NCBI GenBank assembly: GCA_902806095.1
Contig: CADCVF010000035.1
Coordinates: 1 to 43,877 of the forward strand
Direction: 5' to 3'
Length of the DNA stretch: 43,877 nt
DNA from: an uncultured Rubrobacteraceae bacterium
GTDB lineage: Bacteria; Actinomycetota; Rubrobacteria; Rubrobacterales; Rubrobacteraceae
Shown: piece by piece, positions 1 through 43,877 of the stretch
Numbering within the stretch: position 1 is the first letter of the stretch
How the letters are laid out: each line of letters begins with the position of its first letter
Translations under genes and position numbers: made by a program
The notes under the pieces: generated by a model
Seen by the model: only the letters and a program-made list of their open reading frames with translations
Database searches by the model: none
What the model was told of the DNA's origin: nothing

Positions 1-20
1 AAAACCCGCCGAAGAGCGGG
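1..20 (-). terminator. Intrinsic terminator after tRNA-Glu
   Basis: Read on the minus strand, a CCCGC stem, a TCTTCG loop and a GCGGG stem are followed by TTTT at the window edge. It lies about 10 bases past the 3' end of the tRNA-Glu gene and is the expected shape of a Rho-independent terminator. The T tract may continue outside the window. Confidence 0.8.
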
Positions 21-29
21 CTTGCGGAG

Positions 30-102
30 TGACCCCACCGGGATTCGAACCCGGGTTTTCGCCGTGAGAGGGCGATGTCCTTGGCCTCTAGACGATGGGG
101 CC
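30..102 (-). tRNA. tRNA-Glu (anticodon CUC)
   Basis: The minus strand folds as a standard cloverleaf. The acceptor stem GGCCCCA pairs with TGGGGTC (one G-U pair), the T-loop is GGTTCGAATCC, and the 7-base anticodon loop CTCTCAC carries CTC at 68-66, which reads GAG codons. The discriminator base is A and no CCA is encoded. It lies 68 bases downstream of gltX on the same strand, so the tRNA and its cognate synthetase may share a transcript that ends at the terminator at the window edge. Confidence 0.95.
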
Positions 103-170
103 TTGCCGACAGGCAGAGGAAGATTCTACCCGACGCTCTCCACTTCGTCAAAAGGATTCGGATTTGCCGT

Positions 171-1649
171 CTAGACCGGCAGGCGCTGCATCTTCCTGGC
201 GGCGTCTCCAGCGCGGAGCAGGCTGCGGTCGCGTCCGAGGAGCTGCATGGTCTCGAAGAGTCCGGCGCTCACGGTGCGCCCCGTGACGGCGAACCGCAAG
301 GGGTGTATGAGGTGGCGCGCGCCCTTCTCCTTCTCGGCGGCGAGGCCGCGCACCGCTTCCTCTATCGCGGCTTCGGTCCACTCGGGAAGTACTGTCAGGC
401 GTTCGATGAGTTCGGGGAAGTTCTCGCGGACGAACTCCTTGCCGAACTGTTTCTCGAATTCGGCCTCGTCGTAGTCGAGCGAGCCGCCGTAGAAGTAACC
501 GACTGAGTCAGGGATCTCGGTCGTGAGGGCGATACGCTCTTTCAGGAGGTCCATGATCTCCTGAAGCCGCTGCAGGTTCAGCTCTTCTTCAGTGGCCGCG
601 CCGGATTCGACGAGCATGGGGGCGGCAAGTGCGGCGAGTTCTTCGGGACTCCTGCGCCTCAGGTAGACGGCGTTCACGGATCTCAGCTTGTTCTCGTCGA
701 GGATCGCCGGGTTGCCGCTCACGCGGTCGATTCGGAAGCGCTCGGCGAGCTCTTCCGGGGTGAAGATCTCCTCGTCCGCGGCGTAACCGGCACCGAGGAG
801 CGCCAGGTAGTTGAAGAGCGCCTCGGGCAGGTATCCTCGCTCCGCGAAGTCCTCGACGCTCGCCGCGCCGTGGCGCTTGCTGAGTTTCTTTTTGTCGGGC
901 CCGAGGACCTGGGGGACGTGGGCGAAGGCCGGGAGAGGGTTACCGAGGGCCTCGTGGATCAGGATCTGGCGCGGCGTATTCGAGAGGTGGTCGTCGCCGC
1001 GGATGACATGGCTTATCTCCATCTCCGCGTCGTCGAAGGCGGCGGCGAAGTTGTAGGTCGGAGTGTCCGTGGACTTCATCAGGACGAAGTCTTCGAGGTT
1101 GGCATTCTCGAAGGTGACGGGGCCCCGGATCATGTCCTCGACCACGGTCTGGCCCTCGCGCGGTGTCTTGAAGCGGACGGTGTAGGGCTCGCCCGCCTCT
1201 ATTCTCTCTCTCGCCTCATCCGGGTCCATCTCGCGGTACCCACCGCCGGTGTAGATCGGCTGCCGCCCCTCGGCCCGCGCCCGCTCTCGCATCTCCGCAA
1301 GCTCTTCCGGCGTGGCGAAATCGTAGTAGGCTGCGCCCGAGTCGAGGAACTTCCTTGCGGCCTCGCGGTAGAGGTCGAAACGCTCGGTCTGGCGGTATGG
1401 GGGATGCGGACCGCCGGCCTCGGGACCCTCGTCCCAATCGAGGCCGATCCAACGCATCGAGCGCTTCAGTTGCTCGACCGACTCCTCAGTGGAGCGTTCG
1501 AGGTCCGTGTCCTCTATCCGCAGCACGAACGTGCCACCGTTCTTGCGCGCGAACAGCCAGTTGAAGAGCGCCGTCCGCACCCCGCCGACGTGCAGCCTCC
1601 CCGTCGGGCTCGGCGCGTACCTGACCCTGATCTGTGTGTTGTTTTCCAT
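171..1649 (-). CDS. gltX: Glutamyl-tRNA synthetase
   Basis: This 492-residue class I aminoacyl-tRNA synthetase attaches glutamate to tRNA-Glu in the cytoplasm. The N-terminus has the Rossmann-fold entry RYAPSPTGRLHVGG, which holds the HIGH-type motif. The KLSKR motif (KKKLSKRHG) sits near residue 245, and the length is typical of bacterial GluRS. The C-terminal anticodon-binding region is complete. A tRNA-Glu gene follows on the same strand. The ATG at 1649 has no Shine-Dalgarno sequence but is preceded, 6 bases upstream, by TACGTT, a TANNNT-type -10 box, so the mRNA may be leaderless. Whether the enzyme also charges tRNA-Gln cannot be told from the sequence. Confidence 0.97.
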   Translation of the reverse strand: MENNTQIRVRYAPSPTGRLHVGGVRTALFNWLFARKNGGTFVLRIEDTDLERSTEESVEQLKRSMRWIGLDWDEGPEAGGPHPPYRQTERFDLYREAARKFLDSGAAYYDFATPEELAEMRERARAEGRQPIYTGGGYREMDPDEARERIEAGEPYTVRFKTPREGQTVVEDMIRGPVTFENANLEDFVLMKSTDTPTYNFAAAFDDAEMEISHVIRGDDHLSNTPRQILIHEALGNPLPAFAHVPQVLGPDKKKLSKRHGAASVEDFAERGYLPEALFNYLALLGAGYAADEEIFTPEELAERFRIDRVSGNPAILDENKLRSVNAVYLRRRSPEELAALAAPMLVESGAATEEELNLQRLQEIMDLLKERIALTTEIPDSVGYFYGGSLDYDEAEFEKQFGKEFVRENFPELIERLTVLPEWTEAAIEEAVRGLAAEKEKGARHLIHPLRFAVTGRTVSAGLFETMQLLGRDRSLLRAGDAARKMQRLPV

Positions 1650-1661
1650 AAGCTAAACGTA
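1650..1661 (-). promoter_or_regulatory. Candidate leaderless promoter (-10) of gltX
   Basis: On the minus strand TACGTT (1661-1656) is followed by six bases and then the gltX ATG. A TANNNT box six to seven bases before the start codon, with no ribosome binding site, is the arrangement seen at leaderless actinobacterial genes. No convincing -35 box was seen. This is a pattern match only. Confidence 0.4.
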
Positions 1662-1686
1662 ACACACGGCCAACAGGTTAAAAAGC

Positions 1687-1845
1687 TCACATCGCCAGAG
1701 GAATGGTGCGAGGTTGCCTTCTCTCAGCGTACACGGATCGCACGGTCAAAAGGATCAGATCCGGCGGTTGCCCTATCTCGGGCACGATGGGGATGAGGCC
1801 GAGAGCGAGCAGCCCGAGGACCCAGAGTTCGAGATGCCCCGTCAT
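1687..1845 (-). CDS. Possible small membrane protein, 52 aa
   Basis: A short open frame in the gap between gltX and the YagU-like gene. It starts with ATG at 1845 and is preceded by GAGGT six bases upstream, a plausible ribosome binding site. The N-terminal half is hydrophobic (LELWVLGLLALGLIPIVPEI) and could be one membrane helix. The C-terminal half is polar with several arginines. I do not recognise a family. It is short and may be a chance frame, so conservation in relatives is the deciding evidence. Confidence 0.3.
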   Translation of the reverse strand: MTGHLELWVLGLLALGLIPIVPEIGQPPDLILLTVRSVYAERRQPRTIPLAM

Positions 1846-1881
1846 CGCGCTACCTCACGGGAACTACTTCTCATCGACTCC

Positions 1882-2349
1882 TCAGCGTGGGCGGATCTGG
1901 CTGCGGTCCAGGTAAGAGTAGGCGAGCCCGGTAGCCATAGCGTAGACGGTGTGGTGTAAGAGGTCCGTGGCGTTCGCTTTCCCGCCGTACTTGAAGACCG
2001 GGGCCGAGACGTTCAGCGCTGGCAGGACGACCTGCTCCGCGCCCCACACCAGCCCGAGATGCGCCGCTGTGGTCACGGGACCGGAGAGCCCGGCAGATGC
2101 CAGAAGCCCCCGCACGCCGCCCCAGCCAATACCGTAGCCCCAGTGGACCAGGTTGGAGAACTGGGCCTCGGACTCCTCATCCTTCGGCTGTACATCCAGC
2201 ACCGCCTCGGCGGCCTGGGCGGGGGTCTCGCTCGCGGGGCGGCCGCTCAGCTTCATCTCCAGGGTGCTGGAGACTGTCATCGCGGCCGTGCCCGCCGCGC
2301 CGGCGAAAAGGCCTTTGCCAAAATCTGCTGCCACGTCTCCAAGGCTCAT
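1882..2349 (-). CDS. YagU/DUF1440-like small membrane protein
   Basis: A 155-residue protein. Residues about 9-30 form a Gly/Ala-rich membrane segment (GLFAGAAGTAAMTVSS) of the type found in YagU (DUF1440) proteins. More hydrophobic segments follow around residues 65-110 and 130-147, with the tract TDLLHHTVYAMATGLAYSYL near the C-terminus. It is the last gene of the minus-strand aldehyde oxidase operon, 37 bases after the large subunit. In E. coli yagU also neighbours the paoABC (yagTSR) genes, which supports the family call by context. The function of the family is poorly defined; one report links E. coli YagU to acid resistance. The family assignment is by resemblance and not certain. Confidence 0.6.
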   Translation of the reverse strand: MSLGDVAADFGKGLFAGAAGTAAMTVSSTLEMKLSGRPASETPAQAAEAVLDVQPKDEESEAQFSNLVHWGYGIGWGGVRGLLASAGLSGPVTTAAHLGLVWGAEQVVLPALNVSAPVFKYGGKANATDLLHHTVYAMATGLAYSYLDRSQIRPR

Positions 2350-2386
2350 CGGGTTCTCCTTTCGGTTGGCTTCGTTTCTCCTGTCC

Positions 2387-4471
2387 TCACCGGAGGAGCT
2401 TGTCTGGTGTTATGGGAAGGTCGCGCACGCGTACGCCCGTGGCATGGTAGACGGCGTTGGCGACGGCGGCCGGCGAGCCGACGATACCGATCTCGCCTAT
2501 CCCTTTGGAACCCATGGGGTTGACGTGAGGGTCTTCTTCGTCGATCCAGGCGACGTCGATCTCGCCCACGTCGGCGTTGGTAGGGATGTGGTACTCGGCG
2601 AAGTCGTGATTTACGACGTGCCCGAACCGTTCATCTACCAGGCTCTCCTCGTGCAGCGCCATACCGAGACCCATCGTCATCCCGCCGATGAACTGCGAAC
2701 GGGCGGTCTGGGCGTTGATGACCTGCCCGACGGCGAAGACGCCGGTCATGCGCGGGACACGCACCTCTCCGGTGTCCTCATCTACGCGCGCCTCGGCGAA
2801 GTAAGCACCGAACGCGCTCATCGAATAGTTCTCGGTCTCGGGGTTGTCAGGTGTCCCGGCCTCGACCGTATCGCCCTCGGAAGGGTCCTCGCCGTGACGC
2901 TCGCGGAAAAGGCGGGCCGCCTCGAAGATGGTCGAACCCCAGACCGTGATGCCCGAGGAGCCGCCCGCGACGGAGGCAGACGGCAGGTTGGTATCCCCGA
3001 TCCGCAACTCGATCGCCCCGATGCCGACCCCCAGGGCGTCGGCGGCGATCTGGGTCAGCGCCGTCCACGTTCCCGTGCCGATGTCCACGGCCCCGATCTC
3101 CACGGCGTAGCGCCCTTCACCCAGAGAGCGGACCCTGGCCCTCGTGCCAGGCATCCTGTAGACCGGATACATGGCTGCGGCCACCCCCGTGCCGATGAGC
3201 CACCGCCCGTCCCTCCTCGCGCGGGGCGTGGGATCCCGCCCCTCCCATCCGAAGCGTTCCGCTCCTTCGCGCAGGCAGGCGATCAGGTTGCGGCTGGAGT
3301 AGGGGAGGCCAGTCTCCGCGTCGACCTCGGGTTCGTTGCGAGTGCGGAACTCGATGGGATCGAGGTCGCACCTCTCGGCCATCTCGTCCATCGCCACCTC
3401 TAGGGCGTACATCCCTGGGGCTTCGCCCGGAGCCCTCATCCACGAAGGCACCGGCAGATCGAGGGCGGCGAGACGGTGCGTGGTGCGACGGTTCTCAGTG
3501 GCGTACATCGTCCTCGTCGCGGAGGCGGTCTGCTCGGCGAACTCCTTGATCTTCGCGCTCAGCTCGATGACGTCGTGGGAGATCGCGGTGAGACGGCCTT
3601 CTTCGTCGGCCCCGAGCCGGATCCTCTGTATAGTGGGGGTGCGGTACCCGACGCCGGAGAACATCTGCTGGCGGGTGAGCGCGAACTTTATGGGCCGACC
3701 TTCGATCATCTGCGCGGCCAGCGTCGTGAGGATGGTATTGGCGTGGGGCAACCCCTTCGACCCGAACCCGCCACCGACGTGGGGCGCCACCACCCGCACC
3801 CGGTCCCGCTCGAGCCCGAAGATCCTGGCAACCGTTCTTCTGACGGTGTGAACCCCCTGCGTGGAGTCGTAGAGCGTAAGATCTCCCTCGTCCCAGACGG
3901 CGACCGTAGTGTGCGGCTCCATGGGGTTGTTGTGCTCCATCGGTGTCGTATAGGTCTCGTCGAGCGTTACGGCCGCCGAGGAGAGCGCCCCGTCCACGTC
4001 GCCTTCCGCGGTGTCGGTCTCGAAACCGGCATTGAGCTGATCGGGCGCATACAGGTCGACTCTGTCAGCCCGCAGTCCTACGTCGTGCGACTCCTCGTCG
4101 TAGACGACACTGACGAGCCTCGCCGCGTGCCTGGCTACCTCGAAGCTCTCGGCGACTACGGCACCCACGTACTGGCCGCGGAAAGCGACCTCATCGGACT
4201 GCAGAACCGCGAGCTCTTTATCATGCGTATCTGCAAGCTGCGGCGCGTTCTCGTGGGTGATGACGATGACCACGCCAGGCAGGGCTTCGGCGGATCTCGC
4301 GTCGATCCGTGCGACACGGCCACGGGCGATCTCGCTCTGCACGGGGTAAAGGTAAAGGGGATACTCTGTCTCGTGCTCGTAGGCGTAGCGGGCCGTGCCT
4401 GTAACTTTCTGCGGTCCTTCGATGCGGTCGACGGCCCTGCCGATCGCCCTGCCGGTCGTGGTGATGCTCAT
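2387..4471 (-). CDS. Molybdopterin-binding subunit of xanthine dehydrogenase-family aldehyde oxidase (PaoC-like)
   Basis: The 694-residue catalytic subunit carries the molybdenum cofactor and oxidises the substrate by hydroxylation. It has the family start (AIGRAVDRIEGPQKVTGTA), a HVGGGFGSKG molybdopterin-binding motif near residue 230, a VGQVINAQTARSQFIGG segment, and the C-terminal SKGIGEIG with the active-site glutamate. The CO-dehydrogenase signature AYxCSFR is absent, so it is not CoxL. Length and partner subunits match E. coli PaoC/YagR rather than true xanthine dehydrogenase. The ATG overlaps the stop of the FAD subunit (ATGA), implying coupled translation. No PaoD/XdhC-like cofactor-insertion factor is seen nearby. 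Aldehydes are the likely substrate class by analogy; the exact substrate is unknown. Confidence 0.88.
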   Translation of the reverse strand: MSITTTGRAIGRAVDRIEGPQKVTGTARYAYEHETEYPLYLYPVQSEIARGRVARIDARSAEALPGVVIVITHENAPQLADTHDKELAVLQSDEVAFRGQYVGAVVAESFEVARHAARLVSVVYDEESHDVGLRADRVDLYAPDQLNAGFETDTAEGDVDGALSSAAVTLDETYTTPMEHNNPMEPHTTVAVWDEGDLTLYDSTQGVHTVRRTVARIFGLERDRVRVVAPHVGGGFGSKGLPHANTILTTLAAQMIEGRPIKFALTRQQMFSGVGYRTPTIQRIRLGADEEGRLTAISHDVIELSAKIKEFAEQTASATRTMYATENRRTTHRLAALDLPVPSWMRAPGEAPGMYALEVAMDEMAERCDLDPIEFRTRNEPEVDAETGLPYSSRNLIACLREGAERFGWEGRDPTPRARRDGRWLIGTGVAAAMYPVYRMPGTRARVRSLGEGRYAVEIGAVDIGTGTWTALTQIAADALGVGIGAIELRIGDTNLPSASVAGGSSGITVWGSTIFEAARLFRERHGEDPSEGDTVEAGTPDNPETENYSMSAFGAYFAEARVDEDTGEVRVPRMTGVFAVGQVINAQTARSQFIGGMTMGLGMALHEESLVDERFGHVVNHDFAEYHIPTNADVGEIDVAWIDEEDPHVNPMGSKGIGEIGIVGSPAAVANAVYHATGVRVRDLPITPDKLLR

Positions 4472-5457
4472 CTTCCCTCCGCAAGGTCGAGAAGCGTGCG
4501 GACGATAACGTTGCGGGCGAGCGGGACCTTGAAGGCGTTATCGCGCAAGAGTTCTGCGTCTTCGAGCTCGATATCGGCTGCGGCGCGCAGGTTCGCCTTG
4601 TTTATCGGCTCACCCCTGAGCGCTTCTTCGGCCTTCGTGGCGCGCCAGGGCTTGTGCGCGACCCCGCCGAGCGCGAGGCGTACGTCGCGCACGGTTCCGT
4701 CCTCGCCGACATCGAGCGCGGCGGCGACCGAGACCAGGGCGAAGGCGTAGGAGGCACGCTCGCGCACCTTGCGGTACTTCGAGTTGGCAGCGAGGTCCAG
4801 CAGCGGCAGGTCCACCGCCGTGATGAGCTCGCCGTGCTCCAGGGTCGTGTCGCGCCAGGGTTCGTCACCCGGCAGGCGGTGCAACTCCTCTATCGGGATC
4901 CGGTGCTCTCCGTTACGTCCTTGCACCACGACGAAGGCGTCGAGCGCTGTCATGGCGACGGCCATGTCCGAGGGGTGGGTGGCGACGCAGTGTTCGGAGG
5001 CGCCGAGGATGGCGTGGTTCTTGTTGTGGCCTTCGAGTGCTGAACATCCCGATCCAGGCTCGCGCTTGTTGCACGGGGTGGTCGTGTCCTGCCAGTAGAC
5101 GCAGCGCGTGTGTTGCAGCAGGTTCCCGCCGGTCGTGGCGAGGTTCCTGAGCTGGCCCGACGCGCCGGAGAGCAGGGCCTCAGAGAGCACGGGATAGCGG
5201 GAGCGTATCGTCCTGTCGGCGGCGAGATTGCTGTTGGTGACCGCGGCCCCGATGCGCACGCCGCCGTCCGGTAGCTCCTCGACGCTGTCCGAGGTCAGGC
5301 GCCTCACGTCGACCAGCACCTCGGGCTCCATCACCCCGAGCTTCAACAGGTCGACGAGGTTCGTGCCGCCAGCGAGGAAAGTGGCGTTCGGTTCTTCGGC
5401 GAGCGCGCTGATGGCCCCAGGGATGTCCCTGGCGCGCTGGTAGCGGTAGGGTTTCAT
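4468..5457 (-). CDS. FAD-binding subunit of aldehyde oxidase with extra [4Fe-4S] site (PaoB-like)
   Basis: A 329-residue subunit that moves electrons from the molybdenum subunit through FAD. It has the FAD loop FLAGGTNLVDLLK near residue 28 and ATTGGNLLQ near 107. An insertion holds cysteines 119, 129, 138 and 157 (RCVYWQDTTTPCNKR, GSGCSA, SEHCVATHPSD). The same pattern binds an additional [4Fe-4S] cluster in E. coli PaoB and in 4-hydroxybenzoyl-CoA reductase. The frame stays open upstream, but the ATG at 5457 gives the usual N-terminus MKPYRYQRA and overlaps the stop of the upstream 2Fe-2S gene by ATGA. The 3' end overlaps the start of the large subunit in the same way. Confidence 0.9.
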   Translation of the reverse strand: MKPYRYQRARDIPGAISALAEEPNATFLAGGTNLVDLLKLGVMEPEVLVDVRRLTSDSVEELPDGGVRIGAAVTNSNLAADRTIRSRYPVLSEALLSGASGQLRNLATTGGNLLQHTRCVYWQDTTTPCNKREPGSGCSALEGHNKNHAILGASEHCVATHPSDMAVAMTALDAFVVVQGRNGEHRIPIEELHRLPGDEPWRDTTLEHGELITAVDLPLLDLAANSKYRKVRERASYAFALVSVAAALDVGEDGTVRDVRLALGGVAHKPWRATKAEEALRGEPINKANLRAAADIELEDAELLRDNAFKVPLARNVIVRTLLDLAEGR

Positions 5458-5975
5458 CGGCGCGCCTCTCCCCCGGCCGTCTCCGAGATGGCCGAGACGA
5501 TGTTCACGTAGGCGGCGCAGCGGCAGAGGTTGCCGCTCATGCGCTCCCTGATCTCCTCGTCGGCGAGGACGATCTCGTCGGCATCGAGGTCCGCGGTGAC
5601 GGAGCTGGGCCAGCCCGAACTGGCCTCCTCGAGCATCCCCACCGCCGAGACGATCTGTCCGGGGGTGCAGTATCCGCATTGGAACGCGTCGTGCTCGATA
5701 AACGAGCGGTGCATCGGATGCAACCCGCCGTCTTCCGCGAGGCCCTCGGCCGTGACTATCTCCTCGTCTTCGAACGCGACGGCGAGCGCGAGGCAGCTAT
5801 TGATCCGCCGTCCTGCGAGCAAGATGGTGCACGCGCCGCACTGGCCGTGGTCGCAGCCTTTCTTGGGAGAGGTGATCCCCAGCCGCTCGCGCAGCGCATC
5901 GAGGAGCGTCGTGCGGGTATCCACGGTAAGACGATGCCCTGTGCCGTCTACCTTGATGGTGATCTCCTGCTCCAC
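5454..5975 (-). CDS. 2Fe-2S subunit of aldehyde oxidase (PaoA-like)
   Basis: A 173-residue ferredoxin-type subunit with two [2Fe-2S] clusters. The plant-type cluster motif is GCDHGQCGACTILL followed by a cysteine in RINSC. The second cluster is in CGYCTPGQ and NLCRCAAY. GTG at 5975 is preferred because AAGGAG lies five bases upstream; a GTG at 5981 would leave no spacing. Unlike E. coli PaoA there is no twin-arginine signal peptide before the ferredoxin fold, so the complex is predicted to be cytoplasmic. It is the first oxidase gene, 44 bases after the zinc alcohol dehydrogenase and overlapping the FAD subunit by 4 bases. Confidence 0.9.
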   Translation of the reverse strand: MEQEITIKVDGTGHRLTVDTRTTLLDALRERLGITSPKKGCDHGQCGACTILLAGRRINSCLALAVAFEDEEIVTAEGLAEDGGLHPMHRSFIEHDAFQCGYCTPGQIVSAVGMLEEASSGWPSSVTADLDADEIVLADEEIRERMSGNLCRCAAYVNIVSAISETAGGEARR

Positions 5976-6019
5976 CGTCACTCCTTCCCGTTCTCCTGGC
6001 TACCGCGGCCGTCGTCGGC

Positions 6020-7207
6020 TCAACTTGCCTTCGGGAGCAGCTCCACCTTGATCCAACCAGGACGCCGCTGGTCGAAGACTTCATAAGCCTCTATCGCCCC
6101 TGTAACGGGCTCCTCCTGGGTAAGAATGTCCGTCGGGTCGAGGGCGCCGCTTGCCACGAGACCGACGAGCTTCGGGATGTAGCGTCGGTGGTTGCAGTTG
6201 CCGCCCTTCACCGTGAGGTTGCGCTGCTGGAGCGCCCCGATGGGGAAGGTCATGGCCGGCGGCGGGAAGACCCCGATAACGCTTATGGTCCCGGCCTTGC
6301 ACACGGCTTCGGTCGCCCACACCGCCGATTGCGAGGGGACGCCGCCGGGTTGCCACAGGCCGCCCTCCTGCGGGTTCGTCTCGGGGGCGACCTGGCCTAC
6401 CTCCTGCTCGTCCCTTTCTCCTCCCGGGGCCTCGGCGTCCACGCCCACGGCTTCGATCACGCGGTCGGTCCCGATGCCGCCGGTCAGCTCCTGCACCGTC
6501 CCGACCGGATCTTCCTCGTCGAAGTTCACGACTTCGGCGCCTTGCGCCCGGGCCATCTCCAGACGGTCTTCCCGATTGTCCACGGCGAAGACCCGGCCCG
6601 CACCCATCATGAAGGCGCTGACTATCGCGAACTGTCCGACGGGCCCGCAGCCGAATACCGTGACCGTGTCACCGTCCGAGACGTCGGCGATGTCGGCACC
6701 GAAGTAACCCGTGGGGAAGATGTCGCTGATCATGATCGCCTGCTCGTCGGTGACGTTTTCGGGGAGCTTGACGCAGGTCACGCTGGCGTAGGGGATCCTG
6801 GCGTATTCGGCCTGCATGCCGTCTAGCGGTCCGGTGGCCTCGGGACCCCCGAAGAAGGCGGTACCAGCCTGCGGCCCGTTGGGGTTGGCGTTGTCGCACT
6901 GAGCGTAGTAGCCGGCGCGGCAGTAGGAGCAGTAGCCGCATCCCACCGTCGAGCCGACGACCACCCGGTCGCCGGGGTTGAGGTTACGAACCTGCGACCC
7001 GACCTCCTCGACGATTCCTACACCTTCGTGGCCGAGGATCGTGCCCTCTTTCATCCCGGAGAGGGTGCCCCTGACCATATGCAGATCCGTGCCACAGATC
7101 GCGCTCGAGGTCAGGCGCACTATGGCGTCCGTGGGCTCCTGTATCTCCGGCTCCGGCACATCGTCGAGCCTTATGTCTCCGACTCCGTGAAAGACTACGG
7201 CCTTCAT
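6020..7207 (-). CDS. Zinc-dependent alcohol dehydrogenase, glutathione-independent formaldehyde dehydrogenase type
   Basis: A 395-residue medium-chain dehydrogenase. Catalytic zinc residues are seen at Cys38 (AICGTDLH) and His60-Glu61 (GHEGVG). The structural zinc is held by Cys90, 93, 96 and 104. The nucleotide site is VFGCGPVGQ. A long insertion rich in Gly, Pro and Glu (about residues 255-285) is typical of the Pseudomonas formaldehyde dismutase/dehydrogenase branch. The start ATG is preceded by GGAGGAG. It heads the minus-strand operon with the PaoABC-like oxidase, so it could supply aldehyde to the oxidase or work in parallel on the same aldehydes. The true substrate is not shown by the sequence. 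Confidence 0.88.
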   Translation of the reverse strand: MKAVVFHGVGDIRLDDVPEPEIQEPTDAIVRLTSSAICGTDLHMVRGTLSGMKEGTILGHEGVGIVEEVGSQVRNLNPGDRVVVGSTVGCGYCSYCRAGYYAQCDNANPNGPQAGTAFFGGPEATGPLDGMQAEYARIPYASVTCVKLPENVTDEQAIMISDIFPTGYFGADIADVSDGDTVTVFGCGPVGQFAIVSAFMMGAGRVFAVDNREDRLEMARAQGAEVVNFDEEDPVGTVQELTGGIGTDRVIEAVGVDAEAPGGERDEQEVGQVAPETNPQEGGLWQPGGVPSQSAVWATEAVCKAGTISVIGVFPPPAMTFPIGALQQRNLTVKGGNCNHRRYIPKLVGLVASGALDPTDILTQEEPVTGAIEAYEVFDQRRPGWIKVELLPKAS

Positions 7208-7390
7208 TTATCTCCTCCTCGCAAGATGGAAGCCTGGTCCCGACCCGGCCTTTTGTACCCGCATGCAGGAGCTACGAACCTACGCTTTGCGGCTGAAGCT
7301 TGTCGCAAGTCCGTACCCCGGCAAGACCCGAGGATAACCACACATCCGCCCTTCCGGATGAAAATGGCCCAAAATATGTAGAGCCCTCCG

Positions 7391-8047
7391 TCAGCCGACG
7401 ATCAGCACCTCGAGCGTACGCGGGCCGTGCACGCCCTCGACCCTGTCGAGCTCGATGTCCGAGGTCGCCGACGGACCCGAGACGAAGGTGACGGCCCTGC
7501 CCTCGCCCTTGACAGCCCGCTCCAGGCTGGCGAAGGACTCGGGTACCAGGCCCACTATCTGCCGCTCGCGCACGATGCAAAGGTGGTAGTCGGGCAGGAG
7601 CGTGAGCGCCCGGCGGCCCTGCGCCCTGCCGGCATCGAGCACGATGGTCCCCGTCTGGGCTATGCCGAGGGCGCAGCCCGTCAGCACGGCGTCGCTCTCG
7701 TCGAGCTCCTGGTTGGTGAGCCGGGAACGGGCCGCGTCGTGCAACGTCTCTACGCCCTCCGGGATCCACTCCCTGGGGAGGTAAGGGGGGATGACGAGGC
7801 GTCTCACGCCGCGCCGCCGCAAAGCCTCTTCTATGGCCCGGGGAAGCTCCGCGGGACCGACGCGATGGACCTCTGCCTCGTACTCAGCCGCGCGTTCGGC
7901 GAAGCGCGCCACGATCTCCCCGCGGTCTGCTCTGTCTTCCTTGCGGTAGGCGCGTTCGACGGCTACGGCCTCGGGACGCTCCTCCTCGGGCACGTCGCGG
8001 GTGGCGTGCCTTATACGCCACAGGATCGTCTCTTTCGCCGTCGCCAC
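7391..8047 (-). CDS. lutC: Lactate utilization protein C (LUD domain)
   Basis: A 218-residue LUD-domain protein of the LutC/YkgG family, the third component of the LutABC L-lactate oxidation system. The domain is visible in RRLVIPPYLPREW, the DAVLTGCALGIAQTGTIVLD segment and the Gly-rich C-terminal EGVHGPRTLEVLIVG. The open frame extends further upstream, but GTG at 8047 shares its first base with the TAG stop of lutB (TAGTG), a termination-reinitiation arrangement, and gives a normal family N-terminus. It is the last gene of lutABC; a weak hairpin (CATCCG/CGGATG) lies in the 183 bases downstream without a T tract. Confidence 0.92.
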   Translation of the reverse strand: MATAKETILWRIRHATRDVPEEERPEAVAVERAYRKEDRADRGEIVARFAERAAEYEAEVHRVGPAELPRAIEEALRRRGVRRLVIPPYLPREWIPEGVETLHDAARSRLTNQELDESDAVLTGCALGIAQTGTIVLDAGRAQGRRALTLLPDYHLCIVRERQIVGLVPESFASLERAVKGEGRAVTFVSGPSATSDIELDRVEGVHGPRTLEVLIVG

Positions 8048-9501
8048 TAGACGGATCCCCTGTTCTGCCTCCACCACTCGCGGAAGCTCTGCTGAGGAAC
8101 GGGCTTGAGATCGCGGACGGCGGTCCAACCGGCGAGCCTGCCGGGAAGGCGTCCTATAGAGCCACCGCGGGCGAAAGGCCACTGGCCTACCCTCGCCAAT
8201 CTCTGGGCCTTCTCGTAGAGCTGTGGGTCTGAGAACACTCTGGCGACCGTCTGCATCGCTACGTTCTCGGGGTCGAGCTTCTGGCGCGGGCCGCCCCTAT
8301 CTTGCTTGTGGCGGGTGACCTTGCCCCGGAGGTGGACGAGGACCTCGGGGATATTGATCTTGACCGGACACACCTGGTAGCAGGCCCCGCAGAGCGACGA
8401 GGCGTAGGGCAGCGAGTCAGGGCCAGGGTCGCCGATCCCGACGAGCTGGGGAGTCAGGATCGCGCCTATCGGGCCCGGATAGACGGAGTTGTAGGCGTGC
8501 CCGCCGGTCCTCTCATAGACGGGGCAGACGTTGAGGCACGCCGAGCAACGTATGCAGTTCAGTGTCTGGCGCCCTATCTCGTCAGCCAGCACGTCGGTAC
8601 GCCCATTGTCCATGAGGACCAGGTGGAACTCCCTCGGCCCGTCGCCCTCTGAAACCCCGGTCCAGAACGAGGTGTAAGGGTTCATTCGCTCTGCCGTCGA
8701 GGAGCGGGGAAGGAGCTGCATGAAGACCTCGAAGTCTCGCCAGGCCGGGATGACTTTCTCTATCCCCATGAGGGTTACGAGGACCGGCGGCAAAGTCGTG
8801 CACATTCTGCCGTTGCCCTCGGACTCGACGACGCAGACGGTCCCCGTCTCGGCCACGGCGAAGTTCGCGCCGGAGATACCGACCCTGGCCGCCAGGAACT
8901 TCTCGCGAAGGTACAGGCGGGCCGTCTCAGTAAGGTCGGAAGGGCTATCTGAGAGATTCTGTGCGCCCAGCCGCTCCATGAAGAGCTCCCGAATCTCCGC
9001 GCGGTTCTTGTGGATCGCCGGCACCAGGATATGCGAGCTCGTCTCCCCTGCGAGCTGGATGATAAGCTCCGCGAGATCCGTCTCGAAGGCCCTGATGCCC
9101 TCCCTTTCCAGATGCTCGTTGAGCTTTGTCTCGTCCGTCGCTATGGACTTGACCTTCACGACCTCTTCCGCGCCGTGGTCCTTGACGATACCGGCGATGA
9201 TCCGGTTCGCCTCCTCGGCGTCGCGCGCCCAGTGGACCTTGCCCCCGGCGCGCGTCACCGACTCTTCCAGCTGCAGCAGGTACTCGTCGAGGTGGCGCAT
9301 GACACGCTCCTTGAGGGCGCGCCCGGCCTCCCTGAGCCCTTCCCAGTCAGGCATCTCACCGACGGCCTCGGCGCGCTTGCGCCGGATGGTCTGGGTGGCC
9401 TTCCCGAGGTTGCGCCTGAGCTGCGAGTCGGAGAGGCTCTCCTTCGCCGACTCCTCGAACGTCGGAGTAGGGCCAGGGGAGAAAGCATCGGACTTCTTCA
9501 T
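8047..9501 (-). CDS. lutB: Lactate utilization iron-sulfur protein B
   Basis: A 484-residue protein combining an N-terminal LUD domain with two [4Fe-4S] ferredoxin motifs. The clusters are in CIRCSACLNVCPVYE and SLCGACYQVCPVKIN, in the C-terminal third. LutB carries electrons from L-lactate oxidation in the LutABC complex, a non-flavin alternative to LldD known from Bacillus subtilis. The ATG has AAGGA about eight bases upstream, inside the end of lutA. It lies 5 bases after lutA and overlaps lutC by one base, so the three genes form one operon. Confidence 0.95.
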   Translation of the reverse strand: MKKSDAFSPGPTPTFEESAKESLSDSQLRRNLGKATQTIRRKRAEAVGEMPDWEGLREAGRALKERVMRHLDEYLLQLEESVTRAGGKVHWARDAEEANRIIAGIVKDHGAEEVVKVKSIATDETKLNEHLEREGIRAFETDLAELIIQLAGETSSHILVPAIHKNRAEIRELFMERLGAQNLSDSPSDLTETARLYLREKFLAARVGISGANFAVAETGTVCVVESEGNGRMCTTLPPVLVTLMGIEKVIPAWRDFEVFMQLLPRSSTAERMNPYTSFWTGVSEGDGPREFHLVLMDNGRTDVLADEIGRQTLNCIRCSACLNVCPVYERTGGHAYNSVYPGPIGAILTPQLVGIGDPGPDSLPYASSLCGACYQVCPVKINIPEVLVHLRGKVTRHKQDRGGPRQKLDPENVAMQTVARVFSDPQLYEKAQRLARVGQWPFARGGSIGRLPGRLAGWTAVRDLKPVPQQSFREWWRQNRGSV

Positions 9502-9506
9502 CTTTA

Positions 9507-10244
9507 CTATCCTTCCTCAGCCTCGCTGGCGAGTATCTGGGCGAGATGCGCGGTCTCGACCCCCGTACGGAGGCGCCCGAGGCCCCCGCCGATGTGCATC
9601 AGGCACGAGTTGTCCCCCGCTGTGCAGACCTCGGCCTCCGTGTCGAGGACGCGTCGGATCTTGTCCGATAACATCGCGGCGGAGGTGTCCGCGTTCTTGA
9701 CCGCGAAGGTCCCACCGAACCCGCAGCACTCCTCGGCCTCGGAGAGCTCCACGAGGTCGATGCCCCGCACGTTCCCCAATAGCTCCAGCGGAGCATCCCC
9801 GACCCTGAGCATCCTCATGGAGTGGCAGGTCGGATGATAGGTCACGCGGTGCGGGTAGTAGGCTCCGACGTCGGTGACGCCGAGTCTCTTGACCAGGAAC
9901 TCGGAGAGCTCGAAGACCTTCGGGCTGAGCTCCTCGACACTCTCGGCGAGGCGTCCGTCCCCGGCGAAGTCGGCGGCCATCGGGTAGAGCTCGCGCACCA
10001 TGCTCACGCACGAGCCCGAAGGCGCGACGACGGCCTCGTAACCGTCGAAGATCTCGACGAAGCGTCTCACCAGAGGTATGGCCTCGCGCTGGTAGCCCGT
10101 GTTGAAGTGCATCTGGCCACAGCACGTCTGCGCGAGGGGAAAGTCTACCTCCACCCCGAGACGTTCGAGGACCTCGACGGTGGCACGACCCGTCTCGGGG
10201 AAGAGCGTGTCGTTAAAGCAAGTTATAAAGAGCGCCACGCGCAC
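9507..10244 (-). CDS. lutA: Lactate utilization protein A (CCG-domain Fe-S oxidoreductase)
   Basis: A 245-residue protein with two CCG (cysteine-rich) domains: QTCCGQMHFN near residue 40 and EECCGFGGTFAVKN near residue 180, with further conserved cysteines at FITCFND and YHPTCHSMRM. This is the standard LutA/YkgE layout. It is the first gene of lutABC. The start is GTG at 10244, with GAAGGGA upstream. The promoter must lie in the 226-base divergent region shared with the molybdoenzyme gene. No lutP or lutR gene is adjacent; a lactate-permease-family gene is found 4.5 kb away. Confidence 0.94.
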   Translation of the reverse strand: MRVALFITCFNDTLFPETGRATVEVLERLGVEVDFPLAQTCCGQMHFNTGYQREAIPLVRRFVEIFDGYEAVVAPSGSCVSMVRELYPMAADFAGDGRLAESVEELSPKVFELSEFLVKRLGVTDVGAYYPHRVTYHPTCHSMRMLRVGDAPLELLGNVRGIDLVELSEAEECCGFGGTFAVKNADTSAAMLSDKIRRVLDTEAEVCTAGDNSCLMHIGGGLGRLRTGVETAHLAQILASEAEEG

Positions 10245-10470
10245 CGCTGTATTCCCTTCTTCCTAGTATCCAAGGTCCCATGATAGACCATTCCGGGTCC
10301 CCGCAGTCTGCTCTCGTCGTCCTGGCAGGGCCACGCCCGCTTCCGCTTCATGCTCTTCGTGGTGGCATGACTGCAGCCTCGGCGGTCGAGTATGCGCGTT
10401 CACGGCACGCCCGTGTAAAGTCCGTAGAACCACAGCCGCTTGCACGAGACCGCAAAGACGAGGAGAGACC

Positions 10471-12918
10471 GTGACCGATCGTATAGCCAAACCCTGGGGC
10501 GTACGCACGCCGTACGGGAGGGACGAGGAGTGGCCCGCAAGGGTGGATCAGTTCCTGGAAGACGGCGTCTCCGAGGACGACGTAGACCGCTGGATCCAGA
10601 CCGCCTCCATTCTGCATTCCAACGGTGACGCCCTCGACATCGCTGTAAAGGGCGACCGCATCGTCGGGGTGCGCGGCAGGAGCATGGATCGGGTCAACAA
10701 GGGGCGCCTAGACCCGAAAGATCTCTTCGGCTGGCAGGCCAACAACTCAGAAGACCGGTTGAAGAGACCGTTCGTGCGCAAAGACGGAGAGCTCGTCGAG
10801 GCGAGCTGGGATGAAGCCTTCGACCTCATCGTGGACCGCTCGAAGGCGTTGCTAGATGAGAAGGGACCGCTGGCGTTCGGGTTCTACACCACGGGCCAGC
10901 TCTTCCTCGAGGAGTACTACACTTTAGGCGTGATCGGTAAGGCCGGTCTCGGGACGCCGCACATGGACGGCAACACCCGTCTTTGCACAGCGACCGCGGC
11001 CCAGGCGCTCAAAGAGACCTTCGGCACCGACGGACAGCCGGGCTCCTACGCCGACATAGATCACGCTGACGCCATACTCCATTTCGGGCACAACCTCGCG
11101 GAAACACAGGCGGTGACCTGGATGCGCGTCCTCGACAGGCTCGCCGGACCGAACCCGCCGAAGCTCGTCGTAGTAGACCCGCGCCCCACGCCTGTGGCCA
11201 GGGAGGCGACCGTCCACCTCCCCATAAAGAGCGGCACCAACGTCGCACTCCTCAATGCCTTCCTGCACGAGATCCTCGCGAACGGACTCTACGACAAGCA
11301 GTACGTCGAGGCCCATACCGTAGGTTTCGAGGAACTGAGACAGACTGTTGCGGAGTGCGCCCCGGAGTGGGCGGCGGAGATCTGCGGCGTAGAGGCGCGG
11401 AGGATCAGAGAAGCCGCGCGCATCCTCGGGGAGTCGGAGCGACTCCTCAGCACCGCGCTCCAGGGCGTCTACCAATCCCATCAGGCGACGGCGGCGGCGT
11501 GCCAAATCAACAACATCCACCTGTTGCGGGGCATGATCGGTCGTCCGGGCTGCGGAGTCCTGCAGTTCAACGGCCAGCCCACGGCGCAGAACACCCGCGA
11601 GACCGGTGCCAACGGCGACCTTCCAGCCTTCCGAAACTGGGACAACAAACGTCACGTACAGGATTTGGCCGAACTGTGGAATGTGGATTCGATGAAGATC
11701 CCGCACTGGGCGCCGCCAACGCACGCCATGCAGATCTTCCGCTACGCCGAGCAGGGCTCTATAAATTTCCTCTGGATCAGCTGCACTAATCCCGCCGTGT
11801 CTTTGCCCGAGTTGCACCGCATCCGTTCGATCCTCGAAAAAGAAGACCTCTTCGTCGTAGTCCAGGACATCTTCCCGACGGAGACGGCCGAATACGCCGA
11901 CGTCGTCTTGCCGGCCGCGACCTGGGGCGAGAAGACAGGAACCTACACGAACACCGACCGCACGGTCCATCTCTCGGAGGCGGCTGTCGAGCCTCCAGGC
12001 GAGGCGAAACACGACCTCGATATCTTCCTGGAGTACGCCGAGAGAATGGACTTCCGGGACAGGGACGGCCGGCCGCTCATAAAGTGGGTGCACCCGGAGG
12101 AGGCCTTCGAGGCGTGGAAGGAGTGCAGCAGGGGACGTCCCTGCGACTACACGGGCATCACCTACGAGAAGCTTCGCGGCGGCTCGGGCATCCAGTGGCC
12201 CTGCAACGAAGAGCATCCCGAAGGCACCGAGCGCCTCTACGCCGACGGGGACTTCAACACCCGCACCGAAGAGTGTGAAACTTACGGGCAAGACCTGCTT
12301 ACGGGCGCATCCAACACCCAGACCGAACACAGGGCGATGAGACCGGCCGGCCGGGCCTTCCTCCGGGCCGCAGATTACGCGCCGCCGCACGAGGAGCCGG
12401 ACGGAGAGTATCCCTTCCGCCTCAACACGGGGCGGACCATCTACCACTTCCACACCCGCACCAAGACCGCGAGGGTGCCGCAGCTCCAGAACGCGGCCCC
12501 CGACGCGTGGGTGGAGATCCACCCTGCGGACGCCGAAGCACTCGGGGTAGCTGAGGGGGCCGTGGTCCGCGTCGAGTCCCCGCGCGGCCGGATGGAAGCG
12601 AAGGCCCGTATCAGCGGAATCAGGAAGGGCGTAGTCTTCGCCCCGTTCCACTACGGATACTTCGACGAGCCTGGCGCAGAATCGCCGGATGGCCGCCCAC
12701 GGGCGGCCAACGAACTGACCATAACGGAGTGGGACCCTGTCTCCAAGCAGCCGCTCTTCAAGGTTGCTGCCGCAAAGATCACGAAGATCGCGGAGGCGGG
12801 CGGCGTGCCCGCGCCGGCCCCTACAACGACAGCATCCGCGCCTGCAACGGGTGGGTCGGTGCCGGAGACCAGGGGCGGGGAGGCGGCAGATGTGCTCGAG
12901 ACCGTGGGAGGGGAGTAG
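10471..12918 (+). CDS. Nitrate-reductase-like molybdopterin oxidoreductase lacking the N-terminal Fe-S cysteines
   Basis: An 815-residue member of the DMSO reductase/assimilatory nitrate reductase superfamily. The molybdenum-ligand region NTRLCTATAAQAL holds Cys172, aligned with the NapA/NarB cysteine ligand. Cofactor-binding segments are VVVDPRPTPVAREA, RGMIGRPGCGV and a C-terminal molydopterin dinucleotide domain (from RLNTGRTIYHFHT onward). The usual N-terminal [4Fe-4S] motif is replaced by TASILHSNGDALDI, with no cysteines there, although the rest of that domain (VKGDRIVGVRGR) remains. The last 45 residues are a Pro/Ala/Thr/Gly-rich tail. I recall close homologues in actinobacteria annotated as nitrate reductase. 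GTG start with GGAGAGA upstream. A ferritin-like gene follows after 3 bases, so co-expression is likely. Confidence 0.88.
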   Translation: MTDRIAKPWGVRTPYGRDEEWPARVDQFLEDGVSEDDVDRWIQTASILHSNGDALDIAVKGDRIVGVRGRSMDRVNKGRLDPKDLFGWQANNSEDRLKRPFVRKDGELVEASWDEAFDLIVDRSKALLDEKGPLAFGFYTTGQLFLEEYYTLGVIGKAGLGTPHMDGNTRLCTATAAQALKETFGTDGQPGSYADIDHADAILHFGHNLAETQAVTWMRVLDRLAGPNPPKLVVVDPRPTPVAREATVHLPIKSGTNVALLNAFLHEILANGLYDKQYVEAHTVGFEELRQTVAECAPEWAAEICGVEARRIREAARILGESERLLSTALQGVYQSHQATAAACQINNIHLLRGMIGRPGCGVLQFNGQPTAQNTRETGANGDLPAFRNWDNKRHVQDLAELWNVDSMKIPHWAPPTHAMQIFRYAEQGSINFLWISCTNPAVSLPELHRIRSILEKEDLFVVVQDIFPTETAEYADVVLPAATWGEKTGTYTNTDRTVHLSEAAVEPPGEAKHDLDIFLEYAERMDFRDRDGRPLIKWVHPEEAFEAWKECSRGRPCDYTGITYEKLRGGSGIQWPCNEEHPEGTERLYADGDFNTRTEECETYGQDLLTGASNTQTEHRAMRPAGRAFLRAADYAPPHEEPDGEYPFRLNTGRTIYHFHTRTKTARVPQLQNAAPDAWVEIHPADAEALGVAEGAVVRVESPRGRMEAKARISGIRKGVVFAPFHYGYFDEPGAESPDGRPRAANELTITEWDPVSKQPLFKVAAAKITKIAEAGGVPAPAPTTTASAPATGGSVPETRGGEAADVLETVGGE

Positions 12919-12921
12919 GAT

Positions 12922-13380
12922 ATGCACCTGGCCAACTACCTGGGGTATCTGCACAAGGCGGAGCTCCACCTCGCCGAGGCTTTCCGCAAAGTGGGCGAGG
13001 GCCACGCTGCGGAGGCGGACGTCTATCACGCCTGCAATACACTGGCACAGCAGTGCGAAGCGCACGCCGGGAAGCTCGGGCCGTTTGTGGAACGCTACGG
13101 CGAAGGGGCGCCGGCGGAACCCGACCGCCTCTATCACGAGCTCTTCGATGAGACGAGGTCCGGCGGTCTCGGGCTCCTGCGTGACCTGCAGGACCTCTAC
13201 CTGATGGCAAACGCCTGCGATATAAGCTGGACCATGATCGGGCAGGCGGCCCAGGGCGTGCCCGACCGGGAGCTTCTTGAGGCTGTCGACTCTTGCGAGG
13301 GGCAGACGGCCACGCAGATAAAGTGGCTCAAGACGAGGATGAAGCAGGCCGCGCCGCAGGCCTTGCTGGTGGCGTCTTGA
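12922..13380 (+). CDS. Ferritin-like helical protein, 152 aa
   Basis: A 152-residue, largely helical protein. It has Glu/His pairs spaced as in ferritin-like four-helix bundles: KAELHLAEAF (residues 13-22), QCEAHAGKL near 45-53, a YHELFDE stretch near 72, and a fourth helix with DRELLEAVDSCEGQT. It may bind iron, but I cannot prove a di-iron site by eye. It begins 3 bases after the molybdoenzyme with GGAGGGGAG upstream, so it is very likely translated from the same mRNA and may be a functional partner. Its stop overlaps the predicted start of the HPP gene. Confidence 0.8.
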   Translation: MHLANYLGYLHKAELHLAEAFRKVGEGHAAEADVYHACNTLAQQCEAHAGKLGPFVERYGEGAPAEPDRLYHELFDETRSGGLGLLRDLQDLYLMANACDISWTMIGQAAQGVPDRELLEAVDSCEGQTATQIKWLKTRMKQAAPQALLVAS

Positions 13381-13940
13381 CGGCGCAGAACGAGCGCCAC
13401 AGATTGCACGGGCGGCTCGTCGAGAGCCTCGGCGAGCGGTGGGGGGAGGCGCTCTACACGTTCGCTTGCTGCCTGCTCGCGATCGTGCTGAGCGGGGTCG
13501 CGGCCTACGCGGCCAAGCAGCCGCTCCTGTTTCCCTCCCTGGGGCCGACGGCCCTACTCTTCTTCGAGCGGCCTATGGATGCGCCGTCGAGCCCGCGCAA
13601 CGCCCTGATCGGGCACGCGGTGGCGATCGGCGCCGGCGCCTTCTCCCTCGCCGTCTTCGGCCTCTCGAACGATCCGAGCATCCTCGTGGAGAACGTCACC
13701 TCGGCGCGGATTGGTGCCGGCGCTTTGTCCGTGGCGCTCACGGGCGCCGTCTTGCTGCTGTTGAGGGCGTCCCACCCACCGACCGGTGCGACCACCCTGA
13801 TCGTCAGCCTCGGTTTCTTGCAGACGCCGCCCGAGATGGCCGCCCTGATGGTTGGCGTCGTCATACTCACCGTCGTCGGCTGGATCGTCAACCGCGCGGC
13901 TGGTATTCCCGTGCCGCTATGGTCGGCCGAGAAAAGCTAG
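13377..13940 (+). CDS. HPP family integral membrane protein
   Basis: A 187-residue protein with about four membrane helices and the family motifs FPSLGPTALLFF and SHPPTGATTLIVSLGF, the second containing the His-Pro-Pro that names the family. Plant and cyanobacterial HPP proteins have been linked to nitrite transport, which fits the neighbouring nitrate-reductase-like gene. The start is chosen as TTG at 13377, which overlaps the stop of the ferritin-like gene (TTGA). The frame is open further upstream to 13293, so the exact start is uncertain. Confidence 0.82.
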   Translation: MTAQNERHRLHGRLVESLGERWGEALYTFACCLLAIVLSGVAAYAAKQPLLFPSLGPTALLFFERPMDAPSSPRNALIGHAVAIGAGAFSLAVFGLSNDPSILVENVTSARIGAGALSVALTGAVLLLLRASHPPTGATTLIVSLGFLQTPPEMAALMVGVVILTVVGWIVNRAAGIPVPLWSAEKS

Positions 13941-14050
13941 GCGGGCCGGAAAAACAAGCTGCCGCGATGCTAGGGTTTGAGGCGTGCCGGATGTTGTGCG
14001 CCGCGCACGACGGTTGCCCGATTGATCGACACCGAGGAGACAGGCTCGCG

Positions 14051-14425
14051 ATGGAAGAATACCTGGTAACGGCGGTCGGCTACCTGCGGCTGGTCGTCGA
14101 GGCGATAGGCGCCGCCGTGGTGGGCTTTGGCGTACTGGCGACGACCTATCGTTACGTCCTGACCCTGGTCGGCATCAGGGACTACACCTACAACGAGATA
14201 CGGCTCTATCTCGGACGCTACCTCATCCTCGGGCTGGAGTTCCAGCTCGGCGCCGACATCCTCTCGACGGCCGTCGCCCCCACGCTCGACGACGTGATCC
14301 TGCTCGGGGCGATAGCGACCATCCGAACGGCCCTGAACTACTTCCTGTCGCAGGAGCTCGCGCGCGAGCGCCGCGAAGAATCCGCCGCGTCAGCCACCAC
14401 CGAGCAGCGCGGCGCGCCAGGCTAG
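14051..14425 (+). CDS. DUF1622 family membrane protein (first copy)
   Basis: A 124-residue protein with three predicted membrane helices, about residues 15-38, 56-78 and 84-100. The segment EIRLYLGRYLILGLEFQLGADIL is typical of DUF1622. The C-terminus is a short charged cytoplasmic tail rich in Glu, Arg and Ala. ATG at 14051 has GAGGAGA about ten bases upstream. It lies 110 bases after the HPP gene and 11 bases before a second DUF1622 gene, so the two may act together as a hetero-oligomer. The function of the family is unknown. Confidence 0.82.
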   Translation: MEEYLVTAVGYLRLVVEAIGAAVVGFGVLATTYRYVLTLVGIRDYTYNEIRLYLGRYLILGLEFQLGADILSTAVAPTLDDVILLGAIATIRTALNYFLSQELARERREESAASATTEQRGAPG

Positions 14426-14436
14426 GACGTTCCCGG

Positions 14437-14937
14437 ATGCACGTCTACTACGGTGCGGTCGACCTCCTGCGGATGTTCGCGCTCGCGGTCGGAACCTTCA
14501 TAATCTTCGCCGGCATTGTGCGCAGCGTCTTCGTCGCCCGCGGGGTTGGGGGAAGGGCCAGGGTGGCGCGCCAGATCGGGGAGCACGCCGCGCTCGGCCT
14601 CGATCTCTTCGTCGGGGCCACCCTGTTGAACCTCTCCATCGACCCCACGTGGACAGCCGTGGCTACGACGGCCATCACTATCGTCGTGCGCAAGCTGTTG
14701 ACGTTCTCGTTGGGCCTGCCGCAGCGGGAGGCCGACCCGGCGGGGGGCCTTCTACGGGATAAAGAACGGCAGCACGTAGGCCTGAATCGTGATCCAGACC
14801 GCCATCACGAGGGTGAGCGCGATGGACCACTTCAGGACGAGGCGCAACAGGTCGCCTTCCCTGCCTTGCAGGCCCGTGGCGCTCGTGCCGACGGCGAGGT
14901 TCTGTGGGGAGATCATCTTCCCAAGCACGCCGCCTGA
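14437..14937 (+). CDS. DUF1622 family membrane protein (second copy) with antisense-encoded tail
   Basis: About the first 95 residues form a DUF1622 protein: a TM helix around residues 10-32, the segment RQIGEHAALGLDLFVGATLL and a final TRV-like helix ending at FSLGLPQRE. The frame then has no stop and runs 186 bases into the 3' end of the convergent permease gene. That adds about 62 charged residues with no family resemblance. A run of six G at 14742-14747 lies just where the tail begins. A shift there in either direction would meet a stop by 14762 or 14779. Either the tail is real, or there is a frameshift (biological or sequencing) in this run. Its paralogue starts 386 bases upstream. Confidence 0.7.
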   Translation: MHVYYGAVDLLRMFALAVGTFIIFAGIVRSVFVARGVGGRARVARQIGEHAALGLDLFVGATLLNLSIDPTWTAVATTAITIVVRKLLTFSLGLPQREADPAGGLLRDKERQHVGLNRDPDRHHEGERDGPLQDEAQQVAFPALQARGARADGEVLWGDHLPKHAA

Positions 14938-16428
14938 GGAGTTGGCGCCGACCGTAAGGTTCGGGCTGACCCCGATCTGCTGGGCCGTGACCTTCTGCAA
15001 ATTGGCGAACAGGGCGTTGGAGGAGGTGTCCGAGCCGGTAAGCGCGACCCCAAGCCACCCGATAAACGAGGCGAAGAACGGGAACAGGACGCCGGTCGCG
15101 GCGAATGCGAGGCCAAGGGTGTAGGTTACGCCCGCGTAGTTCAGCAGGTAAGCGAGCCCGAGGATCGAGGCTATCGTGAGGATTGCAGACCAGAGTTGTT
15201 TGAGCGTCTGGCCGTAGATCCTAAGGCCCCGTCCAGGCCCGACCCTGAGGACCGCGAGGGCGATGAGGTCGGCGAGCAGGATGATCGTGCCCGCCGCCGA
15301 GAGCCAGTTGGTCGCGTAGGTGGCGGAGTAGGGGGCCGCTTCTGGTACGACCGGAGGTTGCTGTTCGACCTGCCCGTCGAGCCCAGGCCACGGCACGACA
15401 GGCAACCCGGTCGTGGGGTCCACCGCCGCCGAGGGAAAGTTCACAGCGGTCTGGATGCCGCCGACGGCGGCCTTGATCGGGGGCACCTGCACCAGCAGGA
15501 ACAACGCGACGATGATGATGAACGGCGACCACGCATAGAGCGTGCGACCGATGGGTGGGGTGTCGTAACTCTCGCGCTCATCCGCCGACGGCTCGTTCTC
15601 GAAGTGCCACTCGCTCGAAGGGCGCCAGAAAGAGAGAAGGCCGACTACTGCGACGACCGTGATCAGGGCCGCAAGCAGGTCGGCGAGCTCGGGGCCAAGG
15701 ACGTTCGAGACCACAAACTGCGTCCCCGCAAAGGCGATGCCGCTAACCGCGATCACCGGCCATACCTCCAACATCCGCCTGAAGCCTGACATCACCGTGA
15801 CGAGCATGGCGGGGATGATAAGCGCCAGAAGCGGTGTCTGGCGCCCTACCATCTGCGAGAGCTCCATGGTGTCCAACCCGGCTACGCTGGCCCCTGTCAG
15901 TATGGGTATGCCGAACCCGCCGAACGCAACCGGCGCCGTGTTCGCAAGCAGCGCCAACGCCGCCGCGTAGATGGCCTCGAAGCCCAGTCCGGCCATCAGT
16001 GAGGCCGTTATGGCGACTGGCGTCCCGAAGCCTGCCGTCGCCTCCAGGAGCGCCCCGAAGACGAAGGCTATAAGCACGACCTGTATCCGCCGGTCGTTGC
16101 TCACACCAGCGAGCGAGTCGCGGATGGTGTCGAAGAGGCCCGTGTCCACGATGACGTTGTAGATAAAGATGGCGTTGATAACGATCCAGACGATGGGAAA
16201 GAGCCCGAAGCAGATCCCAAGTAGCGTCGCGTCGAGTGCTAGTCCTATCGGCATCCTGTAGACCACCACAGAGATCACGAGCGCCACCGCCAGGGTAACG
16301 AGCGAGGCCCACTGCGCCGCGAGCCTGAGGCCTGCAAGCAATGCAAAGAGGACCAGGATGGGTATGGCGGCCACAATGGTCGAGAACACCAGGCTTCCGG
16401 CGACCGGCTCGTAGATCTGTTCGTACAC
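14752..16428 (-). CDS. L-lactate/glycolate permease, LctP family
   Basis: A 558-residue secondary transporter with about 13 membrane helices. Family motifs include FGALLEATAGFGTPVAI, ANTAPVAFGGFG and, in the last third, GVALTGSDTSSNALF and GANSSGGVLGKMISPQN. GTG at 16428 is preferred because GGGGAGGA is four to five bases upstream and gives the usual N-terminus VYEQIYEPVAGS. The family includes both LldP (lactate) and GlcA (glycolate). The gene sits 81 bases after glycerate 2-kinase on the same strand in the glyoxylate regulon, which favours glycolate, while the lutABC operon nearby favours lactate; both may be carried. The 3' end overlaps the second DUF1622 frame on the other strand. Confidence 0.9.
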   Translation of the reverse strand: MYEQIYEPVAGSLVFSTIVAAIPILVLFALLAGLRLAAQWASLVTLAVALVISVVVYRMPIGLALDATLLGICFGLFPIVWIVINAIFIYNVIVDTGLFDTIRDSLAGVSNDRRIQVVLIAFVFGALLEATAGFGTPVAITASLMAGLGFEAIYAAALALLANTAPVAFGGFGIPILTGASVAGLDTMELSQMVGRQTPLLALIIPAMLVTVMSGFRRMLEVWPVIAVSGIAFAGTQFVVSNVLGPELADLLAALITVVAVVGLLSFWRPSSEWHFENEPSADERESYDTPPIGRTLYAWSPFIIIVALFLLVQVPPIKAAVGGIQTAVNFPSAAVDPTTGLPVVPWPGLDGQVEQQPPVVPEAAPYSATYATNWLSAAGTIILLADLIALAVLRVGPGRGLRIYGQTLKQLWSAILTIASILGLAYLLNYAGVTYTLGLAFAATGVLFPFFASFIGWLGVALTGSDTSSNALFANLQKVTAQQIGVSPNLTVGANSSGGVLGKMISPQNLAVGTSATGLQGREGDLLRLVLKWSIALTLVMAVWITIQAYVLPFFIP

Positions 16429-16509
16429 CTGATCCTCCCCTTCCACGCTGTCCGACTCGAAAAGAATGGCAGCGCGTAAGGCCCGGCGCAAGTCCCCTGA
16501 CCACCCGCG

Positions 16510-17799
16510 TTAGAGGGCAGAGACGAGCGCCACCCTGAGGTCGTTTACGTTGGTGCCCGTCGGCCCCGTGACGAGCAGGGCACCTCCAGCCTCCAGCGCC
16601 GCATACGAGTCATTCCCAGCGAGCGCCCCCTCAGTGTCAACGTCGGCGTCCCTGATCCTCTGCGCCGTCCTCCCGTCAACGATCCCGCCTGCCGCGTAGG
16701 TCGAGCCGTCGTTGCCGTCTGTGTCCGCCGCGAACGCCGCCCAGCCCTCGATGCCGTCGAGCTCGACCGCAAGCGCCAGAGCGAATTCCTGGTTAGGGCC
16801 GCCGGCGCCGCTCCCGCGCACGGTCACCGTTGCCTCGCCGCCCGAGACGATGGCGCAAGGCGGAGGGGCCGGGTTGCCGCTCGCCAGTACTTCCTTGACT
16901 ATGGCCGCATACATCGAGACTGCCCCGAGGACGTCGCCTGTGAGGGTGGTGGTGAGCAGCAACGGCGTGTAACCAAGGTCCTCTGCCCTCTTCGCCGCGG
17001 CATCTGCCGCGTGCCAGCCGCCGCCGCAGATAAAGTTCACGACGTTCTCGAAGATGGGGTCGTCCGATGCCGGGGTCTCCTCAGCACCTTGCAGGTGTGT
17101 AGCGATGCTCTCCGGAGGCTCGATCTCGTAGCGCTCCAGTACACGTCGGGTGCCCTCGAGCGTCGTCGGGTCAGGGGCCGTGAGGCCGCTCGCGATGGAA
17201 GAGGGTTCGTCACCAACCACGTCCGAGAGCAGGAGGGCTATAGTCGGGGCCGGATGGGCCAGCCGTGCCAGGCCGCCGCCCTTCAACACAGAGACGTGCT
17301 TCCTTACGGTGTTGATCTCCCCTATTTCCGCTCCGCTTCTGAGGAGGTCACTCGTGAGCTTCTTCAGGTCCGCAAGCTCGATAGGAGGAGCCGGGTCGGC
17401 GAGCAGCGCCGAGGCCCCACCCGAGATGAGAGCAAGCAGCAGGCCGTCTTCTCCTAGCGACTCGGCCAGACCTTGTACTTTCCGGGCCGCCTCCACGCCG
17501 CGCTCGTCTGGCTCGGGGTGGGAGGCGAAGACGGTTTCCAGGCCCTCCGGCCCAGGGTCATGGTCGTCTTTGGTTACGATGAGACCGCCGGAGATCCTGT
17601 CCCCGAGCACTTCCACGGCTGCTCCGGCCATCGCGCCAGCGGCCTTGCCCGCCGCGACGACGGCTACGTTCCCTGCCTCGAAGGTGCGTCCGCCGACAGA
17701 GATCGAGCACTCTTCGAGGCGCACCGAGCGCAGCACGGCCTCCCTCGGATCCGCGGCGGCGAGGCCCGACGTGAGGATCTCTCTCAGGTCGTCCTTCAT
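16510..17799 (-). CDS. Glycerate 2-kinase (MOFRL family)
   Basis: A 429-residue kinase of the GckA/TtuD (MOFRL) family, which phosphorylates D-glycerate to 2-phosphoglycerate. Landmarks are VVAAGKAAGAMAGAA near residue 48, LISGGASALLADP near 125, LLLSDVVGDEPSSIASG near 200, VSGGEATVTVRG near 315 and the MOFRL ending with GPTGTNVNDLRVAL. It follows the carboligase gene by 9 bases on the same strand and supplies the last step from tartronate semialdehyde into glycolysis. It is unrelated to the GlxK/GarK fold of E. coli, so those symbols are not used. Confidence 0.92.
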   Translation of the reverse strand: MKDDLREILTSGLAAADPREAVLRSVRLEECSISVGGRTFEAGNVAVVAAGKAAGAMAGAAVEVLGDRISGGLIVTKDDHDPGPEGLETVFASHPEPDERGVEAARKVQGLAESLGEDGLLLALISGGASALLADPAPPIELADLKKLTSDLLRSGAEIGEINTVRKHVSVLKGGGLARLAHPAPTIALLLSDVVGDEPSSIASGLTAPDPTTLEGTRRVLERYEIEPPESIATHLQGAEETPASDDPIFENVVNFICGGGWHAADAAAKRAEDLGYTPLLLTTTLTGDVLGAVSMYAAIVKEVLASGNPAPPPCAIVSGGEATVTVRGSGAGGPNQEFALALAVELDGIEGWAAFAADTDGNDGSTYAAGGIVDGRTAQRIRDADVDTEGALAGNDSYAALEAGGALLVTGPTGTNVNDLRVALVSAL

Positions 17800-17808
17800 G
17801 AAGACATT

Positions 17809-19593
17809 CTAGTCCCTCTCCGGGAGAGGACTCGAGGGTTCGGGGGCTTTGTCCTCGACGGGCTCGAACTCGTTTATGGCGTCTATGGAGACGCCCATCG
17901 CCGCGTCCGTCTCCCGCTCCACGATGACCTCGACTAGCGCAGGGACCCGCTTCTCCTCGCTGGCCTCGACGGCCCACCGGAACGCCTCCTTCATGTCCTC
18001 GGGTTTCGTGACCCGGCGGCCCAGAGCGCCCTGGGACTCCATAAAGGTGACGAAGTCCACGCCCATCGAGCCTTCCGGTCCCTCGTTCGGTCCCTCCCCG
18101 TCCGGCCCCTCGTAGGCGAAGCTCACCGCGAAGTCCATGTCGTACGTCTTATCCTCGGGCTGCCGGATCAGGCTCGCGTAGGCGTTGTTCAGCATGACCA
18201 GCACGTAGGGTACTCTGTACTGGACGGCGACCGCAACTTCTTCCTCGAGAAACTGGAAGGTGTAGTCCCCGACGACCCCCACGACCAGGCTCCCAGGCCT
18301 GCCGAGCTTCGCCCCGAGGCACGCGGGGACCTCCCACCCTAAGGGTCCCGCCTGCCCGCAGCAGAGGTAGTGGCGTGGCTTGTAGGTCTTCTGGAACTGT
18401 CCCGACCAGATCTGGTAGAGCCCGATGGCCGTCACGAAGATGGTGTCTTCATCGAAGAGTTCGTTTATCTCCTCGAAGACCCGCTGCGGTTTGATCGGCA
18501 CGTCGTCGAAATCCGTCTTCCTGAGCATGGTCGAGCGCAGCTCGTCGACCCTCTCGACCCAGGAATCGGGTTCGCGCGCCCCGGTCAAGTCGTCGGCGGC
18601 GGAGCGCATGGCCTGCAGGGCGAGCTTGGCGTCGGAGACGATGCCAAGCTCGGGCGGGATGACCCTGCCTAGCTGGAAGGGGTCTATGTCTATGTGGACG
18701 AACTTCCGATCTCCCCTGTAGATCTCCGGGTCCCCAGTGTGCCGTTCGGCCCAGCGGTTGCCGATGCCGACGACCAGATCGCTCTCCAGGAAGAGCGCGT
18801 TGGCGTAGCGCTGGCTGGTCTGGATGCCGACGATCCCGGCGTAGAGTGGGTGGTTCTCGGGGATGACGCCCTTGCCCATGTACGTTGGGGTCACAGGCAC
18901 CTGGAGGTACTCGGCGAGCTCCACAAGCTCTTCCCAGGCTTCGGCTATGATGACCCCGGCGCCGGGCATCAGCATCGGCCTCTCTGCCGCGAGGATCATC
19001 TCGACCGCACGCTGGATGGCGTCCGGGTTCGGTTCGGGCTTCTCGAAAGAGAGCGGGCTGTCGAGCGCCGGGTCGTACTCTACCTCCTGGCCCTGCGTCA
19101 CGTTGAGCGGCAGGTCTATGAGGACAGGACCGGGGCGTCCCTCGCGCGCTATCTTGAAGGCCTTGCGGAGGATCCAGGGTATCTGGGCCGTCCCCTTGGC
19201 CTGCACGGCCCACTTGGTGACCGGCTTTGCTATCTCCACTATGTCCACGGCCTGAAAGGCTTCCTGGTGCAGCATGTGTGTCGGGGCCTGTCCCGTAATG
19301 CAAATGATCGGTATAGAGTCGGCTATCGCCGTGTAGAGGCCCGTGATCATGTTCGTCCCCGCGGGTCCCGAGGTGCCAATGTTGATGCCTATCTTCCCCG
19401 TCACCCTGGAGTAGCCGTCCGCCGCGTGCGTCCCACCCTCCTCGTGGCGCACGGCGAGGGTCTCGATCTTTTCCGAACCCTCGAGCGCCTTGAATAGGGG
19501 CAGGATCGCCGCCCCCGGTATGCCGAAGACGTACTCGACGCCCTCGTCTTCCATAATCTGTACCGCCGCCTCCATGACAGTCATCTTCGCCAC
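17809..19593 (-). CDS. gcl: Glyoxylate carboligase (tartronate-semialdehyde synthase)
   Basis: A 594-residue ThDP- and FAD-dependent enzyme that joins two glyoxylates into tartronate semialdehyde and CO2. It matches E. coli Gcl along its length: MAKM start, FGIPGAAI, GTSGPAGTNMITGLY, AVDIVEIAKPVTKWAV, GIVGIQTSQRYANA, LRKTDFDDVPIKPQRV, CCGQAGPLGW and GDYTFQFLEEE. GTG at 19593 is chosen because GGAAGGAGG lies just upstream and the resulting length equals the E. coli enzyme. Residue 51 is Glu (VRHEEGGTH), where E. coli Gcl has the unusual Val51 (RHVEGASH). The context (hyi, glxR, glycerate kinase, glcDEF) supports the function strongly. Divergent from the IclR gene. Confidence 0.94.
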   Translation of the reverse strand: MAKMTVMEAAVQIMEDEGVEYVFGIPGAAILPLFKALEGSEKIETLAVRHEEGGTHAADGYSRVTGKIGINIGTSGPAGTNMITGLYTAIADSIPIICITGQAPTHMLHQEAFQAVDIVEIAKPVTKWAVQAKGTAQIPWILRKAFKIAREGRPGPVLIDLPLNVTQGQEVEYDPALDSPLSFEKPEPNPDAIQRAVEMILAAERPMLMPGAGVIIAEAWEELVELAEYLQVPVTPTYMGKGVIPENHPLYAGIVGIQTSQRYANALFLESDLVVGIGNRWAERHTGDPEIYRGDRKFVHIDIDPFQLGRVIPPELGIVSDAKLALQAMRSAADDLTGAREPDSWVERVDELRSTMLRKTDFDDVPIKPQRVFEEINELFDEDTIFVTAIGLYQIWSGQFQKTYKPRHYLCCGQAGPLGWEVPACLGAKLGRPGSLVVGVVGDYTFQFLEEEVAVAVQYRVPYVLVMLNNAYASLIRQPEDKTYDMDFAVSFAYEGPDGEGPNEGPEGSMGVDFVTFMESQGALGRRVTKPEDMKEAFRWAVEASEEKRVPALVEVIVERETDAAMGVSIDAINEFEPVEDKAPEPSSPLPERD

Positions 19594-19628
19594 CGGAGAA
19601 CCCCTCCTTCCGCGTTTCCCCAAACGAT

Positions 19629-19641
19629 AATCGATACGATT
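19629..19641. promoter_or_regulatory. Small inverted repeat AATCG-N3-CGATT
   Basis: A five-base inverted repeat in the gcl/IclR divergent region, 36 bases upstream of the gcl start. It is AT-richer than its surroundings and could be part of the gcl promoter or an operator. The evidence is only symmetry and position. Confidence 0.3.
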
Positions 19642-19655
19642 GTGTTACCTGGTGC

Positions 19656-19667
19656 TTGCGCGCGCAA
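19656..19667. promoter_or_regulatory. Perfect 12-bp palindrome TTGCGCGCGCAA
   Basis: A perfect palindrome midway between the divergent gcl and IclR starts. Symmetry and location make it a candidate binding site for the IclR-family regulator or another dimeric regulator of both transcripts. Confidence 0.4.
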
Positions 19668-19675
19668 CCCTGTGT

Positions 19676-19691
19676 TTCCGCAACGTGAAAA
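19676..19691 (+). promoter_or_regulatory. Candidate operator, copy 1: TTCCGCA-N3-TGAAAA
   Basis: The word TTCCGCA, three bases, then TGAAAA lies in the divergent region between gcl and the regulator gene. The same 13 defined bases recur in inverse orientation at 20554-20569, between the regulator gene and hyi. TTTC/GAAA ends give it partial dyad symmetry. Two copies bracketing the regulator and next to both operons suggest a shared operator. No other intergenic copy was noticed. Confidence 0.5.
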
Positions 19692-19778
19692 ACGGCTTGA
19701 CGACCTTCGCGCGACATGAGAGCCTTCCGTCGATGCGTGTTATGCGACGTTCTACGAGATACGGACGGTGATATCGGG

Positions 19779-20540
19779 GTGGGACCCGAGGGCGCGGTAC
19801 GCTCGGTCGAGCGGGCACTGGACATTCTGGAGTTCCTGAGCCGGTCGGGGGGAGAAGTCGGGGTGAGCGAGATCGGGGATGCTACCGGTCTTGCGGCGGG
19901 GACGGCACACCGACTTCTCGGTACCCTGGCCGCCCGGGACTACGTCCACAGGGACGACCAGACCCGGAAGTATGGCCTGGGGCTGAGATCCCTGACTATG
20001 GCCATCGCCACCAGGGAGCGCATCGGGACGTTCGCCCTGCCCTTTTTGGAAGAGTTGATGCGGACGAGCCAGGAGACCGCCAACCTGGCCATCCTGGAGG
20101 CGACCTCGACCGTTTACATGGAGCAATTGGCCCCACCCACCCGGATGCTGCGCATGTTCACCGAGCCGGGCAACCGTGTGCCCCTGCACTCGACCGGTAC
20201 AGGGAAGGTCCTGCTGGCCTACCAGCCGCCCCGCCTCGTAGACTTTATGGTCGCCCGCGCGGGCCTGCCCCGGCAGACCGTCAGCACCATAACCGACCCC
20301 TCCCAACTGCGGAAGGAACTCCAACGGGTTCGCAAGGAGGGCTACGCAGTGGACTTCGAGGAACAGGAGGAAGGCGTCCGTTGCCTCGCCGCCCCCGTCT
20401 TCGGCCCTGACGGCGAGGTCTTCGCCGCCATGAGCATCTCCGGTCCCGCGAGTCGACTGAAGAAAAGACGGATAAACGAGCTTGTAACTGATATCAAGAG
20501 GATCTCCGCCGCCTTCTCGGAGGCTTTCGGCTCGTACTGA
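19779..20540 (+). CDS. IclR family transcriptional regulator
   Basis: A 253-residue IclR-type regulator. The N-terminal winged helix-turn-helix runs from RSVERALDILEFL through SEIGDATGLAAGTAHRLL. The C-terminal effector domain includes PLHSTGTGKVLLAY and a final GCL-like AAPVFGPDGEVFAAMSISG. GTG at 19779 is preferred since GGTGAT, matching the anti-SD core, is six bases upstream; an ATG at 19716 in the same frame has no such site. It stands between gcl (divergent) and hyi (co-directional) and is the obvious candidate to control both. AllR of E. coli is an IclR protein that senses glyoxylate, so glyoxylate or a related acid is a reasonable but unproved ligand. Confidence 0.9.
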   Translation: MGPEGAVRSVERALDILEFLSRSGGEVGVSEIGDATGLAAGTAHRLLGTLAARDYVHRDDQTRKYGLGLRSLTMAIATRERIGTFALPFLEELMRTSQETANLAILEATSTVYMEQLAPPTRMLRMFTEPGNRVPLHSTGTGKVLLAYQPPRLVDFMVARAGLPRQTVSTITDPSQLRKELQRVRKEGYAVDFEEQEEGVRCLAAPVFGPDGEVFAAMSISGPASRLKKRRINELVTDIKRISAAFSEAFGSY

Positions 20541-20553
20541 GTGTTGGACCGCG

Positions 20554-20569
20554 TTTTCATTCTGCGGAA
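20554..20569 (-). promoter_or_regulatory. Candidate operator, copy 2: TTCCGCA-N3-TGAAAA
   Basis: On the minus strand this reads TTCCGCA, GAA, TGAAAA, the same word as at 19676-19691 with a different 3-base spacer. It lies 78 bases upstream of hyi, where an operator for the hyi-glxR-glcDEF transcript would be expected. A TATGCT at about 20595 could be the -10 box, but no clear -35 was found. Confidence 0.5.
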
Positions 20570-20646
20570 CGCACGCTTTACGGGCGATGGACGGTATGCT
20601 ACTGCTTGAATGGCGGGGATAAGAGGATAAGGACAGGAGGGGTACG

Positions 20647-21468
20647 ATGAGGTTCTGCGCTAACATCTTCGTGTTGTTCGGCGAGGTTCCGTTCCTGGAG
20701 CGCTTCGGGCGGGCGGTGGAGGCGGGTTTCTCGGCTGTCGAGTTCTGGTGGCCAGGGGCTGCGGGTGAGGACCCTGGGGAGGTCGAGAGGGCGATCAAGG
20801 ACGCGGGGCTCGGGGTCGCGCTCTTCAACTTCGACGCCGGGGACATGTTGGGGGCCGGAGACCGGGGGTTGGCCGGTGATCCGGAGCGGGAGATGCAGTT
20901 CCGGGAGAACGTGCCCGTGGCGCTAGAGCTGGCAAGGTCCCTCGACTGCCTGAGGATGAACGTCCTCGTCGGGCTCGAGATAGACGGCATGGGGAGAGAG
21001 GAGCAGCTCGAGCTCGCGAGGAAGAACGTCGGGTTCGCCGCCGACGAAGCTCGAGATGCCGGCGTCGAGGTCATGGTGGAGGCGTTGAGCACGTTCGATA
21101 ACGGACCGTATCTGTTGAACACGACGGAGCAGGCGGTCGAATTCGTGAAGAGCGTGGGCCGCGAGAACGTGAAGATACAGCACGACTTCTTCCAGATGCA
21201 GCGGATGGAGGGGAACCTGGTCGCCAACTTCAGGGAGCACTTCGCTGCGGTGGGGCACGTCCAGATCGCCGACTCACCTGAGCGCGGGGAGCCGGGGACG
21301 GGCGAGATCCACTACCCTTACGTCTTTAATGTTCTGGAGGAGCTGGGCTACGATGGCTACGTCGGTCTCGAATACGGCCCGACGACGGAGACGACGGAGG
21401 AGAGCCTCGGGTGGTTGCCCAAAGAGTTGCGTGGCAAAGACGTCAAAGTTTCGGACTTGAGGCTTTAG
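20647..21468 (+). CDS. hyi: Hydroxypyruvate isomerase
   Basis: A 273-residue TIM-barrel sugar-isomerase-like protein that interconverts hydroxypyruvate and tartronate semialdehyde. The N-terminus RFCANIFVLFGEVPFLERF, FSAVEFWWP, MVEALST (catalytic Glu), IQHDFFQMQRMEGN and YVGLEYGP (second metal-ligand Glu) match Hyi. ATG start with GGAGGGG six bases upstream. First gene of the rightward operon, followed after 24 bases by glxR, the usual partner. Confidence 0.9.
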   Translation: MRFCANIFVLFGEVPFLERFGRAVEAGFSAVEFWWPGAAGEDPGEVERAIKDAGLGVALFNFDAGDMLGAGDRGLAGDPEREMQFRENVPVALELARSLDCLRMNVLVGLEIDGMGREEQLELARKNVGFAADEARDAGVEVMVEALSTFDNGPYLLNTTEQAVEFVKSVGRENVKIQHDFFQMQRMEGNLVANFREHFAAVGHVQIADSPERGEPGTGEIHYPYVFNVLEELGYDGYVGLEYGPTTETTEESLGWLPKELRGKDVKVSDLRL

Positions 21469-21492
21469 AAGGCTCCATGAAAGGAGGGCGCG

Positions 21493-22383
21493 ATGGGTGA
21501 AAGAATAGGGTTCGTAGGCTTGGGGATCATGGGCGGACCCATGGCGAAGAACCTCATGGAGGCGGATTACGAACTGGTGCTCTACAACCGCACCAAAGAG
21601 AAAGCCGAGGAGATAGCCGGGGACGGAGCCACCGTCGCCGACAACCCCAGGGAGGTGGCGGAGAACAGCGACATCGTCGTCACCATGCTCCCCGATTCAC
21701 CGCAGGTCGAGGAGGTCCTGGCCGGCGAGGACGGGGTTCTCGAAGGGATAGGAGAGGGTTCGCTGCTCGTGGACATGAGCACCATCTCGCCTGTGGTTAC
21801 CAAGGAGCTCGCGGAGAAGGTCGCAGAACGCGGCGCCTCGATGCTCGACGCGCCGGTCAGCGGGGGCCAGCCTGGGGCAGAAGAAGGCTCGCTCTCGATC
21901 ATGGTCGGCGGGAGCGAGGAGGACTTCGAGCGGATGAGGCCCCTCTTTGATGTGATGGGCAGCGCCGCCACGCACGTCGGGCCGGTGGGGACCGGGCAGG
22001 TGGTCAAGGCCTGCAACCAGATCGTGGTCGCCCTCACCATAGAGGCGGTCTCCGAGGCATTGGTGCTCGGCTCGAAGGCGGGGGTAAAGCCGGAGAAAGT
22101 GGTCGAGGCCCTCTCCGGGGGCCTGGCTGGCAGCGCGGTGATGGAGGCGAAGAAAGAGAAGTTCTTCGGCCACGACTTCGACCCGGGGTTTAGGGTAGAA
22201 TTGCACCACAAGGATCTTGGTATAGCACTCGCGGCCGGTAGGGAGTACGGCGTAACCCTTCCCGTCACGGCAGTCGTAGATCAGATGCTTCAAGACCTGA
22301 AGATGAGGGGAAGAGGGGATCTTGACCACTCCGCGATCCTCACGCTCATAGAAGAATCGTCCGGGCACGAGATAGGGAGCTAG
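21493..22383 (+). CDS. glxR: 2-hydroxy-3-oxopropionate (tartronate semialdehyde) reductase
   Basis: A 296-residue beta-hydroxyacid dehydrogenase that reduces tartronate semialdehyde to D-glycerate with NAD(P)H. It has the Rossmann motif GFVGLGIMGGPMAKNL, the substrate motif DAPVSGGQPGAEEG and the catalytic lysine in GQVVKACNQ. The C-terminal helical domain is complete (HHKDLGIALAAGRE). ATG start with AAGGAGG upstream. The fold alone cannot separate GlxR/GarR from 3-hydroxyisobutyrate dehydrogenase, but its position between hyi and glcD makes the glycerate-pathway role very likely. Confidence 0.9.
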   Translation: MGERIGFVGLGIMGGPMAKNLMEADYELVLYNRTKEKAEEIAGDGATVADNPREVAENSDIVVTMLPDSPQVEEVLAGEDGVLEGIGEGSLLVDMSTISPVVTKELAEKVAERGASMLDAPVSGGQPGAEEGSLSIMVGGSEEDFERMRPLFDVMGSAATHVGPVGTGQVVKACNQIVVALTIEAVSEALVLGSKAGVKPEKVVEALSGGLAGSAVMEAKKEKFFGHDFDPGFRVELHHKDLGIALAAGREYGVTLPVTAVVDQMLQDLKMRGRGDLDHSAILTLIEESSGHEIGS

Positions 22384-22412
22384 AGCAGCGCTCCCGAAAG
22401 GGAAGGACACAC

Positions 22413-23867
22413 ATGGACCGGGGACAGCTCATAGAGACGATGCAGGAGATCCTCGGCCCCGAGGGTGTTATCCACGAGCGCGAGCAGCTGCGCACCTACG
22501 AGTGCGACGGCCTGATGAACTACCGGGTGATCCCCGACCTCGTCGTCCTCCCCGAGTCTGCAGAGCAGGTCCAGCAGATAGTCCAGACGTGTTACGACGA
22601 GGGCATCCCTTTCGTGGCGCGGGGCTCGGGAACGGGACTGTCGGGAGGTGCTTTGCCTGTCGAGTCCGGCGTCCTCATCGTCCTGACCAGGATGCGCCGT
22701 ATCCTCGAGGTAGATATCCCGAACGGGCGCGTCGTCGTCGAGCCCGGTGTCATAAACATCTGGGTCTCCCAGGAGGTCGCGGACGAAGGCTACTACTACG
22801 CCCCTGACCCGGCGAGCCAGATCGTCTCCTCCATCGGCGGGAACCTCGCTGAGAACTCGGGCGGGGTCCACTGCCTGAAGTACGGCTTCACGACGAACCA
22901 CGTAATGGGGGCCGAGGTGGTCCTGGCCGACGGCTCGGTCGTCCACATCGGCGGCGGCAAGGCTCCAGACGCCCCCGGCTATGAACTCCTCGGCGCCTTC
23001 GTTGGCTCGGAAGGAACTCTAGGCATCGCCACGAAGATAACGCTCAGGATCTTGCGCAAGCCAGAGGCAGTAAGGACGCTGCTCGCGGCGTTCAAGGACA
23101 CGGAGGAGGCGGGTGGGGCGGTCTCGGGGATCATCGGCGGTGGCATAGTGCCGGCCGCCATCGAGATGATGGACGCGCTAACCATCGAGGCGGTAGAGAA
23201 ACAGGTCTCGCCGGGCTTCCCGGAGGCTGGTGCTATCCTGATCGTCGAGCTCGACGGGCCTGAGGCCGAGGTCGCGAACCAGTTCGATCAGGTCATAAAG
23301 GTCTGCGAGGAGAACGACGCCTCGGAGATAAGGATCGCCGAGGACGACGAGGAGCGCGCCCTGTTCTGGAAGGGTCGGAAGGCCGCGTTCGGTGCGATGG
23401 GCTCGATCTCCAACGACTACTACGTCCAGGATGGGGTCGTCCCGCGCACGGAGCTCGGGGCAGTCCTTAAGAAGATAGCGGACTTGAGCGAAGAGTACGA
23501 CCTCAGAGTCGCCAACGTCTTCCACGCCGGCGACGGCAACCTCCACCCGCTAGTCCTCTACGACAACGACACCCCCGGTGAGGCAGACAAGGCCGAGGAG
23601 CTGGCCGGGGAGATCGTCTTCGCCTGCCTGGAGCACGGCGGGTCGCTTACGGGCGAGCACGGCATCGGGCGCGACAAGATGAAATACATGCCCCAGATGT
23701 TCACCGCAGACGACATGGACGTCATGCAGCTCCTCAGGTGCGCTTTCGACCCGCACAGGATCTGCAACCCGGGCAAGATCTTCCCGACCCCACGCCTGTG
23801 CGGCGAACGCCCTGGCCCCTTCCACATGCATCCCGTCCAGAAGGCCGGCCTGGCGGAGAATTTCTGA
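22413..23867 (+). CDS. glcD: Glycolate oxidase FAD subunit D
   Basis: A 484-residue FAD-linked oxidase that oxidises glycolate to glyoxylate. The FAD-binding PCMH domain shows PFVARGSGTGLSGGA near residue 70 and GSEGTLGIATKITLRIL near 200. The C-terminal FAD-oxidase domain has NVFHAGDGNLHP and SLTGEHGIGRDK, and ends with FDPHRICNPGKIFP. ATG start with GGGAAGGA upstream. The TGA stop overlaps the ATG of glcE (TGATG), so the subunits are translationally coupled. Confidence 0.94.
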   Translation: MDRGQLIETMQEILGPEGVIHEREQLRTYECDGLMNYRVIPDLVVLPESAEQVQQIVQTCYDEGIPFVARGSGTGLSGGALPVESGVLIVLTRMRRILEVDIPNGRVVVEPGVINIWVSQEVADEGYYYAPDPASQIVSSIGGNLAENSGGVHCLKYGFTTNHVMGAEVVLADGSVVHIGGGKAPDAPGYELLGAFVGSEGTLGIATKITLRILRKPEAVRTLLAAFKDTEEAGGAVSGIIGGGIVPAAIEMMDALTIEAVEKQVSPGFPEAGAILIVELDGPEAEVANQFDQVIKVCEENDASEIRIAEDDEERALFWKGRKAAFGAMGSISNDYYVQDGVVPRTELGAVLKKIADLSEEYDLRVANVFHAGDGNLHPLVLYDNDTPGEADKAEELAGEIVFACLEHGGSLTGEHGIGRDKMKYMPQMFTADDMDVMQLLRCAFDPHRICNPGKIFPTPRLCGERPGPFHMHPVQKAGLAENF

Positions 23868-25147
23868 TGCAGACGCAGAACGTCCCCACGGAAGAGCTGC
23901 AGGGCATAGTAGGCGAAGGGCACGTTAGGGAAGCCACAGCCGAGGACGCCGTGGACGGCGTGGGTCCCTCCCTCGTCGTCGAGCCGGCGACGATCGAGGA
24001 GACGAGCGAGGTCATGAAGCTCGCGAGCCGCGAAGGGCTCGCCGTCTCGCCGTGCGGCGGAGGGACCAAGATGGGCCTCGGGAACCCCCCCCGGGAGGTC
24101 GACCTCATCCTCAGCACCGCGCGCATGGACCAGATCATAGAGCACGTCCCCGGCGACCAGATCGTACGGGCCCAGGCTGGCGTCAGACTGGAAGACTTGC
24201 AGGAGAAGCTCGCCGAGGCGGACCAGATGCTAGGCGTGGACCCTCCCGAAGAAGGAGCCACCATCGGGGGTATAGTGGCGGCGAACTCGTCGGGACCTCG
24301 GCGCCTCAGGTACGGCACGGTGAGGGACCTGATCATCGGAATAAAAGTCGTGCTCGCCGACGGCACGGTGGCGAAGGCCGGTGGCAAGGTGGTCAAGAAC
24401 GTGGCCGGATACGACCTCTCCAAGCTATTCACGGGCTCTCTGGGGACCCTCGGCGTCATCGCCGAGGCGAACTTCAGGCTACACCCGATCCGGGAGACGG
24501 CCAGGACCGTCTTCCTGGAAGTAGACGACCACAACAAGATACCGGACGTGGCGCAGGAACTCACGCACTCCTCCTTCAGCCAGTTCGTGCTCGACGCCCT
24601 GGAGATGCGCTGGGAAAGAGACCGGGGCGTCATCGCCGCCTTGTTCGAGGGGATCGAACCCGCCGTGGTGGCGCAGTCCTCGAGAGCGGTCGAGGTTTTG
24701 GGCTCCCACGGCGAGACGCGCGTACTCGGTGAGGACGACGGTGAAGCTTTCTGGGAGCATTTCGCGCGGCGGCCCTGGGCCGCGGGCGACGTGGGGCTCA
24801 AGATCGGCGCCCCGCCCGCCGACCTCGCGGCCGTTCTCGACTCGATCGTAGGAGCGGCGGAACGCGCGGACGCCGAGATCCGCCTCTCGGGTCACGCCGG
24901 AACCGGGGTGACCTTCGCGGGGTTCTCCGGCGACGAAGACGGGCTCGTCGAGATCGTCGAGGAGGTGCGCGAGATCCGGGTCCGCAGGGGCGGCAGCGTC
25001 GTCGTACAAGAGGCTCCTCTCGCCGTCAAAGAGAGGCTGGACGCGTGGGGGTCCAGCGGGGACTACCTCGGCCTCACGCGGCGGGTAAAAGAGAAGTTCG
25101 ATCCGGGGTACATCATGAACCCCGGTAGATTCCTGGGAGGCATCTAG
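23867..25147 (+). CDS. glcE: Glycolate oxidase FAD-binding subunit E
   Basis: A 426-residue FAD-binding subunit of the GlcDEF complex. The shortened PCMH domain has AVSPCGGGTKMGLGN, GATIGGIVAANSSGPRRLRYG and KVVKNVAGYDLSKLF, all typical of GlcE. ATG at 23867 overlaps the glcD stop; the frame is open upstream inside glcD but that part is a shadow. Its TAG stop shares a base with the GTG of glcF. In E. coli all three subunits are needed for activity at the membrane. Confidence 0.93.
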   Translation: MQTQNVPTEELQGIVGEGHVREATAEDAVDGVGPSLVVEPATIEETSEVMKLASREGLAVSPCGGGTKMGLGNPPREVDLILSTARMDQIIEHVPGDQIVRAQAGVRLEDLQEKLAEADQMLGVDPPEEGATIGGIVAANSSGPRRLRYGTVRDLIIGIKVVLADGTVAKAGGKVVKNVAGYDLSKLFTGSLGTLGVIAEANFRLHPIRETARTVFLEVDDHNKIPDVAQELTHSSFSQFVLDALEMRWERDRGVIAALFEGIEPAVVAQSSRAVEVLGSHGETRVLGEDDGEAFWEHFARRPWAAGDVGLKIGAPPADLAAVLDSIVGAAERADAEIRLSGHAGTGVTFAGFSGDEDGLVEIVEEVREIRVRRGGSVVVQEAPLAVKERLDAWGSSGDYLGLTRRVKEKFDPGYIMNPGRFLGGI

Positions 25148-26607
25148 TGACCGAGCGGCGAAACCCCGAGGGCACGACGGGCGAGGAGGCGATGGCTGGA
25201 GCGATCGGCGCGGGGAGCCCGGAGGACATCGGCCAGAGCACGCACGCCGCGAGCGACTCCATTCAACAGACCGTCGGCGCAGCCCGGCCAGAGAGCGGCT
25301 CCTACATGTTCCCGGCCTTCGACGCCCACCACCCGCCCGATAAGGACCTCATAGACGACTGCGTCCACTGCGGATTCTGCCTCCCTACATGCCCGACCTA
25401 CGTCCTGTTCGGTGAGGAGATGGACTCACCGCGCGGGCGCATCTACCTGATGAACAAGGGCCTCACCGAGGAGCCGATGAACGATGAGATGGTCCGCCAC
25501 TGGGACCTCTGCCTGGGGTGCATGGCCTGCGTTACGGCCTGCCCTTCAGGCGTGCAGTACGACAAGCTTATCGAGTCCACCCGCCAGCAGGTCGAACGCC
25601 GCTACGAGCGCCGGGCCGACGACAAGGTCTTCAGGGAGATGATCTTCCAGTTCTTCCCCTATCCCAACCGCCTGCGGGCCGTCGCCGCCCCGATGCGCCT
25701 CTACCAGCGCTTCGGGATCGGGGACAAGCTGCGCAGGGCTGGCATCATGCAACGCATCCCGGCCAGGATGCGGGCTATGGAGGCGCTCCTGCCGGATCTG
25801 CCAAAGGAAGAGAAGATCCCTGACCTCACAGGTCCTTTAGGCGAGATGCGTCGCAGGGTCGGTGTCCTGACGGGCTGCGTGCAGCGGGTCTTCTTCTCCC
25901 CAGTCAACGCCGCAACCGTCCGCGTCCTCGCCGCCGAGGGCTGTGAGGTCGTCGCCCCCAAACAGGGTTGTTGCGGCGCCCTCTCCACCCACGCGGGCCG
26001 CGAGGAGGAGTCCCTGGACTTCGCCCGCAAGACCATAGAGACCTTCGATGACCTGAACCTGGACAACGTTATCGTCAACGCCGCTGGCTGCGGCTCGACG
26101 ATGAAAGAGTACGGTTACCTACTGCGCGACGACCCTGAGTACGCCGAGCGGGCGAAGGCTTTCAGCGCGAAGGTCCGCGACGTCTCGGAGTTTTTGCAGG
26201 AGCTTGGCCCCGTGGCAGAGCGGAACCCGCTTCCCGTTACGGCGGCCTACCACGACGCCTGCCACCTGGCGCATGCGCAGGGCATCCGCCGCCAGCCGCG
26301 CCAGACCCTCAAGCAGATCCCGGGGATGGACGTAAAGGAGATAAGGGAGGCCGAGATCTGCTGCGGATCCGCGGGAATCTACAATATGATCGAACCCGAA
26401 CCGGCCGCCGAGCTCGGGGAGCGCAAGGCGAACAATATCCTCAAGACAGGGGCACAGATTATCGTCACCTCCAACCCCGGTTGTATGCTGCAGATACAGT
26501 CTTCCCTGAAGAAGATGGGCCGGGACGGCCTCCCGATGGCCCACCCTGTGGAGGTTCTCGACGCCTCCCTGCGCGGAGATCCTGTAGAGACGCTGCTCGA
26601 CAAATAG
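25147..26607 (+). CDS. glcF: Glycolate oxidase iron-sulfur subunit F
   Basis: A 486-residue subunit with two [4Fe-4S] motifs, CVHCGFCLPTCPTY near residue 75 and CLGCMACVTACPSG near 120, followed by two CCG domains (KQGCCGALSTHAG and AEICCGSAGIYN). GTG at 25147 shares its G with the glcE stop (TAGTG). The first 55 residues are a low-complexity Gly/Ala/Ser-rich extension before the ferredoxin domain, longer than in E. coli GlcF. An ATG within that extension (25192) could be the true start. The product passes electrons from GlcD/E to the respiratory chain. Confidence 0.93.
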   Translation: MTERRNPEGTTGEEAMAGAIGAGSPEDIGQSTHAASDSIQQTVGAARPESGSYMFPAFDAHHPPDKDLIDDCVHCGFCLPTCPTYVLFGEEMDSPRGRIYLMNKGLTEEPMNDEMVRHWDLCLGCMACVTACPSGVQYDKLIESTRQQVERRYERRADDKVFREMIFQFFPYPNRLRAVAAPMRLYQRFGIGDKLRRAGIMQRIPARMRAMEALLPDLPKEEKIPDLTGPLGEMRRRVGVLTGCVQRVFFSPVNAATVRVLAAEGCEVVAPKQGCCGALSTHAGREEESLDFARKTIETFDDLNLDNVIVNAAGCGSTMKEYGYLLRDDPEYAERAKAFSAKVRDVSEFLQELGPVAERNPLPVTAAYHDACHLAHAQGIRRQPRQTLKQIPGMDVKEIREAEICCGSAGIYNMIEPEPAAELGERKANNILKTGAQIIVTSNPGCMLQIQSSLKKMGRDGLPMAHPVEVLDASLRGDPVETLLDK

Positions 26608-26608
26608 C

Positions 26609-27520
26609 ATGATAGCCACCCGCTCTCTCCTCGCCGTCCCAGCGACGCGACGGAAGATGGTCGAGAAGGCGCTCGCCTCGGACGCCGACGCCGTGTTCTT
26701 AGACCTCGAAGACGCCGTCGCCCCTGACAGCAAGGCCGCTGCCCGCGGAGACGTTGTCTCTGCTCTAAAGGAGATCGAGTGGCACGATCGTCCGACACTC
26801 TTCAGGGCCAACGCCATGGACACGCCTTACTTCTACCGGGACCTGATCGAGGTGGTAGAAGAGGCCGGCGACTCTCTAGACGCCATCATAGTCCCTAAGG
26901 TGAACCGTCCCGAGGACCTCTACGCCGTCTCCGTCCTGCTCTCTCAGCTGGAGCTGGCGATGGACCTGCAAAAGGGCAAGATAAAGCTCGAAGCCCAGAT
27001 AGAGAGCGCCGAAGGGCTGACCAACGTGGACGTCATTGCCGGCTCCACCCCCCGCCTTGAAGCCCTCCACTTCGGTCCCGGCGATTTCGCGGCGAGCCTG
27101 AACATGCCCCTGACCAGCATCGGCGTGATGGACGAGTGGGACGACGCATACCCTGGTCACCGCTTCCACTACGCCATGCAGCGCATCGTCGTCGCGGCCC
27201 GCGCCGCCGGGCTGCGCGTCCTCGACGGCCCCGTCGCTGACTACGGCGACGAGGATGGGCTGCGCAGAAGCTGCCTGATCGCCCGCTCACTGGGCTTCGA
27301 CGGCAAGTGGTGCATCCACCCGGCCCAGATAGCGGTCGTCAATACGATCTTCTCGCCTACCGAAAAAGAGGTGGATTGGGCGAAGAAGGTCGTCGCAGCC
27401 TACGAGGAGGCGAACGCCGCCGGCTCGGGCTCGGTGAGCGTGGACGGGCAGATGGTTGACGCCGCCTCCATAAAGCTGGCGCGCAACATGCTCGGCGAGG
27501 TCCCGAAGAAAGACACTTGA
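26609..27520 (+). CDS. CoA-ester lyase, CitE / malyl-CoA lyase family
   Basis: A 303-residue TIM-barrel enzyme of the HpcH/HpaI-CitE superfamily. Landmarks are RSLLAVPATRRKMVEKAL (CoA-binding Arg), FLDLEDAVAPDSK, AQIESAEGLTNV (metal-ligand Glu), FGPGDFAASL (metal-ligand Asp) and GKWCIHPAQI. It is the last gene of the glyoxylate operon, starting one base after the glcF stop. Members reversibly split malyl-CoA or methylmalyl-CoA into glyoxylate plus acetyl- or propionyl-CoA. A role linking glyoxylate to acetyl-CoA is therefore likely here. No citrate lyase alpha or gamma genes are present, which argues against citrate lyase. Confidence 0.86.
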   Translation: MIATRSLLAVPATRRKMVEKALASDADAVFLDLEDAVAPDSKAAARGDVVSALKEIEWHDRPTLFRANAMDTPYFYRDLIEVVEEAGDSLDAIIVPKVNRPEDLYAVSVLLSQLELAMDLQKGKIKLEAQIESAEGLTNVDVIAGSTPRLEALHFGPGDFAASLNMPLTSIGVMDEWDDAYPGHRFHYAMQRIVVAARAAGLRVLDGPVADYGDEDGLRRSCLIARSLGFDGKWCIHPAQIAVVNTIFSPTEKEVDWAKKVVAAYEEANAAGSGSVSVDGQMVDAASIKLARNMLGEVPKKDT

Positions 27521-27587
27521 GCCGAAACCGACGAGGCCACTGTTCAGTCGGCTCTCGCATCGTCGGGCTTCCGGCCTGGCGGCGGTA

Positions 27588-27599
27588 TAACATAAACGG
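27588..27599 (+). promoter_or_regulatory. Candidate leaderless promoter (-10) of TVP38-like gene
   Basis: TAACAT (a TANNNT -10 box, overlapping the alternative TATAAC) is followed by AAACGG and then the ATG at 27600. No ribosome binding site precedes the start. The layout is the same as at gltX and fits leaderless transcription. No strong -35 was found. Confidence 0.45.
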
Positions 27600-28352
27600 A
27601 TGAACGGGCCTGAGCACCTGCCTTACGCGGCGCGCCCCGCAAGACTGAACGCCCGTGCGGTGCGCTGGTTGCGGGTCCTGTTGCTTGCGGCGGCGGCGAT
27701 AGTGTTCGGTCTGTTGTATCTGCTGTCGGCTGGGTTCCGGTTCGAGACGAACCAGGCGCTGGGGATCTTGGGACGCGGGGACATCGCCGGGCTCAGAGAT
27801 TACATCCTCTCGTTCGGTCTCTGGGCGCCCGTGGCCTCGTGTTTTCTGATGGTTTTGCAGGCCCTGGTTGCGCCTGTGCCTTCATTCCTGATCACCTTCG
27901 CCAACGGGCTCGCTTTCGGGGTGTTCTGGGGCTGGATGCTCTCCCTGTTCGGACACGTGCTCGCGGCGGCCGTATGCTTCGGGATCTCACGCGCCCTCGG
28001 CAGGGTCCCCGTGGAGGTACTCGTCGGGAAGACGGGGCTCGAATCGGCCGACCGCTGGTTCGAGCGGTGGGGGGTCTATGCCGTGTTCGCCGGACGGCTC
28101 CTTCCAGGTGTCGCCTTCGACGCCATCTCCTACGCCGCAGGGCTAACCAGGATGCGGTTCCGGAGCTTTATAGCGGCAACGGCCCTAGGCATCTTCCCCC
28201 AGACGTTCCTCTACTCGTACCTGGGACGCCAGGCGCCCGAGTACGTCGCCCTGTTCCTGGTGACCTCGGGTCTCGTAATCCTCGGGGTAGTAGTAGTCGC
28301 CGTCGTCAGGTACAGGAGGGTACGCCGCAAGCCCAAAGAGAATCTTCGTTAG
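27600..28352 (+). CDS. TVP38/TMEM64 (VTT domain) membrane protein
   Basis: A 250-residue integral membrane protein with about six hydrophobic segments. The VTT core is seen in NGLAFGVFWGWMLSLFG, CFGISRALGR and the signature FAGRLLPGVAFDAISYAAGLTR. The C-terminus is basic (RYRRVRRKPKE). Such proteins are DedA relatives thought to work in lipid transport or membrane homeostasis. It is separated from the glyoxylate operon by 79 bases with its own apparent promoter. Confidence 0.88.
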   Translation: MNGPEHLPYAARPARLNARAVRWLRVLLLAAAAIVFGLLYLLSAGFRFETNQALGILGRGDIAGLRDYILSFGLWAPVASCFLMVLQALVAPVPSFLITFANGLAFGVFWGWMLSLFGHVLAAAVCFGISRALGRVPVEVLVGKTGLESADRWFERWGVYAVFAGRLLPGVAFDAISYAAGLTRMRFRSFIAATALGIFPQTFLYSYLGRQAPEYVALFLVTSGLVILGVVVVAVVRYRRVRRKPKENLR

Positions 28353-28384
28353 CGAACCGTAGGCTACGTGGGAGTGAAGGGATA

Positions 28385-28807
28385 ATGCAGCGAAAGTACA
28401 TTCTAGTCCTGATCCTGTTCTGCATAGCTTTGAACGCATCTGGTTTCTTGTGGAAGCTCTTCGAGCCCATACTTCTCTACGATGAGGTAGCCCATTTCAT
28501 CACGCCGTTCACGCTCGTACTGATACTGGCGGAGATCATCTACCGTAGTGGGGGAGACGACGAATTCTTCGACACGCCTCTGCGGGCCATCATTACAGGC
28601 TCGGTCATAGGTCTCCTCGGCGCCGCAGGCTGGGAGGGTATCGAGGTCCTGATGTCCATGATGGGCATAAGCGTATCCAACGTCCTGCCCGATACGCTCT
28701 TCGACGTCTTCCTCGGCAGCGCTGCGGGCGCGTGGGCCGCGGACCGCTACCTCGATCGTATCTTCCGACGCTCCCGCACGAACGCCAACCAGCCCCGCGT
28801 CCGTTAA
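28385..28807 (+). CDS. Small integral membrane protein, VanZ/DUF2238-like
   Basis: A 140-residue protein with four predicted membrane helices, near residues 5-25, 37-56, 72-92 and 105-125. DEVAHFITPFTLVLILAE and DTLFDVFLGSAAGAWAADR resemble the conserved Asp/His positions of DUF2238 and VanZ-like proteins. ATG at 28385 has GAAGGGA upstream. It starts 33 bases after the TVP38-like gene and is probably co-transcribed. The function is unknown and the family assignment is tentative. Confidence 0.7.
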   Translation: MQRKYILVLILFCIALNASGFLWKLFEPILLYDEVAHFITPFTLVLILAEIIYRSGGDDEFFDTPLRAIITGSVIGLLGAAGWEGIEVLMSMMGISVSNVLPDTLFDVFLGSAAGAWAADRYLDRIFRRSRTNANQPRVR

Positions 28808-28810
28808 AGA

Positions 28811-28989
28811 GCATTTCAGCATTTCAGCACGCTTCGGCTTCGCCTCCGCTCGTCAGCACTTCAGCAGGGTGGTAGGCCTCGCCCGGAGCTCGGAAGAACC
28901 TCCGAGAGATGTGCTCCTGCGAGACGGGGGTGGCCCCGGCCGGACGAAGGCTGAAATGCTGACAAGCGCCCGGCAGGGCGCGTGCTGAC
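28811..28989. repeat. Cluster of inverted CTGAAATGCTGA-type repeats
   Basis: This gap carries several copies of a CTGAARTGCTGA-like word in both orientations: minus at 28812-28829 (two overlapping copies) and 28852-28866, plus at 28950-28963, with a partial copy TGCTGAC at 28983-28989. GCATTTCAGC (28811-28820) and GCTGAAATGC (28950-28959) are exact reverse complements, as are CAGCACGC (28825-28832) and GCGTGCTG (28980-28987). Long hairpins are therefore possible. Related copies occur at 29382-29406. Confidence 0.65.
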
Positions 28990-29177
28990 TAGCTCTTCTG
29001 CGACTCGTCCCACTCGTCCTCGACGTTGTCCTTGACACCGCCTGTGCTCTCTTCTTCCTCGACGGCCTCTTTCGAAGCGTCCTTGCCGAGCTTGCCCCGC
29101 TCCGCAGCCTCGTCGAGCTCGTCGCGTACGTTGTCCTCCGTCCCGCCTGAACCGGTGCGGCGTTCGCGCTCGGTCAT
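28989..29177 (-). CDS. Small acidic protein with internal duplication, 62 aa
   Basis: A 62-residue very hydrophilic protein, rich in Glu, Asp and Lys, with no cysteine and no membrane segment. It carries an imperfect internal repeat: GGTEDNVRDELDEAAE near residue 11 and GGVKDNVEDEWDESQK at the C-terminus. ATG at 29177 is preceded by AAGGAGA at good spacing, which supports it as a real gene. The composition is like that of intrinsically disordered stress proteins, but I do not recognise the family. Confidence 0.65.
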   Translation of the reverse strand: MTERERRTGSGGTEDNVRDELDEAAERGKLGKDASKEAVEEEESTGGVKDNVEDEWDESQKS

Positions 29178-29485
29178 GAGTTCTCCTTCCCGGTCGCTTT
29201 ACGCGGCTGTTTCACCTCCGAATCATGCTACCACGCCGCCGTAGCGGGATCGCCGGATCTCGGTTCACGCCCTGGCCGCTGGCATCCTTCGCTGACGGTT
29301 CGACGGCTGAAGCTCTCTGCAGAGATATTGACTTACCGCGAGTGGCGCGAACGGCTACGACCGAGAACGGGAACCTGACGCGCTGAAGTGCTGACCGGCT
29401 GAAATGTTTGCAGAAGACACGGCGACGTTACACAGGTTACATCGCGGGGAATAGCGAGATAGAAAAACGAGTGGGAGGAGGAGAT
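29178..29485. other. Intergenic region between divergent genes with repeat words
   Basis: These 308 bases separate the small acidic protein gene (minus) from the single-pass membrane protein gene (plus), so both promoters should be here. A TTGACT at 29328-29333 is a possible -35, but no -10 at normal spacing was found. Two more words of the CTGAARTGCTGA family, GCTGAAGTGCTGAC (29382-29395) and GGCTGAAATG (29397-29406), lie about 80 bases before the plus-strand start. No gene or RNA was recognised. Confidence 0.5.
29382..29406 (+). repeat. CTGAARTGCTGA-type repeat, distal pair
   Basis: GCTGAAGTGCTGAC is followed by CGGCTGAAATG. These are the same words as in the cluster at 28811-28989, 400 bases away, in plus orientation. 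Together they flank the small acidic protein gene. Confidence 0.6.
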
Positions 29486-30076
29486 ATGGGTGCTACGACC
29501 CTGATCGTGATCATAGTGGTGGTCGTTGTCGTGGTCTTATTGCTGGTGGTGTTGTTCGCTTCGCGGCGGAGGGCTGTGCAGAGGAGCGAGGAGCAGCGGG
29601 AGCGGAGCAGGGAAGAGTTCGGCTCCGAGTACGAGAGGACGGCACAGGAGAGAGGCTCCGAGGAGGAGGCCGAGAGGGAACTCAGGGAGCGTCGCGGCCG
29701 CGTGGAGCGGCGGATCGAGCCGCTCTCCGAAGAGAGTCGCGGTCGATTTGAGGAGCAGTGGGGAGAGGTCGAGAGCGTCTTCGTGGACAATCCCCAGAGG
29801 GCCATAGAGCTGGCGGACCGGACCGTCTCCGACATCCTGAGCGAGCGCAACTTCGTCTCCGACGCGGGCCAGTCCGACGAAGAGACCGAACGGAGCCTGG
29901 CCGCTATGCATCCCGAGGTCGCAGATGACTACAGAGAGGCGCGGGGCATCAGGGCCGAAGTAGTGGGGCGTTCGTCCGGCCACGCGGACGAAGAGGCAAA
30001 CGAGGAGTCTACCGAAGAGTTGCGGCAGGCCGTCCGCAAATATCGCGCGGTCTACCAGCAACTCGTGCGGCAATAG
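29486..30076 (+). CDS. Single-pass membrane protein with charged helical domain
   Basis: A 196-residue protein. Residues 4-26 form one membrane helix made almost only of Val, Ile and Leu. A long Glu/Arg-rich, probably coiled-coil stretch follows (30-90). The C-terminal half has the segment RGRFEEQWGEVESVFVDNPQRAIELADRTVSDI and ends with ELRQAVRKYRAVYQQL. That half resembles a widespread actinobacterial family of unknown function with the same FVD-P-AI-ADRLV pattern. ATG at 29486 has GGGAGGAGG upstream; the frame is open 78 bases further up but without such a site. The ZIP transporter gene follows after 9 bases. Confidence 0.78.
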   Translation: MGATTLIVIIVVVVVVVLLLVVLFASRRRAVQRSEEQRERSREEFGSEYERTAQERGSEEEAERELRERRGRVERRIEPLSEESRGRFEEQWGEVESVFVDNPQRAIELADRTVSDILSERNFVSDAGQSDEETERSLAAMHPEVADDYREARGIRAEVVGRSSGHADEEANEESTEELRQAVRKYRAVYQQLVRQ

Positions 30077-30085
30077 AGAGGCAAC

Positions 30086-30817
30086 GTGGGGGCGCTGGCC
30101 GCCGGGTTCTGGGGGTTCGTTGGGGGGGCGTCGCTTCTCTTGGGGGCACTAGTTGGTATCTACGCTGGCGCTTCGAGGCGTACCATAGCGACCGTCATGG
30201 CCCTTGGTGCTGGGGTCCTGATCTCCTCGGTCGCCTTCGAGCTCATGGACGAGGCTTACCAGCTAGGAGGCTTCGACGCGTCGGCTCTTGGCCTCTTGCT
30301 TGGTGCAGTAGCCTTCTTCTTCGCCGACAGAGCTGTAAACAGGAGGGGAGGAGCGCGCCGCAAGAACCCTGGAGACAAACAGGGTGATTCGGCGAGTGCC
30401 ATCGCAATCGGCGCGCTCATGGACGGCATCCCGGAGTCGGCGGCCATAGGGATCAGCCTCCTCGAAGGCGGTAACTTCAGCGCCGCCCTCGTCGCGGCCA
30501 TTTTCCTATCCAACGTACCGGAAGGACTGTCCTCGGCCTCGGGGATGAAACAGGCCGGGCGCCCGACGGCCCACATCCTCGCGCTCTGGGCCGGGGTAAC
30601 GTTGGTCTCTGCGTTGGCCGCGCTGCTCGGCTACCTCTTTCTCGCTGGCGCCTCGGAGGACGTAACCGCCTTGATCCAGGCCTTCGCCGCAGGAGCCATT
30701 CTGACGATGCTCGCAAGCACCATGATGCCAGAAGCCTACGAGGAGGGCGGCGAGGTCGTCGGGCTCGTCACCGCCGCCGGCTTCCTCCTCTCCTTCATCC
30801 TGAGCCACCTCGAGTAG
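30086..30817 (+). CDS. ZIP family divalent metal transporter
   Basis: A 243-residue transporter with about eight membrane helices. The ZIP metal-site helices are seen as ALMDGIPESAAIGISL and FLSNVPEGLSSASGM (usual HxxPE-type positions here are D-GIPES and N-VPEG). A Gly/Arg/Lys-rich hydrophilic loop (RGGARRKNPGDKQGD) lies between helices 3 and 4. GTG start with GAGAGG upstream. The first metal-site histidine found in many ZIPs is Asp here, so metal preference is uncertain; zinc uptake or efflux cannot be told. Confidence 0.85.
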   Translation: MGALAAGFWGFVGGASLLLGALVGIYAGASRRTIATVMALGAGVLISSVAFELMDEAYQLGGFDASALGLLLGAVAFFFADRAVNRRGGARRKNPGDKQGDSASAIAIGALMDGIPESAAIGISLLEGGNFSAALVAAIFLSNVPEGLSSASGMKQAGRPTAHILALWAGVTLVSALAALLGYLFLAGASEDVTALIQAFAAGAILTMLASTMMPEAYEEGGEVVGLVTAAGFLLSFILSHLE

Positions 30818-30959
30818 GGTCGTAGAGGGATGGTCCGCCCTCGATATGCGATCCTGCTACACACTTCGGACCATTATTGCCGTTATTCGGCCCCAGGCCG
30901 GGACAGATCTTGTTGTGTAAGTTACTATCTACTCACGTATTCGCGAAGGAGGAGGACCG

Positions 30960-31160
30960 ATGGCTAGTCTGGCATGTCCGTGCGCGCGGGGGGGGAACCT
31001 CTGGGGGGAGTTCTGGTGGGTAGGTCGGGAGTACAAATGGGTGTTCTTCGATGACGACAATACTAGCGAGACTTATGCCGAGCAGGTTACGCACTGTCCC
31101 GGGTGCAGCAGGCCACTAGATCGGAAGACCCTCAAAGCAACTACCGCTTTCGTGCGCTAG
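30960..31160 (+). CDS. Small zinc-ribbon-like protein, 66 aa
   Basis: A 66-residue protein with two cysteine pairs, CPC at residues 6-8 and CPGC at 46-49, the latter in HCPGCSRPLD. The middle is aromatic and acidic (GEFWWVGREYKWVFFDDD). Four cysteines in this arrangement suggest one zinc ribbon. ATG is preceded by AAGGAGGAGG, a strong ribosome binding site. Base composition is less GC-rich than the neighbours. I do not recognise the family. Upstream 30818-30959 holds no gene and probably the promoter. Confidence 0.65.
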   Translation: MASLACPCARGGNLWGEFWWVGREYKWVFFDDDNTSETYAEQVTHCPGCSRPLDRKTLKATTAFVR

Positions 31161-31332
31161 CGACAGCGGAGGGCGTCACTGGTGTCCTTTCGCGGGCTTG
31201 GCACGACGCCGGACCTAAAGGCGAGAGGCTGGCCCGCTACGAATTCGCCAACGTGTCCGCGGGCAGACTACGCAGGGTGGGCATGTAGAATGAGAAGACG
31301 AGTTCGGGAATGTGAGGCGGGGGTGATTGACT

Positions 31333-33315
31333 ATGGCGAAGAATCTGGTCACCAAGATCCTCGAGGACCATTTGGTCGAAGGGGTGCTCGATCCCGGCGA
31401 GGAGGTTGGGCTGAAGATAGATCAGACACTCCTCCAGGACGCTACGGGCACGATGGCCTGCCTGCAGTTCGAGAGGATGGGCGTGGACCGCGCCCAGGTA
31501 GAATTAGCCGTCCAGTACGTCGACCACAACGTCATCCAACTCGACTTCAAGAACCCTGACGACCACCGTTTCCTGCAGGCCTTCGCCGCCAGGTACGGCC
31601 TTCACTACTCCCGCCCCGGAAACGGCATCTGCCACTACCTGCACGTCGAGCGCTTCGCCAAACCTGGCGCGACCCTCGTCGGAGCGGATTCTCACACTAC
31701 TTCATCAGGAGCTCTCGGGTCCATAGCTATCGGGGCCGGAGGTCTCGACGTGGCCCTCGTGATGGCCGGACAGCCGTTCCAGACCCCTGCGCCCAAGGTC
31801 GTCGGCGTCGAGCTTACAGGGGCCCTCTCTGACTGGGTAACGCCAAAAGATGTGATCCTCGAGCTCTTGAGGAGGCGCGGCGTGAGGGGTGGCCTCGGAC
31901 GCATCTTCGAGTTTTATGGGGAGGGTGTGGCCAACATAGACGTCACGGGACGGACTACGATCTGCAACATGATCGCCGAGCTGGGCGCCACCACGGGTGT
32001 CTTCCCCTCGGACGAGAGGACGAGGGAATGGCTGAGGATGCAGCAGCGTGAGGAAGACTTCGTCGAGCTCTCCACAGACGACGGCGCCGACTACGACGAG
32101 CACGAGCACATCGAGCTGGACGAGCTGGAACCCCTGATCGCACAGCCCCACTCGCCAGGCAACGTCGTCCCCGTGAGCGAGGTGGCAGGCACCAAAGCCG
32201 CGCAGGTCTGTATCGGTAGCTCGGTCAACTCAGGCTTCGAGGACCTGGCCGTCGCCGCTGCCGTCTTGCGGGACGAGACGGTCTATCCCGGTCTCGTCAT
32301 GACCGTGACGCCTGGGAGCCGTCAGATACTCGACTCCATCGCCAGTACCGGCGTCTACTCCGACCTGGTGCGGGCTGGTGCGCGGATGCTCGAGCCTGTG
32401 TGCGGCCCTTGCGTCGGGATGGGACAGGCACCACCCTCCGATTCGGTCAGCGTCAGGACCTTCAACCGCAACTTCCCCGGACGCTCGGGGACGATGACCG
32501 ATCAGGTGTACCTCACGAGCCCAACCACGGCGGTCGCGACCGCTCTGCTTGGCGCCATCACGGACCCCCGCGAGCTTGGAGAGTACCCGGATCTCCCCGA
32601 GGCTCCCGTGAACCCTGCAGTGGATGACCGCCAGATCCTTGCCCCTGCACCGCCCGAGGAGGCGCCCGGCATCGAGATCCCACGCGGACCGAACATAGAG
32701 CCGCCGCCCGAAGCCCCCGAACTCCCCGATTCCCTCGAGTGTACAGTCACCATTGTGGTCCAGGATGACATCTCGACCGGCGACCTCGCCCCTGACGGGG
32801 TCGAGGTCATGTCGTTCCGCTCGAACGTACCCGAGATCGCCAGGTTCACCTTCCGCCGCTTCGACACCGAGTACCACGGGAAGGCCAGGGAGATGGCGCC
32901 TGGCTTTATCGTTGGCGGGCACAACTACGGGCAGGGATCGAGTCGCGAGCACGCGGCGCTGGCGCCTTTGCACCTCGGCATCAGGGCCGTCATCGCGAAG
33001 AGTTTCGCCCGCATCCACCGCCGGAACCTGATCTCCCAGGGCATCCTCCCGCTTCGTTTCGAGGAAGAATCAGACTACGATAGGTTCGAGCGGGGACAGA
33101 AGTGGGAGCTGCCGGAGATCAGGGCCCGCCTCGAGAACGGCGACGAGGAGGTCCCGCTGAAGAAGGAGGGCGACGAGGTAAAGCTCCTCGCCGAGTACTC
33201 AAAGCGGGAACGCGGCATCCTACTCGCCGGCGGCATCCTGCGCCAGTTACGAGAGAAAGCGGAGGATGAACAGCCCGAAGCACCAGAGCGTGTCTCCGGC
33301 GAAGCCGAACGGTAA
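31333..33315 (+). CDS. Aconitate hydratase, Aquifex-type
   Basis: A 660-residue aconitase-family protein, shorter than AcnA/AcnB and matching the putative Aquifex-type subgroup. The [4Fe-4S] cysteines are in [10 protein letters not shown] and [10 protein letters not shown]. Other landmarks are [18 protein letters not shown] near residue 117 and, in the swivel domain, [18 protein letters not shown] with the catalytic serine region. ATG at 31333 is preferred over the TTG at 31327. It should interconvert citrate and isocitrate, although 3-isopropylmalate or homoaconitate activity cannot be excluded. Its stop lies 3 bases from that of the convergent lspA. Confidence 0.88.
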
Positions 33316-33318
33316 GAG

Positions 33319-33816
33319 TCAGCTCTCCGTTCGTTGCTTTTCACCGACGGCTGGTCGCTGGCCGGCTCTCTCGGGACGGAGGGCTGAGAGGAGCAATAGT
33401 CCGACGCCGACGACTATCGCGGCGTCGGCTGCGTTGAAGATGTACCAGAAGCTGAAGTGGACGTAGTCCGTGACTTCTCCGCTGCTCAGACGGTCGAGGA
33501 GGTTACCCGCCGCACCGCCCAGGATCAGACCACACCCTAGCATCGTCGGCTTCGACGGACTCCCCGAAAGCAGCATCCAGAGCACGACCACGACGGCAAC
33601 GGTGCTTCCGACGAGGAGAATCATCTGGCTCCCGCCGAGGATGCCGAAGGCCCCGCCGTCGTTCTTTATGTAGGTGAGGCTGAGGAAGCCAGGCAAGAGG
33701 GTGATGCTCTCCCCGACGCGCATCGAACCCTCGACGACGGACTTTATCCTCTGGTCCACGACGAAGACCGCGAGCGCGAGCGCGAGCGCCAAGATCAGGC
33801 CAGTCCGGCGGCTCAT
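33319..33816 (-). CDS. lspA: Lipoprotein signal peptidase (signal peptidase II)
   Basis: A 165-residue membrane aspartyl protease that removes signal peptides from prolipoproteins. Four helices are visible. The conserved regions are VVDQRIKSVV, KNDGGAFGILG, GGAAGNLLDRLSSGEVTDYV with the first catalytic Asp, and FNAADAAIVVG with the second. ATG at 33816 is used; a GTG directly before it is equally possible, and neither has a clear ribosome binding site. The usual downstream partner rluD is not in this position. Confidence 0.93.
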   Translation of the reverse strand: MSRRTGLILALALALAVFVVDQRIKSVVEGSMRVGESITLLPGFLSLTYIKNDGGAFGILGGSQMILLVGSTVAVVVVLWMLLSGSPSKPTMLGCGLILGGAAGNLLDRLSSGEVTDYVHFSFWYIFNAADAAIVVGVGLLLLSALRPERAGQRPAVGEKQRTES

Positions 33817-33873
33817 CACGAACTGGGATGCGTCTCGGGACCACTCATCGGCGCGTTGATCCTAGCATGATTC

Positions 33874-34536
33874 TCAGGCGGTGAGCCGGACTGTCGCCGA
33901 GCCCTGGACGTGTGGCGTGAGGCTCGACAGGGGATCTGGCGGGTAGAAGCTCTCGAACGTCTCTATCTCGAACCCTGCCTCCTCGATGGCAGCGACGGTG
34001 TCTCGATTAGGGTGGCAGCCGCCGAGGAGCCCTCTCCAGAGAGGCTCTATGCGGTCCTGCCAGCGGGCCATAGAGCCCGCGGCGCGTACGTGCTCGATAA
34101 ACAGCAACCGCCCGCCCGGACGCAAGACACGCCTGACCTCGTCCAGTGCAGACGCCTGATCCGGAACCGTGCACAGGACGAGCGTGGAGACCACGGTGTC
34201 GAAACTCCCGTCAGGGAAAGGCAGCGACTCCGCCCCGGCCGCTGAGACCTCGACCGGGACGCGGGCATCCTCGAGCTTCTGGCCAAGCCTCTTGCGCATG
34301 AAAGGGTCGGGCTCGGCGACGATTACCCGATCTACATCACGGTAGTGTTGCAAGTTCGCGCCGGTGCCGCCGCCGATCTCGAGCACAGCGTCGCGGGCCC
34401 CTTCGAGCAACCGCCTCCTGCGCCAGCCCATCCATCTTCGCTCCATGGAGGCGCTCATCGGGTCGTAGAGCGCCGCGAAGATAGGATGTCCGCGCTTCGC
34501 TGGCCCAGCCTCGTGATTGTCGCGCGATCTCCACAT
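33874..34536 (-). CDS. Class I SAM-dependent methyltransferase
   Basis: A 220-residue methyltransferase of the UbiE/Methyltransf_11 type. Motif I is VLEIGGGTGANLQHY, followed by the acidic AEPDPFM, then FPDGSFDTVVSTLVLCTV and LRPGGRLLFIEHVRA. The N-terminus HPIFAALYDPMSASMERR resembles phospholipid and quinone methyltransferases. ATG at 34536 has GGAG five bases upstream; an in-frame ATG at 34635 would add 33 residues without family resemblance. The substrate is not known. Confidence 0.85.
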   Translation of the reverse strand: MWRSRDNHEAGPAKRGHPIFAALYDPMSASMERRWMGWRRRRLLEGARDAVLEIGGGTGANLQHYRDVDRVIVAEPDPFMRKRLGQKLEDARVPVEVSAAGAESLPFPDGSFDTVVSTLVLCTVPDQASALDEVRRVLRPGGRLLFIEHVRAAGSMARWQDRIEPLWRGLLGGCHPNRDTVAAIEEAGFEIETFESFYPPDPLSSLTPHVQGSATVRLTA

Positions 34537-34694
34537 GGATTCTCCGTCCTGAGTCTGCCACGTTCGAACCTTCTCTGCCAGCCGAAGAGCTGGGCCCGCA
34601 GACCTAGCCACATTCGTTCCCTGGACCGATGCCAAACTGATAGGTCTGAAGTACCTTGTTTACGTAGATCGTAGCGCGACAGAGAGGAGCAGCG

Positions 34695-35153
34695 ATGGAG
34701 GCGAAGGACCACAACTATGGGGTAGCCGGGGACGAGGTCGCCGAGGAGCGGGGCCTGGGGACTGGGGGGAAAGGCCCGGTTGCGATGGGCACACAAGAGG
34801 AGAAGACTTTATCGGTGCTCGCGCACCTTAGCATCTTCCTCAATCTGGTTACCGGGTTCCTCGGGCCCGTCGCTGCCCTGATCATCTGGCTCGTTTACAG
34901 AGACCGGTCGAGCAACGTGGCTTTTCAGGCTTTGCAGTCGATGTGGTACCAGGTGGCTTGGCTTGTGATCCTGGTCGCCGGATGGACCGTGACGACGCTG
35001 TTGATGATCGTCCTGATCGGGTTCCTGCTCGTTCCGGTGATGGCCCTGATCACGCTGGTGCCCTTCGTGCACGGCGCCTACGCGGCCTACCGGGTGAGCA
35101 AGGACGGCGGGTACCGCTACCCGCTGATCGCCGACATGATCGAAGCTCGCTAG
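34695..35153 (+). CDS. DUF4870 domain membrane protein
   Basis: A 152-residue protein. A disordered Gly/Glu-rich N-terminus of about 35 residues precedes the DUF4870 core: LSVLAHLSIFLNLVTGFLGPVAALIIW, NVAFQALQSMWYQ, a long helix pair, and PFVHGAYAAYRVSKDGG. Three to four membrane helices are expected. ATG with GAGAGGAG upstream. Function unknown. A long perfect hairpin follows 14 bases after the stop. Confidence 0.85.
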   Translation: MEAKDHNYGVAGDEVAEERGLGTGGKGPVAMGTQEEKTLSVLAHLSIFLNLVTGFLGPVAALIIWLVYRDRSSNVAFQALQSMWYQVAWLVILVAGWTVTTLLMIVLIGFLLVPVMALITLVPFVHGAYAAYRVSKDGGYRYPLIADMIEAR

Positions 35154-35166
35154 AGAGCCGTCAGAG

Positions 35167-35210
35167 TGAACCGGCGCCCCCGATCCGTGCGGATCGGGGG
35201 CGCCGGTTCA
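35167..35210. terminator. Perfect 20-bp stem hairpin (possible terminator without T tract)
   Basis: A 20-base arm beginning TGAACCGGCGCCCC, a GTGC loop and its exact complement. It sits 14 bases after the DUF4870 stop, where a terminator is expected, but the downstream sequence AGGCGGGTACC has no T tract, nor does the other strand. It may be a U-less terminator, an mRNA 3' end stabiliser, or a remnant of a repeat. Confidence 0.55.
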
Positions 35211-35252
35211 GGCGGGTACCACATTCTGATTTTGCACCTTTTTCCCTTGTCT

Positions 35253-35264
35253 TACGTATACGTA
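35253..35264. promoter_or_regulatory. Perfect 12-bp palindrome TACGTATACGTA in AT-rich promoter region
   Basis: A perfect palindrome 31 bases upstream of the helical protein gene, in the only clearly AT-rich stretch nearby (CTTACGTATACGTATATAAG, also near-symmetric at its ends). It is a candidate operator overlapping the promoter; TATATA or TATAAG may be the -10 box. Confidence 0.45.
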
Positions 35265-35295
35265 TATAAGACTTGGATACTCGAGGAGGATAGAG

Positions 35296-35601
35296 ATGCT
35301 GGAGACCAGGGAAAGTTTTCCACCGATGGCAGCCCCTGAAATCGTGCCGAATACCCAGAGCCGCGACCTGACGGAGCTACTGCTCGGCGTATTGAGGAGC
35401 ATCGAGCCCTATGAGGCTTGCATCCTCGAGGCCGAGCGGGACGGTGACTTCGAGGTCGCCGCCTTCCTGCGCGAGTTGCGGCGTCAGGACCTCGCTAGGG
35501 CCAGGGAAGCGACCCGGCTGCTAAAGAGATCCCTCAGAGCTGCTTGCGTAGACGTAGGGAAAAGGAGCGAATCGTACGTCCCACTATCCGTTGGATCTTG
35601 A
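35296..35601 (+). CDS. Small helical protein of unknown function, 101 aa
   Basis: A 101-residue protein with a disordered first 20 residues and then two amphipathic helices, DLTELLLGVLRSIEPYEACILEA and FEVAAFLRELRRQDLARAREATRLLKR. They could form a helical hairpin. ATG with GAGGAGGA upstream is a good start. I do not recognise a family. Its own palindromic promoter region suggests independent control. Confidence 0.65.
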   Translation: MLETRESFPPMAAPEIVPNTQSRDLTELLLGVLRSIEPYEACILEAERDGDFEVAAFLRELRRQDLARAREATRLLKRSLRAACVDVGKRSESYVPLSVGS

Positions 35602-35651
35602 AGTGAAGTACGCCACGGGACGCCAGGTCGCGCACGCCCTCGATAGGATAT

Positions 35652-36026
35652 CTACTCGACCATGACCCGAAGGAGGTGCTCTATGGCCTCCTCGGGGTCG
35701 TTCGCGAAGCCCGTGTGGACCGGGGAAGGCTGCACCACCGTGCTACGCGGCGCGACGAGCCACCCGAAGCGCTGGCCCGGCGGCAGCAGCCCTACGGCGC
35801 CTGCCTCGGGTCCGCCCTCGCACACCCGGCGGGCGACTTCGAGGTGCGCGAGTACGGTCTCGGGGTCGAGGTTGGGGGCGAGCGCCCTCAGGCGTTCCGG
35901 GTCGAGGTGGACTCGCGCGTCGAGGAACTTCGCGTCCTGGCAGTAGAGCACCACCCCAGCGTTTATGAACTCACCGCGCTCGACACGCGGTACCACGCGC
36001 AGGAGTGCGTACTCGAAAAGGCTCAC
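35652..36026 (-). CDS. DUF3037 domain protein
   Basis: A 124-residue protein of the DUF3037 family: FEYALLRVVPRVERGEFINAGVVLYC at the N-terminus and a helical C-terminus ending HLLRVMVE. The start is GTG at 36026, which overlaps the TGA stop of the HipA-like kinase (GTGA), so the two are translationally coupled. DUF3037 genes are commonly paired with HipA-like kinases. The molecular role is unknown. Confidence 0.85.
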   Translation of the reverse strand: MSLFEYALLRVVPRVERGEFINAGVVLYCQDAKFLDARVHLDPERLRALAPNLDPETVLAHLEVARRVCEGGPEAGAVGLLPPGQRFGWLVAPRSTVVQPSPVHTGFANDPEEAIEHLLRVMVE

Positions 36027-36874
36027 CGGATGAGCTCCTCCAGCGCACTTACCCACGCCCTTGGCTCCCGCAAGCGGGTGCTCAGGTAGGCGACGTAGGC
36101 GGAACGCACCTCTTCGACGCTCCCGAAGCCCTGCTCATCGGCTAGCCATTCAGCGGGGATCAAGTCTATGACGGCGCGCAATACATCAGGGGTGAGAAGC
36201 GACGCTAACGTCGCATCTGCTTCGGGGATAGACCTGGCGAAAGGGAGCAGGACGTGATCCCTAACAGCCGCAAAGGGGCGCCGGCTCGCAGCCTCGAGGG
36301 CAGCCCCGTCCCTCGACGGCCAGTTGTGGTGGAAGTATAACGACGCCCCGTGGTCTATGAGCCAGAGACGGTCGTGCCAGACAAGGAGGTTCGTGTTGCG
36401 CGGGGTGCGGTCGACGTTGGTTACGAGGGCGTCGAACCAGACGATGCGTGAGGCGAGACTGGAATCCGGCGGCCCTACGAGCGGGTCGAAGCCGAGGGAT
36501 CCAGGCAGGTAGTCCAGGGCCAGGTTCAAGCCCGCGCTCCTTTTCAGCAGGTCCTGTATCTCAGGGTCCGGTTCCGAGCGGCCCAATTCCGGCGCGAGGC
36601 ATGCCAGGACGACCTCGGGCACGAGGAGATCCAGGCGGCGGGCGATCTCACCCGCCACGAGCTCGGCCACTAGCGCCTTGCGGCCCTGTCCGGCACCGCG
36701 GAACTTGAGGACGTACGTCCCAAGGTCGTCAGCCTCGACGATCGCCGGCAGCGACCCCCCCTCGCGCAGGGGCGTCACGTAGCGTGTTGCGCTCACGGTG
36801 CGGAGCAAGTCATGGTCCAATGGTCGGAGTGCCGCGCCATTGTCGCACCCGTTTATCCCTTCCACAATGGACAT
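36023..36874 (-). CDS. HipA-like kinase domain protein
   Basis: A 283-residue protein related to the kinase core of HipA. A candidate ATP-contacting lysine is in TYVLKFRGAG (Lys57). The catalytic loop resembles NVDRTPRNTNLL (Asp155, Asn160) and the metal-binding region is LIDHGASLYFHH (Asp174). The HipA N-terminal subdomain is short or missing and there is no HipB-like helix-turn-helix gene. Instead the partner is DUF3037, downstream by a 4-base overlap. Classic HipA phosphorylates GltX; a gltX gene is in this window but 34 kb away, which proves nothing. The substrate is unknown. Confidence 0.82.
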   Translation of the reverse strand: MSIVEGINGCDNGAALRPLDHDLLRTVSATRYVTPLREGGSLPAIVEADDLGTYVLKFRGAGQGRKALVAELVAGEIARRLDLLVPEVVLACLAPELGRSEPDPEIQDLLKRSAGLNLALDYLPGSLGFDPLVGPPDSSLASRIVWFDALVTNVDRTPRNTNLLVWHDRLWLIDHGASLYFHHNWPSRDGAALEAASRRPFAAVRDHVLLPFARSIPEADATLASLLTPDVLRAVIDLIPAEWLADEQGFGSVEEVRSAYVAYLSTRLREPRAWVSALEELIR

Positions 36875-37031
36875 AGAAAGCTCCGCCCGTAGACCTAGAC
36901 GACTTCAACCCTGGGTCTGATGTGTGTCTCGAGCAACCAGCCTATCTTTACTGCATGGAGTGTAGGCGGCGGAGGAGATAGTCGTGCTCGGATGGCGAGA
37001 GTCGGTTTCGAAGAAGCGAGGAGGTAGTTTC

Positions 37032-37745
37032 GTGGAGGAGACCGCGAAAGAGTTCATGATCGAGGCCACGGGCGTCCAGAAGGTGTACGCCGCCGGCGGT
37101 CTGCGGGTGCGGGCGCTCAGGGGGGTCGACCTCGGGGTCAGGCGCGGGGAGATGGTCGCCATCATGGGGCCTTCGGGGTGTGGGAAGACCACGCTTTTGA
37201 ACGTCCTCTCGGGCCTCGACGACCTCTCAGACGGTGAGGTCTACGTTGACGGCGAGTCTATAAAGGGCATGTCAGACAGGAGGCGGACGCGCTTTCGGGC
37301 CGAAAGGATGGGCTTCATCTTCCAGTCATACAACCTGATCCCCGTCCTCTCTGCGATCGAGAACATAGAGCTTCCACTCCTGGTCGCCGGCAAGAAACCG
37401 AAGAAAGCCCGCGAGTGGGCGCAGGACGCCATCGAGATGGTGGGGCTCGCGGATCAGGCCAGGAAACGTCCGTCCGAGATGAGCGGCGGCCAGCAGCAGC
37501 GAATAACGGTCGCCCGCTCGCTCGTGAACAACCCGGCGATAGTCTGGGCCGACGAGCCGACCGGCGCCCTGGACTCGGAGACTTCGAAGGGGATCATGGA
37601 CCTCCTGGTCAGGATGAACGAGACGCAGCAGCAGACCTTCGTCCTGGTCACCCACGACCCCGCGGTCGCGGCAAGGGCGCACCGCACGATCCGAATGCGC
37701 GACGGCCGCATCACGAGCGACGAGGCGAACGGGAAGGGGGAGTGA
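37032..37745 (+). CDS. ABC transporter ATP-binding protein (MacB/LolD type)
   Basis: A 237-residue ATPase. Walker A is GPSGCGKTT near residue 46, the Q-loop is FIFQSYNL, the signature is MSGGQQQR, Walker B is [12 protein letters not shown] and the H-loop is VTHDP. These are typical of the MacB/LolD/FtsE group. GTG at 37032 is chosen since AGGAGG lies seven bases upstream; an in-frame ATG at 36984 lacks one. The permease ATG follows one base after the stop, so the pair is co-translated and forms the exporter. Confidence 0.93.
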
Positions 37746-37746
37746 G

Positions 37747-40700
37747 ATGGAAGAGCTCTTCGGCGTCCCGACGCAGCAGCTCATGTGGGTCCTCCTCGCC
37801 GTCTTCGGCGCCGCGGCCCTGATCCTCGGTCTCTCCGCCCTCCGCAACCGCGTCTCTTTCAGGATGGCGGCCCGCAACCTGCCGCGCCGCCGCGCCCAGA
37901 CTATCCTCGTCGTGCTCGGCCTGATGCTCGCGACGATGCTATTCTCCGCCTCTTTCACCACAGGAGATACCCTAACCAACTCCCTCCGCGTCCAGGCGCT
38001 GGAGAACCTGGGCCAGGTCGACATTCAGGTTCAGGCCGAAGGTTCAGGCGCCTCGGGCCAACAGCAGTTCGGGCCGACGAGCTCCGAGCGCGCCAGCTAC
38101 TTCGACGCTGAGGTCGCAGGCGAGGTTCGCGACCGGCTCTCTGATGAAAGCCGCGTCGCTGGCGTGGCCCCAGCGGCCATCGAGACCGTTCCTGTAACAG
38201 CTAAAGGCAGCGACCTCAGCGAACCCAGTACGGATGTGCTAGGCGTAAGCGAAAGCTCCATGGAGGGTTTCGACAGCCTCACGGCCGCCTCTGGCAAGAC
38301 GCTGGAACCCTCGGATCTCGGCAAAGACGAGATCTATCTCAGCGCCGACGCCGCGAAAGGCCTCGACGTCGGCAAAGGGGATGAGATCCAGGCCACCTTC
38401 GCCCAGAAGGTAAACACGGCAGCAGCCCCGAACGCACCTCCAGACGCAGCTGCGGTCCCTGGCGCCGGGCCCGTTTCGCTGCCTTCGGAGCTGAGGGTAG
38501 CCGGCCTCTACGAGAGCGGGGCGAACCCCGCCTCTTCTACCTCGATGGTCATGCCGTTGCAGAGGCTGCAGGAGAGGGTGGGGGAGGATCGTATCAACAC
38601 CGTCCTCGTTACCCACAAGGGTCCGGCCGTCGAGGGAGCCGCGGGCACGGACACCACCATCGACAAACTCGAACCACTCCTCCAAGAAAACGACCTCAAG
38701 GCCGAGCCCGTCAAGAGAGATGCCATAGATCAGGCCGACGAGGGCGGGGAGACCTTCACTAGCATCTTCTTGCTCTTTGGGCAGTTCTCGGTCGCTTCGG
38801 GCGTGCTCTTGATCTTCCTGATCTTCGTGATGCTAGCCGCTGAGCGCAAGCACGAGCTCGGGATAGCGCGCGCCGTTGGGATGCGCAGGGGGCACCTGAT
38901 GCGGATGTTCGCCTTCGAGGGGGCTCTCTACGCCCTGCTCGCGAGCGCCCTCGGCAGCGTCGCTGGCGTCGGAGTCGGGTGGCTGATGGTGCGCGTGATC
39001 GGCAAAGCGTTCGCTGGCTCGGGCTTCGAGATCTCCTTCGCCACAAGCCCCGAGAACATAGTCATAGCGTTCTGCCTCGGGATGGTGCTAACGTTCGCTG
39101 TCGTCCTGATCTCTTCCTGGCGGGTGAGCCGTCTGAACGTGGTCAGGGCCATCCGCGACATCCCCGAGCCCGACAACAAGGGCCGCAGCGTCAAGGGCGT
39201 CCTGCTTGCGCTAGCGACCCCGCTCGCCGGGGCCGGTCTCGTCTGGCAGGGCCTCCAGGCGGAGCAGACGGGCCTTTACATGCTCGGGCTCTCACTCCTC
39301 ATCGTCGGGGCTGCGCTCGTGGCCCGCGTGCTTCGGGTGCCAGAGAGGATCTCCTTCACGGTGGCAGGGATGCTCTTGCTCGGGCTCTGGCTCCTGCCCT
39401 ACTCGTTCGGACCAAGTGGGATGACGGAAGGAATAGACCTCTTCTTTATCTCGGGTGTCATGATCGTCCTGGCCGGCGTGTGGGTCATAATCTACAACTC
39501 CGACCTGCTGCTCGGCACCGTCGTCGCCCTGTTCGGCTGGCTGCGCGGTATGCCGCCCGTCCTCAGGGCCGCCGTATCCTATCCGCTGCAGAACCGCTTC
39601 CGTACCGGCATGACCCTCGCCATGTTCTCCCTCGTCGTCTTTACCATCGTGACCATGAGCTTTATAAACGCGGCCTTCAGTTCCATCTTCGACGATACCG
39701 ACCGGCTCTCAGGCGGCTTCGACGTGCGCGCCGACGCCGGCTACGCGGCCCCGATCCCTGACATGAACGAGGCGCTGAAAGACACGAAGGGTATCGACGA
39801 AAACGACTATACCGCTGTCGGCACCCTTACCGGGCTCTCCGTTGATGCGAAGCAGAAGGGAACGGACAGCAAGCCAGAGACCCTATTCTTGCAGGGCGTA
39901 GACGGTGGCTACACGAAGAATGTCGGCTACGGGTTCAAGTCGACGGTTCCCGAGTACGACACGGCGAATGAAGTCTGGACTGCGTTGCGGACCGAGGAGA
40001 ATACTGCGGTTATCTCGTCGGATCTCGCGCCCAGCAGGTCCGACTTCGAAGTCGGCGACGGGGCGCCCACGATCAAACTCTCCGGCTTCTACGGTGACGA
40101 TCCGACGCTTCCCGATGACATCTACATACAAGTCGAGGACCCGCAGTCTGGCCAGACGCGGAATCTGCGCGTGATCGGGGTTCTCGAAGACACGGCGTTC
40201 TTCGCGCCCGGCGTGACGACCTCGCGGGCGACCGTTGATGGCATCGCGGGATCCCCCGTCCCTGCGCAGAGCTACGAGTTCAGGCTGAGAGACGGGGTGG
40301 ATTCGGGGGAGGCCGCGAAAGACCTGGAGAAAGCATTCGCGAAAAACGGCCTCCAGGCAGTCGCGATAGAGCAGGAGATCGAAGACGGTTCGGCCTCGCA
40401 GGGCCTCTTCAACAACCTCCTCATGGGTTTCATGGGACTCGGGCTCCTTGTCGGCATCGCGGCCCTCGGTGTCATCGCGGCCCGCTCCGTGGTCGAAAGA
40501 AGGCAGCAGATCGGGATGCTCCGCGCCCTCGGCTTCCAGCGGGGACAGGTAAGGCTCGCCTTCCTCATAGAGTCGTCTTTCGTAGCCCTGCTAGGTATCG
40601 GGCTCGGCGTGGCCCTTGGCGCCGCACTCTCCGTCGGGATAGTAGACTCCTTCGCGGAGCAGATCTCCGGTATCCGTTACACGGTGCCGTGGGGTACCCT

Positions 40701-40806
40701 GGGCGTGATCGTCGGCCTCTCCTACGTGGCCGCACTGCTCACCACCTTCCTCCCCGCCAGCCAGGCCTCGAAGGTCTATCCTGCCGAAGCCCTGCGCTAC
40801 GAGTAG
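37747..40806 (+). CDS. ABC transporter permease with two FtsX modules, 1019 aa
   Basis: A large permease made of two MacB/FtsX-type halves. A membrane helix at about 10-32 and another at 52-72 precede a periplasm-side domain (about 75-330), then three FtsX helices from about 340 to 460 (with ERKHELGIARAVGMRRGHL). A central group of helices (490-600) is followed by the second half: SYPLQNRFRTGM near 608, an external domain to about 880, and a C-terminal FtsX block with ERRQQIGMLRALGFQRGQV and PASQASKVYPAEALRYE. No ATPase domain is present; the partner is the upstream gene. Substrates of such exporters include lipids, lipoproteins and antimicrobial peptides; which applies is unknown. Confidence 0.9.
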   Translation: MEELFGVPTQQLMWVLLAVFGAAALILGLSALRNRVSFRMAARNLPRRRAQTILVVLGLMLATMLFSASFTTGDTLTNSLRVQALENLGQVDIQVQAEGSGASGQQQFGPTSSERASYFDAEVAGEVRDRLSDESRVAGVAPAAIETVPVTAKGSDLSEPSTDVLGVSESSMEGFDSLTAASGKTLEPSDLGKDEIYLSADAAKGLDVGKGDEIQATFAQKVNTAAAPNAPPDAAAVPGAGPVSLPSELRVAGLYESGANPASSTSMVMPLQRLQERVGEDRINTVLVTHKGPAVEGAAGTDTTIDKLEPLLQENDLKAEPVKRDAIDQADEGGETFTSIFLLFGQFSVASGVLLIFLIFVMLAAERKHELGIARAVGMRRGHLMRMFAFEGALYALLASALGSVAGVGVGWLMVRVIGKAFAGSGFEISFATSPENIVIAFCLGMVLTFAVVLISSWRVSRLNVVRAIRDIPEPDNKGRSVKGVLLALATPLAGAGLVWQGLQAEQTGLYMLGLSLLIVGAALVARVLRVPERISFTVAGMLLLGLWLLPYSFGPSGMTEGIDLFFISGVMIVLAGVWVIIYNSDLLLGTVVALFGWLRGMPPVLRAAVSYPLQNRFRTGMTLAMFSLVVFTIVTMSFINAAFSSIFDDTDRLSGGFDVRADAGYAAPIPDMNEALKDTKGIDENDYTAVGTLTGLSVDAKQKGTDSKPETLFLQGVDGGYTKNVGYGFKSTVPEYDTANEVWTALRTEENTAVISSDLAPSRSDFEVGDGAPTIKLSGFYGDDPTLPDDIYIQVEDPQSGQTRNLRVIGVLEDTAFFAPGVTTSRATVDGIAGSPVPAQSYEFRLRDGVDSGEAAKDLEKAFAKNGLQAVAIEQEIEDGSASQGLFNNLLMGFMGLGLLVGIAALGVIAARSVVERRQQIGMLRALGFQRGQVRLAFLIESSFVALLGIGLGVALGAALSVGIVDSFAEQISGIRYTVPWGTLGVIVGLSYVAALLTTFLPASQASKVYPAEALRYE

Positions 40807-40822
40807 AGCCAGCCGATCTTAT

Positions 40823-40853
40823 GGAGGGTTCGCGTGGAGCGAACCCTCCTTTC
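40823..40853 (+). terminator. Intrinsic terminator after the ABC exporter
   Basis: GGAGGGTTCGC, a GTGGA loop and GCGAACCCTCC form an 11-bp stem followed by TTT. It lies 17 bases after the permease stop and separates the exporter from the two-component system downstream. Confidence 0.85.
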
Positions 40854-40947
40854 ATCCTCAGGAACGAGCATTGTTGCATCCTCGGGCTGATGCGCTGTGT
40901 CCCGCGCGGTACTAAACTGGCCTGAGTCATGAGAATGGGCACGTCCT

Positions 40948-42432
40948 ATGATGGGTGAGATCTTCGCGCTCCGGCGGTTGCGGTGGAAGCTGACGCTCAG
41001 CTATACGCTCGTGGCCGCGGTGACGCTGCTCGCGCTGGAGTTGATCCTGGCCGCCGCCCTGGTCGCCTTCCTGAACTCTGACCTCTTGCCGAGGCTTGTG
41101 GTGCAGAACTTCAGGGACGAAGTAGCGCCGCGCCTCGAGAGACCCATGAACCAGGATCCGCCGAACTCCGAAGCTATAAGGGAGGAGCTCGTGGGCTTCG
41201 CCGATAATTCCGGTGTTCGCGGGGCCGACAGGCCCCCGCCGCCCCCCACGAGCCTCGGCAACTACACCGCCGACCAGGGCGCCCTCCTCGTTGTCGACGA
41301 CAGGCGCCGCCTGCTGGTCTCCGTCCCTGAGATGCAGGGCTTCCCCGAAGGCAACCGGTTCGACGCCGGGAGTATCTCCGGCCTCGAGCCTCTGGTGAAC
41401 GCCGCGTTCGACGGCGAGGAGAACTCGGGCCAACTCTCTTCCAACGTTAGAGGCCAGGTCGTAACCGTCACGCCCATAGAGGGCAAGAAAGGCCGGGTCG
41501 CCGGGGTGCTGGTAGGCACGCTGGGGCTACCGAACCTCACAGCGCCGCTACTGATCACGGTTGGGATAAGCGCGATCTTCCTGGCGATACCGGCCGCTTT
41601 CCTGGGTGCTCTGTTCGGCTTCTTTACCGCCTGGAGCCTGACCCGTCGCATAGGGCGCCTCGCCCGCGCGGCCAGGTCGTGGAGCAGGGGCGACTTCTCT
41701 GTGATGACGAAGGACCGCTCGAGAGATGAGCTTGGCCAGCTTAGTCGAGAGCTCAACAGCATGGCGGCCGAGCTAGAGAACCTGCTCCAGGCGCGGGGAG
41801 AGCTTGCGACGCTGGAGGCCCGCAACCGCTTTGCCCGCGACCTTCACGACTCCGTCAAACAGCAGGTCTTCGCGACGTCGCTCCAGATCGCCGCGGCCCG
41901 CGCCCTGATCGAGAAGGATACGGACTCGGCCGAGTCCCATCTCTCCCAGGCTGACGAGCTGGTACGCCAGGCCCAGAAGGAGCTCAACGGCCTGATCCAG
42001 GAGATGCGTCCCGCCGCCCTCGAAGGCAAGGGCCTTGCGACGGCACTACGCGAGTACGTCGTCCGCTGGTCGGAAGGGGCCGAGATCCATGCTGACTTTC
42101 GAGTCCAGGGCGAACGCAGGGTGCCTCTGGAAGTCGAACAGGCGCTCTTCCGCATCGCCCAGGAGGCGCTGGCCAACGTCGCCAGGCACAGCGAAGCCGG
42201 CCACGCTGAAGTCGACCTGATCTACACCGCGGGCACCATTACTCTGCGTGTCGCTGACGACGGCCGCGGCTTCGACCCCTCGCGGAACCCGGGCGGGGGC
42301 TTCGGCCTGCAGAGTATGCGCGAGCGGCTGATCAGGCTCGGCGGACACGTCAATGTCGAGAGCGCGCCAGGCAAGGGGACGCGGGTTGAATGCTTCTGTT
42401 CGGTACAGGAGAAGGAGGGTGAAGACTTATGA
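40948..42432 (+). CDS. Sensor histidine kinase (NarL/LiaS type)
   Basis: A 494-residue membrane sensor kinase. TM1 lies near 17-45 and TM2 near 195-228, with an extracytoplasmic sensing region between them. A HAMP-like linker follows, then the HisKA_3 dimerisation domain with phosphoacceptor His300 (ARDLHDSVKQQVF) and a HATPase domain with VADDGRGFDP and FGLQSMRERL. Two adjacent ATGs (40948, 40951) are possible starts and neither has a clear ribosome binding site. Its stop overlaps the start of the response regulator (ATGA). The terminator upstream separates it from the exporter, although it may still control it. Confidence 0.93.
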   Translation: MMGEIFALRRLRWKLTLSYTLVAAVTLLALELILAAALVAFLNSDLLPRLVVQNFRDEVAPRLERPMNQDPPNSEAIREELVGFADNSGVRGADRPPPPPTSLGNYTADQGALLVVDDRRRLLVSVPEMQGFPEGNRFDAGSISGLEPLVNAAFDGEENSGQLSSNVRGQVVTVTPIEGKKGRVAGVLVGTLGLPNLTAPLLITVGISAIFLAIPAAFLGALFGFFTAWSLTRRIGRLARAARSWSRGDFSVMTKDRSRDELGQLSRELNSMAAELENLLQARGELATLEARNRFARDLHDSVKQQVFATSLQIAAARALIEKDTDSAESHLSQADELVRQAQKELNGLIQEMRPAALEGKGLATALREYVVRWSEGAEIHADFRVQGERRVPLEVEQALFRIAQEALANVARHSEAGHAEVDLIYTAGTITLRVADDGRGFDPSRNPGGGFGLQSMRERLIRLGGHVNVESAPGKGTRVECFCSVQEKEGEDL

Positions 42433-43082
42433 GTGAGCTGATCACGGTCCTGCTGGTGGACGATCACGCGCTGGTGCGCCAGGGGGTGCGCGCCTTCCTT
42501 GAGACGCAAGGCGACATCAGCGTGGTCGCCGAGGCTACCGGCGGGGAGGAGGCCGTGAGGCTCGCCGCCGAGCACGCCCCCGACGTCGCCCTGATGGACC
42601 TCATCATGCCTGGGATGGACGGCGTCGAGGCGACGCGGCGTCTCGTTGCGAGATCGCCGCGCACGAACGTCGTCATGCTCACCTCCTACCACGACGACGA
42701 GCACGTCTTCCCCGCTATACGGGCCGGCGCCCTCTCCTACGTCCTCAAGGAGATCGGGCCCGACGAACTCGCCGACGCCGTTCGCAAAGCCGCCTCTGGC
42801 GAGGCCGTGCTGCACCCGCGGGTGGCCGCGCGTGTGGTCAAAGAGCTTCACGGCGCCAGACGCACGGAACCGAACGTCTTCCACGACCTCTCAGAAAGGG
42901 AGCTCGAGGTACTGAAGTTGATCGCCGAAGGGTTGCACAACTCGGAGATCGCGGGCCGCCTCTACGTGAGCGAGAAGACGGTCAAGAGCCACGTCTCGAA
43001 CATCCTCTCCAAGCTACACTTAGCAGACCGCACCCAGGCCGCCGTCTACGCCTGGAGAGAGGGCGTCGTCCGGCGGGACTAG
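42429..43082 (+). CDS. LuxR/NarL-family response regulator
   Basis: A 217-residue two-domain regulator. The receiver has the acidic pair Asp11-Asp12, phosphoacceptor Asp57 in VALMDLIMPGMDG, the conserved Thr in VMLTSYH and Lys in YVLKEIG. The LuxR-type HTH is at about 150-205 (LSERELEVLKLIAEGLHNSEIAGRL, VSEKTVKSHVSNILSKL). It overlaps the kinase gene by 4 bases and is its cognate partner. Targets are unknown; the adjacent ABC exporter is a natural candidate. Confidence 0.95.
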   Translation: MSELITVLLVDDHALVRQGVRAFLETQGDISVVAEATGGEEAVRLAAEHAPDVALMDLIMPGMDGVEATRRLVARSPRTNVVMLTSYHDDEHVFPAIRAGALSYVLKEIGPDELADAVRKAASGEAVLHPRVAARVVKELHGARRTEPNVFHDLSERELEVLKLIAEGLHNSEIAGRLYVSEKTVKSHVSNILSKLHLADRTQAAVYAWREGVVRRD

Positions 43083-43253
43083 CATACCTGCAGGGTTGTA
43101 CTAGAAGAACCTCTGCAGAACTTATAGGTTAGCTTGTCGTAAGGGCCGTGAGGAGCTGGTAATGGTAGAGTGAGCACGTTGGGTTCACTCCTACGCGCAC
43201 GAATCGTTCTCAAGCAGAACGTACAAGTAAAGGGGATTACGAGCGGAGCCAGT
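43083..43253. other. Intergenic boundary region before the PLD gene
   Basis: These 171 bases are AT-richer than the DNA to the left. CTGCAG occurs twice, at 43088-43093 and 43113-43118. GAGTGA at 43168-43173 and TCACTC at 43185-43190 form a six-base inverted repeat with an 11-base loop, which could be an operator or weak hairpin. No gene was recognised. A CGGAG five bases before 43254 serves as ribosome binding site for the next gene. Confidence 0.4.
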
Positions 43254-43877
43254 ATGGCTGACTTCACGGTACTGCAACGCCACTGGAAGGATCATTTGTC
43301 TCGCCTTTTTGGCGAAGCGGAGAGCGACGTATTAGTTTCTTCACCGTACATTACGCAGCAAGGAGCCGACTTTCTGGTAGACAACATCTCCCCAAGTGTG
43401 CGAGCTTCGGGGCAGTTTACCTTACTGACGAACCTTTCACCCTTGAACGTTACTCAAGGCTCGACAGATCCCGGAGCTCTGCTGACCTTAGCGACCACAG
43501 CGCCCGAAATGAAGATTTACCATTTGCCACGCTTGCATGCAAAAGTGTACGTCGCCGATACTCGGCGGGTTATCGTGACCTCGGGTAACCTCACGTTCGG
43601 CGGGCTGAACACTAACTATGAGTATGGATTTTGCGTAGAGCACGCCCAAACCGTACGTGTAGTGCGGCGCGACATGACCGAGTATGCGGGACTCGGCGCA
43701 CGTGTAACGTTGGGGCAACTCGTCACGTACTCGCGGGTCGCGGAGGAAGTAAGGGCGACATTTCGCGAGCAGCAGAAGGCGGTGGCGAGATCGGCGCGCC
43801 AGGCGTTCGAAGAGACATTTCGAAAAGCAAGCGATGAACTCATCAAACTGCGGGTCGCCGAAGGCTCCTTAAACACC
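43254..43877 (+). CDS. Phospholipase D-like domain protein, partial (runs off window)
   Basis: An open frame of 208 codons with no stop, cut by the window edge. The PLD-type active-site half is HLPRLHAKVYVADT, followed after a short strand by VTSGNLTFGGLNTNYEYGF. This is the HxK...SGNLT..G...NxE pattern of the PLD nuclease/helicase-associated branch rather than true phospholipases. The last 60 visible residues are helical and charged. Start ATG has CGGAG five bases upstream. Codons such as TTA, TCA, ACA, GTA and ATT are frequent, unlike in the left-hand genes, which suggests acquisition. PLD proteins of this type occur in restriction and DISARM-like defence systems, but only downstream genes could show that. 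Confidence 0.82.
   Translation, partial: MADFTVLQRHWKDHLSRLFGEAESDVLVSSPYITQQGADFLVDNISPSVRASGQFTLLTNLSPLNVTQGSTDPGALLTLATTAPEMKIYHLPRLHAKVYVADTRRVIVTSGNLTFGGLNTNYEYGFCVEHAQTVRVVRRDMTEYAGLGARVTLGQLVTYSRVAEEVRATFREQQKAVARSARQAFEETFRKASDELIKLRVAEGSLNT

Follow-up and report, generated by a model that had tools for sequence, protein, structure and literature searches.

Among ThDP enzymes, glyoxylate carboligase (Gcl) is the usual textbook case of one that lacks the catalytic glutamate. At the standard position 51, 94% of the decarboxylase superfamily has Glu and 3% has Val, and Val51 has been described as a trait of glyoxylate carboligases as a whole (PMC3534367). The closest described system is Gcl from E. 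coli (P0AEP7, PDB 2PAN), which resembles the protein discussed here in its length, its three TPP-enzyme domains and its hyi-glxR operon. The large subunit of acetolactate synthase (IlvB/IlvI, AHAS) shares Glu51, the overall fold family and a conserved equivalent of R284, but the identity is only about 35% on average; I393 and mostly also I479 are replaced by Val, L421 and L478 by Met, and E52 by Gln. Sulfoacetaldehyde acetyltransferase also belongs to the POX family of ThDP enzymes, but has Glu (E510) where Gcl and our protein have Ile479 and AHAS has Val; both I479 and Q115 are listed for Gcl (PMC13327070).

The DNA analysed here, referred to as the window, is a stretch of 43,877 nucleotides from an uncultured Rubrobacteraceae bacterium, a soil actinobacterium. 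It encodes a Gcl homologue with Glu at position 51, and dozens of relatives of the host carry the same type. Such sequences contradict the view that Val51 is family-wide (PMC3534367). Sequence comparison suggests, with a probability that we put at roughly 0.8, that the protein is a working glyoxylate carboligase which keeps the canonical ThDP-activating Glu, and that Glu51 is old while Val51 arose once. The Glu51 type is a variant with a directly testable consequence for the ThDP mechanism.

The gcl gene and residue 51

The gene and the codon of interest are as follows.

17809..19593, minus strand: gcl, Gcl homologue of the Glu51 type, 594 aa, GTG start (matches NF008431 and 2PAN)
19441..19443, minus strand: codon 51, GAG (Glu), equivalent to Val51 of E. 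coli Gcl (phmmer alignment)

On the minus strand the frame runs from a GTG start at 19593, preceded by a GGAGG-like site, to a stop at 17809; plus frame 1 of 17809-19593 is interrupted by stops. The phmmer alignment to E. coli Gcl (2PAN) starts at residue 1, opposite the Met of that enzyme, and there are no gaps up to residue 65. Glu51, within RHEEGGTH (residues 49-56; RHVEGASH in E. coli Gcl), is therefore the true equivalent of Val51. The preliminary description had reported this Glu, and had named a Val at the true equivalent position as the observation that would overturn it; the alignment was inspected for such a Val, and Glu stands there. The neighbouring Glu52 was considered as the catalytic residue and ruled out, since the alignment is gap-free and Val51 Gcls also have Glu52. 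Gcl homologues (E 1e-150 or better) occur in 20 of 39 genomes of the window's class, and every one with a readable residue 51 has Glu there, so that Glu51 is not an effect of chance or sequencing. An AlphaFold model of the window Gcl, made from a five-row alignment, had a mean pLDDT of 63, with the active-site stretches below 50.

Gene neighbourhood

The genes surrounding gcl are listed below in the order of their coordinates.

14752..16491, minus strand: LctP-family lactate/glycolate permease (TIGR00795, 518.9 bits, above cut-off)
16510..17799, minus strand: glycerate 2-kinase homologue (MOFRL type), directly downstream of gcl (NF041176, 224.9 bits, below cut-off)
19716..20540, plus strand: IclR-type regulator, divergent from gcl (best models BhcR, IclR and AllR, all below cut-off)
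20647..21468, plus strand: hydroxypyruvate isomerase homologue, hyi (TIGR03234, 283 bits, cut-off 353)
21493..22383, plus strand: tartronate semialdehyde reductase, glxR (TIGR01505, 380.9 bits, above cut-off 340.75)
22413..23867, plus strand: glycolate oxidase subunit GlcD homologue (TIGR00387, 526.7 bits, cut-off 567.9)
23738..25147, plus strand: glycolate oxidase subunit GlcE homologue (listed ORF)
25147..26607, plus strand: glycolate oxidase subunit GlcF homologue (NF008434, 324.5 bits, cut-off 333)
26609..27520, plus strand: HpcH/HpaI (CitE-like) lyase, right behind glcF (below all specific NCBIfam cut-offs)

This is a glycolate-to-glycerate cluster, in which gcl is accompanied by both tartronate semialdehyde reductase and hydroxypyruvate isomerase. 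The start of the listed glcE ORF overlaps glcD, and therefore the true start is probably later. The CitE-like lyase could carry out a second step on acyl-CoA/glyoxylate. A HipA-like kinase ORF (PF20613; 36023-36874, minus strand) lies elsewhere in the window, outside the cluster.

Where the flanks were read, hyi and glxR both lie within 6 kb of gcl in 44 of 48 Glu51 loci; glxR is present in 46, and at least one of the two in 47. Two Glu51 members have glxR without hyi, which counts against a glyoxylate carboligase function. All 15 Val51 loci have the hyi/glxR neighbourhood. The proposal that the gene context points to glyoxylate is supported both by these loci and by the glycolate cluster of the window. 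One locus is arranged differently: in L075 (5263-8625) the genes behind a deep Glu51 Gcl are glxR (above the TIGR01505 cut-off), one for a sugar kinase of the PfkB type and one for a radical SAM protein of the KamA family, in place of hyi and the MOFRL glycerate kinase.

Active-site residues and function

Residues were compared across 75 Glu51 sequences (73 forming the main set, plus L054 and G078) and 32 Val51 sequences. There are 34 residues that are near-invariant (at least 98%) in all Gcls sampled, of both types, and absent from seven acetolactate synthases; E. coli Gcl and the window protein have these in common, and they include I393, L395, L421 and L478. All 73 main Glu51 sequences, that of the window included, have the pocket residues I393, L421, L478, I479 and Q115, and R284, H285 and T286 are likewise unchanged in Glu51 Gcls.

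At a different set of 34 positions, Val51 Gcls carry a nearly constant residue that hardly ever occurs in the main Glu51 set. The two types appear to differ at a minimum of five active-region positions besides 51, as judged from motif position and from earlier structural studies of the E. coli enzyme; on that basis we take 51, 283, 392, 396, 448 and 483 to line the active site. Position 283 is Asn in the Val51 type and D/E in the Glu51 type (Ser in L054), 392 is Thr versus Ala, 396 Ser versus Tyr, 448 Asp versus S/G/T, and 483 Gln versus E/S. Of the 32 Val51 Gcls, 28 have Arg484; most Glu51 sequences have Ile, Leu, Met or Lys at this position, and the acceptor may therefore be bound differently. 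Compared with E. coli Gcl, the window protein has Glu for Val51, Glu for Asn283, Ala for Thr392, Tyr for Ser396, Thr for Asp448 and Glu for Gln483, while Lys482 stands near the equivalent of Arg484; the placement of 483 and 484 is uncertain here, because there is a one-residue insertion beside them.

The reaction of the Glu51 type is most likely still that of a glyoxylate carboligase, because hyi and glxR adjoin most of its loci and the hydrophobic signature residues of Gcl are kept; substrate, activity and kinetics are predicted here. It had been suggested that the enzyme might prefer another 2-oxoacid, for which we find no support, given the conserved neighbourhood and pocket. A related possibility is that a different donor or acceptor is used (pyruvate plus glyoxylate, formaldehyde or glycolaldehyde), with self-condensation of glyoxylate a minor activity. 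The residues at 283, 396, 448, 483 and 484 are indeed unlike those of Val51 Gcl, and could tune the acceptor. Two of them, 283 and 484, are also altered in the deposited E. coli Gcl variant 8i05 (N283Q and R484M, read from the alignment), which was reportedly engineered for formaldehyde. Such a change of substrate is nevertheless unlikely, in view of the 44 loci with hyi and glxR, the full glycolate oxidase set in the window, and the unchanged R284, H285, T286 and I393/L421/L478/I479 pocket.

As a working glyoxylate carboligase, the enzyme would convert two glyoxylate to tartronate semialdehyde and CO2 (tartronate semialdehyde synthase). Glu51 would protonate or hydrogen-bond N1' of ThDP, giving the amino-imino tautomer and then the C2 ylide. 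Glyoxylate would add to C2 of ThDP and be decarboxylated, and the resulting C2-alpha carbanion, left unprotonated by the hydrophobic Gcl-type pocket (I393, L421, L478 and I479, E. coli numbering), could there attack a second glyoxylate. The product, once released, would be reduced by GlxR and then phosphorylated by glycerate kinase.

An observation that counts against this scheme is that introduction of Glu into E. coli Gcl (V51E) reportedly lowers the overall activity, in work by Kaplun et al. in 2008. The gcl of Pseudonocardia dioxanivorans CB1190 is reported to have been active in Rhodococcus (Grostern 2012); it is left aside as evidence on the Glu51 type, since genome G987, at first taken for that strain, carries the plasmids of Nocardiopsis changdeensis. 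No activity data on Glu51 Gcl members were found in the literature searched, nor any paper on Glu51 Gcl in the open literature, where most subscription journals are missing. Natural Glu51 Gcls that work in the same pathway would mean that the reaction can do without Val. They make it possible to address the trade-off between cofactor activation and the later steps with natural enzymes instead of one point mutant.

Phylogeny and the direction of change

The tree was rooted with an outgroup of eight acetolactate synthase-like rows, all of which have Glu51. The Val51 sequences form one clade inside Gcl (support 100/100). The window protein falls on the Gcl side, with acetolactate synthase outside, at 100/99 in the first tree and 100/100 with the trait columns masked. 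L054 and G078, the two Glu51 sequences with the motif RHEEAATH, hold a special position. In the first tree L054 alone groups with the Val51 clade (100/97); with eight trait columns masked, L054 and G078 together are its sisters (98/92). At the 34 positions that separate the types, they are already of the Val51 type at 10, and not both so at 24. An AU test did not reject a single Glu51 clade (p-AU 0.35), and strict paraphyly of Glu51 is for this reason not claimed; a grade, with L054 and G078 as sisters to Val51, is favoured but not proven. The question of whether Glu51 defines a clade thus has a divided answer: it marks a Gcl group that reaches well beyond Rubrobacterales, but that group may be a grade.

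Outgroup parsimony gives one Glu to Val change, on the stem of the Val51 clade, under either topology. Since Val51 is a single clade and the acetolactate synthase outgroup is all Glu51, Val51 is best read as derived and Glu51 as ancestral, with the loss occurring later within the Gcl family. The opposite polarity would have Val51 ancestral and Glu51 regained in an actinobacterial lineage by a single-base change, GTG to GAG. The two codons are only one nucleotide apart, and one Glu51 clade passes the AU test, so topology alone permits one reversion. This history is quite improbable all the same: it needs an extra change, since the acetolactate synthase outgroups all have Glu; further changes would be required if L054 and G078 are the closest kin of the Val51 clade; and positions 82 (N), 31 (L) and 150 (A) are alike in the main Glu51 Gcls and acetolactate synthase.

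With Glu51 taken as ancestral, we think it somewhat more likely than not that the Glu51 Gcl is the original form surviving in Actinomycetota, and that Glu was lost once, in an enzyme already in the glxR pathway, by way of an active-site package. The proposed package would combine E51V with N283, T392, S396, D448 and Q483. Val51 would have arisen once together with A392T, Y396S and S/G448D, and also with Asn replacing an acid or Ser at 283, Gln replacing E/S at 483 and, usually, the appearance of Arg at 484. The Glu51 Gcls indicate that the change ran from Glu to Val and which residues changed along with it; on this reading the steps of the loss could be replayed, because the intermediates (L054 and G078) still exist.

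Family assignment

The window protein scores 856.8 bits against NF008431, the NCBIfam equivalog for Gcl, where the cut-off is 791. It falls short of the older equivalog TIGR01504 (684.6 bits, cut-off 711.2), which counts against the assignment. Glu51 by itself does not explain the low score, since the Glu51 protein of L075 (8622-10355) exceeds both cut-offs (920.3 against 791 for NF008431, 828.6 against 711.2 for TIGR01504). With phmmer, the window protein gives 602-606 bits to Gcl structures (604 for 2PAN), to which it is about half identical, and 307 bits to the best acetolactate synthase. There is no second Gcl in the same genome, where the next best match (337 bits) is acetolactate synthase-like.

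An acetolactate synthase-like enzyme wrongly named Gcl would have Glu51, as here, and would match the acetolactate synthase model TIGR00118, as the window protein does with 476.1 bits, but this is extremely improbable given that the cut-off of that model (538.35 bits) is missed, the Gcl structures score and align far better, the tree places the protein inside Gcl, and the genome has its own separate acetolactate synthase-like gene (L002). The identification as Gcl made in the preliminary description therefore stands, by the tree and by the glyoxylate gene cluster; a tree placing the protein outside Gcl, which would have spoken against it, was not obtained. Val at the standard position 51 is lacking. 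Because tree, pocket residues and synteny all agree, we regard Val51 as too narrow a definition and not as grounds for exclusion. This carries a warning for annotation, in that a Gcl motif defined by Val51 overlooks a large actinobacterial group.

Distribution

The Gcl cut-off was passed in 41 of 396 Actinomycetota genomes. Their scores fall into two groups, one of about 1080-1135 bits, with Val51 in all that were read, and one of 840-925 bits, with Glu51 in all that were read. Glu51 was found in groups f1, f13, f27, f36, f39, f43, f79 and f94, plus two genomes of f19, and also in Nonomuraea gerenzanensis and Nocardiopsis; both types occur within families f13, f19 and f39. A close match to the window protein is present in 34 of 40 genomes of genus g352, which is Nocardiopsis because the plasmids of its member G987 are identical to those of Nocardiopsis changdeensis. 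The remaining Actinomycetota that were read have Val51, as do the plasmid records read from Pseudomonadota and Deinococcota. A search of viral contigs for Gcl gave only distant relatives, of 40% or less.

Some Rubrobacterales have two or three Glu51 gcl genes (L010 606-2384 and 3879-5471; G008 C180 and C74), in one case nearly in tandem. One copy is of the window type (88-93% identical) and there is a second type (about 72-77%). G220, from another class, has two gcl copies (L072 and L073), each 72.2% identical to the window, and both share this identity and an odd motif, RHEEGGTHAADALA, with L024 of the Rubrobacterales genome G007; they are probably assembly contamination. Finally, L168 (9175-10968; G518 C2:892893-894296) encodes a Gcl homologue with Gly51 (RHGESAAN), which is missing the stretch that bears the asparagine of the ThDP motif and has no hyi or glxR nearby, and which may have decayed or changed its function.
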